Positions 1 through 64,000 of a DNA stretch of 64,000 nucleotides are shown piece by piece. Both the position numbers and the translations under genes were made by a program. Numbering within the stretch: the first letter of the stretch is position 1; each line of letters opens with the position of its first letter. Origin of the DNA: Agrobacterium tumefaciens (lineage in GTDB: Bacteria; Pseudomonadota; Alphaproteobacteria; Rhizobiales; Rhizobiaceae); assembly GCF_005221385.1 (NCBI RefSeq), contig NZ_CP039903.1:930001-994000 (forward strand), read 5' to 3'. The notes below the pieces were generated by a model that saw only the letters and a list, made by a program, of their open reading frames with translations, was not told the DNA's origin and searched no databases.

Positions 1-82
1 CGCCGCAGGCGGCGAAGGCTTGCGGTCTGGTGGGCGTCGCGACAGAACCGCCGCGAAGCCCGTGACAGGGATCGGTAGGCGC

Positions 83-727
83 TTATCCGCCGATCGAGCT
101 GCTGATGCCCTGTCCGGCCCAGAAGGCGGCATAGGCAAGTGCTGCGAAATAAATCGCCGTCAGGCCGAGAAACAGATAACCACCCAGCACGGTCACGCCG
201 TCTCTCTGAATCATGCCTGCGGACAAAAGCAGGATGGCGACACCGGGCAGGGTGTTGGAAAAGGGAATGAAGCCAAGCGGCATCATCAGCAATACGCCCG
301 CAGTCATCAGCGCCAGACCGTTTATTCTGTTGGCGACGATGCCGGTGGTGAGCGCCGGTACACGCGGACGAATAAAACCATCAAGCTTGGAAACGATGGC
401 GACACCTTTTTGAAGCGCCGGCACCAGTTTTGCCGTCTCCATCTGCCGGTCGAGAATCTTGGCCGGCAGCCATGGCAGGCGGTTCAGCGTGATCGCGAGG
501 CTGACGAGGATGATTGCCGCGCCGAATACCGTGCTGACGCCGGGAATGGAGACCGGAATGAGAAAGGGCAGGGACGCAATTGCGCAGATGAGCAACAGGC
601 CCTGTTCGCCGATCGCTTCCATCAGCTCGCGCAACGTGATCGTCTGGCCCTGCAATTTGCCTATAAGCTTCTCCAGCGTGGTGCTGAGCTTTTCAGACGT
701 ATCAGTGAATGCGAATTCGTTCGTCAT
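83..727 (-). CDS. ExoD-family membrane protein
   Basis: A 214-residue integral membrane protein of the ExoD family, named for a rhizobial protein linked to exopolysaccharide production. The N-terminal half carries a conserved stretch (LRELMEAIGEQGLLL) followed by proline- and glycine-rich hydrophobic segments (FLIPVSIPGVSTVFGAAIIL). The C-terminal third is almost entirely hydrophobic, with about four or five membrane spans in all. The reading frame continues upstream to an ATG at 769, but the ATG at 727 has a GGGAAG Shine-Dalgarno about five bases ahead, so 727 is preferred. Exact function is unknown; the family name does not prove a role in polysaccharide synthesis. The neighbouring gene is a very small membrane protein on the same strand. 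Confidence 0.85.
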   Translation of the reverse strand: MTNEFAFTDTSEKLSTTLEKLIGKLQGQTITLRELMEAIGEQGLLLICAIASLPFLIPVSIPGVSTVFGAAIILVSLAITLNRLPWLPAKILDRQMETAKLVPALQKGVAIVSKLDGFIRPRVPALTTGIVANRINGLALMTAGVLLMMPLGFIPFSNTLPGVAILLLSAGMIQRDGVTVLGGYLFLGLTAIYFAALAYAAFWAGQGISSSIGG

Positions 728-837
728 GCCGCTTCCCGGAAGTTGTTTTAACTCCGGGTTTGATAACATTCATCAGTCCACATGCCTATCGCCGATAGAA
801 ACCGGCATGGTCATGGTTCGTCGTATCTCTCGCTTTA

Positions 838-939
838 TTAGTGCGAAACCCAGTGGCTATAGGCGCCGGCGAGAAGAACCACCAGCAGGATGGCGAGTAT
901 CACCGGGTTGATCGACGTAATGAAGTTTACATAGTCCAT
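838..939 (-). CDS. 33-residue single-span membrane protein
   Basis: A short ORF below normal gene-calling length. It begins MDYVNFITSINPVILAILLV and ends in a short polar tail after one hydrophobic span (about residues 11-27). A near-perfect Shine-Dalgarno (GGAGGAAG) precedes the ATG by six bases. It ends 110 bases before the ExoD-family start at 727 and runs in the same direction, so the two may be cotranscribed. No family is recognised. The strong ribosome binding site and clean hydrophobic pattern support translation; function is unknown. Confidence 0.55.
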   Translation of the reverse strand: MDYVNFITSINPVILAILLVVLLAGAYSHWVSH

Positions 940-1247
940 GATAACTTCCTCCACTTCTTACATCTCTTATTCTACAGCAAAAAGGCGAGTTTATCTACCG
1001 CAGGGTGAAATTTCGCATCGCAGCAACCGACTGTCGGTGTGGGCTGGAATCGCTGGTATTTCCCATTTTTTGCGATGCAAAAATAATTCTTCCAACATTT
1101 GCCATTCTCTTGCGTTGTGTCTAATCCTGCTGCGGCGCTGGCTCTTCTCGGTCCGCTGCGCGCCGTCGTAAATCGCGTAAATCACTGCTGAGATGCCTCG
1201 GCGCTCCCGCCTTGACTTTTCTCCACACTCTTCCCCGGGGACATGAC
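940..1247. other. Intergenic region, divergent promoters expected
   Basis: About 308 bases between two divergently transcribed genes. An AT-rich stretch around 1060-1095 contains CCCATTTTTTGCGATGC and could hold a promoter, but no clear -35/-10 pair was identified. No supported ORF. Confidence 0.4.
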
Positions 1248-1835
1248 ATGCTGAAAAACATCTATGCCTGGACAATGGCGCTTGCGGCGCGCAAAACCGC
1301 CGTATGGTGGCTGGCGATCGTCGCTTTTGTGGAAAGCTCCGTCTTCGTCGTGCCCGCAGATGTGCTTTTCCTGCCCATGGTGTTGGCCAAGCCGAAAAAG
1401 GCGATGTTTTATGCGTTTGTGGCGACTGTCGCCTCGGTCCTCGGCGGCATCGCCGGCTGGTTTCTCGGCCATTATGCTTTCGAGAGCATCGCGCGGCCCA
1501 TTCTTGAATTTTACGGCAAGCTCGACAGTTTCGAGCACCTGAAGAACTCGGTGGACTACGAAACCATCGTGCTCCTGCTGGTGACATCGGGGCTTGCGCA
1601 CCTGCCGCCGATCAAGGTGGTGACGATCCTATCAGGCGCGGCCAATATCAGCCTCGGCCTGTTCATTCTTTCAGCCGTCGTCACGCGTGGCGCCCGCTTT
1701 TTCATCCTTGCCGGATTGCTGCAGAGATACGGTGATTCAGTGCGCCATTTCATCGAAAAACGCCTCGGCGTCATCACGGCGGCGGCAGCCGCGGCGCTCA
1801 TCGCGGTCTATGCGGTTTACGTTTTCGTGCGTTGA
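1248..1835 (+). CDS. YqaA/DedA-type membrane protein (VTT domain)
   Basis: A 195-residue inner-membrane protein of the YqaA branch of the DedA/SNARE-associated (VTT) superfamily. It has a hydrophobic N-terminal region with a conserved acidic residue (VAFVESSVFVVPADV), a glycine-rich span (VLGGIAGWFLGHYAF) and two C-terminal spans. Members of the superfamily are linked to lipid carrier transport and membrane homeostasis; the YqaA branch is poorly characterised. A TTG at 1212 is in frame, but the ATG at 1248 has GGGGA six bases upstream and is preferred. It stands alone in orientation, about 105 bases before a phosphatase-like gene on the same strand. Confidence 0.8.
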   Translation: MLKNIYAWTMALAARKTAVWWLAIVAFVESSVFVVPADVLFLPMVLAKPKKAMFYAFVATVASVLGGIAGWFLGHYAFESIARPILEFYGKLDSFEHLKNSVDYETIVLLLVTSGLAHLPPIKVVTILSGAANISLGLFILSAVVTRGARFFILAGLLQRYGDSVRHFIEKRLGVITAAAAAALIAVYAVYVFVR

Positions 1836-1940
1836 TCGAACGCAATTTTTCTACTCTTACAATACTGTCGCATAACTTTCAGCTTGCTGTCAGAATCCGT
1901 CTGTATCGGTTCTCTTGTCGAGTAAGGGAACCGTTTTATT

Positions 1941-2528
1941 ATGCGAAGATTTTGGAAGTGCTCCTTTGGGGGCATGGGCTTTGTTGTGCTTGCGGCAGGC
2001 GGATATCTCTACGCCATCCAGCTTCTCGGCAATTTTCACGAGGTCGTGGCCGGTCAGCTTTATCGCTCCAACCAACCGAGCAATGAAGAGCTTGTGCGCT
2101 ACACCAAGGATCACGGCATCAAGACGGTTATCAACCTGCGCGGACCGAATGAATCCCAGGCCTGGTACCGGGGTGAGGTCGAAACAGCACGCGAGCTTGG
2201 GCTGAAGCACATCGATTTCGGCATGTCGGCCAGCCAGGAACTCAACATGGATCAGGTCAACCAGCTCGTTGCGATCATGCGCGATGCGCCGAAACCTATC
2301 CTCATCCATTGCAAGGCCGGCGCTGACCGGACGGGCCTCGCCACCGCTCTTTATCTCAGCCGCGTTGCGCGTCTCGGCGAAAAGGAGGCGGAAAGCCAGC
2401 TTTCAGTGCGTTACGGCCACATCGGCATCCCCTATCTCTCGGCAACCTATGCCATGGACAGAACCTGGGAGAATGTGGAGCACATGCCAGTCACCGACGA
2501 CTTCGCCATCGCGTCGAACGAGTTCTGA
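1941..2528 (+). CDS. Membrane-anchored tyrosine/dual-specificity phosphatase-like protein
   Basis: A 195-residue protein with the cysteine phosphatase signature HCKAGADRTG: catalytic Cys124 and Arg130 of the C(X)5R loop are both present. An N-terminal hydrophobic segment (about residues 10-30) suggests a membrane anchor that places the catalytic domain outside the cytoplasm. The motif LYRSNQPSNEELVRYTKDHG near residues 40-59 is typical of bacterial DSP/PTP-like proteins that act on phosphoproteins, inositol phosphates or other small substrates. A general acid is likely among the Asp residues of the MDQ/FGMSAS region but cannot be assigned. Substrate unknown. Confidence 0.85.
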   Translation: MRRFWKCSFGGMGFVVLAAGGYLYAIQLLGNFHEVVAGQLYRSNQPSNEELVRYTKDHGIKTVINLRGPNESQAWYRGEVETARELGLKHIDFGMSASQELNMDQVNQLVAIMRDAPKPILIHCKAGADRTGLATALYLSRVARLGEKEAESQLSVRYGHIGIPYLSATYAMDRTWENVEHMPVTDDFAIASNEF

Positions 2529-2856
2529 GGGCGCTTCAGGCCAATCCTGCGTAAATCATGGATCGTTCCCGGCAAGGGGATTTGCGTTACGTCTTGATTG
2601 CCAATGCGGTCAGGCTGGGCGCGATTCTCGGTGCAGGGCGCGCTGAATTGGCGAGGCCATGACAGCGGCGGAGTGGTGGGAAAGCGGACCAGGATCCGGT
2701 CTGTAATCGACTTGACCGGCAACGCACGATCTGTCGGAGATATCTTGCTGGAGAGCGATGCCGGCAGGTGCGCGTTGCACTCACATCAACGGCATGGGTC
2801 CGTCAAAGGTAAGGTCTCCTCGCCCGGTAGGCCGCATCCAACGGCAAACAGCCGAC
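2529..2856. other. Intergenic region without supported gene
   Basis: About 330 bases between the convergent ends of two genes. Open frames exist on both strands, but their compositions are rich in Arg/Ser/Pro in the way of antisense or random frames and none has a good ribosome binding site. No terminator was clearly recognised. Confidence 0.4.
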
Positions 2857-3060
2857 TCAATCGCCTGCCATATCCGGCGTCCAGCCGCGCGTATATCCTT
2901 TGCCCATGATGGCAACCGCAAGGGAAAGCTGTTCCTGTAAATGTTCGATTTCACCAAGCAGCGTTTCAACCGCCGCTCTCGCATCGCCATCGTGACACTG
3001 GATGACGTATCCGGCTATGTCGTCAGGCCGTACAGGGGTGGATTTTGCAGCATCGGACAT
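2857..3060 (-). CDS. Hypothetical small soluble protein (67 aa)
   Basis: A 67-residue protein starting MSDAAKSTPVRPDDIAGYVI. The middle (about residues 25-50) is an amphipathic helix rich in Ala, Leu and Glu (AAVETLLGEIEHLQEQLSLA) that could form a coiled coil, and there is a short C-terminal tail. The ATG at 3060 has GAGAGG nine bases upstream; the frame extends to 3084, but the downstream start is favoured. No known family is recognised. Composition and codon use match genuine genes of this genome. Confidence 0.6.
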   Translation of the reverse strand: MSDAAKSTPVRPDDIAGYVIQCHDGDARAAVETLLGEIEHLQEQLSLAVAIMGKGYTRGWTPDMAGD

Positions 3061-3375
3061 ATTAGCGACCTCTCTTTTGTTCACTAAATGTTCTAATTTT
3101 AGCGGAGAGTCAACAAAGCAATACGGCCGTCGTTTTCTTTAGTGAAAGGCGAGTGGCATGACAAAGAGCAAATCGCGAACCTGTTCATTAGAACCGCATT
3201 CCTCGATACCGGAAGGAACTCAGGCGGCTGATGATCGCCAAACGGCGGGGGACCGCTGAGACATGATGCAAGGGCCCCGGATGAGAGGCGGGGCTGCGTC
3301 AAAAAGACCGTGCTTGAATGCATGAATGAAGTTGCTGAGGCAGCAGTTTTGACGTAGCTCTACCTGCGGGAGATT
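3061..3375. other. Intergenic region
   Basis: About 315 bases between divergent small genes. The first 40 bases are AT-rich and would hold the promoter of the minus-strand 67-aa gene. No supported ORF. Confidence 0.35.
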
Positions 3376-3546
3376 ATGTCAAGTAATAGACTGGAAATAT
3401 TCAAAATGACGGATTGGAATTGGGTGGATTTATTCCCTATAGTCTTCTTCCCGTTCAAGATTATCGTATTGGGTACAGGCATGTACTTCGCCATCAAGTG
3501 GCATCACGATCAGGCGAAGAAGGAAAAAGAAACCAGCGGATCGTAA
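3376..3546 (+). CDS. 56-residue single-span membrane protein
   Basis: A short ORF with GGGAG five bases ahead of its ATG. The protein starts MSSNRLEIFKMTDWNWVDLF, has one hydrophobic span (about residues 19-41, PIVFFPFKIIVLGTGMYFAI) and ends in a highly charged Lys/Glu/His tail, giving a predicted N-out or N-in single-pass topology with a cytoplasmic basic tail. An internal ATG at 3406 is an alternative start. No family recognised. It is flanked by noncoding DNA on both sides and is probably monocistronic. Confidence 0.6.
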   Translation: MSSNRLEIFKMTDWNWVDLFPIVFFPFKIIVLGTGMYFAIKWHHDQAKKEKETSGS

Positions 3547-4071
3547 ACGCCCGCCGGACACACTCCTGACGCCTGAGGTTAGCCGAGCCGATATCCAGTG
3601 ATGCGGCTGCAATTCGCGCCACAGAACAAGGCCACGACCCCTTTATCTAAAATCACCTGCTTGATGGTCCGAATCTCATGCTTTCCGAAGGAAACTCGGA
3701 TGCGCTTTCGGAAGTGTGTTGAGCGATCCGCATCCAGGCAGGTTGCGGCAGTATCGTCAAAAATTACGCCAAGGCGCTTGCCGAAAATGGAATTTTCCAG
3801 CAACTGCCGCTCGAGAATTATTCTGATCGGTTCAGCCGCGTTGCGGTCATCGCTGTGCGTTGGCTTATAACGCCATTGCCACGAATGGATCCCCGTAGCC
3901 ACAACGATGGGCAATCTTTGCTTTTGATAGGCTTGAGGGCAAGTCACCATTCCATGACGAAGCAACAATTGCCACCGACGCTAACGCCGAAAGCTTTTTG
4001 TTCTCGTCAGTGTGGTGAATACGGTTGGTGACCCCTCGAATATCCTGCGACGCGGCTCGCGGGGGCAAGCT
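3547..4071. other. Intergenic region without confident gene
   Basis: About 525 bases. A 129-codon open frame on the minus strand (3579-3968) and a 90-codon frame on the plus strand (3598-3870) oppose each other. Neither has a convincing ribosome binding site or a recognisable domain, so neither is called. Residual gene decay is possible but not shown. Confidence 0.35.
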
Positions 4072-4332
4072 CTAATGGACTGCGGGATCCTCGTCTTCAA
4101 GAAAGCTGCGAATGCCGTCCTTTTCGCAGGTGGCAAGAAATTCTTCCCATGCGTCTTTGTCGGTGGCGAAAGGCTCGTCCCAGGTGGTGACAAGGTCATT
4201 TTCGCTTATGACCTCAAGCTTCCAATCCTGCTGTGTGCCGGCGGATCGGTAAATATCGACAAGGACCGTGACGCCGTCATCTTCGAATTCGCCTGAGAAT
4301 TCGGAGTGTTCGATTTTTGATTTCTTCGCCAT
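4072..4332 (-). CDS. Hypothetical acidic protein (86 aa)
   Basis: An 86-residue acidic, soluble protein beginning MAKKSKIEHSEFSGEFEDDG. It shows alternating short beta-like segments (VTVLVDIYRS, WKLEVISEND) and a C-terminal helical half with many Asp/Glu and Trp (WDEPFATDKDAWEEFLAT). An AAGGA Shine-Dalgarno lies seven bases upstream of the ATG. No catalytic motif and no named family is recognised; the size and charge fit a small regulatory or binding protein, but that is a guess. Confidence 0.7.
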   Translation of the reverse strand: MAKKSKIEHSEFSGEFEDDGVTVLVDIYRSAGTQQDWKLEVISENDLVTTWDEPFATDKDAWEEFLATCEKDGIRSFLEDEDPAVH

Positions 4333-4551
4333 GTCAATGTCCTTCAGGCTCAGGCTTCGTCAGGGTGCTGGGGGTGTCCTTGAACGCGGTAACCGTTAGA
4401 AAGACGGCGATGGCGGTAAGAACAAATTTGGTCTAGCGCTCAATCCATCAGCCTCCTGCAAGTCAAGTGCGCACCGTCAGGGCGGGGGAGAACCAAACAC
4501 CGCGCAAAGCTAACGCGCAGTTGCTGGGGGGACCCGCTGGCTATAATGTGG

Positions 4552-4589
4552 CTAAAACAAATATAGCCAGCTCTGGGGGAACTGGCTAT
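4552..4589 (-). terminator. Hairpin downstream of tRNA-Pro
   Basis: The inverted repeat ATAGCCAG ... CTGGCTAT with an 11-base loop lies about 15 bases past the 3' end of tRNA-Pro. On the minus strand it is followed by ATATTTGTTTT, consistent with a rho-independent terminator. Confidence 0.55.
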
Positions 4590-4603
4590 CTATCTGATTT
4601 TTA

Positions 4604-4680
<77 letters not shown>

Positions 4681-4910
4681 AACCTGAAAGCCGTTTATAT
4701 ATAAGCCTGTTAGGGCGCAAGCGGAAAATCGCCTTTTCTCAAAAAAAGGAACAATGGGTGTGGATGGCGGGCAGGGGACGGACTGTCGTTCCACCGTCTG
4801 CCGGTTGCTTCCGTCAAACGCATGACACATCCTCTTTCCATCATGGCTGGAACCTGCCGTGAACTTCAGCGTTCAATTGCAGCGGAACTGAAACTCAGGG
4901 AGATAAATAT

Positions 4911-5447
4911 ATGTCCGAACTCGTCGTTGTTGGTTTTGATGGAACGGAAGAGGCTGACCGGGTTCTTCTGAAGCTTGCGGGGCTGAAAAAGGAATATCTG
5001 GTCGATCTGGAAGACGCCGTGGTCGTCGTTCGTGATGAAAACGGCAAGGTGCATCTGAAGCAGAGCGTCAATCTGACGGCGCTTGGCGCAAGCTCCGGTT
5101 TTCTGTCCGGTGGCCTCTGGGGCGGCCTTGTTGGCCTGCTGTTCCTCAATCCGTTGGCGGGCTTTGCAATTGGCGGCGCAATTGGTGCCGGCACGGGCGC
5201 GCTGGCGGGTTCGCTCACCGATTTCGGCATCGATGACGATTTCATCAAATCCCTTGGCGAAACCATCCCCAATGGCTCTTCGGCGCTGTTCGTGCTGATC
5301 CGCAAGGTACAGCCGGAAAAGGTCATGGCGGAACTGGAAGGGCTGCGCGGCCGGGTCATCAAGACCTCGCTGTCTCCCGATCAGGAAGCGCAATTGCAAA
5401 AAGCTCTGTCGGGTGAAACCGCGCAGGCTGCTGCACCCGCCGCTTAG
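4911..5447 (+). CDS. DUF1269 membrane protein
   Basis: A 178-residue protein of the DUF1269 family. A ferredoxin-like beta-alpha N-terminus (ELVVVGFDGTEEADRVLLKL) precedes a glycine-rich hydrophobic hairpin at about residues 62-105 (GGLWGGLVGLLFLNPLAGFA) that resembles the glycine-zipper pair seen in the family. A second small alpha/beta segment (SALFVLIRKVQPEKVMAELE) and an Ala-rich tail follow. Some family members are induced by stress; the function is unknown. The ATG is preceded by CAGGGAGA. A strong terminator hairpin follows at 5462-5494, so the gene is likely monocistronic. Confidence 0.85.
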   Translation: MSELVVVGFDGTEEADRVLLKLAGLKKEYLVDLEDAVVVVRDENGKVHLKQSVNLTALGASSGFLSGGLWGGLVGLLFLNPLAGFAIGGAIGAGTGALAGSLTDFGIDDDFIKSLGETIPNGSSALFVLIRKVQPEKVMAELEGLRGRVIKTSLSPDQEAQLQKALSGETAQAAAPAA

Positions 5448-5461
5448 ATGAAAACAGGAAG

Positions 5462-5494
5462 AACGCTGCGGCATGATCCATGCTGCAGCGTTTT
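5462..5494 (+). terminator. Strong hairpin terminator
   Basis: A 14-base-pair stem (AACGCTGCGGCATG with CATGCTGCAGCGTT, one G-T wobble) with a three-base loop runs into TTTT. It ends the DUF1269 transcript and may also serve the convergent gene. Confidence 0.7.
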
Positions 5495-5520
5495 GTCCAG
5501 ATGGTTCCGGAAGCGGCCGC

Positions 5521-6165
5521 TTAGACGGTCAGCGTGCCGGGTTTCGCCTGCGGCCAGCTGAGATAATAGTAGCGGCCGCCGACGCTGCCGAAAAACGCAT
5601 TATTCCCGGAGATGCTGTCGACATAAGCGCCGCTGGCGCTCTTGACATAGGCTGAGCCGTCTCGTTTGAGATGATCCTTCAGAAAATCGCTCCAGCCCGT
5701 CGTGGCGATCTCGGTTGCCGGTTTCGAGGTGGTTTTCGAATCGGCCTTCACGTCCCACGCCTTGATCTGCGCGCCTTCGGAGGGATCGGATACGGTGAGC
5801 GTGCCGGCGGCCAGTGCTTCCAGCATCGCCTTTGCCTGCGAGGCCTTGTCCGGGTCCTTGGACAAATCCTCCAGCATCGCCTTCAGATCCTTCATGAAAG
5901 CGGCCTGCGTGATGTCGCCGGAAGACGCCTGCGGTGTAGTCTCGGTTTGCGTCTCTTCGCCGGTGGTCTGCGCATATTGCGCCAGAAGCTGTGTCAGCCT
6001 CGTATTGGTGGAAGAAGAAGACGTATCGATGCCATAGGCGCCAAGAAGCGCTGCCCGTGACGAGGACGATGAGGCCGCGGTGGAATTGTCATCCTGCTCC
6101 TTGATGGCCTTGAGGGCTAATCTGGTGGCGGTGAGGCGGGTGGACAGGTCGACGGAGGAGACCAT
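5521..6165 (-). CDS. Hypothetical protein, Ser/Thr-rich (214 aa)
   Basis: A 214-residue protein without a recognised family. The N-terminal part begins MVSSVDLSTRLTATRLALKA. A Ser/Thr-rich low-complexity region with a run of serines lies near residues 30-55. A helical acidic part follows (FMKDLKAMLEDLSKDPDKAS), and the C-terminal segment is aromatic and glycine-rich (NNAFFGSVGGRYYYLSWPQA). No classical signal peptide is visible. The frame extends upstream to 6258, but that extension looks noncoding and the ATG at 6165 has GGAAAAG upstream. The features suggest a structural or secreted protein of unknown role. Confidence 0.65.
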   Translation of the reverse strand: MVSSVDLSTRLTATRLALKAIKEQDDNSTAASSSSSRAALLGAYGIDTSSSSTNTRLTQLLAQYAQTTGEETQTETTPQASSGDITQAAFMKDLKAMLEDLSKDPDKASQAKAMLEALAAGTLTVSDPSEGAQIKAWDVKADSKTTSKPATEIATTGWSDFLKDHLKRDGSAYVKSASGAYVDSISGNNAFFGSVGGRYYYLSWPQAKPGTLTV

Positions 6166-6263
6166 TTCGGTAACTTTTCCATGATCAGCCCGATACGCAT
6201 CATTCGTACCGAACCGGCTTGGCGCGGATTCTTGATCCCGCCTTTCGTCTCCTCTCATAAGAA

Positions 6264-6308
6264 GACCGGGTGCGTCCCGCGCCGCTTGGGCTTGGGGTGC
6301 ACCCGGTC
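6264..6308. repeat. Inverted repeat, possible terminator
   Basis: A ten-base perfect inverted repeat (GACCGGGTGC ... GCACCCGGTC) with a 25-base GC-rich loop between two minus-strand genes. There is no clear T-run, so its role as a terminator for the 49-aa gene is only possible. Confidence 0.4.
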
Positions 6309-6339
6309 TACTGAAAGAAGTTTGCGCGACGCTTGCGTC

Positions 6340-6489
6340 TTAATTTTCCTGAACGGAAACCCCGTTCGGGCCGATATTCATCTCGATGCCCTTCGGCTTG
6401 CTTTCCTCGTGCCAGACATAGGCCCCAAGGCCGACAAGGACCACCAGGAGTGCGCCGATGATGAGATAGAGATTATTGGTCTGCGTCAT
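6340..6489 (-). CDS. 49-residue single-span membrane protein
   Basis: A small protein starting MTQTNNLYLIIGALLVVLVG. One membrane span covers about residues 7-25, followed by a charged region and a short glycine-containing tail (IEMNIGPNGVSVQEN). The frame extends to 6534, but the ATG at 6489 has GGGGAGA eight bases upstream and is the better start. No family is recognised. The predicted topology is a single-pass anchor with a small soluble tail. Confidence 0.7.
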   Translation of the reverse strand: MTQTNNLYLIIGALLVVLVGLGAYVWHEESKPKGIEMNIGPNGVSVQEN

Positions 6490-6567
6490 AAGATGTCTCC
6501 CCGTTTGACGATCATAATCGCGGGCTAAACGCATGAAATCGCGCAGGGTTCCGTAAGGGGAAGTATT

Positions 6568-7809
6568 TTAGGCATTGCTTGTGCGGCGGCGCAGGCTTTC
6601 GCGTTTTTCCAGTGCCATGCAGCCCCACAATATGCCGAGCAGCAGGAAGAAATGCCGCCAGTGATCGGTATCGATGACGGCGCCGATCATGACGTGGCCG
6701 ACAAAGGTCACCCAGGAAATGATCAGGAACGGCTGCCATGGCCGCGGCCGCAGCAGATGCCTGAAACCGGCAGCGATCGTCCAGCAGATCAATGTAAGAT
6801 AGATCACGAAGCCGAACCAGCCATGCGTTGTCAGGCTTTTCAACCAGATATTATGTTCGGCAGCGGGAAAGATATTGTCGAACACCATCGGCCCGATGCC
6901 GAGCGGATGCTCCATCGCCAGCAGGAAACCAAGATAGTGACGGGCAAAGCGCCCCAGATGCCCGCCATCATAGGATTGCACCGCAGAGGCGCGGCTGAGG
7001 AACAGGTCGGAGACCTGTTTGAATTGCAGCGCGATGATGACGGCTGCGACCATGAGCGCGACCGCAACGAGAAACAGCACGAGAATTTTCAGGCGAAATG
7101 CGGCTGTGCGCTCCTTCAGCAGCATGACGAAGACGAGCAGGAGGGCGGCGAATAAAAACAGGCCCCATGCCGCACGCGAAAATGACAGGAACACGCCAAG
7201 CGACAGGATTAGCAGGCCGAGGATACGCCAGGGCGCGTGCATCGCCTTGCCGGTGAGCAGGCCATAGATCAGGTAAAGCGACGGTGTCACCAGGAAGGGA
7301 CCGAAGACGTTCGGGTCCTGAAACGCACCCTTGGCGCGATCGTAAAGCGTGAAGACTTCGAAGCCGGGAAGGGCGTGAAAATATCCGATGATGCCGAGTA
7401 GCGAGGTGATCAGCGCCGCGGCGAGCCAGGCCCGAAAAATCAGCAGCAGCCGCTGGTATTTGTCCTCGATGATCGCCGCGTAAAAAACCGAGGTCAGCGC
7501 CAGAAAGGTCGAGACGGCGAGGTAGAGCGGTCCCTCGTCCAGATCGGCCATGGTGGTGAGCGAAAGATAGCCGCCGACATTAAAGGCGAGCAGCAGGCAC
7601 AGGAGCAGCACGACGGTGCGGGAAAGGCGAAGGCCCAGCAGGAACCAGATGGCCACTTGCCCGACCATCATCAGCTCGTAGGGCGCCGGTTCGGAGATGA
7701 CGAAGCCGGAGAGGAACACGCCGAAGGCGATGAAGAACGAACCGACGAGCCGCATGGCAGCCAGAGGCGCGTCAAAACCCGGTGCGTGCTGGTAACCGAC
7801 GTTGGTCAA
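6568..7809 (-). CDS. O-antigen ligase/polymerase-like membrane protein (UPP cluster)
   Basis: A 413-residue polytopic membrane protein of the Wzy/WaaL (O-antigen ligase) superfamily, with roughly ten hydrophobic segments. The conserved large periplasmic loop lies near residues 285-340 (LGIGPMVFDNIFPAAEHNIW), including the histidine-bearing HNIWL motif typical of these enzymes. It likely polymerises repeat units on the outer face of the inner membrane. The TTG start overlaps the stop of the upstream hexose-transferase gene by three bases, which implies translational coupling; an ATG at 7755 is the alternative. By order it would be the last gene (uppF) of an Agrobacterium UPP-type cluster, but that symbol rests on memory of the order. 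Confidence 0.8.
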   Translation of the reverse strand: MTNVGYQHAPGFDAPLAAMRLVGSFFIAFGVFLSGFVISEPAPYELMMVGQVAIWFLLGLRLSRTVVLLLCLLLAFNVGGYLSLTTMADLDEGPLYLAVSTFLALTSVFYAAIIEDKYQRLLLIFRAWLAAALITSLLGIIGYFHALPGFEVFTLYDRAKGAFQDPNVFGPFLVTPSLYLIYGLLTGKAMHAPWRILGLLILSLGVFLSFSRAAWGLFLFAALLLVFVMLLKERTAAFRLKILVLFLVAVALMVAAVIIALQFKQVSDLFLSRASAVQSYDGGHLGRFARHYLGFLLAMEHPLGIGPMVFDNIFPAAEHNIWLKSLTTHGWFGFVIYLTLICWTIAAGFRHLLRPRPWQPFLIISWVTFVGHVMIGAVIDTDHWRHFFLLLGILWGCMALEKRESLRRRTSNA

Positions 7810-9359
7810 TAGGCGTTTTCCGATTTGAGCAGCCGTATCGGCGTCAGGAACAGGATCTTGAGATCGAGGAAAAGCGACCAGTTCTCGATGTAATAAAGAT
7901 CATATTCGGTGCGGAACTTGATCTTGTCGCCATGGTCGATTTCGCCGCGCCAGCCATTGATCTGCGCCCAGCCGGTCACGCCGGGCTTGACCTTGTGGCG
8001 CGCGAAATAATGCTCCACCACTTCGGTATATTTCAGATCGCCGGTCTGGGCATGGACTGCGTGCGGGCGCGGGCCGACCAGCGAGAGATCGCCATAGAGA
8101 ACGTTGAAGAGCTGCGGCAGCTCGTCCATCGACGATTTGCGCAGGAAGCGGCCGACGGGTGTGACGCGCGGATCGTTCTTGGTGACGGCCTTCTTGGCGG
8201 TCGGATCGCTGAGTTCCGTATACATGGAGCGGAACTTCCAGACATTGATCGTCTCATTGTTGAAGCCGTGACGCTTCTGTTTGAAGAGGACCGGGCCTTT
8301 GGAGGTGGCCTTGACGGCAATGCCGGCACCCAGCATCACCGGCCAGAAAAGGGCGATGCCGAGGAGGCTGAAGGTGATGTCGAATATCCGTTTCGCCACC
8401 GAATCCCAGTCGCGGATCGGCTTGTCGAACACATCGAGCATCGGCACATTGCCCACATGCGAATAGGCGCGCGGACGGAACCGCAATTTATTGGCATGTG
8501 CGGCGATGCGAATATCGACGGGCAGCACCCAGAGTTTGCGCAGGAGCTGGAGAATGCGGGCCTCTGCGCTGAGCGGCAGGGCGATGATCAGCATGTCGAG
8601 CTTTGTCAGGCGGGCAAATTCCACCAGTTCGGCAAAGGTGCCGAGCTTGGGATAACCGGCGACGACATCGGGAGAGCGCTCGCTTTTCCGGTCGTCGAAA
8701 ATCCCGCAGATGCGGATATCGTTGTCCGACTGCTGCTCGAGCGAACGGATGAGGTCTCTGGCAGCATCACCGCCGCCGACGATGACGGCGCGGCGTTCCA
8801 TGACGCCATTACGACCCCAGTGGCGAATGGCAAAGCCAAGGATCAACCGTCCGGTGAAAATGGCTACCGCGCCAATCGCATACCATATGCCGAAAGCCGG
8901 CCAGGAATGCAGCGCATCGGGAAAAAACACGAGAAGGAAACAGGCGGCACCCACGAAAGACAGACACACGGCGCCTTGAATGCGGGCAAACATCTTCAGC
9001 GGCGTGCGCAGCGTTGGCAACTGATAACAATCGCCCGCCTGCAGCAGGAACACACAGAGTGCCGCGCCCAGCACGCCGGCGCTGAAAACCGCCAGAAAGG
9101 TTTCGAGACCCCGATCGGCGGCGATGCCGTTGACGATGGCGGCAATGACCACAAGCATCGTGAATTCCAGCAGCCGTAACTGGCCGATCACCATATTCGG
9201 TGAATGGTTGCCGGCACGCAGCTGGTTGGCGATCTGCCGCGCAAGCGGATTGAGAACAACGGTCTCGGACGCCGAAGGCTCACCGGCTTCGCGCTCGGAG
9301 ATTTGCTTGCGCAACGACGCCAGATCGAATTGCAGTCTGTCCTTGTCAGCCTTGGTCAT
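7806..9359 (-). CDS. uppE: Undecaprenyl-phosphate hexose-1-phosphate transferase
   Basis: A 517-residue initiating enzyme that would transfer a hexose-1-phosphate from a nucleotide sugar to undecaprenyl phosphate. The N-terminal third has four or five membrane spans, then a Rossmann-like part (RRAVIVGGGDAARDLIRSLE), and the C-terminal 200 residues are the bacterial sugar transferase domain (KRIFDITFSLLGIALFWPVM, KFRSMY, SMDELPQLFNVLYGDLSLVG, GPRPH, KPGVTGWAQING). All conserved blocks of the WbaP/ExoY/HfsE class are visible. It is coupled to the downstream polymerase-like gene. The symbol uppE is applied because this matches the initiating enzyme of the A. tumefaciens UPP locus; strain identity was not verified. 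Confidence 0.9.
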   Translation of the reverse strand: MTKADKDRLQFDLASLRKQISEREAGEPSASETVVLNPLARQIANQLRAGNHSPNMVIGQLRLLEFTMLVVIAAIVNGIAADRGLETFLAVFSAGVLGAALCVFLLQAGDCYQLPTLRTPLKMFARIQGAVCLSFVGAACFLLVFFPDALHSWPAFGIWYAIGAVAIFTGRLILGFAIRHWGRNGVMERRAVIVGGGDAARDLIRSLEQQSDNDIRICGIFDDRKSERSPDVVAGYPKLGTFAELVEFARLTKLDMLIIALPLSAEARILQLLRKLWVLPVDIRIAAHANKLRFRPRAYSHVGNVPMLDVFDKPIRDWDSVAKRIFDITFSLLGIALFWPVMLGAGIAVKATSKGPVLFKQKRHGFNNETINVWKFRSMYTELSDPTAKKAVTKNDPRVTPVGRFLRKSSMDELPQLFNVLYGDLSLVGPRPHAVHAQTGDLKYTEVVEHYFARHKVKPGVTGWAQINGWRGEIDHGDKIKFRTEYDLYYIENWSLFLDLKILFLTPIRLLKSENAY

Positions 9360-9599
9360 TACTTGGTCCGCACCCTCTAGCGGATCGGCCCGAAAATCGA
9401 GACCGATTTCCGATGGGAACGATGCGCAACTTCAAAGTGGTAAAGCGTCCTTGCGTAGCGTCCGAACGGACACACGCGCTCTACGAGCAGGAAACTAGCC
9501 GAAACATGCTAAGAAACGTTTATGATGCTTTTCTACAGGATAGCGGAATATACAATTAAAAATCGTGTTTTTAAAATGTCTTTAGACATGAGGCGCGCT

Positions 9600-10742
9600 T
9601 TAGCGGGAAAGCAGGTCGCGATAAAGCTTCATCATGTCATCGGCCATGACAGGCGTTGAAAATTTCGCCTTAAAGCTGTTGGGTGGGGGCATCACCCGCT
9701 TTGCCCAATCGTCGTTTTCAGCGTCCCTGACCATGATCTTCGCCAGCGCCTCGGCGTCTCCTGCCGGAACCAGCGCCTCGCTGTCTTCTCCCAGAACCTC
9801 GGGAATGCCACCGACATGTGAGGCGATAACCGTCTTGCCCGCTGCCAGCGCCTCAAGCACGATATAGGGCATGGCTTCGGCGCGTGAGGGAACCACCACT
9901 GTCTCCGCCAGCTCGAAGGCCTGTCTGGCGGGCATGGCGGCATGCATGGCAATCCGCCGGGAAAGCCCGGCTTTGTCGATCATCGCCGCATATTTGTCTC
10001 TGTCCGGCCCGTCACCGACGATAACGCCGGACATGGGGTGGCCGATGCTGCGTTCCATCCTCGCGAAGGCCTTGATGAAGACATCCGGGCCCTTGAGATC
10101 GCGCAACATGCCGATATAGAGGAAACGGGCGGCATCCTCGCGGGCAGGCACGGTTTCGAACTCGCTTTCCTGCACGCCGTTATAGATCATCGCCGTTCGG
10201 GTGCGCGGCTTGCCGACCTTGGCTTCATAGGTTCGCTGCTCGAAATTACAGACAAAACAGAGCGCGTCGGTGAAGTGTTCCTGAAACCGCTCAAGCCGCA
10301 GGAACAGCTGCCCCTTCAGGCTCTTGCGGTCATAATGCAGGCTGCCGCCATGCGGCGAATAGAGGCGGGCTACGCGATACCTGTTCGCCCGCAACAATGA
10401 GCCGATCAGCCGGGCAAGAGCGCCACCCTTGGCGCTGTGCCCGTGCAAGATGTCCGGCCGCAAACTTTTTATCTGGTTATAGGACCTCCAGAGCGCCAAC
10501 AGGTCGCCGGGGCCGATGGAGCGCCTGATGGGCAGGCGGGTAAGCCCGAGCTCCAGCATCGGGGTGATCTGGGCGAAAAGCCGCTCCTCATGCACGCCGC
10601 CGGTCGAACTGTCGCAGACGATGCCGACCTTGTGGCCCAGTTTCACATGTTCTTCGATCAGGTCACGCACATGGCGGAAGACACCGCCGACGGGGGAGCG
10701 GAAACAGTGAATGATGCGCAGGGGAGGGCCGTCATCCGACAT
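9600..10742 (-). CDS. GT4-family glycosyltransferase (UPP cluster)
   Basis: A 380-residue GT-B fold glycosyltransferase of family GT4. The N-terminal domain shows RIIHCFRSPVGGVFRHVRDL, and the C-terminal domain carries the donor-binding E(X)7E motif in SRAEAMPYIVLEALAAGKTV followed by SHVGGIPEVLGED. It should add a sugar to the lipid-linked repeat unit on the cytoplasmic face. The frame continues to 10781, but the ATG at 10742 has GGAGTG six bases upstream and clears the upstream gene's stop by 16 bases. It lies between the export lipoprotein gene and the hexose-transferase gene, 240 bases from the latter. By position it would be uppD. Confidence 0.9.
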   Translation of the reverse strand: MSDDGPPLRIIHCFRSPVGGVFRHVRDLIEEHVKLGHKVGIVCDSSTGGVHEERLFAQITPMLELGLTRLPIRRSIGPGDLLALWRSYNQIKSLRPDILHGHSAKGGALARLIGSLLRANRYRVARLYSPHGGSLHYDRKSLKGQLFLRLERFQEHFTDALCFVCNFEQRTYEAKVGKPRTRTAMIYNGVQESEFETVPAREDAARFLYIGMLRDLKGPDVFIKAFARMERSIGHPMSGVIVGDGPDRDKYAAMIDKAGLSRRIAMHAAMPARQAFELAETVVVPSRAEAMPYIVLEALAAGKTVIASHVGGIPEVLGEDSEALVPAGDAEALAKIMVRDAENDDWAKRVMPPPNSFKAKFSTPVMADDMMKLYRDLLSR

Positions 10743-10758
10743 GTGTGCCACTCCGTTT

Positions 10759-11331
10759 TCAGAAGAAGCGTTCACGCACATAGACCGTATCGCCCGCCAG
10801 AATGGGAGCGGTGATGCCGATCCGGCCGGTCATTACCTCGGCATTGATCTTGCGGGTAAGATCGACATCGGCCTGATTGGCGCGCGGGGTGAACCCGCCG
10901 GCAATGGCAATGGCGTTCTGCACCGTCATGCCCGGCACATAGGAATATTGGCCGGGACGACCAACTTCACCCATGATGAAGACGGGGCGATAACGGTCGA
11001 TCTCGATCGTCACGTCGGGATCGCGCAGATAACCCTGGCGCAATTTCGCGGCAATGGCGGCTTCGAGCTGCGGCAGCGTCTTGCCGCGCGCAGGAACCTG
11101 GCCGACAAGCGGGAAGGCGACATAACCAGCCTGATCGACCGTATAGGTATTCGTCAGCCCCACCTGTTCGAAGACGTTGATGCGCAGCCTGTCGCCGCTA
11201 TCGACATGATAGGGTTGCAGGGCCGCCTCATTGAATGAGCGCGGCGCGGGTTGATATGCCGCGCAACCGGAAAGGGCCGTCAGAACGGCAAGCGTCAGTG
11301 CGGTGACATGTCGTGATCCGGCGAGCGGCAT
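10759..11331 (-). CDS. uppC: Wza-type polysaccharide export lipoprotein
   Basis: A 190-residue outer-membrane polysaccharide export protein. A lipoprotein signal peptide ends in the lipobox LSGC near residue 22. The Poly_export domain follows (VDSGDRLRINVFEQVGLTNT, then FPLVGQVPARGKTLPQLEAA), and an SLBB-like segment comes next (FIMGEVGRPGQYSYVPGMTV). It is shorter than E. coli Wza (about 380 residues) and comparable to HfsD/ExoF-type proteins with one SLBB repeat. It probably forms the export channel with the co-polymerase encoded divergently at 11542. The symbol uppC is recalled for the Wza homologue of the Agrobacterium UPP locus. Confidence 0.88.
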   Translation of the reverse strand: MPLAGSRHVTALTLAVLTALSGCAAYQPAPRSFNEAALQPYHVDSGDRLRINVFEQVGLTNTYTVDQAGYVAFPLVGQVPARGKTLPQLEAAIAAKLRQGYLRDPDVTIEIDRYRPVFIMGEVGRPGQYSYVPGMTVQNAIAIAGGFTPRANQADVDLTRKINAEVMTGRIGITAPILAGDTVYVRERFF

Positions 11332-11541
11332 CTCATCTGGCTCCGAGTCGATCTATGAGCATTCTTATCGTTCTGTTAGGGTTAATGCGCGGTAAACAGT
11401 CGGTCCGGAGTATTGCAATATCCGATTTATTTTGTCGGATTCGTCGAGATTAACTGTTGTGTTACCGCCAAGACTTACAATCCGCGAAAATTGGCCATCT
11501 ATATTTGAGCGCCCGAGGTTTGTCTCGGTTACGGAGCCCAC
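11332..11541. promoter_or_regulatory. Divergent promoter region of the polysaccharide cluster
   Basis: About 210 bases separate the minus-strand export operon from the plus-strand co-polymerase gene. The region is AT-rich compared with its flanks and must carry promoters in both directions, but no defined regulator site was identified. Confidence 0.4.
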
Positions 11542-13815
11542 ATGAACGGCGATCGCATTGACGACAGGGATGTGGATATCGATCTGGCACAGCTTGTTGC
11601 AGCCATATGGCGGCGCAAGGGCCGGATCGCGGCCGTCACGCTTCTGGCCGGCGGCGCCGCCTTCGTGATCGCCAGCATGATGTCGCCCGCCTATAAGGGC
11701 GAGGCGCGTGTCCTCATCGAATCCCGCGCGGCCTCCTTTGGCGCTTCGCAGCAGTCGAATGCGCCAGCCGAGCCGGTGCTCGATGAATTGACCGTTTCCA
11801 GCCAGGTGCAAATCCTGCAATCGGTCGACCTCATCAAGCAGGTCGCGAAAAACATGAAGCTCTATGAGCTGGAGGAGTTCGACCCGGAGGCGCGTCCGTC
11901 GCTGGTGTCGGGCCTGCTGGTCGCCGTCGGCCTCAAGAAAGATCCGCTGCAGGTGCAACCCGAAGAGCGGGTGCTGAAGGCTTTCCGCGAGAAATTGCAG
12001 GTCTATCAGGTCGAAAGCTCACGCGTTATCACCGTTGAGTTTTCTTCGGAAGATCCGAAGCTCGCCGCCGCCATCCCCAATGAGATGATGAAGGCTTATA
12101 TCGCGCTGCAAAGTGGCGCGAAACTCGATACGAGCACGGAGGCAGCGCGCTGGCTGGAGCCGGAAATCGCCAATCTGCGCGAAAAGGTGCGTGAGGCGGA
12201 CAGGAAGGTCGCGGATTATCGCGCCTCATCCGATCTCCTGTCGGCCGGGCAGGGCGAAACGCTCGCTACCCGCCAGCTCAGTGATATTTCGACCGAACTC
12301 GGCCGTATCCGTGGGGAGCGCGCGAATGCGGAAGCACGGGCGGAAGGCGTGCGCAATGCGCTTTCCAGCGGCCGGCCGCTCGATACGTTTCCGGACGTCG
12401 TCGGTTCCCCGACGATCCAGCGGTTGAAGGAAAACGAAACGGGTATCCGCAGCCAGATTTCCGATCTGACCTCCTCGCTGCTGGAAGGCCATCCACGCAT
12501 CAGGGCGCTACGCAACCAGCTGGAGGGCATACAGCGGCAGATTCAGGAAGAAACCCGCAAGGTGCTGGCAAGCCTCGAAAACGAAGCCAATGTTTCCCGC
12601 CTGCGCGAACGGCAACTGGTGCAGCAATTGAACGTGCTGAAATCGGAAAGCGTGCGCGCCGGGGAGCAGCAGGTCGGCTTGAACGATCTGGAACGCGAGG
12701 CCTCGGCCCAACGCCAGCTTCTGGAAACCTATCTTGCCCGTTACCGTGAGGCGACCTCGCGCGCCGGTTCGGTAGATTCCACGCCCGCCGACGCGCGCGT
12801 GATCTCAGGCGCGGTGGAGCCGCGTGAACCCTATTTCCCGAAAACCGGAGCCATCACCATCGTCGTCACGCTGGCGGCCTTCCTGCTCTCCTGCATTGTG
12901 GTCATGCTGGTGGAACTCTTCACCGGGCGCGCCTTGAAGCCGGTAGGCAGAAATCAGGTTCCGCCGCTCTCCGATCCGCCTGCGCCGACGCGGAAACCCG
13001 CCGGCACGGACGAGACTACGGATTTGCCGCAACAACCGGTTGCCACACATCATGAGCCGTCGCCGCCGGTCGCCCAGGCCATGCCCGCTGCCGCCTACCA
13101 GCAGCAACCCATTGTCGAAGAGGTGCGGCCGGCACCAGTCGCCGCTGCCACTGCTGCTGCTTCGGTTTTGCCGGTGGAAGAGGTAGCGCCTTTGAAAGAA
13201 GAGGCAGAGAAAGACGAGATCGAAACCTCCGACGATTTCTCGATCGATGCCGTTGCGGGCTTTCTGGCGACCCGCCTTGCCAAGCCCGTCGCCGCCGTTG
13301 TGTCTCCAGCCGGAGACAGCGGTTCGACCACTACCGTCATGCTGGCGCGCGCCCTGTCTGAAATGGGCCGCTCGGTCGTTCTCGTCGATATGACGGCCTC
13401 TGCCTGTCCCACGCGTCTGATGGTGCCCGAGGCCGGGCTGCCTGGTGTCATGGACCTTCTGGCGGGTGCCGCCGCCTTTGGCGAAACCATTCACGGCGAC
13501 CGGCTGTCCGATGCGCATATCGTGCCGCGCGGCAATGCGCAGCCGCGTGAGGCCATGCGGGCCATCGATCGCCTGACGATGATTCTAAGCGCTCTATCTG
13601 ACGCCTATGATACGGTGTTGGTTGAATGCGGCGCGGTGCAGATTTCGAGCCTTGAAAAAATGCTGCGCAATCTGCCGGCGGAAATCATCGTTTCGGTGCC
13701 CGGCAAGGATGGCGAGATGCTGGAGAAGACGCTCGGTGAACTGGTGGTCCAGGGCTACGAACAGGCATTGCCGATGACGGGCATGCGCAAGCCGGGTCAT
13801 CTGAGCGCCGCCTGA
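11542..13815 (+). CDS. Wzz/Wzc-type polysaccharide co-polymerase with degenerate kinase domain
   Basis: A 757-residue inner-membrane chain-length determinant/export protein. The N-terminal Wzz domain starts with TM1 near residues 30-52, has a long periplasmic coiled-coil region (about 190-405), and ends with TM2 near 433-460 before a Pro/Ala-rich linker (470-570). The C-terminal domain resembles the BY-kinase ATPase, but its P-loop reads SPAGDSGSTTT (around residue 587): the invariant Walker A lysine is missing. A Walker A'-like block (VVLVDMTAS) remains, and there is no C-terminal tyrosine cluster. It is likely a structural, non-phosphorylating co-polymerase. By position it would be uppB. 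It is transcribed away from the Wza-type gene. Confidence 0.88.
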   Translation: MNGDRIDDRDVDIDLAQLVAAIWRRKGRIAAVTLLAGGAAFVIASMMSPAYKGEARVLIESRAASFGASQQSNAPAEPVLDELTVSSQVQILQSVDLIKQVAKNMKLYELEEFDPEARPSLVSGLLVAVGLKKDPLQVQPEERVLKAFREKLQVYQVESSRVITVEFSSEDPKLAAAIPNEMMKAYIALQSGAKLDTSTEAARWLEPEIANLREKVREADRKVADYRASSDLLSAGQGETLATRQLSDISTELGRIRGERANAEARAEGVRNALSSGRPLDTFPDVVGSPTIQRLKENETGIRSQISDLTSSLLEGHPRIRALRNQLEGIQRQIQEETRKVLASLENEANVSRLRERQLVQQLNVLKSESVRAGEQQVGLNDLEREASAQRQLLETYLARYREATSRAGSVDSTPADARVISGAVEPREPYFPKTGAITIVVTLAAFLLSCIVVMLVELFTGRALKPVGRNQVPPLSDPPAPTRKPAGTDETTDLPQQPVATHHEPSPPVAQAMPAAAYQQQPIVEEVRPAPVAAATAAASVLPVEEVAPLKEEAEKDEIETSDDFSIDAVAGFLATRLAKPVAAVVSPAGDSGSTTTVMLARALSEMGRSVVLVDMTASACPTRLMVPEAGLPGVMDLLAGAAAFGETIHGDRLSDAHIVPRGNAQPREAMRAIDRLTMILSALSDAYDTVLVECGAVQISSLEKMLRNLPAEIIVSVPGKDGEMLEKTLGELVVQGYEQALPMTGMRKPGHLSAA

Positions 13816-13831
13816 CGGACGGCAAACCCTC

Positions 13832-15064
13832 TCAGTCAGTAACAGACATGGCGTCCGTTCTTGGCCGCCCGGCGCGAAAACGCTGGATCAGCGCATAAAG
13901 CGCCGGGTTGGACTTGATCAGGCTTTTCGTCTTTGCGATGGCGACATAGGCCGAGGCCGCTGCGCGCCCCTTCAACGTCACCGGCAGGAATATATCGTGC
14001 TGGGCGGTGGAAAGCGGGCACCAGCTGCGTTTGTAAAGCTGATCGCCGACGCCGAAATCGAAGAGTGCGGCTTTCTCTCTGCAGGCGCGTTCGATCATCA
14101 GCCAGAACAGCAACTCGCCGGGGCTGAGTTCCGAAACCACCTCATCGATCGATCCGAACTGGCAGATGATGTGGTCCTGCTTGCGCGAAAGCCCGGATAT
14201 GGCGGCAATGACGCCCTCGTATTCCCCATGCAGGCGAATGGCGTGCAACTCCAGAAGACTGTCCGTACCCGTTTCCGGGAAGTTGGCCAGATCGTAGAAA
14301 AACTCCTTCACCGATTGGCTTCGGAAAACATCCGGGATGCCTTGGGAGGCGAACCGGGTGGACTTTTGCCGGAAGAAGGCCTGCAATAATTCGCATTTTT
14401 CCTGTGGCGAACGGGCAATCACGTGGCTGTAACCGCCCATTTCCTCGGCCCTTCGGCTCTGGATACGGAATTTCTTCCGTCGTCTCTTGGCATTGACCTG
14501 CCGCAAGGTGCTTTCAAAACTTTCCAGCAGCGGCAGTTGAAAGGCCGGGTTCTGGTTTTCGACGGAAGCCAGATAGGAAAGCGGATTGGTCCTGCCGCGC
14601 CAGGTGAGCGGTATGTTCTGCAAGGCCAGAATATCCGCCCGGCCATGCAGCAGTTTTCGCGCCTCGCGGGCAATCGCTGCCGCCGTCTTATGTTCTGCCT
14701 GCTCGGCAAAGGACGGCTCGAAAAGCCCGGTATTGATATTGTTAAAACGGCCGCCCGGAAAACGCGCCTTGCGGATACCGCCTTCCTGCACGATTTCGAG
14801 CGGCAGCAGGAAGACCGTCTTTGCGCCCTGTCTGCCGCGAATGATGAGCAGCGGGCTTTTCTGGGTCTGCGCCCAGATGGAGCACCAGCCGAAACCCTGA
14901 TGCAGGGAATTGAGCGGGTCGCTCTCCATCCGCTCCCAATCGGTGCGGATGGTGGAAGCGTCATCGACGAGATCGATCACCAGACGGTCGGCACCCCGCC
15001 GCTCGCCTTGCATGGCGCTCGACGCTTTGCTCTCGCTGACTGTGACCGGCCCCTCAGCCGCCAT
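13832..15064 (-). CDS. GNAT-type acyltransferase (FemAB/CelD-like), UPP cluster
   Basis: A 410-residue cytoplasmic protein of the GNAT Acetyltransf_6 (FemAB-like, CelD/HfsK) group. Conserved blocks include FGWCSIWAQTQKSPLLIIRG near residue 60, KRRRKKFRIQSRRAEEMGG in the centre, and FDFGVGDQLYKRSWCP near residue 345. Such enzymes acylate sugars of holdfast-like and other surface polysaccharides and alter their adhesion. The gene is convergent with the co-polymerase gene, with 16 bases between the stops. By position it would be uppA. The predicted acceptor is a polysaccharide intermediate; the donor and exact sugar cannot be read from the sequence. Confidence 0.8.
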   Translation of the reverse strand: MAAEGPVTVSESKASSAMQGERRGADRLVIDLVDDASTIRTDWERMESDPLNSLHQGFGWCSIWAQTQKSPLLIIRGRQGAKTVFLLPLEIVQEGGIRKARFPGGRFNNINTGLFEPSFAEQAEHKTAAAIAREARKLLHGRADILALQNIPLTWRGRTNPLSYLASVENQNPAFQLPLLESFESTLRQVNAKRRRKKFRIQSRRAEEMGGYSHVIARSPQEKCELLQAFFRQKSTRFASQGIPDVFRSQSVKEFFYDLANFPETGTDSLLELHAIRLHGEYEGVIAAISGLSRKQDHIICQFGSIDEVVSELSPGELLFWLMIERACREKAALFDFGVGDQLYKRSWCPLSTAQHDIFLPVTLKGRAAASAYVAIAKTKSLIKSNPALYALIQRFRAGRPRTDAMSVTD

Positions 15065-15161
15065 CCACTCTCTCCGGTTGTTTCGGTGGGACTATATCGC
15101 TGAGCGGCAAACAATCAGTTTATAAAATTGCGACCTCAGGGTGTTGCGCAACGGTTGGCGC

Positions 15162-15374
15162 TTATCCCTGTTTTTTGGGCCCTGCCATCCATTTGATGAT
15201 GAGCATGGCCGGCAATATCCACAAAAGCCCGCTCAGCACGAAATAGGCCAGATGCACCCACCACGGCGATTGCGCCAGTGTCGCCGATGCAATGGCCGTC
15301 GCGGCCACGGCGTAGATGACGACGAGGCAGATGATGACGATGGTGCCGATAAGCGATCTGAGGCGAGGGGGCAT
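15162..15374 (-). CDS. DUF2842 membrane protein
   Basis: A 70-residue protein of the DUF2842 family with two membrane spans: SLIGTIVIICLVVIYAVAAT and AYFVLSGLLWILPAMLIIKW, separated by a short Trp-containing loop (SPWWVHL). The C-terminus is basic. The ATG at 15374 has GGAAG six bases upstream; an in-frame ATG at 15389 with GGGAGA upstream is a close alternative. The longer frame to 15446 runs into a dispersed repeat and is not used. Function unknown; members are common in alphaproteobacteria. Confidence 0.8.
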   Translation of the reverse strand: MPPRLRSLIGTIVIICLVVIYAVAATAIASATLAQSPWWVHLAYFVLSGLLWILPAMLIIKWMAGPKKQG

Positions 15375-15390
15375 GAAATCTTCCATCATG

Positions 15391-15450
15391 AGAGCATGTC
15401 TCCCAAAAGTGTCATCGGTTTTGGGAAAAAGACATGCGCAAAACAAAAAA
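15391..15450. repeat. Dispersed palindromic element (rhizobial intergenic repeat), copy 1
   Basis: An imperfect palindrome with arms GCATGTCTCCCAAAA and TTTTGGGAAAAAGACATGC around a GTGTCATCGG centre, followed by GCAAAACAAAAAA. It matches the element at 56693-56755 in order and spacing of its blocks (GAGCAT, AAAAGTG, CGGTTTT, ATGCG, AAACAAAAA), so the two are copies of one family. Confidence 0.65.
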
Positions 15451-15603
15451 ATAGATCGTCTTGGCGATTCGAAGAAGAGGCAGGACGATCTGATATGTAA
15501 GCGCGACTATACCGCCGCGACCGCATGCCGCAAACCCTGAGGCCTTGTTTTGTGGTGCCGGTTGGGGCTAATCAACATGACTGTATGAGGGAGACCTGAA
15601 AAG

Positions 15604-16722
15604 ATGCGTTCGAGCAGCATGACGATGGCAAACGGTTCTGCGGAAATGGTGGTGGAGGCTGCCCTGCAGAAGCAGGAAAAGAACCGCCGCCTGCTGCGCA
15701 TCTGGCTGCGCGTCGTTCTTTTCACGCTCTTCTGTCTCGTGCTGGTCGGCGGCGCCACGCGGCTTACCGAATCCGGCCTGTCGATCACCGAATGGAAGCC
15801 TATCCACGGCGCCATCCCGCCGCTTTCGGTTGCCGAATGGGAAGAGGAATTCCAGCTTTACAAGCGCATTCCCCAATATCAGGAAATCAACAGGGGCATG
15901 TCGCTTGATGAGTTCAAGACGATTTTCTGGTGGGAATGGGCGCATCGCCTGCTTGCCCGCGCCATCGGTCTCATCTTCGCCCTGCCGCTCGCCTTTTTCT
16001 GGTTGACGGGCCGCGTCGAAAAGCGTTTGCGCCTGCCGCTGGTCGGTCTTCTGGCGCTTGGCGGTTTTCAGGGCTTTATCGGCTGGTGGATGGTCTCTTC
16101 CGGTCTCGTCAATCGCACGGATGTCTCGCAATATCGCCTCGCCACGCATCTGACCATCGCCTGCCTCATCTTCGCGGGCTGCATGTGGATATTGCGTGGC
16201 CTGTCGCATCATTCGCCTGAAACGGCAGACGAAAAGACGGGCAGGGGCTTTGCCGGCCTGTTGACGGTGCTCTGTCTGTTCCAGATCTATCTCGGCGCGC
16301 TGGTGGCGGGGCTGAATGCCGGCCTTTCCTACAACACCTGGCCGCTGATGGACGGTTCACTGGTGCCGGGCGATCTCTTCCTGCAGCAGCCCTGGTGGAT
16401 CAACCTCTTCGAAAACCCCAAGACGGTGCAGTTCATCCACCGTGTCGGCGCCTATACGCTTTTCGCCGCCACGCTGTGGCACATGGTGTCCATTGCCCGT
16501 GCCCTGCCGAATACGCCACACGCACGCCGCGCCGTGCTGTTCTTCGTGCTCGTTTCCATTCAGGCAGCGCTCGGCATCACCACGCTTCTCATGCATGTGG
16601 ATATCCACGTGGCGCTCGCCCATCAGGGCATGGCCTTGATCGTGCTTGGATTTGCGGTTGCCCACTGGCGCGGTTTCATTGGCGAATATCCGGCACCTGT
16701 CGCCGTCGAAGTCAGGGACTAA
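15604..16722 (+). CDS. ctaA: Haem A synthase (COX15/CtaA)
   Basis: A 372-residue inner-membrane enzyme that oxidises haem O to haem A for cytochrome aa3 oxidase. It has about eight membrane helices. Conserved blocks are VLVGGATRLTESGLSITEWK near residue 45, FWWEWAHRLLARAIGL (haem-ligand His) near 115, ATHLTIACLIFAG near 182, QFIHRVGAYTLFAATLWHMV near 278 and LMHVDIHVALAHQGMA near 330, giving the four expected histidines. Length fits the alphaproteobacterial/mitochondrial type. GGGAGA lies ten bases upstream of the ATG; an ATG five codons downstream is an alternative. It is convergent with the phosphotransferase gene, seven bases apart. Confidence 0.95.
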   Translation: MRSSSMTMANGSAEMVVEAALQKQEKNRRLLRIWLRVVLFTLFCLVLVGGATRLTESGLSITEWKPIHGAIPPLSVAEWEEEFQLYKRIPQYQEINRGMSLDEFKTIFWWEWAHRLLARAIGLIFALPLAFFWLTGRVEKRLRLPLVGLLALGGFQGFIGWWMVSSGLVNRTDVSQYRLATHLTIACLIFAGCMWILRGLSHHSPETADEKTGRGFAGLLTVLCLFQIYLGALVAGLNAGLSYNTWPLMDGSLVPGDLFLQQPWWINLFENPKTVQFIHRVGAYTLFAATLWHMVSIARALPNTPHARRAVLFFVLVSIQAALGITTLLMHVDIHVALAHQGMALIVLGFAVAHWRGFIGEYPAPVAVEVRD

Positions 16723-16728
16723 GCGCGC

Positions 16729-17574
16729 TCAGAACTGCTTCAGCACCGTTTTGACGGTAGCCGCGACAGCGAGTTCGTTGTCGCGCTCTTCCGCATTGCT
16801 GTCCTCTTCGTGCCAGGTGGCCGAGAGGCAGCCATAAGCGAAGGCATATTGCAGCAACACCCGTTCATCCCGCTGCAGCGCCCTGGAAAAAATCGCCGCC
16901 ATGGAGGCGATACGCGCCTCGCTGCGTGTCAGATCGAAGCGGTCGAGTGGATTGGAGAACATGTTCGCGACATCAAGCGCCGCATCGCCGATCAGGCCGG
17001 CCGGGTCGATGATGATCCAGCCGCGCCCGCTGCGCATGATGTTTTCGTGATGCAGATCGCCATGCAGTGGCTTCACATCCCGTTGCCGGTCAATCAGCTC
17101 CTGCGCCAGCGCGGCGGCGTCGACATAGATACTCTCCACGCCGTCGGTGCGATCCTGTTCGGCCTTGCGGAACAGGCTTTCGAAATAGAGAGGCAACGTC
17201 AGCAGGCTTGAGGGCGGGGGCTGCTGTGATGGCTGATGGTATTGGAGCAGAACATCGGCAGCAATTTGCGTGGTCGCGTCGTCGTCGCCGTCGCGGAACA
17301 ATACATCGCGCAACGTCTCCGCGCCGGCATGTTCCATCAGCAGAATATCATCGGAACGCTCAAGCAGCTCCACGCATCCGACACCCGCCCGCCACGCGAT
17401 GAAATCCGCACCGCGAAGGCTGTCCTCAAGCACTTTCTTTTTCAGGACTTTGGCGACGGCTGGAGAGCCGTCACCACGCGTTACCGCGTAGACCACCCCG
17501 GCCGGCGTGTCGGCAATCTGTTTTGCGGCCTCGATATTCCACGAGGCCGGAAAAGAGGGGATGGTTCCGCTCAT
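16729..17574 (-). CDS. APH(6)/streptomycin 6-kinase-like phosphotransferase
   Basis: A 281-residue protein with the protein-kinase-like aminoglycoside phosphotransferase fold. The catalytic Brenner-type motif is LHGDLHHENIM, with the metal-binding segment WIIIDPAGLIGDAALDVANM after it, as in the APH(6) streptomycin-kinase family. The ATP-binding N-lobe includes VAKVLKKKV. Chromosomal members are often annotated by similarity and may act on small metabolites instead of drugs, so resistance is not implied. It starts 10 bases after the end of argC on the same strand and could be part of one operon with it. Confidence 0.8.
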   Translation of the reverse strand: MSGTIPSFPASWNIEAAKQIADTPAGVVYAVTRGDGSPAVAKVLKKKVLEDSLRGADFIAWRAGVGCVELLERSDDILLMEHAGAETLRDVLFRDGDDDATTQIAADVLLQYHQPSQQPPPSSLLTLPLYFESLFRKAEQDRTDGVESIYVDAAALAQELIDRQRDVKPLHGDLHHENIMRSGRGWIIIDPAGLIGDAALDVANMFSNPLDRFDLTRSEARIASMAAIFSRALQRDERVLLQYAFAYGCLSATWHEEDSNAEERDNELAVAATVKTVLKQF

Positions 17575-17584
17575 GCAGAAAGCC

Positions 17585-18517
17585 TCATGCCGACAGCATC
17601 AGTTCCATGTTCTGCACGGCCGCGCCGGATGCGCCCTTGCCGAGGTTGTCGAGCAGCGCCACGAGATTGATGTGCTCGCCGCCCGGCGTGCCGAAGACGA
17701 AGAGCTTCATCGTGTCCTTGCCCGCCAGTTCCTCGGCATCGATGCGGGATAGCCCCTTGCTTTCGGCAAGCGGCACCACACTAACGATATCCTGGCCCGC
17801 ATAGTGGGCCGTGAGCGCGGCATGGACCGTCTCGATGCTCGTGCCTTCCTTGAGGTCGGCGGCAAACAGCGGCACCTGCACAATCATGCCCTGTGGGAAA
17901 CGTCCGACGGAAGGCGCAAACAGCGGTGCGCGGTCAAGCTGGCCGTGAATGGTCATTTCCGGCACATGCTTATGGGAGAGCGTCAGGCCATAGAGGAAAT
18001 TATTGGCGCTGATCGCGTCGTCGCGGCTCTGGTCTTCCATCTGCGCAATCATCTGCTTGCCGCCGCCGGTATAACCGGAGACCGCATTGACGCTGACCGG
18101 ATAACCATCGGGCAGGATGCCGGCAGCGCGCAGGGGACGGATGAGACCGATAGCGCCCGTCGGATAGCAACCCGGATTGGCGACGAAACGGGCAGAACGA
18201 ACCTTGTCGCCCTGCTCGCTGTCCATTTCGGCAAAACCGTAAGCCCAGTCCTTGTGGACGCGATAGGCGGTCGAGGTATCGATGATGCGGACATTGTTGT
18301 TGCCGGCCACCATCGAGACCGCTTCCCGGGAAGCGTCATCCGGCAGGCAGAGGATGGAAATGTCGGCGTTGTTGAGCATATCCTCGCGCATTGCGGCGTT
18401 GCGGCGCTCGGCTTCGGGAATGGACAGCAGGTCAATATCGCGGCGACCAGCAAGGCGCGTGCGGATCTGCAGACCCGTGGTGCCGTGTTCGCCATCGATG
18501 AAGATCTTCGCTGTCAT
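17585..18517 (-). CDS. argC: N-acetyl-gamma-glutamyl-phosphate reductase (type 2)
   Basis: A 310-residue enzyme of arginine biosynthesis that reduces N-acetyl-glutamyl phosphate to the semialdehyde with NADPH. The N-terminal dinucleotide-binding start reads [19 protein letters not shown], and the catalytic cysteine is Cys117 in NPGCYPTGA. The length (about 310 rather than 345) and the GEHGTTG motif mark the type 2 class common in proteobacteria. The ATG at 18517 has AAGGAC upstream; the frame extends seven codons further to 18538. It lies about 70 bases downstream of the agmatinase gene in the same direction. Confidence 0.95.
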
Positions 18518-18587
18518 GTCCTTGTCCTGACTTTTCAAAGGGTTGTAAGGGTATTCGGAATCATTTTTCTAAGTTGTGGCCGCGTTG

Positions 18588-19541
18588 TCAGCCAGCCTTG
18601 GCCAGCCGTTCGGCACGCAGGCCAAGCATATACATTGCAACGGTGGCTCCGGCAATGGCGGTAATATCGGCATGGTCATAAGCGGGCGCTACCTCCACGA
18701 CATCCGAGCCGCGAATATCGAGCTGGCCAAGCCCGCGCAGAACGGAGAGAATCTTGGCGCTAGTCGGCCCCCCGGCCACCGGCGTGCCTGTTCCGGGCGC
18801 GAAGGCCGGGTCGAGGCAATCGATGTCAAAGGTGAGATAGGCAGGCATGCCGGCCGTATGCTTGACGATCAGCGAGGCGATGTCGCTCGCCCGCATCTCC
18901 TCCACCTCGTAACCGTGGAGAATGCGAATGCCGAAATCGTCAGGGGCATGGGTGCGAATGCCGATCTGGATCGAGCGGTCGGCATCGATCAAGCCGTCAC
19001 GAACGGCGCGGGCCACGAAGGAGCCGTGATCGATCCGCTTGCCGTCATCGAACCAGGTATCCTGATGTGCATCGAACTGCACCAAAGCTAACGGCCCATG
19101 CTTGGCCACATGCGCCTTCAAAAGCGGCCAGGTAATGAAGTGGTCGCCTCCGAGCGTCAGCAGATAATCCGTCTTGGAGATAATCCTGCGTGCTTCTTTT
19201 TCGATCGTATCAGGCGTCTTCCAGTGGTTGCCGTAGTCGAGCAGGCAGTCGCCATAATCGACGGTCGGCATATGGGCGAAGAGATCGCGCGCGAAGGGAT
19301 ATTGCGGATCGTTATCGAAAATCGCCGAGGCCCGGCGGATGGCCTGCGGCCCGAAGCGTGCACCCGGCCGGTTGGATGTCGCCGCATCGAAGGGAATGCC
19401 CCAGATGGCTGTCGATACGCCCTTGAGGGTCTTGGTATATTTGCGCCGCATGAAGGAGAGGACACCCGCATGGGTCGGATCGGTCGCAGCCGATGTCAGC
19501 GTGGTTGCGGTAAAGGCATGGTCGATGGTTTTGGATGGCAT
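18588..19541 (-). CDS. speB: Agmatinase (ureohydrolase family)
   Basis: A 317-residue manganese enzyme that would hydrolyse agmatine to putrescine and urea. All ureohydrolase metal ligands are visible: GGDH (His134), FDAHQD (Asp157, His159, Asp161) and FDIDCLDP (Asp239, Asp241), with the substrate-contact region THAP and GTGTPVAGG. Specificity for agmatine over arginine or guanidino compounds is the family default and not proved. Its ATG overlaps the stop of the antitoxin gene (TAATG), with GGAAAAG inside the antitoxin end as Shine-Dalgarno, so it is translationally coupled to the toxin-antitoxin pair and probably cotranscribed. Confidence 0.9.
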   Translation of the reverse strand: MPSKTIDHAFTATTLTSAATDPTHAGVLSFMRRKYTKTLKGVSTAIWGIPFDAATSNRPGARFGPQAIRRASAIFDNDPQYPFARDLFAHMPTVDYGDCLLDYGNHWKTPDTIEKEARRIISKTDYLLTLGGDHFITWPLLKAHVAKHGPLALVQFDAHQDTWFDDGKRIDHGSFVARAVRDGLIDADRSIQIGIRTHAPDDFGIRILHGYEVEEMRASDIASLIVKHTAGMPAYLTFDIDCLDPAFAPGTGTPVAGGPTSAKILSVLRGLGQLDIRGSDVVEVAPAYDHADITAIAGATVAMYMLGLRAERLAKAG

Positions 19542-19873
19542 TACTTTTCCGCCTTTTCAGCAAGATCGGCGAAATTGCGAATTTTGATCGCGCGGCCGTT
19601 GAAGCGGGCGACGATTTCCAGTTCGCCGCCCATCGCCTCGATAAACCGGCGCAGCGTCCCGACATACATATCGGCCCTTTTTTCCAGCTTGGCGACCGAG
19701 CTTTGGCCAATATCCAGCGCCTGTGCTATTTCGTCCTGCGAGAGCTTCAGCGCCCTGCGAACATCTGCAAGGTCCATTTCCTCTTCCAGACGAATTGCTT
19801 CGGCTTTTGATTTAACGCGCGCATCATCCGACATCCGGTCGCGCAATTGCGCGAAACTGTGTCTACCGCTCAT
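19541..19873 (-). CDS. XRE-family antitoxin (HigA-like)
   Basis: A 110-residue DNA-binding antitoxin. The helix-turn-helix covers about residues 37-72 (LKLSQDEIAQALDIGQSSVA, then KLEKRADMYVGTLRRFIEAM), followed by a beta-hairpin (GGELEIVARFNGRAIKI) typical of HigA/XRE partners. The N-terminus is helical and charged. The ATG at 19873 lies inside the toxin's last codons (11-base overlap) with a GAGCAG Shine-Dalgarno; the start at 19891 is less good. It should neutralise the toxin and repress the pair's promoter, where a palindrome lies at 20239-20256. It also overlaps the agmatinase start. Confidence 0.85.
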   Translation of the reverse strand: MSGRHSFAQLRDRMSDDARVKSKAEAIRLEEEMDLADVRRALKLSQDEIAQALDIGQSSVAKLEKRADMYVGTLRRFIEAMGGELEIVARFNGRAIKIRNFADLAEKAEK

Positions 19874-20228
19874 GGTGCTGCTCCTTTTCAAGCTCCGTCA
19901 GATGCTCGTCATAAAGTGTATCGGCAATCGGTATCATGCGGTCATAGAACCGTTTGTCACCCGTCTTGTCGCCGCCGATCAGCAGGATCGCCATTCGGCG
20001 CGGATCGAAGGCGTAAAATATCCGCAGCGGTTTTCCTTCGCTTTGGATACGTAATTCCCGCATATGCGCGTGCCGTGATCCATGAATGCCACTCGAATAG
20101 GGAAACGGCAGGCGAGGGCCGCACTCCTCCAGTTTCTGAACATAGGCGTCGATACTGATGTGCTCGCTTTCCTCAAGCGTTTCCCACCATGCTCCGAATT
20201 CATTCGTATACTCGACAACATAGCTCAT
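19863..20228 (-). CDS. RelE/HigB-type toxin (Gp49-like)
   Basis: A 121-residue type II toxin of the Gp49/HigB subgroup of the RelE superfamily. It begins MSYVVEYTNEFGAWWETLEE and carries the family blocks LRIQSEGKPLRIFYAFDPRR and LLIGGDKTGDKRFYDRMIPI, with a helical C-terminus. The family cleaves mRNA on the ribosome. Toxin-first gene order fits HigBA-type modules. It is the first gene of a likely operon with its antitoxin and the agmatinase gene. Activity of this particular copy is not shown by sequence alone, but no disrupting change is seen. Confidence 0.85.
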   Translation of the reverse strand: MSYVVEYTNEFGAWWETLEESEHISIDAYVQKLEECGPRLPFPYSSGIHGSRHAHMRELRIQSEGKPLRIFYAFDPRRMAILLIGGDKTGDKRFYDRMIPIADTLYDEHLTELEKEQHHER

Positions 20229-20238
20229 GCGGCAATAT

Positions 20239-20256
20239 TATTCCCTTGAGGGAATA
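20239..20256. promoter_or_regulatory. Palindromic operator of the toxin-antitoxin operon
   Basis: A perfect palindrome TATTCCCTTGAGGGAATA whose 3' end lies 11 bases upstream of the toxin ATG. Its place between promoter and start, and the XRE-type antitoxin, suggest autoregulation by the antitoxin or the complex. Binding is inferred. Confidence 0.55.
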
Positions 20257-20280
20257 TTTCAAGATGCAGCTGATCGCCAA

Positions 20281-20310
20281 AATAAAAAAAGGCGGAGCCG
20301 AAGCCCCGCC
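20281..20310 (-). terminator. rpsI terminator with UUCG tetraloop
   Basis: On the minus strand the stem GGCGGGGC/GCTCCGCC closes a TTCG tetraloop (a hyperstable C-UUCG-G hairpin) and is followed by seven T residues and TATTTT. It lies about 28 bases past the rpsI stop. Confidence 0.85.
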
Positions 20311-20337
20311 TTTCGAAGGTATTGTACCAGTAAGCGA

Positions 20338-20805
20338 TTAGCGCTTCGAGAACTGGAACGAACGGCGGGCCTTGGCCTTACCGTACTTCTTACGCTCGAC
20401 GACGCGGCTGTCGCGGGTCAGGAAGCCACCCTTCTTCAGAACGGAGCGCAGGCCCGGTTCGAAGTAGGTGAGGGCCTTGGACAGACCGTGACGAACGGCA
20501 CCGGCCTGACCGGACAGACCACCACCGGCAACGGTGGCGATGATGTCGAACTGACCTGCGCGGGCAGCGGCGACGATCGGCTGCTGAAGGATCATCTGCA
20601 GAACCGGACGTGCGAAATACGCGGTGAAATCGCGGCCGTTGATGATGATCTTGCCAGAACCGGCCTTCACCCATACGCGGGCTACGGCGTTCTTGCGCTT
20701 GCCGGTCGCGTAGGAGCGGCCGAGGGTATCAACCTTGCGGACGTGCACGGGAGCCGAAGCTTCCGATGCCGGGGCGAGGTCTTTCAGAGAGGAAAGATCG
20801 GCCAT
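20338..20805 (-). CDS. rpsI: 30S ribosomal protein S9
   Basis: A 155-residue ribosomal protein. It has the canonical core [20 protein letters not shown], the block [20 protein letters not shown], and the basic C-terminal tail ending in [11 protein letters not shown] that reaches the P-site tRNA. The alphaproteobacterial N-terminal extension (about 25 residues) is present. Its ATG is two bases past the rplM stop, the conserved rplM-rpsI operon. Confidence 0.98.
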
Positions 20806-20807
20806 TA

Positions 20808-21272
20808 TCAGGCGCTCCTTACGTTCTTCTTGTTAAGCGCGGCCACATCGAGAACGGTGGGCTGCTGTGCTTCGTGCGGATGGTTCGAGCCGGCGTAAAC
20901 GCGCAGGTTCTTCATCTGGCGACGGCCGAGCGGGCCGCGCGGGATCATGCGCTCGATAGCCTTTTCAACGACGCGCTCCGGGAAGCGGCCTTCGATGATC
21001 TGGCGAGCGGTGCGCTCCTTGATGCCACCCGGATGACCGGTGTGCCAGTAGTACTTCTTGTCGGAGTACTTGTTGCCGGTGAAGGCAATCTTTTCCGCGT
21101 TGATGACGATGACATTGTCGCCATCATCGACGTGGGGTGTGTAGGTGGCCTTGTGCTTGCCGCGCAGGCGGGTTGCAACGATGGTGGCGAGGCGACCAAC
21201 AACGAGGCCTTCGGCGTCGATGATGACCCACTTCTTCTCCACCTCAGCAGGCTTCTGAACGAAAGTAGACAT
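20808..21272 (-). CDS. rplM: 50S ribosomal protein L13
   Basis: A 154-residue ribosomal protein starting [20 protein letters not shown], with the conserved blocks [20 protein letters not shown] and [20 protein letters not shown]. The start at 21272 fits the family length. First gene of the rplM-rpsI operon. Upstream 21273-21500 should hold the promoter; it is AT-rich but no exact site is assigned. Confidence 0.98.
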
Positions 21273-21522
21273 GGATTTCACTTTCTAACGTGGACCCGTC
21301 ATCCTCTTCATGAAAGAGATACGGGCGTTTCTTGTTGCTTGGTTTGGTTGCCCTGTGGGTAACCGCAAATGACCCTATTCCGGCTGGAATCCGATCTGGC
21401 GCGCTTATACGGTGCGACGGGGAAAGCGTCAATATGACGTTTTTTGAAGACCTTAAAAATAATCAAGTAAAAACAACGACTTATTTATGTGGTAATATTT
21501 TACCCCATAAAATTGGCCCGTT

Positions 21523-22359
21523 TTAGCCCAGTCTCATGACCAGAACGCCTGCTGCTATGATGCCGCCGGCGAGATAACGCCAGATGCTGGCGCGTTCTTT
21601 CAGGATCACGACGGAGATGACAAGCGCAAACAGGATGGAGGTTTCCCGAAGTGCTGCGACGACAGCGACGGGGGCCTTGGTCATGGCATAAAGCGCCAAT
21701 CCGTAGGAGAGGATGGAGCCGCCACCGCCGATCAGGCCGCGCCACCAGTTGCGCCGCACATGCGCCGCGACGGCGCTTGCCCCGCGTTGGTAAAAGGCGA
21801 AACCGAAAAGCAGCACGGGCGGTAGCAGCGACATCCACAGCGTATAGGAAATCGCATTGCCCGAAAGCCTTGCGCCGACACCGTCGACGAAGGTGTAGGA
21901 GGCGATGACGAAGGCATTGATGAGCGCAAGGATGATCGCTTTTCCGCCGCCACGCCGCGCCTCGAAGGCGAGCGTCAGGATGCCGGCGGAAATGATGGCT
22001 ATCCCGGCAAGCGCCAGCGGGCTCAGGACCTCGCTCAGGAAAAGGCTGCTCGTCGCCGCGACGATCAAGGGCGCCACACCGCGCATGACGGGATAAACGA
22101 GGCCGATATCGCCGATCGTATAGGCGGCAGCGACAAGGCGGAAATAGGCAAATTGCAGAATGGCCGAAGCGAAGAGGAATGGAATGGCGACAGGAGCCGG
22201 AAACGGCAGGAAGGGCAGAAAGGGCAGGGAGCAAGCGGCAGCACCCGCCGCAATCAGTGAGGCGTCAAGTGACTTGTCTGAGCCGGATTTGACCAGCGCA
22301 TTCCATCCGGCATGCAGGATCGCACCCAGGAGAACCAGAAGAAGAATGTCGATTGTCAC
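21523..22359 (-). CDS. EamA-family (DMT) membrane transporter
   Basis: A 278-residue inner-membrane protein of the drug/metabolite transporter superfamily with about ten predicted helices in two EamA repeats. It begins TIDILLLVLLGAILHAGWNA after a probable GTG start at 22359. A conserved helix-end block (YPVMRGVAPLIVA) and a second repeat ending ILKERASIWRYLAGGIIAAG are visible. The frame extends upstream to 22425, but that part contains many charged residues and is unlikely to be translated. Substrate unknown; members export amino acids or other metabolites. Confidence 0.8.
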   Translation of the reverse strand: MTIDILLLVLLGAILHAGWNALVKSGSDKSLDASLIAAGAAACSLPFLPFLPFPAPVAIPFLFASAILQFAYFRLVAAAYTIGDIGLVYPVMRGVAPLIVAATSSLFLSEVLSPLALAGIAIISAGILTLAFEARRGGGKAIILALINAFVIASYTFVDGVGARLSGNAISYTLWMSLLPPVLLFGFAFYQRGASAVAAHVRRNWWRGLIGGGGSILSYGLALYAMTKAPVAVVAALRETSILFALVISVVILKERASIWRYLAGGIIAAGVLVMRLG

Positions 22360-23286
22360 AATAGAGACTCGCTCGCGGGCTACTTTGCGAAACCTATAGC
22401 ATGGGGTTTGACGACCGAAATCCATTTTCGATGGAGGCCGCGAGGCGTTGTGGGCGCTTTGTGATCATTTGAAAACGATTGCGGGTTTCGTCTGATCATC
22501 CGTGCAAATATGCGGCCCTTCCGCCGATAATGACGCGCGTCAAATTTCGGGTTTGTGCATGTCGCGGTACCTCCTGCTTCGGGGGCAACGTCGCTTTGCT
22601 CATGATTTCATCCGCGGGACGGGCATGCCGGCTCCGGATGCAAGGCTCTGGTCACGCCGGAGCTTGCGTGGTTTCTAAAAAATCAGGGCTATTTAAGCGG
22701 ATATTTGGGTTTCATTCGCATTTCTGGCGGCGTGGATGAGGCTATCAATTTCAGCACCGGTTTCTTTCATTATTCTGAAAATAAATTTCATATCCGTGTA
22801 AAATAGCAAGCTGTAACGTTGTAGATTTGCAGATAGATTGATTTACAGAATAACTTTCTGAAAATTAGTCAACTCTAATTCATCGGTGAACGGAATGAAA
22901 ACAAACAGGAGACGAATGGCGCATAAAATGCACGTTAATGGTGTTTTGACCGGCATTCCTTCGCGTAAGAGCCCTTTTGAAAACTGGATGAAAATACTCA
23001 ATACCAGCTTATGCAGGGTGCTTTCGTGAAATCATTTTGCGTGAATGAAATGGCCGATATCGAGCGAAGAAAGGGCCACTTTCACGGGTTTTAGAGCCAG
23101 CAGGGGTTCAAGAAAGCGATGATGCGTCCTAAATGACAATAAAAGCAAGGGACAAAAGCAAGTACCGGTGGTGTGCAGATGTAGCTGTGGATTTATGCAG
23201 GAAACGCGATACTCGCGCTGATCTCTCAGAAGGGGTGCCTGCCAGCATCTCTCAAACTGCGAGATGCGCCAAAGGGACAAGTTGAC
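22360..23286. other. Long AT-rich intergenic region
   Basis: About 927 bases without a supported gene. The stretch 22740-23030 is visibly AT-rich compared with the surrounding genome. A 37-codon ORF (ATG 22916, stop at 23029) has AGGAG upstream but no recognisable features, and is kept only as a possibility. The flanking genes are divergent, so promoters in both directions are expected. Confidence 0.4.
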
Positions 23287-23721
23287 ATGCAGCATGATAC
23301 TTATGAACCGGACTATCTCAGAAAAATCCTGACCGATGTCAGGACCATCGCCCTGCTCGGCGCCTCACCCAATCCGGAGCGGCCGAGCCATGGCGTCATG
23401 CGTTTTTTGCTGTCGAAGGGCTACCGCGTGTTTCCGGTCAATCCCGGTCAGGCGGGCAAGGAGATACTGGGGCAGAAGGTCTATGCCCGGCTTGCCGATA
23501 TTCCCGAACCCGTGGACATGGTCGATGTCTTCAGGGCACCCGAATATCTCTCAGTGATCGTCGAGGAGGCGATATTGCTGCCGCAGCGCCCGAAAGTGAT
23601 CTGGGGCCAGTTATCCGTGCGCGATGACAATGCCGCCGCTAAGGCGGAGGCCTATGGCATGTCCGTAGTGATGGACCGTTGCCCCGCAATTGAGTATCCG
23701 CGTCTCAATATTGTGCGATAG
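23287..23721 (+). CDS. CoA-binding protein (YccU-like)
   Basis: A 144-residue Rossmann-fold protein of the CoA_binding_2 family. It has RTIALLGASPNPERPSHGVM near residue 20 (dinucleotide-type loop), RVFPVNPGQAGKEILGQKVY and the C-terminal end MDRCPAIEYPRLNI. Members bind CoA or acyl-CoA, but no enzyme activity is established. An AAGGGA Shine-Dalgarno is present. The stop is 73 bases before the sulfhydrylase gene, so this region also carries that gene's structured leader. Confidence 0.85.
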   Translation: MQHDTYEPDYLRKILTDVRTIALLGASPNPERPSHGVMRFLLSKGYRVFPVNPGQAGKEILGQKVYARLADIPEPVDMVDVFRAPEYLSVIVEEAILLPQRPKVIWGQLSVRDDNAAAKAEAYGMSVVMDRCPAIEYPRLNIVR

Positions 23722-23739
23722 TTGGTACAGATCGGACTT

Positions 23740-23787
23740 ATCATTTTGCCGCAAGGCATTATGATCCCTCCAAAATTCCATTGGAGG
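23740..23787 (+). promoter_or_regulatory. Structured leader with SD-sequestering hairpin
   Basis: Two consecutive hairpins lie between the CoA-binding gene and the sulfhydrylase gene. The first is ATCAT-TT-TGCC closed by a GCAA tetraloop and matched by GGCA-TT-ATGAT (23740-23765). The second is a perfect seven-base stem CCTCCAA/TTGGAGG (23767-23787) that contains the ribosome binding site GGAGG of the next gene. The layout is that of a cis-acting RNA switch on methionine metabolism. The conserved core of SAM-II is not recognised, so class and ligand are unknown. Confidence 0.5.
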
Positions 23788-23794
23788 AAATATC

Positions 23795-25078
23795 ATGTCG
23801 AGCAGCAATCCCGGTTTTTCAACGCTGGCCGTCCATGCGGGGGCACAGCCAGATCCGACCACCGGCGCACGCGCGACGCCCATCTACCAGACGACCGCTT
23901 ATGCTTTCCGTGATGCCGATCATGCTGCCGCGCTGTTCGGGCTGAAGGAATTCGGCAATATCTATACCCGCATCATGAACCCCACCCAGGCGGTTCTGGA
24001 GGAGCGTGTCGCAGCGCTCGAAGGCGGCACGGCGGCGCTCGCTGTCGCATCCGGCCACGCTGCGCAATTGCTGGTCTTCCACACGCTGCTGCAGCACGGC
24101 GACAATTTCGTCGCCGCCCGCCAGCTTTATGGCGGCTCCATCAACCAGTTCGGCCACGCCTTCAAGGGGTTCGACTGGCAGGTGCGCTGGGCCGATGCCA
24201 CTGATCCGGCCAGTTTCGAGCGGCAGATCGACGAGCGCACCCGCGCCGTCTTCATCGAAAGCCTCGCCAACCCCGGCGGCACCTTCGTGGATATCGCTGC
24301 AATTGCCGAGATTGCCCACCGCCACGGCCTGCCGCTCATCGTCGACAACACCATGGCAAGCCCCTATCTGCTGCGGCCGCTGGAACATGGCGCGGATATC
24401 GTGCTGCATTCACTGACGAAATTCCTGGGCGGCCACGGCAATTCCATGGGCGGCATCATCGTCGATGGCGGCACGTTCGACTGGTCGGCGACGGACAGAT
24501 ATCCGGCGCTGTCGCAGCCCCGGCCCGAATATTCGGGCGTCGTGCTGCACCAGACCTTCGGCAATTTCGCTTTTGCCATTGCCTGCCGTGTGCTTGGTCT
24601 GCGTGACCTTGGCCCGGCCATCTCGCCCTTCAACGCCTTCCTCATTCTCACCGGCATAGAAACCCTGCCGCTGCGCGTTCAGCGCCATTCCGACAATGCG
24701 CTCGCCGTCGCCAAATGGCTGAAGGCGCATCCGAAAGTTGGCTGGGTGCATTATGCCGGGCTGGAGGAGAGTGACAACTACGCCATCCAGCAGCATTATT
24801 CGCCAAAGGGGGCGGGTTCGGTCTTCACCTTCGGCGTCAAGGGCGGTTATGCCGCTGGCAAAGCGCTGGTGGAAGGGCTGCAGCTTTTCTCGCATCTCGC
24901 CAATATCGGCGATACGCGCTCGCTCGTCATCCATCCGGCCTCCACCACCCATGCGCAGCTGACGCCGGAACAGCAGACGGCGGCCGGCGCCGGGCCGGAT
25001 GTGGTGCGCCTGTCCATCGGTATCGAGGATGTCAAGGACATCATCGCCGATCTCGAACAATCGCTTGCGAAAATCTGA
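23795..25078 (+). CDS. O-acetylhomoserine sulfhydrylase (PLP enzyme)
   Basis: A 427-residue cystathionine-gamma-synthase-family PLP enzyme that would make homocysteine (or methionine) from O-acetylhomoserine and sulfide or methanethiol. The PLP lysine is Lys209 in [11 protein letters not shown]; the upstream phosphate/PLP contacts [20 protein letters not shown] and [17 protein letters not shown] are intact. The length of about 430 with the long C-terminal domain ([16 protein letters not shown]) is the MetY/OAHS class. The ATG has GGAGG seven bases upstream, inside a hairpin. Symbols metY and metZ are both used for this group, so none is given. Confidence 0.9.
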
Positions 25079-25092
25079 GAGGGCGGCCCGCC

Positions 25093-25434
25093 ATGACGAA
25101 CTTGCTGACATTTGATGTTTCGGTCGAAGCGGAGCATGGCGCGCCTGCGCCGGAACGGCTGATTTTCGGTGACCCCAGATTTACCACCTGGAATCTGGAG
25201 GAAGCGCCGGGCGGCATCTATGCGGGCATCTGGCAATCCACGCCCGGCAAATGGCGGGTGGTCTATGATGAATGGGAATATTTCAACATTCTTGAAGGCC
25301 ATTCCATCCTGACGGAAGATGGTGGCGCGCCGCGCCACCTGAAGCCGGGCGACCGGCTCGTCCTGCAGCCCGGCTTTACAGGCACCTGGGAGGTCGTGGA
25401 AACGACAAGGAAGGATTACGTCATCCGGCTTTGA
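25093..25434 (+). CDS. Cupin-domain protein
   Basis: A 113-residue small beta-barrel protein of the cupin_3 type (related to ureidoglycine aminohydrolase cupins). It shows FNILEGHSILTEDGGAPRHL and LKPGDRLVLQPGFTGTWEVV, the two cupin motif regions, but the classical double-His motif is reduced (H of EGHS only). It lies 14 bases after the sulfhydrylase stop, with GAGGG upstream, and is likely cotranscribed with it. Function unknown. Confidence 0.8.
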   Translation: MTNLLTFDVSVEAEHGAPAPERLIFGDPRFTTWNLEEAPGGIYAGIWQSTPGKWRVVYDEWEYFNILEGHSILTEDGGAPRHLKPGDRLVLQPGFTGTWEVVETTRKDYVIRL

Positions 25435-25454
25435 TAGCGGGCTACCGCCGCGCT

Positions 25455-25769
25455 TTACAGCCGGTCGAAGGATATAATCGACCGCATAAGCCCCGGAAAA
25501 CGTGCTTCCAGATCATCGTGGCGCATGACGTTGATATTCTCGACGCCCTGTTTGTGTGTGCGTATTATTCCTGCTTCGCGCAGGATACGCAGGTGGTTGG
25601 AAAGCGTGGACCGTGGCATATCCGGGCAGGGTGCTGCACAAGCGCAATTCTGCCCGGCTTCCACTTCCCACAATTTCCGAACGATACCCATGCGGGCGGG
25701 GTCGCCGAGTGCGGCCAGCATGGCGGTGAGCGATATGTCTTCGCGGGCGGGATGAAAAAACTGAACCAT
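25455..25769 (-). CDS. ArsR-family transcriptional regulator
   Basis: A 104-residue winged helix-turn-helix repressor of the ArsR/SmtB family. It contains ALGDPARMGIVRKLWEVE at the N-terminus and the recognition helix in MPRSTLSNHLRILREAGIIR near residues 50-70, with a cysteine cluster (CACAAPC) between them that could sense a metal or redox signal. It is divergent from the SDR gene at 25872 and may regulate it; a palindrome (25826-25844) lies between them. Inducer unknown. Confidence 0.85.
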   Translation of the reverse strand: MVQFFHPAREDISLTAMLAALGDPARMGIVRKLWEVEAGQNCACAAPCPDMPRSTLSNHLRILREAGIIRTHKQGVENINVMRHDDLEARFPGLMRSIISFDRL

Positions 25770-25825
25770 ATAACGGCTCTAGCATAAGGCTTGACAGGCT
25801 TCAATATTTCAATAAAACCGAAATA

Positions 25826-25844
25826 CCGAATTATGGTAATTCGG
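25826..25844. promoter_or_regulatory. Palindrome in the ArsR/SDR intergenic region
   Basis: CCGAATT-ATGGT-AATTCGG, a seven-base inverted repeat with a five-base spacer, sits in the 102-base divergent promoter between the regulator and the SDR gene, 28 bases before the SDR ATG. It is the best candidate operator for the regulator. Confidence 0.5.
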
Positions 25845-25871
25845 AAATTTAGATATTTTCAGGAGATTGCA

Positions 25872-26630
25872 ATGTCTGGAATATTCAACGGGCAGGTCGT
25901 CGTCGTCACAGGCGGATCGACGGGGATTGGTTTTTCGGTTGCGAAGCTGTTTTTGGAAGGTGGCGCCGCTGCTGTTTATGTAACTGGCCGTAGTTCGACC
26001 AATCTCGATGCCGCAGTCGCCAGACTTGGAGCGCGCGCAATCGGCGTCGTTTCCGATGTTGCGAAGCTGTCGGAACTCGAACAGCTCAAAAGCCGTATCG
26101 AAGCTGACGGGCGGACAGTGGATGTTCTGGTCGCCAATGCCGGCATTGCGGAAAACAACGATCTTGGCGCAACTCACGAAGCGCTCTATGACCGGATTTT
26201 CGACATTAACGTAAAGGGCGTGTTCTATACGGTGCAGACGTTGTTGCCGGTGCTACGGGACGGCGGTTCGATTGTGCTGACGGGCTCGATCGTCGGTAAC
26301 AAGGGTATGGAAAAACTGAGCGCTTACAATGCTTCAAAGGCGGCGGTTCGCTCGTTCGCGCGCAGCTTTGCCAATGACCTGAAGGCGCGGGGAATCCGTG
26401 TCAATACGGTCAGCCCGGGTGTCACCCGCACGCCGATCATGGAAAATGGTCTTAAGATGGACGATGAAAAGATCGCCGGTTTCGAAGCCTATCTGAAGGA
26501 CGCAGCGCCGATCGGCCGTATGGCCGACCCTGACGAAATTGCCGAAGCAGTACTGTTTTTGGCGTCAGCCAAGGCCAGCTATATCACCGGCGTGGAACTT
26601 TCCGTTGATGGTGGTTTGGCTCAAATCTAA
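25872..26630 (+). CDS. Short-chain dehydrogenase/reductase
   Basis: A 252-residue classical SDR. The cofactor motif TGGSTGIGFSVAKLF is near the N-terminus, NAG is in VLVANAGIAENN, and the catalytic Ser/Tyr/Lys triad is visible in VLTGSIVGNKGM and YNASKAAVRS. The C-terminal motif VSPGVTRTPI is typical, and the ending YITGVELSVDGGLAQI is complete. The start at 25872 has AGGAG six bases upstream; the longer frame from 25791 is not used. Substrate unknown. Divergent from an ArsR-type gene, it is probably inducible. Confidence 0.92.
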   Translation: MSGIFNGQVVVVTGGSTGIGFSVAKLFLEGGAAAVYVTGRSSTNLDAAVARLGARAIGVVSDVAKLSELEQLKSRIEADGRTVDVLVANAGIAENNDLGATHEALYDRIFDINVKGVFYTVQTLLPVLRDGGSIVLTGSIVGNKGMEKLSAYNASKAAVRSFARSFANDLKARGIRVNTVSPGVTRTPIMENGLKMDDEKIAGFEAYLKDAAPIGRMADPDEIAEAVLFLASAKASYITGVELSVDGGLAQI

Positions 26631-26650
26631 GGGCGACCTCACCTCCCTAT

Positions 26651-27898
26651 TCACCACGCCAGATCAAGCCGTTCCAGACCATGGAAATGGTAGACGTCCT
26701 TGACCTTCGGCGGCTCGGCGATCCTGAGACCTGGCAGGCGTCTGAACAGCAGCGGCAGGGCAAGATTAAGCTCAAGCCTTGCCAGCGGTGCGCCGATGCA
26801 GAAATGGATGCCGGCGCCGAAGGACACATTGACGCCCTCGTTCCGGTCCGGCTTGAAGGCCAGCGGGTCGGAGAATTTTGCGGGGTCGAGATTGGCCGCG
26901 GCCAGAATGAGGCTGACCTTGTCGCCGCGTTTGAACGTCACGCCGTCTATCTCGAGGGGTTCCAGAACCCAGCGCTGGAAAATATGGACCGGCGCGCAGA
27001 TACGCAGCGTCTCTTCAATCGTGCGCTCCGTGGTCGTCTCGTCGCTGAACAAGGTGTCAGGCGAGATGCCGCTTTCCAGAATGATGCGGACGGAATTGCC
27101 GATCTGGTGCACGGTCGCCTCGTGCCCGGCATTCAGAAGCACGATGGTGGTGGAAATCAGCTCGTCATCGGTCAGATATTGGCCCTTGTGCTCCGTGTGG
27201 ATCATGTGGCTCAAGAGATCGTCTTGCGGCTCCGCTCGCCGTTCCGCGATCACGCTGCGCACATAGTCCGAAAATTCCTTCGCTGCCTTGTCGGCAAGAA
27301 GCTCGTCCTCGGCAGTGCGTTTGAACATGTACATGCCGACATAGGCATGCGACCATTTCAGAAGCTGCGGCCCCATTTCCTCGGGAATGCCGATCATGCG
27401 GGCAATCATCGTCACCGGAATGATATCGGCATAGGTGGAGAGCAGTTCCGTCTTGCCATCGGCTTCGAAGGCGTCGATCAGGCGGTTGGCAAGCTCTTCG
27501 ATTTCCGGCTTCATCTTATCGACATGCCGGGACACAAAAGCGCGGTTGATGAGCGTGCGCAGCCGCGTATGTTCCGGCGGCTCCAGTTCCAGCAGCGAAT
27601 GTTGCTCGGCAGCATCGAAGTGCTTCACATGCTCCAGCGGCTGCGCAAGGCCGATTTCCTCACGGCTGGCCACATGCAGGATCTGTCTCCCGAAACGGCG
27701 ATCGCGCAGCAGCGCGCTGACATGGTCGTATTCGGTGAAGAACCACTGCCGCTGCTCTTCCCAGTAAAAGGTGGGACATTGCGCGTGAAGCGCCGCATAG
27801 ACCGGGTTCGGATCGTTGTAGAAAGCCGGGTCGCGGGCATCAAGTGAAACGCGGCGCGTGGCGGGGTCGATGGTGAGGAAGGGAAATGTCGCTGTCAT
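26651..27898 (-). CDS. Cytochrome P450
   Basis: A 415-residue soluble bacterial P450. The I-helix reads LLNAGHEATVHQIGNSVRII, with the oxygen-binding A/GG-x-E-A-T pattern. The K-helix ExxR is in EETLRICAPVHIFQRWV, and the haem-ligating motif is FGAGIHFCIGAPLARLEL with Cys367. Length and motifs fit class I bacterial P450s that need separate ferredoxin and reductase, neither of which is adjacent. The start is the ATG at 27898; a TTG two codons upstream is an alternative. Substrate cannot be inferred. Its 3' end is convergent with the SDR gene. Confidence 0.95.
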   Translation of the reverse strand: MTATFPFLTIDPATRRVSLDARDPAFYNDPNPVYAALHAQCPTFYWEEQRQWFFTEYDHVSALLRDRRFGRQILHVASREEIGLAQPLEHVKHFDAAEQHSLLELEPPEHTRLRTLINRAFVSRHVDKMKPEIEELANRLIDAFEADGKTELLSTYADIIPVTMIARMIGIPEEMGPQLLKWSHAYVGMYMFKRTAEDELLADKAAKEFSDYVRSVIAERRAEPQDDLLSHMIHTEHKGQYLTDDELISTTIVLLNAGHEATVHQIGNSVRIILESGISPDTLFSDETTTERTIEETLRICAPVHIFQRWVLEPLEIDGVTFKRGDKVSLILAAANLDPAKFSDPLAFKPDRNEGVNVSFGAGIHFCIGAPLARLELNLALPLLFRRLPGLRIAEPPKVKDVYHFHGLERLDLAW

Positions 27899-27987
27899 GC
27901 TCAAGGTTTATTCCGCGTCTTACACTTTGGAAAGGGTGGGGAAAAACCGCCCCCTGTTTTTCCGCTTGTCGTCGCATGGTCGTCATG

Positions 27988-29235
27988 TCACCGGCTGGCG
28001 ATGGCCGATATGCGGTTCAGCGCCGCAACCTGGCGGTCGGCATTATTGTCCATCGGATTTTCGTCCCGGTCCGGGGAAGGGACGACGACATTGGCTGAAT
28101 TCACGTGGATGACGGTCCTGTTGCGGCCGGCCTTTTTCGCCGCATAGAGCGCACGATCGGCTTCCGTCATCATCACGCTCAGGTCGGCATCCTTGATCAT
28201 GGCTTCGGATATGCCGACGCTGGTGGTGACTTCGATACCTTCGCCGCGCGAACTGATCTTGGAAAGACGCAGATTGCTGCGGATTGCTTCCGCCAGCGTT
28301 ACCGTGCTGGATGGGCTTTCGACTTCGGCGACAAGCGCGAATTCCTCGCCGCCCATTCTGACGAACAGGCCGCGATCGCCAATGACACGCCGCGCCATGT
28401 CGCAAAAATGCACGAGCACCGCATCGCCGGACTGGTGGCCGTATTTGTCGTTTATCTTCTTGAAATGGTCGATGTCGAACAGCACCAGCGCCACATAGCG
28501 GTCGGAAGCCGGCGACCGCTTCTTGATGCGCTCGAACTCCTCCAGAAGACCGCGCCGGTTGAGAACGCCGGTAAGGTGGTCGGTCATCGCAAGCCGGTGC
28601 AGGCGGGCTTCCGAATCTTCCATGATGATCTTGGCGCTGATCATGATGATGACGGTGAAGCCGAGAATGCCTGAAAAGGCGAGCGGCGACGTCAGCGCGA
28701 CGGCACCGGGAGACGTGACGTCGCCGGGAATGACGACGGATGCGATGATGGCGCCGAAAAAGGCCTGCAAAATGAAAATAGCGGCAAGAACCTTGCGGCT
28801 CAGCGATGCCCGGCTCCTGTTCGCCAGAACGACGCCGGCCAGCATGAAGTAAGCGACCGCGGCACAGGCATGGTAAAGCAGGATACGTGAAACCATGCTT
28901 TCCCGCACCGTCGGGATGAGCATGCCAGCCACCCACAAGAGCGCGGGAATAGCGATCCAGCCGGCGAGCTTGCGCTGTTCGAAGGAGAGAAGGCCGGCCA
29001 GCCAGAAACCGAAAGCTGAAAGCGCCAGCGTGTTGCCGACTTCGATCGACAGGTAATTGGGAATGTCGCCGCGCAGGGCGACAAGAATGGCGCCGATCCC
29101 GGTCGAAAGGAAACCGGCGGCGAAATAGAGATTGTGCTGGCGGGCAGGGCGGTGCAGCCACAGGGTTCCCAAAAGGACGGCAAGGGTGAACGTCTCCGAC
29201 GCCCAAAGCAGCATGCCCGTTTTTGCATCCAGCAT
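27988..29235 (-). CDS. Membrane-bound GGDEF diguanylate cyclase
   Basis: A 415-residue protein with seven or eight membrane spans in the N-terminal half and a C-terminal GGDEF domain from about residue 235. The active loop is RMGGEEFALVAE, with DHLTGVLNRRGLLEEFERI and LFDIDHFKKINDKYGHQSGD as the other conserved blocks, so the cyclase is likely active. The inhibitory-site RxxD at the usual distance before the loop is replaced by residues GDRG, so product inhibition is probably absent. It would make c-di-GMP at the inner membrane. The ATG at 29235 has AGGA upstream. The preceding gene is P450, with no obvious operon. Confidence 0.9.
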   Translation of the reverse strand: MLDAKTGMLLWASETFTLAVLLGTLWLHRPARQHNLYFAAGFLSTGIGAILVALRGDIPNYLSIEVGNTLALSAFGFWLAGLLSFEQRKLAGWIAIPALLWVAGMLIPTVRESMVSRILLYHACAAVAYFMLAGVVLANRSRASLSRKVLAAIFILQAFFGAIIASVVIPGDVTSPGAVALTSPLAFSGILGFTVIIMISAKIIMEDSEARLHRLAMTDHLTGVLNRRGLLEEFERIKKRSPASDRYVALVLFDIDHFKKINDKYGHQSGDAVLVHFCDMARRVIGDRGLFVRMGGEEFALVAEVESPSSTVTLAEAIRSNLRLSKISSRGEGIEVTTSVGISEAMIKDADLSVMMTEADRALYAAKKAGRNRTVIHVNSANVVVPSPDRDENPMDNNADRQVAALNRISAIASR

Positions 29236-29689
29236 TGCAAGATCCTATCTGCGCTATCATGCCGTGAAAGCGGGCCCTGCGGCACCATGTGCGCAATACC
29301 CGCCGGAATTGTTGAGATGCCATTTCACCCGAATGGGCCGCCCGCTTCCTGACGGAAACCGGAAATTCGCCGCGCAGTATCAGCAGTAAATCCCTAACGA
29401 GTTCTTGCCGGTGAGAAGTTATATCTGTGCATGGTCACGGGTTTTTGCATTTGCGGGTCACTTCGATGGAAAATAACGCCGGCAAGGGCATGTGGTTCGA
29501 GATGCGGCCAACGGTCTGAAGCCATTGCCGGCAGAGGCTTCAAACGCCTGCAATCGCTGTTGAGCCGTTAAGGATATGCGGCTTCGTGTCTTGAAGTACG
29601 GGGCAGGGACACTCTATGTAGGGAGTATGAAGGTTAGAAGTGATTCCGGAGCGGTTTTCCGCGAAGGGCAGAGTTGACAAAGGACGGAC
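29236..29689. other. Intergenic region upstream of clpP
   Basis: About 454 bases containing the divergent promoters of the GGDEF gene and clpP. No supported ORF. The clpP side carries a sigma-32-like promoter (29590-29622). Confidence 0.4.
29590..29622 (+). promoter_or_regulatory. Candidate RpoH (heat-shock) promoter of clpP
   Basis: CTTGAAG at 29590 is followed after 16 bases by TCTATGTAGG, close to the alphaproteobacterial sigma-32 pattern (CTTG, then CYTATNTNNG), about 70 bases before the clpP ATG. One mismatch at the first -10 position. No transcription data. Confidence 0.45.
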
Positions 29690-30322
29690 ATGAAAAATCC
29701 AGTTGATACCGCCATGGCTCTGGTGCCGATGGTCGTAGAGCAGACCAATCGCGGCGAACGCTCCTATGACATATTTTCCCGTCTTCTCAAGGAACGCATC
29801 ATTTTCCTCACCGGTCCGGTGGAAGACCAGATGGCTTCGCTCGTCTGCGCACAGCTGCTTTTCCTCGAGGCTGAGAACCCGAAGAAGGAAATCGCGCTTT
29901 ACATCAATTCGCCAGGTGGCGTCGTGACCGCCGGCATGGCGATCTACGATACGATGCAGTTCATTCGCCCGGCTGTCTCAACGCTCTGCGTTGGTCAGGC
30001 CGCATCGATGGGTTCGCTGCTTCTGGCTGCCGGTGAAAAGGGAATGCGCTTTGCAACCCCGAACGCCCGCATCATGGTGCACCAGCCTTCCGGCGGTTTC
30101 CAGGGACAGGCATCGGATATCGAGCGTCACGCCCGTGACATCATCAAGATGAAGCGTCGCCTGAATGAAGTCTACGTGAAGCATACCGGCCGCACGCTCG
30201 AAGAGGTTGAAAAAACCCTTGATCGCGACCATTTCATGGATGCGGACGAAGCGCAGAATTGGGGTGTGATCGACAAGATCCTCACCTCGCGCCAGGAAAT
30301 GGAAGGCGCCGCCGCGAATTGA
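29690..30322 (+). CDS. clpP: ATP-dependent Clp protease proteolytic subunit
   Basis: A 210-residue serine protease subunit that forms the ClpP tetradecamer. The catalytic triad is visible: Ser106 in GQAASMGS, His131 in IMVHQPSGG and Asp180 in DRDHF. The N-terminal axial-loop segment [20 protein letters not shown] is the standard ClpP1 start. It lies 292 bases upstream of clpX in the same direction. A sigma-32-like promoter precedes it. Confidence 0.98.
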
Positions 30323-30614
30323 GGCGCGCCGCTTTTTGACGTTTGTTTGATCCCGCAAAAGTAATTTCGGGGCTTTCAACCGCAACAGAAAGCGATATTA
30401 GTATATATTAAGGCTGTGTTGAATTTTTATGACGTGGCCTTTGGTTTGATGGGGAATTCGTTGCAGCCGGTTGTCAGCTCCTGTATCTGACACGGCTAGT
30501 ACCCCGGGAAACGAGGCGGATACGGCAATGCACCCCAAGGCGAGCCGTATCTGCGGGCGGTAAGTTGACCGCGATCCGTTTGGCGGACCTGCGGCGTGCT
30601 GGAAGGAAAGAGAT

Positions 30615-31892
30615 ATGAGCAAAGTCAGCGGCAGCAACGGCGGCGACTCTAAGAATACACTCTATTGTTCATTCTGCGGCAAGAGCCAGCACGAAGTCCG
30701 GAAACTCATTGCCGGGCCGACGGTATTCATCTGCGATGAATGCGTCGAATTGTGCATGGACATCATCCGCGAGGAGAACAAGACATCTATGGTGAAGTCG
30801 CGCGAGGGTGTTCCCACCCCGCAGGATATCATCAAGATTCTCGACGAATATGTCATCGGTCAGAAGCAGGCGAAGAAAATCCTGTCGGTGGCCGTTCACA
30901 ACCATTACAAGCGCCTCGCGCACGCCTCCAAGAACGGCGATGTCGAGCTGGCGAAGTCGAACATCATGCTCGTCGGTCCGACGGGTTGCGGCAAGACCTA
31001 TCTTGCCCAGACGCTCGCCCGCATCATCGACGTTCCCTTCACCATGGCGGACGCGACGACGCTGACCGAAGCCGGTTATGTCGGCGAGGACGTGGAAAAC
31101 ATCATCCTGAAGCTGTTGCAGGCTGCGGATTACAATGTCGAGCGCGCCCAGCGCGGTATCGTCTATATCGACGAGGTCGACAAGATTTCCCGCAAGTCGG
31201 ACAACCCGTCCATCACGCGTGACGTGTCGGGCGAGGGCGTTCAGCAGGCGCTTCTGAAGATCATGGAAGGCACGGTCGCTTCCGTTCCGCCGCAGGGTGG
31301 CCGCAAGCATCCGCAGCAGGAATTCCTGCAGGTGGATACGACTAACATCCTGTTCATCTGCGGCGGCGCCTTTGCCGGCCTCGACAAGATCATCTCGGCC
31401 CGTGGCGAAAAGACCTCGATCGGCTTCGGTGCGACCGTCAAGGCGGAAGACGATCGCCGTGTGGGCGAGGTGCTGCGCGAGCTGGAGCCGGAAGATCTGG
31501 TGAAGTTCGGCCTCATTCCGGAATTCATCGGCCGTCTGCCGGTTCTGGCGACGCTGGAAGACCTGGATGAAGATGCGCTGATCCAGATCCTGTCCGAGCC
31601 GAAGAACGCGCTGGTCAAGCAGTATCAGCGCCTGTTCGAGATGGAAGATGTGGAACTGACCTTCCACGAGGACGCACTTCGCGAAATCGCCCGCAAGGCG
31701 ATTACCCGCAAGACCGGCGCCCGTGGTCTGCGCTCGATCATGGAAAAGATCCTGCTGGATACCATGTTCGAACTGCCGACGCTGGAAGGCGTGCGCGAAG
31801 TGGTGATCTCCAATGACGTTGTCAGCGGCGTCGCCCGTCCGCTCTACATCTATGCGGATCGCCAGGAAGAAAAGACCAACGTTTCGGCCTGA
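30615..31892 (+). CDS. clpX: ATP-dependent Clp protease ATP-binding subunit
   Basis: A 425-residue AAA+ unfoldase that feeds ClpP. The N-terminal zinc-binding domain has Cys18, Cys21, Cys40 and Cys43. The Walker A is GPTGCGKT (121-128), the Walker B is IVYIDEVDK near 181-189, and the pore and sensor regions are intact ([27 protein letters not shown]). Length is typical. A strong terminator follows at 31911. Confidence 0.98.
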
Positions 31893-31910
31893 TCGGTTCA
31901 AGAAGAATAA

Positions 31911-31947
31911 AGCCCCTCGCAGCAACGGCTGCGGGGGGCTTTTCTTT
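31911..31947 (+). terminator. clpX terminator
   Basis: A 13-base-pair stem (AGCCCCTCGCAGC with GCTGCGGGGGGCT, one T-G wobble) closes the tetraloop AACG and is followed by TTTTCTTT, 18 bases past the clpX stop. Confidence 0.85.
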
Positions 31948-32089
31948 GTGCGATGCCTGCCCGGCATTCGAGGAATTTCCGGGGACGACGTAAGCGCCTT
32001 GTGCCTGAATAATACGTAGAAACTAGGAGGCGGCGCGTTTTCGCTTTTCGTGGAGAAGCGGACATGCCCCTGAAATATCGGGTATCCTG

Positions 32090-32458
32090 ATGAATCCAGT
32101 AACCGCAATCCTCATTCACGTGTCCGATCCCGCCGAAGGGTTGCTTTGGTACGGTAGAGCATTTCCGGAGGCGGTTGCATCGGTCAGCCTTCCTTCCGGC
32201 TTCGAGTTCCTGCGGATCGGCGATATCCAGCTGGAAATCGTTCCCGCTGATGAGAAGGTTTCAAGCGGGGCGGCAGGGTCTGTCGTCTATTGGTGGACGG
32301 AGGATTTCGGCCGGTCACTCGCACATCTGCGGGACGCGGGCGCTGTTCTTTATCGCGGCCCGATGAAAATCGATCAGGAACTCTGGATGTGCCAGTTCCG
32401 TGACCCCTGGGGCAACTGTATCGGCGTTCGCGGACCCATGGCCGCGGATACGCCATAA
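32090..32458 (+). CDS. VOC-superfamily (glyoxalase-like) protein
   Basis: A 122-residue vicinal-oxygen-chelate fold protein. It has the two beta-alpha-beta-beta-beta modules typical of the fold (AILIHVSDPAEGLLWYGRAF and FGRSLAHLRDAGAVLYRGPM), and the last module ends in QFRDPWGNCIGV. The metal ligands of true glyoxalase I are only partly matched (His near residue 7 and no clear second His/Glu pair), so a bleomycin-resistance or dioxygenase-like or binding role is possible. Located between clpX and lon. Confidence 0.7.
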   Translation: MNPVTAILIHVSDPAEGLLWYGRAFPEAVASVSLPSGFEFLRIGDIQLEIVPADEKVSSGAAGSVVYWWTEDFGRSLAHLRDAGAVLYRGPMKIDQELWMCQFRDPWGNCIGVRGPMAADTP

Positions 32459-32840
32459 CGCTCCTCACCGCTTGAGGCATCCCTGCGTTGCATCCCGACA
32501 ATCAGGTGGAGGAAAGCTTCGTCTGCCATTTTGCGTTTGGAGCGGATTGCGCTTTACTGATAAAGTCTTACAACTGATTTGCAGCGCGATGTGACGGAAA
32601 TGTGAATTGCCGTCGGCGACCCGGTTCCTGATCCCTTGGGATAACCGGAAATGTCGGGAGTAATAGCCGGCGCTGGGTTTTGTTGAATTTCACGGTTCTG
32701 CCGGTGCGCGGGGCCGTCTCTTCCGGCGACTTGAAATCGGTGTTTCGAAACTCCACTTTCAGTCTCGAGAAATGAATATGCCGAACGCCCCCAAGACGTT
32801 CGGCAAAGTGTCCCGAAAGGGACCATGGAAAGGAAATGAT
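32459..32840. other. Intergenic region upstream of lon
   Basis: About 380 bases. The motif CTTGAAA at 32730-32736 followed by CTCCACTTTC at about 32751 is a weak sigma-32-like candidate for lon. Otherwise nothing recognisable; overlapping frames are not supported. Confidence 0.35.
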
Positions 32841-35258
32841 ATGACGAACATCACGTCTGCGGCATCTGGCGGTACCTATCCGGTACTTCCCCTGCGCGAC
32901 ATTGTCGTTTTCCCGCATATGATCGTTCCCCTGTTCGTCGGGCGGGAAAAATCCATTCGTGCGCTCGAAGAGGTCATGGGTTCGGACAAGCAGATCATGC
33001 TCGTCACCCAGATCAATGCCAGCGATGACGATCCGACCCCGGATGCCATCCACAAGGTGGGCACCGTCGCCAACGTTCTCCAGCTTCTGAAGCTGCCGGA
33101 CGGTACCGTGAAGGTGCTGGTGGAAGGCAAGGGCCGCGCCCAGATCGACGAATACACCGGCCGCGAGGATTTCTACGAAGCCTCCGCGACGCCGTTGCAG
33201 GAACCTGCGGAAGACCCGGTCGAGATCGAGGCGCTGTCGCGCTCCGTCGTTTCGGAATTCGAGAGCTATGTGAAGCTCAACAAGAAGATTTCGCCTGAGG
33301 TTGTCGGCGCTGCCGGTCAGATCGACGATTATTCGAAGCTTGCCGATACGGTTGCTTCGCACCTGTCGATCAAGATCACCGAAAAGCAGGAAATGCTGGA
33401 AACCGTCAGCGTGAAGCAGCGGCTTGAAAAGGCCCTCGGCTTCATGGAAGGCGAGATTTCCGTGCTTCAGGTCGAAAAGCGCATCCGCTCGCGCGTCAAG
33501 CGCCAGATGGAGAAGACCCAGCGCGAATATTATCTGAATGAACAGATGAAGGCGATCCAGAAGGAACTCGGTGACGGCGAGGATGGCCGTGACGAGATGG
33601 CCGAGCTGGAAGAGCGTATCGCCAAGACCAAGCTTTCCAAGGAGGCCAAGGAAAAGGCCGAGGCGGAAATGAAGAAGCTTCGCCAGATGAGCCCGATGTC
33701 CGCGGAAGCGACCGTCGTGCGCAACTATCTGGACTGGCTGCTGAGCCTGCCCTGGGGCAAGAAGTCGAAGGTGAAGACCGACCTCAACAGCGCGGAGACG
33801 ATCCTCGATCAGGATCATTTCGGTCTGGACAAGGTCAAGGAACGCATCGTCGAATATCTGGCCGTACAGGCGCGTGCTACCAAGATTCGCGGACCCATCC
33901 TGTGCCTCGTCGGCCCTCCCGGCGTTGGCAAAACCTCGCTCGCCAAGTCGATCGCCAAGGCGACCGGCCGCGAATATGTGCGCATGGCGCTGGGCGGCGT
34001 TCGTGACGAGGCGGAAATCCGCGGTCATCGCCGCACCTATATCGGCTCCATGCCGGGCAAGATCGTTCAGTCCATGAAGAAGGCCAAGAAGGCGAACCCG
34101 CTCTTCCTGCTCGATGAAATCGACAAGATGGGCATGGATTTCCGTGGCGATCCGTCATCCGCACTGCTGGAGGTTCTCGATCCGGAACAGAACTCCACCT
34201 TCATGGACCATTACCTTGAAGTGGAATACGACCTGTCCGACGTGATGTTCGTAACCACGGCCAACACGCTGAACATTCCAGGCCCGCTGATGGACCGTAT
34301 GGAAGTGATCCGCATCGCCGGTTACACGGAAGACGAAAAGCGCGAAATCGCCAAGCGTCACCTGCTGCCGAAGGCGATCAAGGAACATGCCCTGCGTCCG
34401 GAAGAGTTCTCGGTTACCGATGACGCTCTGATGATCGTCATCCAGCAGTACACCCGCGAAGCGGGCGTGCGCAGCTTCGAGCGCGAGCTGATGAAGCTGG
34501 CGCGCAAGGCTGTCACCGAGATCATCAAGGGCAAGGTCAAGTCCGTGGAAGTCACCGCCGCCAACGTTCCTGACTATCTGGGCGTTCCGCGGTTCCGCCA
34601 CGGCGAGGCCGAGCGCGAGGATCAGGTCGGTGTCGTCACCGGTCTTGCCTGGACGGAAGTCGGCGGTGAGCTGCTCACCATCGAAGGCGTGATGATGCCG
34701 GGCAAGGGCCGCATGACGGTCACCGGCAACCTCAAGGAAGTGATGAAGGAATCCATTTCGGCGGCGGCCTCTTATGTCCGCTCGCGCGCCGTGGACTTCG
34801 GCATCGAACCGCCGCGTTTCGACAAGAGCGACATCCACGTCCACGTTCCGGAAGGTGCGACACCGAAGGACGGACCGTCCGCCGGTGTCGCCATGGCCAC
34901 CGCCATCGTCTCCATCATGACCGGTATTCCGGTTTCGAAGGACGTGGCGATGACGGGCGAGATCACGCTTCGTGGTCGCGTATTGCCGATCGGCGGCCTT
35001 AAGGAAAAGCTGCTTGCAGCACTTCGCGGTGGCATCAAGAAGGTGCTGATCCCGGAAGAAAACGCCAAGGATCTGGCGGAGATTCCGGACAATGTGAAGA
35101 ACGAGATGGAAATCATCCCGGTTTCGCGCATGGGCGAGGTGATCCAACACGCGCTGCTTCGCAAGCCGGAGCCCATCGAGTGGGACGGCAGCATCGAGAC
35201 GCCGGTGATCGCCACGGTCGAAGGCGTCGACGACGCTGGTCAGACGATCGCGCATTGA
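32841..35258 (+). CDS. lon: ATP-dependent protease Lon
   Basis: An 805-residue LonA protease: N-terminal substrate-binding domain ([20 protein letters not shown]), coiled-coil region, AAA+ module with Walker A GPPGVGKT near residue 358 and Walker [11 protein letters not shown], and C-terminal serine protease domain with the catalytic dyad in [14 protein letters not shown] (Ser near 679) and [10 protein letters not shown] (Lys near 722). The ATG at 32841 has GGAAAGGA upstream; the frame extends to 32772 but the ordinary start is kept. Likely heat-shock regulated. Followed by a terminator at 35391. Confidence 0.98.
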
Positions 35259-35390
35259 TACATGCATCGGTGCGGAAGCCGGAATCGGTTTTCGTAAAGA
35301 GCGGCGCATAGAATCAATGTGTTAGGTATCGGAAGACACCTGCGGTGCTTCGGCCCGTGTAAGTGATGCCAAATTGGCACGAATATGTGG

Positions 35391-35417
35391 AAGGCCGGCA
35401 GAAATGTCGGCCTTTTT
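35391..35417 (+). terminator. lon terminator
   Basis: Stem AAGGCCG/CGGCCTT with a ten-base loop (GCAGAAATGT) runs into six T residues, 133 bases past the lon stop. Confidence 0.75.
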
Positions 35418-35545
35418 TGTGAAAAAACCCGTAGACCCCTTGTTTTTCAGGCGATTCCAGCGCTTTTGAGTTGCTGCGCGCGGATGCGAATGTATTCTGC
35501 GCCGGCTTAATTTAGTCGTTTCAAACCATTGAAAGGGGTGGAAAC

Positions 35546-35821
35546 ATGAACAAGAACGAGCTCGTCTCTGCTGTTGCCGAAAAGGCTGGTCTCACGAAGG
35601 CAGATGCTGCTTCCGCTGTTGATGCCGTATTCGAAACCGTACAGAACGAACTGAAGAGCGGTGGCGACATCCGCCTCGCTGGCTTCGGCAGCTTCTCCGT
35701 TAGCCGCCGTGAAGCCTCCAAGGGTCGTAACCCTTCCACGGGTGCTGAAGTCGATATCCCGGCTCGCAACGTACCGAAGTTTTCCGCAGGCAAGGGCCTG
35801 AAGGACGCTGTTAACTCGTAA
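35546..35821 (+). CDS. hupB: HU-family DNA-binding protein
   Basis: A 91-residue HU histone-like protein: N-terminal MNKNELVSAVAEKAGLTKAD, the beta-arm (GFGSFSVSRREASKGRNPST) and the C-terminal GAEVDIPARNVPKFSAGKGL are all present. The protein bends DNA in the nucleoid. AAAGGGG lies upstream of the ATG. Placed directly after lon, a conserved rhizobial order. Confidence 0.97.
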   Translation: MNKNELVSAVAEKAGLTKADAASAVDAVFETVQNELKSGGDIRLAGFGSFSVSRREASKGRNPSTGAEVDIPARNVPKFSAGKGLKDAVNS

Positions 35822-36060
35822 GGTTTCCGGAAGGCCGTGATGCCCGGCGGCGGGCATACGGTTTTTCAGGTTCACGAGGAAGCATGTTTTGACGCGCTCA
35901 CACCATCAGCAGGCATGAAGAGGCCAGTCTTTCGAAAGTCTCTTTCGGACAGGCCAGTTTCTCAGCCAGTATGGTGTGGATTGAAAGTGTCGATACGTGG
36001 CTGTGTAGCTTCCATCCGGACACACGGCGTTTCGATACGCGGAATGCGCATAAACACGAA

Positions 36061-36087
36061 AGCCCGGCCTTCATGGCCGGGCTTTTT
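36061..36087 (+). terminator. Terminator downstream of hup
   Basis: Nine-base stem AGCCCGGCC/GGCCGGGCT with loop TTCAT, followed by TTTTT. The 350-base gap 35822-36172 otherwise holds no supported gene. Confidence 0.8.
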
Positions 36088-36172
36088 GATTCACCCGACA
36101 GGAAATGTCATGCCACTGTCATGTCTTTGACGCAGAAGCCATGGGGTATTTCTGGACCCAAGGGGGATTATA

Positions 36173-38371
36173 ATGGCGTTCCGATTTTCTCATGTGGCTT
36201 TAACTGCCGCGCTGCTGACATCCGCAGCCTTCCCGGCCGCTGCCGAGCCGGTTTTCAACCGTATCGCATCTTTCCCGGTGGCGAAAAACCTGCCCGCGGA
36301 CAAGGATGCCAAGTCCGTCACGTCGGCTGAAATCGTCACCGCCAGCGAAGACGGCATGACGCTGATCTATTCGGACAGCCCGCTTGGCGGCATCGGCTTC
36401 ATCGACATCACCGACGCCAAGGCCCCCAAGGCCGGCGGTGCTTTGCTGCTCGAAGGCGAGCCGACCTCGGTCGCCGTTGCCGGCGTCAAGGTTCTCGCCG
36501 GCGTCAACACCTCTGAAAGCTTCGTCAAGCCATCAGGCAAGCTGGTAACGGTCGATATCGCCACCAAGAAGATCGAGGCAAGCTGTGATCTCGGTGGCCA
36601 GCCCGATTCGGTTGCCGTCTCTCCGGACAAGACCTTCGCCGCCATCGCGATCGAGAACGAGCGCGACGAAGAGGTGAACGAAGGCGCCCTGCCGCAGATG
36701 CCGGCGGGTTATCTGGTGACGGTCGCTCTGAAGAACGGCGTTGCAGACTGCGCGACACTGAAGAAGATCGACGTGACCGGTCTTGCAGAAATCGCCCCGG
36801 AAGATCCGGAGCCGGAATTCGTTTCGATCAACGCCAATGGCGAGATCGCGCTCACGCTGCAGGAAAACAACCATATCGTTATCATCGACGGCAAGACCGG
36901 CACGGTGAAGACGCATTTCTCCGCCGGCAAGGTCGATCTTGAAGGTATTGACACCAAGAGCGACGGCCAGCTGAAGTTCACCGACAAGCAGGAAGGCCGC
37001 AAGCGCGAGCCGGACGCCGTGAAGTGGCTGGACAATGACCGTCTCGTCATCGCCAATGAAGGCGACTGGCAGGGCGGTTCGCGCGGCTTCACCATCTTCG
37101 ACAAGACCGGCAAGCTTCTCTATGAAGCTGGCTCTTCGCTTGAGCATGCGGTTGCGGCCATCGGCCACTATCCGGAAAAGCGCTCCAAGGCCAAGGGCAT
37201 CGAGCCGGAAGGTCTGGAAGCGGCAACATTCGGCGACCAGAAATATTTCTTCGTGCTTGCCGAGCGCGCCTCTGTCGTCGCTGTCTACAAGGACACCGGC
37301 AAGGAGCCGGAACTGACCCAGCTCCTGCCTTCGGGCGTTTCGCCGGAAGGCGCAGTCGCCATCCCGTCGCGTAATCTTCTTGTCACGGCGAACGAGGTGG
37401 ATCTGGTCGAAGACGGCGGCGTTCGCTCGCACGTCATGCTTTATGAGCGCGCTGAAGGCGAAGCAGCCTATCCGCAGCTGGTTTCCGCCACCGTCGACGG
37501 CGCACCGATCGGCTGGGGCGCTCTTTCCGGCCTGGTCGGCGATGCCGAGAAGCCTGGCATTCTCTATGCCGTTTCCGACTCGGTTTATGGCAACCAGCCG
37601 TCGATCTACACTATCGACGCAACGAAGAAGCCCGCCACCATCACCAGCGTCCTGCGCGTCAAGCGTGACGGTATCGCCGCCCAGAAACTCGATATCGAAG
37701 GCATCACGCTGGACGGCAAGGGCGGCTTCTGGCTGGCTTCTGAAGGCGACAGCGCCAAGCTCGTTCCGCATGCGCTCTACAACGTCAACGCCAAGGGTGA
37801 AATCAAGGCTGAGATTGCGCTGCCGAAGGAACTGCTTGCCGGCGACACCCGCTTCGGTTTCGAAGGCGTGACCATGATCGGCAAGGGCGACGACGCGACG
37901 CTGTGGATGGCCGTGCAGCGTGAATGGGGCACGGACGAGAAGGGCTTCGTCAAGCTCGTCTCCTACAACCCGAAGTCCAAGGAATGGGGCGCCGTGCGTT
38001 ACCCGCTCGACAAGACCGAGGCGGGCTGGGTCGGCCTTTCTGAAATCACCGCACAGGGCGAATATGTCTATATCGTCGAGCGTGACAACCAGATCGGCGA
38101 CAAGGCAAAGATCAAGAAGCTCTACCGCGTCGCGATCGCAGACCTGAAGCCGGGCAAGATCGGTGGCGAACTGCCGCTGGTGGCCAAGCAGGAAGCGCAT
38201 GACTTCCTGCCCGACCTCAAGGCCCAGACCAACGGTTATGTCGTTGACAAGCTGGAAGGCTTCACCTTCGACAAGGCAGGAACGGCCTATGCCGTGACCG
38301 ACAATGACGGCGTCGACGATTCGTCCGGCGAAACGCTGTTTTTCACCGTCAATCTGAAGGCGATCAACTGA
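36173..38371 (+). CDS. Secreted phytase-like (esterase-like activity) protein
   Basis: A 732-residue exported protein. A signal peptide (MAFRFSHVALTAALLTSAAF, cleavage probably after AAA-EP) leads into a repetitive beta-propeller-like body with many Gly/Asp loops. The region from about residue 430 (VSATVDGAPIGWGALSGLVG to the end) matches the esterase-like activity of phytase family (PF13449-type). A periplasmic hydrolase is inferred; the substrate is unknown and the phytase label is a family name only. Preceded by GGGGGA; a strong terminator follows. Codon use matches highly expressed genes. Confidence 0.8.
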   Translation: MAFRFSHVALTAALLTSAAFPAAAEPVFNRIASFPVAKNLPADKDAKSVTSAEIVTASEDGMTLIYSDSPLGGIGFIDITDAKAPKAGGALLLEGEPTSVAVAGVKVLAGVNTSESFVKPSGKLVTVDIATKKIEASCDLGGQPDSVAVSPDKTFAAIAIENERDEEVNEGALPQMPAGYLVTVALKNGVADCATLKKIDVTGLAEIAPEDPEPEFVSINANGEIALTLQENNHIVIIDGKTGTVKTHFSAGKVDLEGIDTKSDGQLKFTDKQEGRKREPDAVKWLDNDRLVIANEGDWQGGSRGFTIFDKTGKLLYEAGSSLEHAVAAIGHYPEKRSKAKGIEPEGLEAATFGDQKYFFVLAERASVVAVYKDTGKEPELTQLLPSGVSPEGAVAIPSRNLLVTANEVDLVEDGGVRSHVMLYERAEGEAAYPQLVSATVDGAPIGWGALSGLVGDAEKPGILYAVSDSVYGNQPSIYTIDATKKPATITSVLRVKRDGIAAQKLDIEGITLDGKGGFWLASEGDSAKLVPHALYNVNAKGEIKAEIALPKELLAGDTRFGFEGVTMIGKGDDATLWMAVQREWGTDEKGFVKLVSYNPKSKEWGAVRYPLDKTEAGWVGLSEITAQGEYVYIVERDNQIGDKAKIKKLYRVAIADLKPGKIGGELPLVAKQEAHDFLPDLKAQTNGYVVDKLEGFTFDKAGTAYAVTDNDGVDDSSGETLFFTVNLKAIN

Positions 38372-38400
38372 TCGCCGCAGATGGTGCACAAATGAGAAAA

Positions 38401-38425
38401 AGCCGGGCATAGCCCGGCTTTTTTT
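38401..38425. terminator. Bidirectional terminator
   Basis: Stem AGCCGGGC/GCCCGGCT with a three-base loop, preceded by A residues and followed by seven Ts, so it works for both strands: the phytase-like gene and the convergent 44-aa gene. Confidence 0.75.
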
Positions 38426-38560
38426 GCGGCAGAGGTAACCCGCCTGTTTGGTGCGATATCTCACAATGCAGGCTGTTAAGCTGACATTGCCGCTTCGGTA
38501 TCGGTCATCGGTGATTTGTCGGGGGACATGGTGCAAAAGCCGAGGACCGGTCGCAAGGGA

Positions 38561-38695
38561 TCATCGCCCCATGGAATTCTTGCTTTTGGGAGTATTGTCT
38601 TTTTCCGAGTCCTGCTGAACCCAGCGGAAAAAAATATAAACGGGCAGCGCAATGAGCGCGAGTGTTACAAACGCGTCGACCATGGTTTCATCCAT
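38561..38695 (-). CDS. 44-residue single-span membrane protein
   Basis: A short ORF on the minus strand. It starts MDETMVDAFVTLALIALPVY, with a span at about residues 8-23, a following aromatic/basic anchor (FFRWVQQ) and an acidic then basic hydrophilic C-terminus rich in Lys and Ser. An in-frame ATG at 38698 is one codon upstream. The Shine-Dalgarno is weak (GAGCGGTAG). Codon use fits the genome. No family is recognised; function unknown. Confidence 0.45.
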   Translation of the reverse strand: MDETMVDAFVTLALIALPVYIFFRWVQQDSEKDNTPKSKNSMGR

Positions 38696-39018
38696 CATTT
38701 CTACCGCTCATCATGAAACGGCTTGAAAACAATGCCTGAAATCCCTTTAAAAAGTCTGAATCTGCTTGTTTTCCGGTATGTTGCAGGGTGGAACACAGTC
38801 CAGCCGCCGCTGTCATAATATGAAGCAGCAGTGCCGATTTGGCATGGACGCAAATAGGAAAAAGCGATTCCGCCTGTCCAGAAGCTCAGCCCGGTTCCGC
38901 TAAATCGCATTGGCGAGGGTAGGGGGATGATTCTCGATGCCGGAAATTAACGGCACACAAAAGCGCGATCCGGAAAGCGCCCGTCTTAAACTGCACGAAG
39001 ATTTGGTGATTTGAAGAA
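38696..39018. other. Intergenic region
   Basis: About 320 bases between the 44-aa gene and tRNA-Val. No supported ORF and no recognised element. Confidence 0.35.
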
Positions 39019-39094
39019 TGGTGGGCGATGAGAGACTCGAACTCCCGACATCCTCGGTGTAAACGAGGCGCTCTACCAACTGAGCTAATCGCCC
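39019..39094 (-). tRNA. tRNA-Val (anticodon TAC)
   Basis: A 76-base cloverleaf with acceptor stem GGGCGAT/ATCGCCC, discriminator A and encoded CCA. The anticodon stem CCTCG/CGAGG encloses TTTACAC, giving UAC, which reads GUA/GUG valine codons. The T arm contains GAGTTCGAGTC. Confidence 0.95.
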
Positions 39095-39540
39095 TTCGCG
39101 TGCTTCGGATCATGTCCGCCGCGTCGGTGGCCGTGATGTATTCGGATCGGAAAAAAACCGCAAGGGCTTTTGTGAAGTTTTTTTGTTTTTTTTGCCGATG
39201 GCTTTTTCCTTCTTCGGAGGTTGGTGGCGAAAAGCCGGGAACTGTGGGCTTTCCGGTGAAAAACGAATCCCCAGCTGCCTCAAGCGACATGCGGAAAACC
39301 AGCCCGAGGCGCCCATGGCTGTGGACAAGTTTTTTGTTTTCGTTGGGAAAAGCCCGCAGAACAAGGCATTTGCGCCAGCACCCGTCAAAGGCTTCTCAGT
39401 TTTTCCCGATCAAAATGCAGAAGCTTATTCTTTTGTCGTGAAACCTGCTTGACACCCCCGCACGAACGCCGTAGTTAGCCGCTCAACGAACAGCCGAGGC
39501 TGGTTCGTACGGCGGGACAAGGTCCTGTCCGTCAGGAGAT
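39095..39540. other. Intergenic region between tRNA-Val and tRNA-Asp
   Basis: About 446 bases with no supported ORF. The end carries the tRNA-Asp promoter. Poly-T runs near 39175-39190 could terminate transcription from either side. Confidence 0.4.
39449..39477 (+). promoter_or_regulatory. Promoter of the tRNA-Asp pair
   Basis: TTGACA (39449-39454), a 17-base spacer, and TAGTTA (39472-39477). The tRNA starts 64 bases downstream. This is an unusually good sigma-70 match for this genome. Confidence 0.6.
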
Positions 39541-39617
39541 GCGGGTGTAGCTCAGTTGGTTAGAGTGCCGGCCTGTCACGCCGGAGGTCGCGGGTTCGAG
39601 CCCCGTCACTCGCGCCA
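39541..39617 (+). tRNA. tRNA-Asp (anticodon GTC), copy 1
   Basis: A 77-base cloverleaf with acceptor GCGGGTG/CACTCGC, discriminator G, encoded CCA, and anticodon loop CTGTCAC between CCGGC and GCCGG, giving GUC for aspartate. The second copy starts 43 bases downstream and differs at one D-loop base. Confidence 0.95.
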
Positions 39618-39659
39618 TCCTGTTCCTCGGAAATAAACGCAGATGAATATCTGCGATGC

Positions 39660-39736
39660 GCGGGTGTAGCTCAGTCGGTTAGAGTGCCGGCCTGTCACGC
39701 CGGAGGTCGCGGGTTCGAGCCCCGTCACTCGCGCCA
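39660..39736 (+). tRNA. tRNA-Asp (anticodon GTC), copy 2
   Basis: Same structure as the preceding copy, with one D-loop difference (GTCGGTT instead of GTTGGTT). Tandem duplication, probably cotranscribed from the 39449 promoter. Confidence 0.95.
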
Positions 39737-40172
39737 TTTCTCTTCCTGAAATGACTCCTGAAAAAAGCCAACCGAAGCGCCAGCCGGGCGCCTTGGCATT
39801 GGCGATTTCGCCGCCTGATTCCGGCCCGCGCAAGCACGATTTTTCCTGCCCTTTTCAGTCAAGTTTCGATTTCTGAAAATCGTCACTTCGTTGCCTTTTT
39901 GACATAAAATTCGTGTGACTTTTTTGCGGTTGCGTCCTTCAATCGATTATTATTGTATTTGAGGGGCTTAGGTCGGAATTGTGGCCCAAATTTGCGTCAA
40001 TTCCGGCAATATTGTTGCCAATCGATGCGGCAGGTGTCTTGAAATGGTGCCTAAACTCTTGCAGAGAGGGCGCGGCTGCGCTAACCACTTTGGCGTTGCA
40101 ACATATTTGTGCGCCTTGAGACTTATCAGTCGCAAAGGCAGGTCCGGCACCCGGCCGGGCAAGGAAGAGACC
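39737..40172. other. Region upstream of nuoA
   Basis: About 436 bases holding the promoter of the complex I operon. TTGACA at 39899-39904 and TTGCGG (39924) with TATTAT (39948) are the best candidates, but neither pair is strong. No supported ORF. Confidence 0.35.
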
Positions 40173-40538
40173 ATGACTGAACTCCTCAGTTCCTACATTC
40201 CGATCGCAATATTCATCGGTATCGCTCTTGTCATTGGCCTGGCGCTTCTCATTGCGCCGTTTGCTGTCGCTTACAAGGCGCCGGACCCGGAAAAGCTTTC
40301 CGCTTTCGAGTGCGGTTTCAATGCCTTCGACGATGCCCGCATGAAGTTCGATATCCGCTTTTACCTGGTGTCGATCCTCTTTATCATCTTCGATCTGGAA
40401 GTGGCCTTCCTGTTCCCCTGGGCGGTGTCCTTCGGTGATATGGGCTGGTTCGGTTTCTGGTCGATGATGGTGTTCCTTGGCGTCCTCACCATCGGCTTTA
40501 TCTATGAGTGGAAGAAGGGAGCGCTGGAATGGGCATGA
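40173..40538 (+). CDS. nuoA: NADH-quinone oxidoreductase subunit A
   Basis: A 121-residue subunit of the membrane arm of complex I, with three transmembrane helices. It starts [20 protein letters not shown] and has the conserved block [20 protein letters not shown] with its cysteine-containing loop and [24 protein letters not shown] region. AAGGAAGAG lies upstream of the ATG. The stop overlaps nuoB's frame by ten bases, the usual coupled order. Confidence 0.97.
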
Positions 40539-41113
40539 GCCAGAACAACAGCACGCTCGTTGCGCCGCAGCCGAAGGGGATCATCGATCCCGCGACCGGC
40601 AAGCCGGTTGGCAGCAACGATGCCTACTTCACGGAAATCAATGACGAACTGGCCGACAAGGGCTTTCTCGTCACCTCGACTGACGAGCTGATCACCTGGG
40701 CGCGTACCGGCTCCCTGATGTGGATGCAGTTCGGTCTCGCCTGCTGCGCCGTCGAAGGCCTGATGCAGGCTTCCGGTCCGCGTTATGACATGGAGCGCTT
40801 CGGTGTCGCCCCGCGCGCTTCGCCGCGCCAGTCTGACGTGATGATCGTTGCCGGCACGCTGACCAACAAGATGGCGCCGGCGCTGCGCAAGGTCTATGAC
40901 CAGATGCCTGAGCCGCGTTACGTCATCTCCATGGGCTCCTGCGCCAATGGCGGCGGTTATTACCACTATTCCTACGCAGTCGTGCGCGGTTGCGACCGCG
41001 TCGTGCCGGTGGATATTTACGTTCCGGGCTGTCCCCCCACGGCGGAAGCGCTGCTTTACGGCGTCCTTCTGCTGCAGAAGAAGATCCGGCGTACCGGTAC
41101 GATCGAGCGCTAA
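40529..41113 (+). CDS. nuoB: NADH-quinone oxidoreductase subunit B
   Basis: A 194-residue iron-sulfur subunit holding cluster N2. The ligands are in [10 protein letters not shown] (tandem Cys), [10 protein letters not shown] and [10 protein letters not shown]. The N-terminus has the alphaproteobacterial leader. The start at 40529 has GGGAG upstream; an ATG at 40535 overlaps the nuoA stop and is an alternative. Between nuoA and nuoC. Confidence 0.97.
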
Positions 41114-41133
41114 GGGCAAAGGACGGATAGATA

Positions 41134-41736
41134 ATGAGCGAAGCTCTCAACGATCTTGCTGCTTACGTTAAGGAAGCGCGCGGTTCTCTCGTGGTATCTG
41201 CCGATATCGCCTATGGCGAGTTGACGCTGAACACGACCACTGAAAGCGTGATCGCGCTTTTGACCTTCCTGCGCGACGACGTGCAGTGCGGTTTCGTCAA
41301 CATCATCGATATTTGCGGCGTTGACTGGCCGCAGCGCGAGAAGCGTTTCGATGTCGTCTATCACCTGCTGTCGCCGCGCCAGAACCTGCGCGTGCGCATC
41401 AAGCTGCAGGTGGCGGAAGACGAAGGCGTTCCTTCATCGACCTCCGTCTACATGGGCGCGGAATGGTTCGAGCGCGAAGCCTGGGATATGTATGGCATTC
41501 CTTTCGAGGGCCATAAGGACCTGCGTCGCATCCTCACCGACTATGGTTTCGAAGGCCATCCGCTGCGCAAGGATTTTCCGGTTACCGGCTTTGTTGAAGT
41601 GCGTTACGATGACGTTCTGAAACGGGTTCTTTATGAGCCGGTCGAACTGAAGCAGGAATTCCGTAACTTCGACTTCCTTTCCCCTTGGGAAGGAACCGAA
41701 TATGTTCTCCCGGGTGACGAAAAGGCCAAGCAATGA
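41134..41736 (+). CDS. nuoC: NADH-quinone oxidoreductase subunit C
   Basis: A 200-residue peripheral-arm subunit. It carries [20 protein letters not shown], the block [20 protein letters not shown] and [20 protein letters not shown]. It is a separate NuoC, not fused to NuoD. The stop TGA overlaps the next ATG (ATGA). Confidence 0.97.
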
Positions 41737-42161
41737 GCCAAGCCCCCGCGACAGAGCATGGACAATGTCTTTGCGGCGCCGTTGGCTTCAATGCCGGCAT
41801 TGGCGCCCGCGAATTCGGCGTTTGCCATTGCTCCATGTGCCGCCGCTGGTCCGGCGGAGCGTTCATGGCTGTCGAATGCGTTGATATCGCCTTCGAAAAC
41901 GAAGAGAATCTCGGCGTCTATTCCTCGTCGGAATGGGGTGAGCGCTGCTTCTGCAAGACCTGCGGCAGCACGTTGATGTGGCGTTCCAAGGATGGCAAAC
42001 ATTTTGCCGTTTCGCTGCAGGCTTTCGACAACCCTTCCAGCTTCACCTTCGCGCAGCAGATTTTCACGGATGAGAAGCCCTCGAGCTACTCGTTCGCGCA
42101 AACCACGCAGAACATGACCGGCCCCGAATTCATCGCCATGATCACCTCGGCGGAGCACTAG
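41733..42161 (+). CDS. GFA-family zinc protein inserted in the nuo operon
   Basis: A 142-residue protein of the GFA (glutathione-dependent formaldehyde-activating enzyme-like) family. Zinc-binding cysteines are visible: Cys12 and Cys14 in QCLCGAV, Cys31/33/36 in [11 protein letters not shown], and Cys72/74/77 in [10 protein letters not shown]. The start overlaps the nuoC stop by four bases, and the stop is one base from nuoD, so it is read as part of the operon. It is not a complex I subunit; such a gene inside nuo is unusual. Family activity is uncertain. Confidence 0.88.
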
Positions 42162-42162
42162 A

Positions 42163-43353
42163 ATGACTGAGCATAACGTCCGCAATTTCACGATCAACTT
42201 CGGTCCGGAACACCCGTCCGCGCACGGCGTGCTGCGTCTGGTTCTGGAACTGGACGGCGAAATCGTCGAGCGCGTCGATCCGCATATCGGTCTTCTGCAT
42301 CGCGGCACCGAAAAGCTGATCGAGACCAAGACCTATCTGCAGGCCGTTCCCTATTTCGACCGTCTCGACTATGTCGCGCCGATGAACCAGGAACATGCTT
42401 TCGCGCTCGCCGTCGAAAAGCTGCTGGGCCTTGAAATCCCGATGCGCGGCCAGCTGATCCGCGTGCTTTATTCGGAAATCGGCCGCATCCTGTCGCACAT
42501 CATGAACGTCACGACGCAGGCCATGGACGTTGGCGCGATGACGCCGCCGGTCTGGGGTTTCGAAGAACGCGAAAAGCTGATGGTGTTCTATGAGCGCGCC
42601 TGCGGCGCCCGCATGCACTCGGCCTATGTTCGTCCGGGCGGCGTGCATCAGGACCTGCCGCCGGAGCTGGTCGACGATATCGGCAAATGGTGCGATCCGT
42701 TCCTCACCGTTCTCGACAATATCGAGGGCCTGCTGACAGACAACCGTATCTACAAGCAGCGTAACGTCGATATTGGCGTCGTCTCGCTCGAAGATGCCTT
42801 TGCCTGGGGCTTTACGGGCGTGATGGTGCGCGGTTCCGGCGCTGCCTGGGATTTGCGTCGTTCGCAGCCTTACGAGTGCTATTCCGATCTGGAATTCGAC
42901 ATCCCCGTCGGCAAGAACGGCGACTGCTATGACCGTTACCTGATCCGCATGCAGGAAATGCGCGAATCGGTAAAAATCATGAAGCAGTGCGTCGATCTTC
43001 TGTCCGGCAAGCACCGCATCGGCCCGGTTTCCTCGCTTGACGGTAAGGTGGTTCCGCCCAAACGCGGTGAGATGAAGCGCTCGATGGAAGCGCTGATCCA
43101 TCACTTCAAGCTTTACACCGAAGGTTACCACGTTCCCGCCGGCGAAGTTTACGCCGCCGTCGAAGCGCCGAAGGGCGAGTTCGGCGTCTATGTGGTCGCG
43201 GACGGTTCCAACAAGCCCTACCGCTGCAAAATCCGCGCTCCGGGTTACGCACACCTGCAGGCCATGGATTTCCTGTGCAAGGGCCATCAGCTTGCGGACG
43301 TTACAGCCGTTCTCGGCTCCCTCGACATCGTGTTCGGGGAGGTCGACCGCTGA
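42163..43353 (+). CDS. nuoD: NADH-quinone oxidoreductase subunit D
   Basis: A 396-residue 49-kDa subunit forming the quinone cavity. It starts [20 protein letters not shown] and has [20 protein letters not shown], the histidine region [13 protein letters not shown] and the C-terminal block [20 protein letters not shown] and FGEVDR. Complete and of ordinary length. Confidence 0.97.
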
Positions 43354-43613
43354 TGCGTCTGCCGCTGGCCATATTGGCTTTTCTTGCTGCGATGTCTGCC
43401 CCCGTTCTCGCCCAGACGGCGACGGGCGAGGGTGGCGTGTCGCTGTCAAGCGGCGGCGGTTCTACCATCAAGCAGCTTCTGTCGTCTGGATACGAGATCA
43501 AGGCCTCGGTTCCGAACGGCAGCAAGTTCATTGTGTTCATGCAAAAAGACAAGGCGGCTTACGCCTGCGAATTCGTCACGGTGGCGAGATCGCGTTGTGA
43601 GACGTTAAACTGA
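43353..43613 (+). CDS. Small exported protein inside the nuo operon
   Basis: An 86-residue protein starting one base into the nuoD stop codon (TGATG). It has a signal peptide, [20 protein letters not shown], followed by a mature part of about 66 residues with a glycine/serine-rich start and a C-terminal pair of cysteines (YACEF and SRCET). It is therefore periplasmic, and the two Cys could form a disulfide. No family is recognised. Located between nuoD and nuoE, an accessory or assembly role for complex I can be guessed but not shown. Confidence 0.65.
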   Translation: MRLPLAILAFLAAMSAPVLAQTATGEGGVSLSSGGGSTIKQLLSSGYEIKASVPNGSKFIVFMQKDKAAYACEFVTVARSRCETLN

Positions 43614-43629
43614 AAAGGCGTGAGGAAGT

Positions 43630-44727
43630 ATGTCCGTTCGTCGACTAGCCGAAGATCAGTTCCAGCCCGTGGCGTTTGCCTTCAATGCGGAAAATACCGC
43701 ATGGGCGGAAAAGACGATTCTGAAATATCCTGAGGGACGCCAGCAATCGGCGGTTATCCCGCTGCTCATGCGTGCGCAGGAGCAGGACGGCTGGGTTACC
43801 CGCGCCGCCATCGAAAAGATCGCCGACATGCTGGATATGGCCTATATCCGCGTCATGGAAGTGGCGACCTTCTATACGCAGTTCCAGCTTAAGCCGGTCG
43901 GCACACGCGCCCATGTTCAGGTTTGCGGCACCACGCCCTGCATGCTGCGCGGCTCCGAAGCGCTGATGGATGTCTGCCGCAAGAAGATCCATCACGATCC
44001 GCTGCACACCAATGAGAGCGGCACGCTGTCCTGGGAAGAAGTGGAATGTCAGGGCGCCTGCGTCAACGCGCCGATGGTCATCATCTTCAAGGATGCCTAT
44101 GAGGACCTGACGCCCGAGCGCCTGGAAGAGATCATCGACACGTTCGAGGCAGGCAAGGGCGACACCGTCAAGACCGGCCCGCAGATCGACCGACACGAGT
44201 CGGTTCCAGTCGGTGGATTGACGACGCTGACGGAAGAGATCAAGCCGGATCGCTCCAATCTCGACAAGCCGGCCGAAGTGCCTGCGGATGCCGCACCGGT
44301 TCCGCCGTCGAATGCCGCCAAGCCGAAGACCGATGCGCCGGAAACCGATCCGAAGCTGAAGACACCGGCAAACGAGCCGAAGGCTGCTGAAGCCAATGTG
44401 AAGGCCGCCGAAAAGGAAGCTTCGGGATCTGCGAAGCCGTCGCTCGATTCCAAGGATCGCCCGGCCGGCATCGAAAAGCCCGCAACGCCTGATGACCTGA
44501 AGCTCATTTCCGGCGTCGGTCCGAAGATCGAAGGCACGCTGCACGAGCTCGGCATCTTCACCTTCGCGCAGGTCGCCGGCTGGAAAAAGGCCGAATGCGA
44601 CTGGGTCGATGGTTATCTGAATTTCAAGGGCCGCATCGAACGCGACGAGTGGATCAAGCAGGCTGAGGCGCTCGCCAAGGGTGGCGAAGCCGAGTATATC
44701 AGGGTCTTCGGCAAGAAGCCGCGGTAA
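43630..44727 (+). CDS. nuoE: NADH-quinone oxidoreductase subunit E with C-terminal extension
   Basis: A 365-residue protein. Residues 1-170 form the ordinary NuoE thioredoxin-like [2Fe-2S] domain with Cys99, Cys104, Cys140 and Cys144. A Lys/Pro/Ala/Glu-rich linker follows at about 175-288, and a helix-hairpin-helix-like C-terminal domain (DDLKLISGVGPKIEGTLHEL and beyond) covers about 288-365. The typical NuoE is about 160-220 residues, so this copy is almost twice as long. The extra domain resembles DNA-binding HhH modules and has no known role in complex I. Confidence 0.93.
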   Translation: MSVRRLAEDQFQPVAFAFNAENTAWAEKTILKYPEGRQQSAVIPLLMRAQEQDGWVTRAAIEKIADMLDMAYIRVMEVATFYTQFQLKPVGTRAHVQVCGTTPCMLRGSEALMDVCRKKIHHDPLHTNESGTLSWEEVECQGACVNAPMVIIFKDAYEDLTPERLEEIIDTFEAGKGDTVKTGPQIDRHESVPVGGLTTLTEEIKPDRSNLDKPAEVPADAAPVPPSNAAKPKTDAPETDPKLKTPANEPKAAEANVKAAEKEASGSAKPSLDSKDRPAGIEKPATPDDLKLISGVGPKIEGTLHELGIFTFAQVAGWKKAECDWVDGYLNFKGRIERDEWIKQAEALAKGGEAEYIRVFGKKPR

Positions 44728-44737
44728 GAGGTGAAGC

Positions 44738-46042
44738 ATGTTAAAAGATCAGGATCGCATCTTTACCAATCTCTACGGCCTCAAGGATAAATCCCTGAAG
44801 GGCGTGAGAGCGCGCGGCCATTGGGACGGCACCAAGCAGATCATCGAAAAGGGCCGTGACTGGATCATCAACGAGATGAAGGCGTCCGGCCTTCGCGGTC
44901 GCGGCGGCGCAGGCTTCCCGACCGGTCTCAAGTGGTCCTTCATGCCGAAGGAAAATGACGGCCGTCCGCATTATCTCGTCGTCAACGCCGACGAATCCGA
45001 GCCCGGTACCTGCAAGGACCGCGAAATCCTGCGCAACGATCCGCATACGCTGATCGAAGGCTGCGTGATCGCCGGTTTCGCCATGGGCGCGCATACCGCC
45101 TATATCTATGTTCGCGGCGAATATATGCGCGAGCGTGAGGCGCTGCAGGCGGCCATCGACGAATGTTACGATGCCGGCCTGCTCGGCAAGAACAACAAGA
45201 ACGGCTGGGATTTCGACATCTACGTCCATCACGGCGCGGGTGCCTATATCTGCGGCGAAGAGACGGCTCTGCTTGAAAGCCTTGAAGGCAAGAAGGGCCA
45301 GCCGCGCCTTAAACCCCCGTTCCCGGCGAATATGGGCCTCTATGGCTGCCCGACGACCGTCAACAACGTTGAATCGATCGCCGTTGCGCCGACCATCCTG
45401 CGCCGTGGTGCGGCATGGTTCTCGTCCATCGGTCGTCCGAACAATGTCGGCACCAAGCTGTTCATGGTCTCCGGCCATGTCGAGCGTCCCTGCACCTTCG
45501 AAGACGCGCTGGGCCTGTCCTTCCGTGAGCTGATCGAAACCCATTGCGGCGGCATTCGCGGCGGCTGGGACAATCTGCTCGGCGTCATCCCCGGCGGCGC
45601 ATCGTGCCCCATCGTTCGCGGTGAGGACATGAAGGACGCCATCATGGACTTCGACGGCATGCGCGAAGTGAAGTCTTCCTTCGGCACCGGCGGCATGATC
45701 GTCATGGACAAGTCCACCGACGTCATCAAGGCGATTGCCCGCATCGCGGCCTTCTTCAAGCATGAAAGCTGCGGCCAGTGCACGCCGTGCCGTGAAGGCA
45801 CCGGCTGGATGTGGCGCGTGCTGGAGCGCATGGTCAAGGGCAATGCCCAGAAGCGCGAAATCGACATGCTGTTCGAAGTGACGAAGCAGATCGAAGGCCA
45901 CACCATCTGTGCGCTCGGCGACGCCGCCGCATGGCCGGTACAGGCGCTGATCCGCAATTTCCGTCCGGAAATCGAAAAGCGCATCGACCAATATACCTAC
46001 AGGGCCATGGATGATGGCGCTGTTCTGGAAGCCGCTGAATAA
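44738..46042 (+). CDS. nuoF: NADH-quinone oxidoreductase subunit F
   Basis: A 434-residue NADH- and FMN-binding subunit. NADH and FMN sites appear as [17 protein letters not shown] and [19 protein letters not shown], and the iron-sulfur cluster N3 ligands are in [12 protein letters not shown] plus a later Cys. Complete; followed by a 150-base gap with a small palindrome (46064-46079). Confidence 0.97.
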
Positions 46043-46063
46043 GCATCAAAGGCTTCGAGCGGA

Positions 46064-46079
46064 GCCGGAAATTTCCGGC
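46064..46079. repeat. Palindrome in the nuoF-nuoG gap
   Basis: GCCGGAAATTTCCGGC, a perfect 16-base palindrome in the 150-base gap. There is no T-run, so it is more likely an RNA processing or stability element than a terminator. Confidence 0.4.
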
Positions 46080-46192
46080 CCCGCAACACCATGAAACGCC
46101 TGGCGAACCTTCTGGATGCCGGGCGCGATTAAGGATTTGTTGCGGACCGTGTGAGACATGGGACGAACAGGCAACAGGACGTAAGTAGAACC

Positions 46193-48274
46193 ATGGCAAA
46201 GCTCAAGGTTGACGGTAAAGAGATCGAGGTTCCGGATCATTTCACGCTGTTGCAGGCGTGCGAGGAGGCTGGTGCCGAAGTTCCGCGCTTTTGTTTTCAT
46301 GAGCGCTTGTCGGTCGCGGGTAACTGCCGCATGTGTCTCATCGAGGTGAAGGGCGGACCGCCCAAGCCTGCCGCATCCTGCGCCATGGGCGTTCGCGATG
46401 TTCGCGGCGGCCCGAACGGTGAATTGCCTGAGGTTTTCACCAACACGCCGATGGTCAAGAAGGCCCGCGAAGGCGTGATGGAGTTCCTGCTCATCAACCA
46501 CCCGCTGGATTGCCCGATCTGCGATCAGGGCGGCGAATGCGACCTGCAGGACCAGGCTATGGCCTTCGGTATCGCCGGTTCGCGTTACGCGGAAAACAAG
46601 CGCGCGGTTGAAGACAAATATATCGGCCCGCTCGTCAAGACGGTCATGAACCGCTGCATCCACTGCACGCGCTGCGTCCGTTTCACCACGGAAGTTGCCG
46701 GCATTGCCGAACTCGGCCTCATCGGCCGCGGCGAAGATGCCGAAATCACCACCTATCTCGAGCAGGCCATGACCTCGGAGCTTCAGGGCAACGTTGTTGA
46801 CCTCTGCCCGGTCGGCGCGCTCACCTCCAAGCCTTTCGCCTTCACCGCCCGTCCGTGGGAACTGAACAAGACCGAAACCATCGACGTGATGGATGCGCTC
46901 GGTTCGGCCATCCGCGTCGATACCCGTGGCCGCGAAGTCATGCGCGTCATGCCGCGCGTCAACGAAGCGATCAATGAAGAGTGGATTTCCGACAAGAGCC
47001 GCTTCATCTGGGACGGCCTGAAGACGCAGCGCCTCGACCGGCCTTACGTCCGCAAGGATGGCCGTCTGCAGCCGGCAAGCTGGGGCGAAGCCTTCGGCGC
47101 GATCAAGCAGGCTGTTGCCGCAACGTCGGGCAACAAGATCGGTGCGATCGCCGGTGACTTGGCTTCCGTTGAAGAAATGTTCGCGCTGAAGTCGCTTCTC
47201 GCGTCGCTCGGTTCGGCCAATGTCGATTGCCGTCAGGATGGCGCAGCGCTCGATCCTTCGCTCGGCCGCGCCAGTTACATCTTCAATTCCACGATCGAAG
47301 GCATCGAGCAGGCAGACGCACTGCTGATCGTTGGCGCGAACCCGCGTTTCGAAGCGGCTGTCCTCAACGCCCGCATCCGCAAGCGCTGGCGTCGCGGCGG
47401 TTTCCCGATCGGCGTGATCGGCGAAGCCGGCGAATTGCGCTACAATTACGAATATCTCGGCTCGGGTGCTGAAACGCTCTCCGATCTGGCCAATGGTTCG
47501 CACAGCTTCGTCGACAAGCTGAAATCCGCCAAGAACCCGCTGATCATCATCGGCCAGGGTGCTCTGGCGCGCGCCGATGGTGCAGCCGTACTGGCTGCCG
47601 CCGCCAAGCTCGCGACCTCGGTAGGTGCTGTCACCGAAGAGTGGAACGGCTTCTCGGTTCTGCACACCGCAGCTGCCCGCGTCGGCGGTCTCGATATCGG
47701 CTTCTTGCCGGGCGAGGGCGGTGTTGCCGCCGCTGAAATGGTCGCCTCCATGGATGTTCTTTTCCTGCTCGGCGCCGATGAACTCGACCTGTCGAACAAG
47801 GGTGCCAAGTTCACCGTCTATATCGGCAGCCATGGCGATCAGGGCGCGATGAACGCCGACGTTATCCTTCCGGGTGCGGCCTATACCGAAAAGTCCGGTA
47901 TCTGGGTCAACACCGAAGGCCGCGTGCAGCTGGGCAACCGCGCCGGCTTCGCACCGGGCGAAGCCCGTGAAGACTGGGCGATCCTGCGTGCGCTTTCCGA
48001 CGTTCTCGGCAAGAAGCTGCCGTTCGATTCGCTGTCGGCGCTGCGCGGTCAGCTCTATGTCGCGCATCCGCATCTGGCGGAAACCGACGAGATCGCAGCC
48101 GGCAACGGTAAGGATATCGAGGCTTTGGCGGGCAAGACCGGCTCGCTCAACAAGTCGGCGTTTGCTTCGCCGGTAAAAGACTTTTATTTGACGAACCCGA
48201 TTGCGCGCGCATCCGCCGTCATGGCCGAGTGCTCCGCATTGGCCCGCAACAATTTCCAGGCTGCGGCAGAGTAA
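46193..48274 (+). CDS. nuoG: NADH-quinone oxidoreductase subunit G
   Basis: A 693-residue subunit with the N-terminal [2Fe-2S] ferredoxin domain ([18 protein letters not shown]), the Cys-rich segments [11 protein letters not shown] and [10 protein letters not shown] for 4Fe-4S clusters, and a C-terminal molybdopterin-oxidoreductase-like part without cofactor. The start at 46193 is chosen because the protein begins with the family's [20 protein letters not shown]; the longer frame to 46151 is ignored. Confidence 0.97.
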
Positions 48275-48287
48275 GGGTAGGGGATTT

Positions 48288-49334
48288 ATGGAACAGTTTT
48301 TCTGGAGCTACGTCTGGCCCGCGCTGATCATGGTCGGCCAGTCCCTGCTGCTTCTCGTTTGCCTTCTGGTGGCCATCGCCTTCCTGCTGCTCGCCGACCG
48401 CAAGGTCTGGGCGGCCGTGCAGCTGCGCCGTGGTCCGAACGTCGTTGGTCCCTTCGGTCTCTTCCAGTCCTTCGCCGACCTTTTGAAGTTCATCCTCAAG
48501 GAACCGGTCATTCCGGCCGGCGCCAACAAGGCGGTCTTCCTTCTGGCGCCGCTGGTTGCCGTGACGCTGGCGCTCGCCACCTACGCGGTCATCCCCTTTG
48601 CGGATGGCTGGGTCGTCGCCAATATCAATGTCGGCATTCTCTATATCTTCGCGATTTCCTCGCTTGAAGTGTACGGCATCATCATGGGCGGCTGGGCTTC
48701 GAACTCGAAGTATCCCTTCCTCGGCGCGCTTCGCTCCGCGGCACAGATGGTGTCCTATGAAGTGTCGATCGGTCTCGTCATCGTCACCGTTCTGCTTTGC
48801 GTCGGTTCGCTGAACCTGACGGACATCGTTCTGGCCCAGAAGACTGGCCTCGGCACCATGCTTGGCCTGCCGGCCTCGTTCCTTGACTGGCACTGGCTGT
48901 CGCTGTTCCCGATGTTCATCGTGTTCTTCATTTCGGGCCTTGCCGAAACCAACCGTCCGCCCTTCGACCTTCCGGAAGCGGAATCGGAACTGGTTGCCGG
49001 TCACATGGTCGAATATGGCTCCACGCCTTACATGATGTTCATGCTCGGCGAATATGCTGCGATCGTTTTGATCTGCTGCCTGACGACGATCCTGTTCATG
49101 GGCGGCTGGCTGCCGATCGTGGATGTGTGGTTCCTCAACTGGGTTCCGGGCATTGTCTGGTTCGCATTGAAGGGCTGCATGGTCTTCTTCATGATCGCGC
49201 TCACCAAGGCCTTCGTTCCGCGTTACCGTTATGACCAGCTCATGCGTCTCGGCTGGAAAGTGTTCCTGCCGCTGTCGCTCGCCATGGTCGTTATTGTTGC
49301 ATTCGTATTGAAGCTGACGGGGTGGGCCGGTTGA
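48288..49334 (+). CDS. nuoH: NADH-quinone oxidoreductase subunit H
   Basis: A 348-residue membrane subunit with about eight spans that lies at the quinone-channel junction. Conserved segments are [40 protein letters not shown] and [20 protein letters not shown], which includes the glutamates of the E-channel. Confidence 0.97.
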
Positions 49335-49370
49335 TGTCCGTACTCCTCGCTCAGAAATCTGGAGTTTGAG

Positions 49371-49862
49371 ATGGCAAGCCTTTCCCAAGCCGTCAATTCA
49401 CTGTTCCTCAAGGAGTTCGTCGGTGCGATCTTCCTGACGATGCGCCACTTCTTCAAGCAGAAGGCGACGGTGAACTATCCTTTCGAAAAGGGTCCGGTCT
49501 CTCCGCGCTTCCGTGGTGAGCACGCTCTGCGCCGTTATCCGAACGGTGAAGAACGCTGCATCGCCTGCAAGCTGTGTGAAGCGATCTGTCCTGCTCAGGC
49601 GATCACCATCGAAGCCGGCCCGCGCCGCAATGACGGCACCCGCCGCACGGTGCGTTACGATATCGACATGGTGAAGTGCATTTATTGCGGCTTCTGCCAG
49701 GAAGCCTGCCCGGTTGACGCCATCGTCGAGGGTCCGAACTTCGAATTCGCGACGGAAACCCGCGAGGAGCTTTATTTCGACAAGCAGAGGCTTCTCGACA
49801 ATGGCGACCGCTGGGAGCGTGAAATCGCGCGTAACCTCGCACTGGATGCACCTTACCGTTAA
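49371..49862 (+). CDS. nuoI: NADH-quinone oxidoreductase subunit I
   Basis: A 163-residue subunit with two 4Fe-4S ferredoxin motifs: [16 protein letters not shown] and [16 protein letters not shown] (clusters N6a and N6b). The N-terminal helix anchors it at the membrane. Followed directly by a strong hairpin at 49874-49897. Confidence 0.97.
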
Positions 49863-49873
49863 GGTGCAACCGT

Positions 49874-49897
49874 CTTTCCGGGGGAGACCCCGGAAAG
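49874..49897 (+). repeat. Strong hairpin after nuoI
   Basis: A perfect ten-base stem CTTTCCGGGG/CCCCGGAAAG closes a GAGA (GNRA-type) tetraloop, 11 bases after the nuoI stop in the 136-base gap before nuoJ. There is no following T-run, so an intra-operon processing or stability hairpin is more likely than a terminator. Confidence 0.6.
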
Positions 49898-49998
49898 CGA
49901 TGAAAAGTAAAATGCCTGCGCGGTTTTCGCCGGCGGGGACGAAACGGGTGAGGGGGCTTGAAGCCATCTTCTCCCGATGAGGACAAGAAGGCACCAAG

Positions 49999-50613
49999 AT
50001 GGGTCTGCACGCTGTATTCTTTTATATATTCGCTTTCGTCGCCGTGGCGTCTGCGTTCATGGTCATCGCATCGAAGAACCCTGTTCATTCGGTGCTCTTC
50101 CTGATTTTGACCTTCTTCAACGCAGCCGCGCTGTTCCTGCTGACGGGGGCCGAATTCCTCGCCATGATCCTGCTGGTGGTCTATGTCGGCGCGGTCGCGG
50201 TGCTCTTCCTCTTCGTCGTCATGATGCTGGATGTGGATTTTGCCGAGCTGCGCTCCGGTGTGCTGCAATATGCCCCGGTCGGCGCGCTGATCGGTGTCAT
50301 TCTGGCGGCTGAGCTGATCGTCGTGGTCGGCGGCAGCGTGCTGAACCCGGTCGCGGCAAAATCGATCACCATGCCGATCCCACCGGCGGCGGAGCGCACC
50401 AATACGGCTGCACTCGGCGATGTGCTCTATACCAATTACGTCTACTTCTTCCAGCTCGCCGGTCTCGTGCTGCTGGTGGCCATGATCGGCGCCATCGTGC
50501 TGACCCTGCGTCATCGCACCGACATCAAGCGGCAGGATATCTCCACGCAGGTCGGCCGCGACCCGAAGACCGCCGTCACCACGGTCAAGGTCAAGCCGGG
50601 CCAGGGCATCTGA
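49999..50613 (+). CDS. nuoJ: NADH-quinone oxidoreductase subunit J
   Basis: A 204-residue membrane subunit with five spans. It has the conserved region NPVHSVLFLILTFFNAAALF and FLAMILLVVYVGAVAVLFLF and a soluble C-terminal tail. Between nuoI and nuoK. Confidence 0.96.
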   Translation: MGLHAVFFYIFAFVAVASAFMVIASKNPVHSVLFLILTFFNAAALFLLTGAEFLAMILLVVYVGAVAVLFLFVVMMLDVDFAELRSGVLQYAPVGALIGVILAAELIVVVGGSVLNPVAAKSITMPIPPAAERTNTAALGDVLYTNYVYFFQLAGLVLLVAMIGAIVLTLRHRTDIKRQDISTQVGRDPKTAVTTVKVKPGQGI

Positions 50614-50640
50614 AGGCGAACGGATCCAAGGAAACAGAAT

Positions 50641-50949
50641 ATGGAAATCGGTCTTTCCCACTACCTGACGGTCAGCGCCATCCTCTTCACGATTGGCGTC
50701 TTCGGCATCTTCCTCAATCGGAAGAACGTCATCGTCATCCTCATGTCGATCGAGCTTATCCTTCTGGCGGTCAACATCAACATGGTGGCCTTCTCGGCCT
50801 TCCTGAACGATATCGTCGGCCAGGTCTTCGCTTTGTTCATTCTGACCGTCGCAGCTGCAGAAGCGGCCATCGGTCTTGCAATACTCGTTGTCTTCTACCG
50901 CAACCGCGGATCGATCGCCGTTGAAGACGTCAATATGATGAAGGGCTGA
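50641..50949 (+). CDS. nuoK: NADH-quinone oxidoreductase subunit K
   Basis: A 102-residue, three-helix subunit. Starts [20 protein letters not shown]; the conserved glutamates in [11 protein letters not shown] and [14 protein letters not shown] are present. Typical length. Confidence 0.97.
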
Positions 50950-50956
50950 TAAGGCT

Positions 50957-52954
50957 ATGATCTACAAGGCTATCGTCTTTCTTCCACTGATCGGCTTCCT
51001 GATCGCCGGCCTGTTCGGCCGCTCGATCGGCGCCAAGGCGTCGGAATATGTCACCACCGGTCTGATGATCGTGGTCGCCATCCTGTCGTGGATCGTCTTC
51101 TTCACCGTCGCGCTTGCCCATGGTGAGCCGGGCGAGGTGATCAAGGTTACTGTCTTGCGCTGGATCCAGTCCGGCGGCATCGACGTCGAATGGGCGTTCC
51201 GCATCGATACGCTGACGGCCGTCATGTTCGTCGTCGTCAACACGGTCTCGACGCTGGTGCACCTCTATTCGATCGGATACATGCACCACGATCCGCATCG
51301 TCCGCGTTTCTTCGCCTATCTGTCGCTCTTCACCTTCGCGATGCTGATGCTGGTGACCTCCGATAACCTGCTGCAGATGTTCTTCGGCTGGGAAGGCGTG
51401 GGTCTGGCGTCCTATCTGCTGATCGGTTTCTGGTTCAAGAAACCGTCGGCCTCTGCTGCCGCCATGAAGGCCTTCATCGTCAACCGCGTCGGTGACTTCG
51501 GCTTCATCCTCGGCATATCAGGCGTCTTCGTGCTGTTCGGCTCGATCAATCTCGAAACCGTCTTCGCCGCCGCCAGCACCTATCTGCCGGCCGAAGGTGC
51601 CGCCTCAACGGACACCGTGCTCAACCTCTTCGGCATGCAGCTCGACAAGGCCAACGCCATCACCGGCGTCTGCCTGCTGCTGTTCATGGGCGCCATGGGT
51701 AAATCGGCGCAGTTCCTGCTGCACACCTGGCTGCCGGACGCGATGGAAGGCCCGACCCCGGTGTCGGCCCTTATTCACGCCGCAACCATGGTCACCGCCG
51801 GCGTCTTCCTCGTCGCCCGCATGTCGCCGCTGTTTGAATTGTCGCCGGATGCGCTGACCGTCGTGACGCTGATCGGCGCGATCACCGCTTTCTTCGCGGC
51901 AACCGTCGGTCTTGTGCAGAACGATATCAAGCGCGTTATCGCCTATTCGACCTGCTCGCAGCTCGGTTACATGTTCGTGGCGCTCGGCGTCGGCGCTTAT
52001 GGCGCTGCCGTGTTCCACCTCTTCACGCACGCCTTCTTCAAGGCCCTGTTGTTCTTGTGCGCCGGCTCGGTCATCCATGCCGTCGATGGCGAGCAGGACA
52101 TGCGTTACATGGGTGGCCTGCGCAAGCACATCCCCATCACCTTCTGGACCATGACCGTCGGCACGCTTGCGCTGACCGGCGTCGGTATTCCGGGCACGAT
52201 GATCGGCTTTGCCGGCTTCTTCTCGAAGGACGTCATCATCGAATCCGCTTACGCGTCCCATTCGGTGCTATCAGGTTTCGCCTTCACGCTTCTGGTCATC
52301 GCCGCGCTGTTCACCAGCTTCTATTCCTGGCGTCTGGCCTTCATGACCTTCTTCGGCAAGCCGCGCGCTTCGGCCGACGTCATGCACCATGTGCATGAAT
52401 CGCCGATGGTCATGCTGATCCCGCTCTTCATCCTCACCATCGGCGCGATCTTTGCCGGTGTGGCCTTCGAAGGTTATTTCTTCGGCCATGAATATGCCGA
52501 ATTCTGGAAGGGCGCGCTCTTTACGCTTCCGGAAAACGAAATCCTCGAGGAATTCCACCACGTTCCGCTGTGGGTCAAGTGGAGCCCGTTCTTCGCCATG
52601 GCCCTTGGTTTCGTGACCGCCTGGTACATGTATATCAAGTCGCCCGAGACGCCGAAGCGTCTGGCCGAGACCCATCGCGGCCTCTACCAGTTCCTTCTCA
52701 ACAAGTGGTACTTCGACGAACTCTACGACTTCCTCTTCGTTCGTTCCGCAAAGGCGCTTGGCCGCTTCCTGTGGAAGAAGGGCGACGTTGCCGTCATCGA
52801 CCACTATGGACCGAACGGCATTGCAGCGCGTGTGGTTGACGTGACCAACCGCATGGTCCGCCTGCAATCCGGTTACCTCTATCATTATGCCTTTGCGATG
52901 CTGATCGGCATCGCGGCGCTTGTCACCTGGATGATGCTCGGGAGTGCCCTCTGA
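50957..52954 (+). CDS. nuoL: NADH-quinone oxidoreductase subunit L
   Basis: A 665-residue antiporter-like subunit with about 16 helices. Conserved motifs include [39 protein letters not shown] and [20 protein letters not shown]; the lateral C-terminal helix is present. The stop overlaps nuoM by one base. Confidence 0.97.
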
Positions 52955-54465
52955 TGACCGATTGGCCCATTCTTTCAACGGTCACCTTTCTGCCGCTCGT
53001 CGGCGTGGTGCTCCTGCTCTTGACCAATGAGAACGGCCCCTATGGTCGCCGCAACATTCTCAATGTCTCGCTGCTGACGACCGTTTTCACCTTCCTGGTG
53101 TCGCTGTTCATCTGGATCGGTTTCGACAATTCGAATCCCGGTTTCCAGATGGTCGAAAAACACGCCTGGTTTGGCAACATCGCCGCCTACCATCTCGGCG
53201 TCGACGGTATCTCCATGCTGTTCGTCATCCTCACCACCTTCCTCATGCCGTTTTGCGTGCTGGCAAGCTGGGAATCGATCGAGAAGCGCGTCAAGGAATA
53301 CATGATCGCCTTCCTGCTTCTGGAAGTCGTCATGATCGGCGTCTTCGTGGCGCTGGATACGGTTCTTTTCTACGTCTTCTTCGAAGCGACGCTGATCCCG
53401 ATGTTCATCATCATCGGCGTCTGGGGCGGCAAGGATCGCGTTTACGCCTCCTACAAGTTCTTCCTCTACACGCTGCTCGGTTCGGTTCTGACCATGCTCG
53501 CCATCATGGCCATGTACTGGCAGGCCGGTACGACGGACATGACCGAACTCTTGAAATACGGCTTCCCGGCCGGCATGCAGACCTGGCTATGGCTTGCCTG
53601 TTTTGCGGCCTTCTCGGTCAAGATGCCGATGTGGCCGGTGCATACCTGGTTGCCCGACGCCCACGTTCAGGCGCCGACCGCTGGTTCCGTCATTCTTGCC
53701 GGCGTCATGCTGAAGCTTGGCGGTTACGGTTTCATCCGCTTCTCGCTGTCGATGTTCCCCTTGGCCTCGGATTATTTCGCACCCTTCGTCTTCACGCTGT
53801 CGGTTCTCGCCATCATCTACACCTCGCTGGTGGCGATGATGCAGGACGACATCAAGAAGCTGATCGCCTATTCCTCCGTCGCCCACATGGGTTACGTGAC
53901 CATGGGCATTTTCGCCGCCAACGTGCAGGGCGTGCAGGGCGCGATCTTCCAGATGCTGTCGCACGGTATCGTATCTGGCGCACTCTTCCTCTGCGTCGGC
54001 GTTGTCTATGACCGGCTGCATACCCGCGAGATTTCCGCCTATGGTGGTCTCGTCAACAACATGCCGAAATATGCGGTCGCCTTCATGATTTTCACCATGG
54101 CCAATGTCGGTTTGCCCGGCACCTCCGGCTTCGTTGGTGAATTCCTGACGCTGGTCGGCGTCTTCCGCGCCAACACGCTGGTCGCACTGTTTGCGGCAAC
54201 CGGCGTCATCCTCTCGGCCGCCTATGCGCTGTGGCTTTACCGCCGCGTGATCTTCGGTGCGCTGGAGAAGGAAAGCCTGAAGGCGATGCTCGATCTGTCG
54301 ACCCGCGAAAAGGTCATCCTTTATCCGCTGGTTGCGCTGACGATCTTCTTCGGTGTTTATCCGGCACCGGTGTTCGATGCGACAGCCGCATCGGTCGATC
54401 TTCTGGTAAACAACTATTCGGCTGCATTGCAGGCGGCGCAAAATGTTGCGCTCACTATGAATTGA
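52954..54465 (+). CDS. nuoM: NADH-quinone oxidoreductase subunit M
   Basis: A 503-residue antiporter-like subunit with 14 helices. Conserved [20 protein letters not shown] and [20 protein letters not shown] are visible. ATG overlaps the nuoL stop. Confidence 0.97.
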
Positions 54466-54483
54466 CGACAGGACCCGTTGGAC

Positions 54484-55926
54484 ATGACCGCTGAAATCCT
54501 TTTTGCCAGTCTGCACATCGCGACGCCCGAGCTGATCCTTGCGGTCGGCGCGCTGGCGCTGCTCATGATTGGCGTCTTCTCGGGCGACAAGTCGACAACG
54601 ACGGTCACCGGCCTTGCCGTTGCCCTCCTGCTCGTCGTCGGTCTCTGGATCATTTTCGCCCCGGCATCGGGCGTTGCCTTCGGCGGTGTGTACATCGCCG
54701 ATTCCTTCGGCAACTTCATGAAGGTGCTGGCGCTGATCGGTTCCATCACCGCCATGATCCTCGCTGTCGGCCAGGGTCGCTTCGAGCCGATCGGCCGTTT
54801 CGAATATCCGGTGCTGCTGGTTCTCGCGACGCTGGGCATCCTGCTGATGATCTCGGCCAACAACCTGATCTCGCTCTACATGGCGCTGGAACTGCAGTCG
54901 CTGGCGCTTTATGTCGTCTGCGCCATCAACCGCGAGAGCCTGCGCTCCACGGAAGCCGGCCTGAAGTACTTCGTTCTCGGCGCGCTCTCCTCCGGCATGC
55001 TGCTTTACGGCATGTCGCTGGTTTACGGTTTCACCGGCAATACCGGCTTTACCGAAATCGCCCAGGTGCTGGCGTCGGAAACCCGTTCGCTCGGCCTCGT
55101 CTTCGGTCTGGTCTTTGTTCTCGCCGGCCTTGCATTCAAGATTTCGGCCGTGCCGTTCCACATGTGGACGCCGGACGTTTATGAAGGCGCGCCGACCCCG
55201 GTCACCGCCTTTCTTTCGGCGGCACCCAAGATCGGCGCCATGGCGATCTTCGTGCGCATCGTCGTTGAAGCTTTCCAGCCGGTCTTTGCCGACTGGCAGC
55301 AGATCGTCGTCTTCATCTCCATCGCTTCGATGCTGCTCGGCTCGTTTGCCGCGATCGGCCAGAAGAACATCAAGCGCCTGATGGCCTATTCCTCCATCGG
55401 CCACATGGGTTATGCGCTGGTCGGTCTTGCCGCCGGCACGCAGGCAGGCATTTCGGGCGTCATCCTCTACATGGCCATCTACATGGTCATGACGCTCGGC
55501 ACTTTCGCCTGCATTCTCTCCATGCGCCGCAAGGAAATCGGCAATGTCGAAAATGTTGAGGACCTGGCCGGGCTTTCGTCCACCAACCCGTTCATGGCGG
55601 TGGTTCTGACGATCCTGATGTTCTCGCTTGCCGGCATTCCTCCGCTCGCCGGCTTCTTCGGCAAGTATTATGTCTTCCTTGCCGCCATCGAAGCCAAGCT
55701 CTATCCGCTCGCCGTCATCGGTGTGATCGGCTCGGTTGTCGGCGCTTATTATTATATCCGCATCGTCAAGGTCATGTGGTTCGATGAAGCCAAGGGCAGC
55801 TTCGAGCGTCCGGCGGGCGAGCTGAAAGTGGTTTATGCGCTTTCGGGTCTGTTTGTTGTCGCTTTCGTCGTCTTCGGCGGTGCGCTTGGCAACGCTGTCA
55901 CGGTTGCAGCAAAGACGTTCTTTTGA
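54484..55926 (+). CDS. nuoN: NADH-quinone oxidoreductase subunit N
   Basis: A 480-residue antiporter-like subunit. Conserved motifs: [40 protein letters not shown] and [24 protein letters not shown] two codons upstream (54478) is in frame; the ATG at 54484 is preferred. The stop overlaps the birA start. Confidence 0.96.
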
Positions 55927-56693
55927 TCGACACGCCGCAGCATACGGGCCGGATGTCCATCGATGACTTCCGGCACGAGGCGATGGTGGAAACGCCATCG
56001 ACCAACATAGAATGTTTCGCCCGTGCAAGGGCGGGCGATGGCGACAATCTGTGGATTACCGCCATCCGCCAGACGGGTGGGCGCGGGCGTCGCGGTCGGC
56101 CCTGGGTTTCCGAACCCGGTAATCTCTATGCGTCTCTTCTTCTCATCGATCCTGCGCCGATGGACCGTATCGGCTCTTTGCCGCTTGCCTTTGCGCTGGC
56201 TGTCTATCGCGCCATCCGGGCGGTCCTGCCGACAGGCGGCGCGCCGCTTGAGATCAAATGGCCGAACGACGTGCTGATTGGCCGTCAGAAGACTTGCGGC
56301 ATTTTGATGGAAGCGGAACTCCTGCCGGATGGGCGGCGGGCAATCGTCATCGGCATCGGTATCAATATCGCCCATAAGCCGGACAATCCGCTTTATCCCG
56401 TCACCATGTTGTCCGAACACGGCGCTTCCTGCTCTCCCGACGAACTTTTCGCCCATCTGTTCCGCGAGACGGCGGATGTGCTGCGAGACTGGGATGAGGG
56501 CAGGGGTGTGGCCGGTGTCATGGCCGGCTGGCGGGCGGCGGCCTGCGGCATCGGCGAACATATCACCGTCAACTTCCCCGATCGCTCGATCGGCGGGCGT
56601 TTCGTCGGAATTGATGATAATGGTTATTTGCTGCTGGATGAGGATGAGGGCGCAAGGCGTTCAATTGCCGCCGGCGATGTGTTTTTCGGATGA
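55923..56693 (+). CDS. birA: Biotin-[acetyl-CoA-carboxylase] ligase
   Basis: A 256-residue class I biotin protein ligase without a DNA-binding domain. The biotin/ATP motifs [19 protein letters not shown] and [18 protein letters not shown] are intact, and the C-terminal domain ends [20 protein letters not shown]. The TTG at 55923 overlaps the nuoN stop; an ATG at 55953 is the alternative start. The order nuoN-birA-rnj is common in rhizobia. Confidence 0.93.
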
Positions 56694-56795
56694 GAGCATT
56701 TCCAGTAAAAGTGCGTAGCGGTTTTACGTCAGGAAAATGCGTAAAAACAAAAAGGTAGGGCATTTTCGCGTTTCGGAGAAAAGCGAAAGTGCTCG
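56693..56795. repeat. Dispersed palindromic element, copy 2, with flanking inverted repeat
   Basis: A second copy of the repeat at 15391: arms GCATTTCCAGTAAAA and TTTTACGTCAGGAAAATGC, then GTAAAAACAAAAA (56693-56755). A second inverted repeat (GCATTTTCGC with GCGAAAGTGC) follows at 56760-56794. The 306-base gap between birA and rnj is filled mostly by this element; no ORF is supported there. Confidence 0.65.
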
Positions 56796-56999
56796 AGGTG
56801 AACGGTGCGGCCAAGGACCCGCGCCGAACCGGATCCCACAGGTTGGAGTTTTCCTGCAGCTCAAAAAAAGCAGGATGGCAGACCGGCTCCGCATCGGCCC
56901 GGTCGATCAGATGGTTTAACAGGCCCGATGCTGCAAACATGCGCGGGGCGCGGCAAAGTGCCGTCGTCCACGTGCGCTCGCGAATGGATAAGAAAAACA

Positions 57000-58667
57000 A
57001 TGGCTAAACAGGACGAACTGGTCTTCCTGCCGCTTGGCGGCGTCGGTGAAATCGGCATGAATCTGGCGCTTTACGGCTACGGTCCGGCAAGCAAGCGTGA
57101 ATGGATCATGGTGGATTGCGGCGTGACCTTTGCCGGTCTCGATTTGCCGGGCGTCGATCTGGTGCTGCCCGACATCACCTATATCGCCGAACAGAAGAAA
57201 AACCTCAAAGGCATCATCATCACCCACGCCCATGAGGACCATTACGGCGCGCTGAACGATCTGTGGCCGGGCCTCAACGTGCCGGTCTATGCCTCGGGTT
57301 TCACCGCCGGCATGCTGGAGGCGAAACGCGCCTATGAGGGCAGCCGCGCCGAAATTCCGATCACTCCCTTTAAGGCTGGCGACCGCATCAATGTCGGTCC
57401 GTTCGAAATCGAAGCCGTCGGCGTCAACCACTCCATCCCGGAGCCGATGTCGCTGGTCATCCGCACACCGCTCGGCAACGTCATCCATACCGGCGACTGG
57501 AAAATCGATGAAGCGCCGTCGCTCGGTCCGTTGACGGATGAAGCCCGCTTCCGCGCCATCGGCGAAGAGGGCGTGCTGGCACTGATGTGCGACAGTACCA
57601 ACTCTGTCCGTGATGGCGTTTCGCCCTCCGAACACGAGGTTTCCGAAGGCCTGCGGCAGATCATTGAGAATGCCGAAGGCCGAGTGGCCGTTACCACCTT
57701 CTCCTCCAATGTCGGGCGTATCCGCTCGATTGCGCAGGCCGCAGAGGCCGCGGGCCGTGAGGTGCTGCTGCTTGGCTCGTCGCTGAAGCGCGTCGTCAAC
57801 GTCTCGCAGGACCTCGGCATCATGGAAGGCATCAAGCCATTCCTCGCCGAAGATGAATATGGCTATATTCCGCGCGACAAGGTGGTGCTGATCCTGACCG
57901 GTTCGCAGGGTGAGCCGCGTGCCGCCCTTGCCAAACTCTCGCGTGACGAGATGCGCAATGTGGCGCTCGCTTCCGGTGACACGGTGGTGTTTTCGTCCCG
58001 CGCCATTCCCGGCAATGAAAAGGCCATCATCGACATCAAGAACGGCCTGATCGAGCAGGGTGTCCATATCATCACCGACAACGAAGCGCTGGTCCATGTT
58101 TCCGGCCATCCGCGCCGCAACGAGCTTCTGAAGATGTATGAATGGACGAAGCCGCAGATCGTTGTGCCCGTCCATGGCGAGGCGGCGCATCTGGTGGCGC
58201 AGAAGGAACTTGCCGAACAGGCCGGCATTTCGCAGGTGCCGAAGGTGCGCAACGGCAATGTTCTGCGTCTGGCCCCCGGTCCTGCGGAAGTCATCGATGA
58301 TGCGCCGCATGGCCGCGTCTTCAAGGACGGCAATCTCATTGGCGACATGGACGAGATGGGCATCAGCAACCGCCGCAAACTCTCCTTCGCCGGTCACGTC
58401 TCCGTCAATGTCGTGCTGGATAGCCGTTACGACTTCCTCGGTGATCCCGATGTCGTGCCTTTCGGCCTGCCGGAATTCGATGACGAGGGCGAGGACATGG
58501 AGGACACGCTTTATGACGCCGTTCTCGGCGCTGTGGAGAGCATTCCCCGCGCCCGCCGCAAGGATCTGGAACTGCTGCGCGAAGCGGTGCGCCGCGCCGT
58601 TCGCGCCGCCGCCAACCAGACCTGGGGCAAGAAGCCGATCGTAACGGTTTTCGTCACAAAGGTTTGA
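57000..58667 (+). CDS. rnj: Ribonuclease J
   Basis: A 555-residue metallo-beta-lactamase/beta-CASP RNase. The metal motif HAHEDHYGAL gives His76, His78, Asp80 and His81. Further blocks are ALMCDSTNSVRDGVSPSEHE, HVSGHPRRNELLKMYEWTKP and the C-terminal domain ending TWGKKPIVTVFVTKV. It performs 5'-to-3' exo- and endonucleolytic RNA decay and rRNA maturation. The start is the ATG at 57000 that gives the family N-terminus; GGATAAG lies upstream. The longer frame to 56805 is not used. Confidence 0.95.
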   Translation: MAKQDELVFLPLGGVGEIGMNLALYGYGPASKREWIMVDCGVTFAGLDLPGVDLVLPDITYIAEQKKNLKGIIITHAHEDHYGALNDLWPGLNVPVYASGFTAGMLEAKRAYEGSRAEIPITPFKAGDRINVGPFEIEAVGVNHSIPEPMSLVIRTPLGNVIHTGDWKIDEAPSLGPLTDEARFRAIGEEGVLALMCDSTNSVRDGVSPSEHEVSEGLRQIIENAEGRVAVTTFSSNVGRIRSIAQAAEAAGREVLLLGSSLKRVVNVSQDLGIMEGIKPFLAEDEYGYIPRDKVVLILTGSQGEPRAALAKLSRDEMRNVALASGDTVVFSSRAIPGNEKAIIDIKNGLIEQGVHIITDNEALVHVSGHPRRNELLKMYEWTKPQIVVPVHGEAAHLVAQKELAEQAGISQVPKVRNGNVLRLAPGPAEVIDDAPHGRVFKDGNLIGDMDEMGISNRRKLSFAGHVSVNVVLDSRYDFLGDPDVVPFGLPEFDDEGEDMEDTLYDAVLGAVESIPRARRKDLELLREAVRRAVRAAANQTWGKKPIVTVFVTKV

Positions 58668-58713
58668 GCGGGGAGGCAAGAGCTTTCGGGTGACCGTATC
58701 ATCCGCACCTGTC

Positions 58714-58734
58714 ACCCCGGACTAGATCCGGGGT
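58714..58734. repeat. Palindrome ACCCCGGA/TCCGGGGT
   Basis: A perfect eight-base stem with a five-base loop (CTAGA), typical of dispersed alphaproteobacterial intergenic palindromes; a possible terminator for rnj. Confidence 0.55.
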
Positions 58735-58794
58735 CCAACGGGAGCCCTCAATCGCTTTAAGACTCGTCTCACGGCGCAGACGCGGCGTGGCTGG

Positions 58795-58815
58795 ATGCCG
58801 GATCAACTCCGGCAT
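58795..58815. repeat. Palindrome ATGCCGGA/TCCGGCAT
   Basis: A perfect eight-base stem with a five-base loop (TCAAC), about 60 bases after the first one and sharing its inner CCGGA/TCCGG. It belongs to the same intergenic repeat type. The remaining 58668-58965 holds no supported gene. Confidence 0.55.
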
Positions 58816-58965
58816 GACGGAGGATAGGTCGTGCGCCTTGGTCCGCGATCTGAAAGCGCCTGCTCAAAGCACGGTTCTGTTCTTCCTTCCAAGGCTTTTT
58901 GCGGAGAAGTGATTCCGCTTTACGGATGAATGCGTTACAAGAAGCCAATTGTGCAGGAGGATCAC

Positions 58966-59235
58966 ATGCCGCTTCTTTCGGTCTTCGCCGTTTATTTCAT
59001 CGTCTGGTGGACGGTGCTTTTTGTTGTGTTGCCGATTGGACTTCGTACCCAGGCGGAAGACGGCGACGTGGCGCTTGGCACCATCGCCAGCGCGCCATCC
59101 CGCTTCCGAGGCGGCCGCATCGTTCTGTGGACAACACTGATATCTGCCCTGATCTGTGGTGTGTGGTACGGCGGATCCTGGTGGTTCGGCTTCAGCCTCG
59201 ACGATCTCCCGAGAATTGTTCCCGTTTACGACTGA
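58966..59235 (+). CDS. DUF1467 membrane protein
   Basis: An 89-residue protein of the DUF1467 family with two spans: MPLLSVFAVYFIVWWTVLFV and LWTTLISALICGVWYGGSWW. The central block LPIGLRTQAEDGDVALGTIA is the family signature. The ATG has AGGAGG six bases upstream. Usually found near proS in rhizobia. Function unknown. Confidence 0.85.
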   Translation: MPLLSVFAVYFIVWWTVLFVVLPIGLRTQAEDGDVALGTIASAPSRFRGGRIVLWTTLISALICGVWYGGSWWFGFSLDDLPRIVPVYD

Positions 59236-59937
59236 AGTCTCGAAGCTTCATTCCACTCAGTTCGTGACCTGGAAAACGTCACTCCGTTACGTTTACAACG
59301 TATCGAGTGCATTCCACCTCAAAACCGGGATGACTGAAAATACGGCAGTTCTGTCCGTGTCGCCGCAAGGCGTATCTGAGGGTGTCATATGGATGTCATC
59401 TCTGTCGTGCACACAGCATAAGCGTATTGGGCGGCTGATTCACCGTCACAATTTTACCGGACTAGTCCGCCGGGGCATTGTCGTGTGTTGAGATCAAAAA
59501 AAAACAAGGCCTTTCAGCCTTGTTTTTCAGGTTTCGCGTGATCTGTAACCGTTGCCGGGGCAGCGACGAGCGCGCCTAAGATCTGATCCTCCCAAGACTG
59601 ACCGCGAAAATGACAAGAATTTAAACTTCTTGCCTCTTTTGTAAGCTAAAGCTAGCTCAATCACCCATGCTTGTCATCTCATTTTTTGCATATTTGTTAC
59701 AGTCGGCAAAAAATTCTCTGTGGTGCAATTTGTCGCACCGGATCAAGAATAATATTCCGGTCAAAGCGTTTTGACGCGAATTAGCTATCTCGAAAATGCC
59801 ACGAAATCGCCTTCAACCCTCTTTTCATGGCGGGTTTTCTTCTTGGCGGGAAACGGCTATATCCGGCGCCAATATCCCTTTATTCGGGGCGATTCCCGCG
59901 CCTTTGCGCGCCGTCGTCCACATCAATGGAAGCCGTC
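59236..59937. other. Long intergenic region upstream of proS
   Basis: About 700 bases. It contains the terminator at 59497-59527. Two possible short hairpins (GGTGC/GCACC and ACCGGA/TCCGGT) lie around 59720-59762. A 35-codon ORF at 59667 has no ribosome binding site and is not called. Confidence 0.4.
59497..59527. terminator. Bidirectional terminator
   Basis: Stem ACAAGGC/GCCTTGT with a six-base loop (CTTTCA), flanked by eight A residues and five T residues on the plus strand, so effective in both directions. It ends the DUF1467 transcript. Confidence 0.75.
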
Positions 59938-61260
59938 ATGCGTCTCAGCCGTTATTTCATGCCCATCCTGAAGGAAAATCCCAAGGAAGCGGAGATCGTG
60001 TCCCACCGCCTGATGTTGCGCGCCGGCATGATCCGGCAGCAATCGGCTGGCATTTATTCCTGGCTGCCGCTCGGCAAGCGCGTGCTGGACAAGGTCAACA
60101 GGATCATCCGCCAGGAGCAGGACCGTTCCGGCGCCATCGAGCTTCTGATGCCGACGCTGCAAACGGCCGAGCTTTGGCAGGAAAGCGGCCGTTACGATGA
60201 TTACGGCAAGGAAATGCTGCGCATCAAGGACCGCCAGGACCGCCAGATGCTGTATGGCCCCACCAATGAGGAAATGATCACCGACATCTTCCGTTCCTAC
60301 GTAAAGTCCTACAAGAACCTGCCGCTGAACCTCTACCATATTCAGCTGAAGTTCCGCGACGAGGTACGTCCGCGTTTCGGCACCATGCGTTCGCGTGAGT
60401 TCCTGATGAAGGACGCCTATTCCTTCGACTTGACCAAGGAAGACGCGATCCACTCCTACAACAAGATGTTCGTGGCTTACCTGCGCACCTTCGAGCGCCT
60501 TGGCCTGCGCGCCATTCCCATGCGTGCCGATACCGGCCCCATCGGCGGCAACCACAGCCACGAATTTATCATTCTGGCCGATACCGGTGAATCCGAGGTC
60601 TTCTGCCACAAGAGCTTCCTCGACCGTGCCATTCCGGCTGAAAATACCGACTTCGACGATGTCGCAGCCCTTCAGGGTGTATTCGACGAGTGGACTGCCG
60701 ATTATGCCGCCACCTCCGAAATGCATGACGAAGCAGCCTATGATGCCATTCCGGATGGTGAGCGTCTTTCGGCACGCGGTATCGAAGTTGGTCACATCTT
60801 CTATTTCGGCACCAAATATTCCGAGCCTATGGGCGCGAAAGTGCAGGGCAAGGACGGCAAGGAACACCCTGTCCACATGGGTTCTTATGGCATTGGCCCG
60901 ACACGCCTTGTTCCCGCCATCATTGAAGCATCGCATGATGAGAACGGAATCATCTGGCCGGCCTCGGTCGCGCCTTTTGATGTTGTCATTATCAACATGA
61001 AGGCTGGTGATGCGGCCTGTGATGCGGCTTGCGAAAAGCTGTATTATCAGCTCTCCAACGCCGGCAAGGATGTTCTTTACGACGATACCGACGACCGTGC
61101 GGGCCAGAAATTCGCCACCGCCGATTTGATCGGTGTGCCGATGCAGATCATCGTCGGCCCGCGTTCTGTTGCGAACGGCGAAGTCGAAGTGAAGGACCGC
61201 AAGACCGGCGAACGTGAAACCGTCACAATCGAGGCGGCAATGAACAAGGCGCTTGGCTAA
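59938..61260 (+). CDS. proS: Prolyl-tRNA synthetase (short alphaproteobacterial type)
   Basis: A 440-residue class II synthetase that charges tRNA-Pro. Conserved blocks are [20 protein letters not shown] (motif 1), [20 protein letters not shown] (motif 2) and [20 protein letters not shown] (motif 3), with an anticodon-binding C-terminus. It lacks the large INS editing domain of E. coli-type enzymes (about 570 residues), as in other alphaproteobacteria, which use separate trans-editing proteins. The ATG at 59938 has GGAAG upstream; the frame extends to 59827. Confidence 0.96.
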
Positions 61261-61277
61261 GCGCGAACGGAAAGATG

Positions 61278-61312
61278 GGAGCGGCCTTCATGCGAAGACC
61301 GCTCCGGTTTTA
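61278..61312 (+). terminator. Hairpin between proS and lolC
   Basis: Stem GGAGCGG-C-CTTC / GAAG-A-CCGCTCC with a four-base loop (ATGC) followed by GGTTTTATGG. Reasonable intrinsic terminator for proS, though the T-run is short. Confidence 0.55.
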
Positions 61313-61387
61313 TGGCGCAGGCGCCGCTACGATTGGGACCGATCTTTGGAAAAGACCGATCTTGCAAATTGAGATCAGGGAGACGAC

Positions 61388-62695
61388 ATGGCAAAAGCCG
61401 ATGCTGACAAGGGTGCGGCTCCTTCCGCCCGGGAAAAGACCGCCCGGCCTTTTTCCGCTTTCGAACGCATGGTGGCATGGCGCTATCTGCGGTCGCGGCG
61501 CAAGGAAGCGTTCATTTCCGTCATCGCCGGTTTTTCTTTTGTCGGCATCATGCTGGGCGTTGCAACGCTCATCATCGTCATGGCTGTCATGAATGGTTTC
61601 CGTACCGAGCTGATTTCGCGCATTCTCGGCATTAACGGCCATATGATCGTCCAGCCGATCGATCAGCCCTTCAATAATTATGACGAGCTGGCGAAGAAGT
61701 TTTCCGCCGTGCCGGGCGTCACCATGGCCCTGCCGCTGGTGGAAGGCCAGACATTGGCCTCCGGCCGCGGCGGCGCAGGCTCCGGCGCGCTGGTGCGTGG
61801 CGTGCGCCAGGAGGATATCGACAAGATCAAGGAAGTCGCCAGCAACATCAAGACCGGCGATCTCGTCGGCTTCATGGCAGGCGATGGCGTTCTGGTCGGC
61901 TCCAGGCTTGCGGCGCAGCTTGGCGTGACGGCGGGAGATGACATCACCCTCATTTCGCCGGAAGGCGACGTGACGCCGATGGGCGTCAATCCGCGCGTCA
62001 AGTCCTACAAGATCTCAGGCGTCTTCGAGATCGGCATGTCGGAATATGATGCGTCGATGATCTATATGCCGCTGTCCGAAGCCCAGCTTTATTTCAATGC
62101 CGACGGCATCGTGCAATCCATCGAGCTTTATGTCAGCCGCCCTGATGACGTTGACGGCATCCGGCCGCTGGTGGAGCAGGCGGCAGAACGGCAGATTTAT
62201 ATCACCGACTGGCGACAGCGGAACCAGACCTTCTTTTCCGCCCTGCAGGTGGAACGAAACGTGATGTTCATGATCCTGACGCTCATCGTTCTGGTGGCGG
62301 CGCTGAACATCATTTCCGGCCTCATCATGCTGGTGAAGGACAAGGGCAGCGATATCGCCATTCTGCGCACCATGGGGGCCAGTTCCGGCGCGGTCATGCG
62401 CATCTTCTTCATGACCGGGGCGGCCATCGGCACGGTCGGCACCTTTGCCGGGGTGGCGCTCGGCGTCATCGTCTGCCTCAATGTGGAATCCATCCGGCAG
62501 TTCTTTTCGTGGATATCCGGCACGGTTCTGTTTGACCCGCAGCTTTATTTCCTCAGCCAGTTGCCGGCCGAAATGGATTTGAGCGAGACCATCACCGTCG
62601 TCATCATGGCGCTGACGCTTTCTTTCCTGGCAACGATCTTCCCAGCATGGCGGGCCTCCAAGCTCGATCCGGTGCAGGCCCTGCGTTACGAATAA
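61388..62695 (+). CDS. lolC: Lipoprotein-releasing system permease (LolC/E family)
   Basis: A 435-residue inner-membrane protein with the MacB/FtsX topology: TM1 near residue 40 (FISVIAGFSFVGIMLGVATL), a large periplasmic domain at about 65-285, and three C-terminal helices (FMILTLIVLVAALNIISGLI and so on). It starts with GAFERMVAWRYLRSRRKEAF-like features typical of LolC/E. It works with the ATPase encoded 15 bases downstream. Many alphaproteobacteria have one LolF-type gene instead of separate C and E, so the exact label is uncertain. Confidence 0.9.
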   Translation: MAKADADKGAAPSAREKTARPFSAFERMVAWRYLRSRRKEAFISVIAGFSFVGIMLGVATLIIVMAVMNGFRTELISRILGINGHMIVQPIDQPFNNYDELAKKFSAVPGVTMALPLVEGQTLASGRGGAGSGALVRGVRQEDIDKIKEVASNIKTGDLVGFMAGDGVLVGSRLAAQLGVTAGDDITLISPEGDVTPMGVNPRVKSYKISGVFEIGMSEYDASMIYMPLSEAQLYFNADGIVQSIELYVSRPDDVDGIRPLVEQAAERQIYITDWRQRNQTFFSALQVERNVMFMILTLIVLVAALNIISGLIMLVKDKGSDIAILRTMGASSGAVMRIFFMTGAAIGTVGTFAGVALGVIVCLNVESIRQFFSWISGTVLFDPQLYFLSQLPAEMDLSETITVVIMALTLSFLATIFPAWRASKLDPVQALRYE

Positions 62696-62710
62696 GGACC
62701 GCTTCGCAAT

Positions 62711-63394
62711 ATGGCAAAAAAAACAGTGCTGCGGCTTACCGGCGTGGAACGGACCTATGGTCAGGGTGAAACGTCGCTTTCCATTCTGCGCAAGGCCGAT
62801 CTTGAATTGAGAAGCGGTGAGATGGTGGCGCTCGTCGCCCCCTCCGGTACCGGAAAATCCACACTGCTGCATCTGGCGGGGCTTCTGGAACATCCTGACG
62901 CGGGTGAGGTTTTCATCAACGGCGCGCCATGCAACGGGCTTCCGGATGAAACCCGCACGGCGATCCGTCGCAGCGATATCGGCTTCGTTTATCAGTTCCA
63001 TCACCTGCTGCCGGAGTTTTCGGCGGTGGAAAATGTAATGATGCCGCAGCTCATCGCCGGTCTGACGCAGGCTGAGGCGCGCAAGCGTGCCAGCGCCCTG
63101 CTGGATTACATGCGCGTCGGCCATCGCGGCGAACATCGCCCGGCCGAACTTTCCGGCGGCGAGCAGCAGCGCGTGGCGATTGCGCGCGCGGTTGCCAATG
63201 CGCCGCTTCTGCTGCTCGCGGATGAGCCGACCGGCAACCTCGATCCCGAGACCGCGCATTATGTTTTCGATGCGCTGGAGGCCCTGGTGCGCCAGTCCGG
63301 CCTTGCGGCGATGATCGCCACGCATAACCACGACCTCGCTGCCCGCATGGACCGACGGGTAACGCTTGCAGACGGCAAGATCGTCGACTTCTGA
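62711..63394 (+). CDS. lolD: Lipoprotein-releasing ABC transporter ATPase
   Basis: A 227-residue ATPase. Walker A is APSGTGKST, the signature is [14 protein letters not shown], and Walker B is [12 protein letters not shown]. It powers transfer of lipoproteins to the periplasmic carrier LolA with the adjacent permease. Confidence 0.95.
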
Positions 63395-63513
63395 TCGTGA
63401 CGGCATAAGGCGACCGTCGCGAAGCCTTATGTGATCTGCTACGAAGCGGTGAGTCTCTTCGCCCTTGCGTCTTCGGGAAGACCCGCTCGTCCTTCCACAG
63501 TTGAATTTTTGAG

Positions 63514-63547
63514 AACCCGGAGGTGTTTTTTGCCTTCGGGTTTTTTT
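63514..63547 (+). terminator. lolCD terminator
   Basis: Stem AACCCGGAGG/CCTTCGGGTT (one G-T wobble) with a nine-base loop followed by seven T residues. It separates lolCD from the SOS-type promoter downstream. Confidence 0.75.
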
Positions 63548-63643
63548 GCTTTGGAGTCAGGGGCTTGCCGATCATGCGAGCGGAACCGCAGCTGATTCTG
63601 CGGCGTTAACAAGAGGAATACCAGCAAAACCCTGTTGACAATC

Positions 63644-63669
63644 GAACAAAATGAGAACAAAGTTGGAAC
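63644..63669 (+). promoter_or_regulatory. Two overlapping alphaproteobacterial LexA boxes
   Basis: Three GAAC half-sites at 63644, 63655 and 63666 are separated by exactly seven bases each (AAAATGA and AAAGTTG). GAAC-N7-GAAC is the complement of GTTC-N7-GTTC, the LexA box of alphaproteobacteria. The sites follow a TTGACA (63635-63640) and lie just upstream of the ribosome binding site of a 28-codon ORF, so LexA would block this promoter. Confidence 0.7.
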
Positions 63670-63690
63670 ATAACGAGTAAGGAGAGACCA

Positions 63691-63777
63691 ATGACTGATT
63701 TCATCCGTGACGTTGCCGCTTTCGCTTCCATCGCTGTCTTTGTTGCCAGCTTTTCGGTGATCCTCACTGCCCTGTGA
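63691..63777 (+). CDS. 28-residue single-span membrane protein under LexA boxes (SidA-like candidate)
   Basis: A 28-codon ORF with AAGGAGAG six bases before its ATG. It begins MTDFIRDVAAFASIAVFVAS and is one membrane span (about residues 8-27) after a short charged N-terminus. It lies 21 bases after two overlapping LexA boxes and 105 bases before dnaE. Caulobacter SidA, a 29-aa SOS-induced inner-membrane inhibitor of cell division, has the same size, topology and regulation. Homology is not claimed from sequence; the similarity is of architecture. It may be cotranscribed with dnaE. Confidence 0.65.
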   Translation: MTDFIRDVAAFASIAVFVASFSVILTAL

Positions 63778-63882
63778 AGGAAACACCGGCGCAGAAGCCT
63801 GTATGGAGGCCGCAAGGCTGTAGACTTTAAGCGCCGGAAATCGGAAAATCGCCCCCTCGATTCAGAATGACAGGACGACGAT

Positions 63883-64000
63883 ATGGGCGATACGGTTGTG
63901 CGTGGAGAAAACTCTGACGAAACGCTGAAAACGCCTGGTTTCGTCCATCTGCGGGTTCATTCCGCTTACTCCCTGCTTGAGGGGGCGTTACCCCTCAAGA
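63883..64000 (+). CDS. dnaE: DNA polymerase III alpha subunit, N-terminal fragment (runs off window)
   Basis: The first 39 codons of a gene that continues beyond the end. The start MGDTVVRGENSDETLKTPGF is followed by VHLRVHSAYSLLEGALPLK, the N-terminal PHP-domain signature of DnaE (FVHLxxHSxYSLLEG). The chromosomal position after lolCD and the sequence indicate the replicative DnaE1 and not the SOS mutasome DnaE2, but the fragment is short. Confidence 0.85.
   Translation, partial: MGDTVVRGENSDETLKTPGFVHLRVHSAYSLLEGALPLK

Follow-up and report, generated by a model that had tools for sequence, protein, structure and literature searches.

A LexA-boxed 28-codon gene upstream of dnaE in Agrobacterium tumefaciens probably encodes a SidA-type division inhibitor

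We analyzed a window of 64,000 nucleotides from Agrobacterium tumefaciens (contig NZ_CP039903.1, positions 930,001 to 994,000); the locus described here lies at its far end, with every feature on the forward strand. A lolC/E permease gene (61388 to 62695; TIGR02212 lolCE, above the cut-off) is followed by lolD (62711 to 63394; best match TIGR02211 LolD, below the curated cut-off). An intrinsic terminator is predicted after lolD (63511 to 63545), a signal that is weak alone (1 found versus 0.8 expected in shuffled sequences), and it would separate this upstream operon from the unit of LexA boxes and open reading frame (ORF) that follows. This ORF, running from an ATG at 63691 to a TGA ending at 63777, is a real gene that is not annotated; conservation, the ratio of nonsynonymous to synonymous change (dN/dS) and hydropathy mark it as a sidA-like gene for a 28-amino-acid (aa) single-helix membrane protein, MTDFIRDVAAFASIAVFVASFSVILTAL. 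After a gap of 105 bp (63778 to 63882), in which no terminator was predicted, comes dnaE, encoding the 1,167-aa alpha subunit of DNA polymerase III (63883 to 64000, running past the window end). Two blocks in the gap are conserved within Agrobacterium, one around GTAGACTTTAAG and another before the dnaE start. The former could represent a promoter or leader belonging to dnaE itself, so that read-through from the ORF promoter may contribute only part of dnaE transcription.

The region upstream of the ORF has the layout of a LexA-controlled promoter. A probable −35 element, TTGACA (63635 to 63640), has its TTGAC core in 26 of 26 Agrobacterium loci and 22 of 24 loci from other Rhizobiaceae. It is followed by three GAAC half-sites starting at 63644, 63655 and 63666, whose spacing of 11 + 11 bp creates two overlapping GAAC-N7-GAAC boxes, GAACAAAATGAGAAC (63644 to 63658) and GAACAAAGTTGGAAC (63655 to 63669), with the middle half-site common to both. 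A ribosome-binding site, AAGGAGAG (63679 to 63686), whose motif is present in 26/26 Agrobacterium loci, completes the array, and both boxes sit between the −35 element and the start codon. A scan of 63395 to 64000 for a sigma-70 promoter with a TATAAT-like −10 element returned none, and only the −35 candidate was assigned. The sequence-only reading of this DNA had described the TTGACA, the three GAAC half-sites at 11-bp spacing, the ribosome-binding site and the 28-codon ORF for a hydrophobic helix, and direct reading confirmed every detail. Boxes of the same type precede lexA and uvrA in the same genome, and the Caulobacter LexA motif is given as GTTC-N7-GTTC (PMC12700426), the other orientation of this pattern. 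The 5.5-Mb genome contains a single copy of the exact GAAC triple (reversed control, 0). Single GAAC-N7-GAAC boxes number 170 genome-wide versus 94 for the reversed pattern, and four lie in the window versus 1.84 expected, a count reached in 9 of 100 shuffles. A LexA-type switch of the 28-codon ORF is well supported by these comparisons, and LexA would be expected to bind here.

The peptide has a short charged N terminus (D3, R6, D7) followed by one hydrophobic helix, and its net charge is about −1. Searches of Pfam and NCBIfam with this peptide returned no family at an E value of up to 10 in either. A genome-wide peptide search found a match in all 24 Agrobacterium relatives as well as in the genome itself (25/25, one each); among the Rhizobiaceae, 155 of 297 genomes matched at an E value of up to 1, the weakest of these including chance matches. 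At the level of the order, matches with E values above about 0.02 were mostly chance-like and were left unused. The ATG and all 28 codons are kept in all 50 loci read (26 from Agrobacterium and 24 from other Rhizobiaceae), and none of the 28 second codon positions varies within the 26 Agrobacterium loci. Counted by the simple Nei-Gojobori method with no correction for multiple hits, dN/dS was 0.13 for these 26 loci and 0.26 over all 50. The boxes are kept alongside the ORF: at least one exact box is present in 25/26 Agrobacterium loci, the exact triple in 16/26 and a relaxed (G/A)AAC triple in 26/26. An exact box lies 20 to 75 bp before the ORF in 25/26 Agrobacterium loci, 20/24 loci of other Rhizobiaceae and 15/18 entries from other families, the last being those judged genuine by the analyst, with two (L043 and L089) representing the same place. 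Furthermore, pK101a of Sinorhizobium sp. K101 carries the same order as the window, namely lolC, lolD, box triple, ORF (MADFVRDLAAFASMSLFIVSISVIALGL) and dnaE; PLSDB shows no feature at its ORF site, in a record that has only six features as a whole.

Next, we looked at the corresponding place in Caulobacter. Named Caulobacter genomes were reached through ParB (MipZ proved a dead end as a route), and the region upstream of dnaE was read in 12 genomes. In each of the nine Caulobacter-type genomes, dnaE is directly preceded by a 29-aa single-helix ORF, with an exact box in seven and a one-mismatch box in two; Chenggangzhangella has a boxed 36-aa ORF upstream of dnaE, and in Roseovarius and Neomegalonema the region read upstream of dnaE holds neither box nor helix ORF. 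In C. vibrioides, the 29-aa ORF is LexA boxed and lies 35 bp before dnaE; its 19-residue hydropathy maximum is 2.08 versus 2.31 for the window peptide. In the literature, sidA is CCNA_02004 (PMC10769358) and Caulobacter dnaE is CC1926 (PMC1839093). Because the two gene numberings are offset by 79 at recN (CC1983, ccna_02062) and by 83 at uvrA (CC2590, ccna_02673), sidA and dnaE should adjoin or nearly so. Since length, box and gene numbering agree, the C. vibrioides ORF is very probably sidA. SidA of Caulobacter crescentus resembles the window ORF in size (29 versus 28 aa), in having one helix and a LexA box and in lying directly upstream of dnaE, and both peptides begin their helix with R-[DE]-x3-[FL]-x-S-[IV]; the window differs in its exact half-site triple and in its 105 bp to dnaE, compared with 35 bp in Caulobacter. 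The earlier reading had called the window protein SidA-type and had set conservation of the ORF and its GAAC-N7 sites beforehand as a test. Both are kept in close relatives and beyond, and the window ORF stands before dnaE just as the boxed Caulobacter ORF does, so that the label is well supported.

The window peptide and SidA show no significant similarity when compared directly. Against a profile of Caulobacter peptides, the window peptide was matched or exceeded by 214 of 2,000 shuffles, and a Rhizobiaceae profile run against the Caulobacter peptides was likewise not significant (103 of 2,000 shuffles reached the best score). Profiles built from intermediates gave a different picture. When the profile comprised 29 peptides taken from outside both groups, the window peptide scored 37.6 bits and five of the seven distinct Caulobacter peptides, those used in the homology tests, scored 20.4 to 22.8 bits, and none of 5,000 shuffles reached any of these scores; 13 of the 29 had been found beforehand by likeness to Rhizobiaceae peptides (12) or through a named record (1), which favors the window peptide. 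The shuffles preserved segments, permuting the polar start separately from the hydrophobic part. As a cleaner test, given how those 13 had been found, we also used 16 peptides picked without regard to likeness, each being the helix ORF that follows a box before dnaE; 14 came from outside the order, and two (L168 and L193) came from the window's own order. They derive from the 21 boxed windows of the class survey described below, leaving out the window's own, L166 (without an ORF), L173, L174 and L202; L170 entered the profile in shortened form, with M written as its first residue. With this profile the window peptide scored 22.7 bits (0/5,000 shuffles) and the Caulobacter peptides 17.6 to 20.9 bits (1 to 6 of 5,000). 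These results suggest a family link between the window peptide and the Caulobacter ORF through intermediates rather than directly; overall, comparison supports the identity of the gene well.

To survey the class, we searched 191 genomes, found a DnaE match in 180 and read the windows upstream of dnaE in the best 110 of these by DnaE similarity (two being short: L217, 589 bp; L247, 133 bp). An exact GAAC-N7-GAAC box was present in 21 of the 110 windows (own included) and absent from the remaining 89. By comparison, 40 shuffles averaged 1.25 and never exceeded 4, and the reversed pattern gave 1. A hydrophobic-helix ORF of 24 to 45 aa followed 19 of the 23 boxes at 25 to 90 bp, as against 253 of 5,450 random places. 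The other orientation, GTTC-N7-GTTC, was found in 10/110 windows, twice beside a GAAC box, and one of the other eight windows precedes a helix ORF: L215, an alphaproteobacterial locus upstream of dnaE, has GTTCCATTTTTGTTC 104 bp before the helix ORF MLATLTGRDLVTMASLAMTAYGMVTIAGLLSGV, perhaps a further variant of the arrangement. A profile scan marked 20/110 windows and 0/110 on the other strand; 17 of the 20 were in the profile already, two more were close to its rows, and L202 alone was fresh (11.7 bits). Similar boxed genes occur in many other alphaproteobacteria, and their distribution is unusually deep.

DnaE was downstream of the ORF in all 69 entries first tested. This set represents 67 distinct places, since L089 and L094 repeat L043 and L044; L046, L086, L095, L096 and L098 to L102 (judged false or not examined) and L074 to L078 (repeats) were left out. 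We then read 20 further Rhizobiaceae loci chosen as weak or second matches: six had box and DnaE, four had a box without DnaE, and ten had neither. The four boxed loci without DnaE come from three other genera and were read for about 760 to 870 bp beyond the ORF. In L272 and L273, of one genus, the boxed ORF is followed by a convergent lipB, confirmed by family in L272 and recognized by eye in L273; in L291 the boxed ORF precedes a co-directional carB; and L290 is the fourth such locus. We accordingly gave up the idea that DnaE always follows the ORF. Since box and ORF are kept together without dnaE, the box is coupled to the small gene.

The ten loci with neither feature (L275, L277, L279, L280, L281, L282, L283, L285, L287 and L288) carry second SidA-like peptides that have no LexA box and no DnaE nearby. 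The neighbors of five were compared with phage families, and four matched: an Erf-like annealing protein (L279), an exonuclease (L277), phrog_1376 (L280) and phrog_2201 (L288); L275 matched none. Such peptides were also found at 4 of 91 viral loci, from three contigs (reversed control, 0), although these contigs look nearly identical to the genome of L279 and L280 and are hardly independent of it. A tblastn search of phage and plasmid records with the peptides gave two weak Pseudomonas phage matches (E value of 3) and otherwise none; because the low-complexity filter was on and even pK101a, which had been found by DNA, was missed, this outcome carries no information. It is possible that the unboxed, prophage-type copies are phage-borne division inhibitors.

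These findings fit a SidA-type function, which we consider the probable one. LexA dimers on the two overlapping boxes would keep the 28-codon gene off; upon DNA damage, RecA-stimulated cleavage of LexA would open the promoter, and the 28-residue peptide would insert in the inner membrane and hold the septal cell wall synthase (FtsW with FtsI and FtsN) inactive. Cells would then grow without constricting until repair was done and LexA was back, and some additional alpha subunit of polymerase III may come from transcripts that read through into dnaE. PMC4211646 reports that SidA inhibits division through FtsW while the Z ring stays unbroken and that mutations of the FtsW residues A31, F145 and A246 confer escape from it. 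All three residues are identical in FtsW of the window genome (47% overall identity), which, with three residues, is a weak test. In addition, a model positions SidA at helix 7 of FtsW, with low confidence (PMC13396833). Taken together, the action of SidA on FtsW, the conserved escape residues and the helix 7 model lead us to infer a LexA-controlled arrest of septal wall synthesis.

Alternatively, the boxes might serve dnaE, and the ORF, acting in cis as a leader peptide or upstream ORF, would adjust dnaE expression and have no function of its own. The presence of DnaE just downstream in all 69 entries first tested would agree with this, but 4 of the 20 further loci keep box and ORF with no DnaE in the roughly 760 to 870 bp read, unboxed copies occur in phage-type contexts, the distance to dnaE ranges between 35 bp and about 400 bp, and conservation extends to the amino acid sequence, beyond what a mere open frame would need; we regard this explanation as unlikely. 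A pure accident, with a chance ORF and boxes that are chance or serve something else, could appeal to how often a single GAAC-N7-GAAC box arises by chance. Given the dN/dS of 0.13, the unique triple and the pairing of boxes with such ORFs throughout the class, we see next to no prospect of its being correct.

The ORF could instead encode an SOS-induced toxin of the TisB/DinQ type, which would act by depolarizing the membrane and bringing on dormancy, not by inhibiting the divisome. TisB is under LexA control, which counts for this explanation. The size class is shared as well, TisB being 29 aa long (PMC11449926). Place and motif, by contrast, tie the ORF to Caulobacter sidA, and no Rfam family scored above its cut-off at 61000 to 64000, where an undescribed antisense RNA would escape such a search. 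Moreover, the window peptide's net charge of about −1 differs from that of most toxins of this type. We hold it improbable that the gene encodes such a toxin and retain the SidA-type inhibitor as the preferred explanation.

Several known systems resemble a SidA-type gene in part. TisB and DinQ of E. coli are also SOS-linked single-helix peptides but differ as membrane toxins with antisense RNA control and an unrelated genomic place. YneA (Bacillus), SosA (Staphylococcus) and ChiZ (Mycobacterium) are larger than the window peptide. According to PMC13396833, these three are small membrane proteins, induced by damage, that block division at late steps; unlike the window peptide, SosA has an extended helix and ChiZ carries a LysM domain, and the likeness is one of description. 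DidA of Caulobacter is likewise a damage-induced single-helix division inhibitor, but it has 71 aa, is driven by DriD instead of LexA and targets FtsN (PMC4211646).

In the literature searched, we found no SidA homologue reported from Agrobacterium or rhizobia, which is no proof of its absence in print, and no description of a deep distribution of SidA-type genes. How rhizobia and agrobacteria stop division after damage is likewise not settled in that literature. These bacteria are not known to encode SulA. The locus offers a candidate gene, its switch and a likely target, and it suggests that SidA is no Caulobacter peculiarity and that, where LexA sites in this class have been assigned to dnaE, their first target is a checkpoint gene. 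A broader proposition, on which we are evenly divided, is that the Alphaproteobacteria inherited from their ancestor a checkpoint in the form of a LexA-switched arrest peptide encoded before dnaE, which was missed because its gene has fewer than 40 codons and its box was credited to dnaE; it would have moved with its switch or been lost in some lineages, and Rhizobiaceae prophages would have captured an unboxed form to stop host division.

Other LexA-type boxes were noted in passing. The 15-mer GAACAAAATGAGAAC recurs at G000:C1:1247760-1247774 (L002), with a 140-aa ORF, lipoprotein-like by eye, 114 bp downstream. Positions 3079 to 3093 of the window, on the minus strand, hold the A/T-rich LexA-type box GAACATTTAGTGAAC, which recurs exactly at G000:C1:1507807, and a further LexA-type box at G000:C1:1978830-1978844 (L012) lies 159 bp before an ORF named GreA-like by eye.
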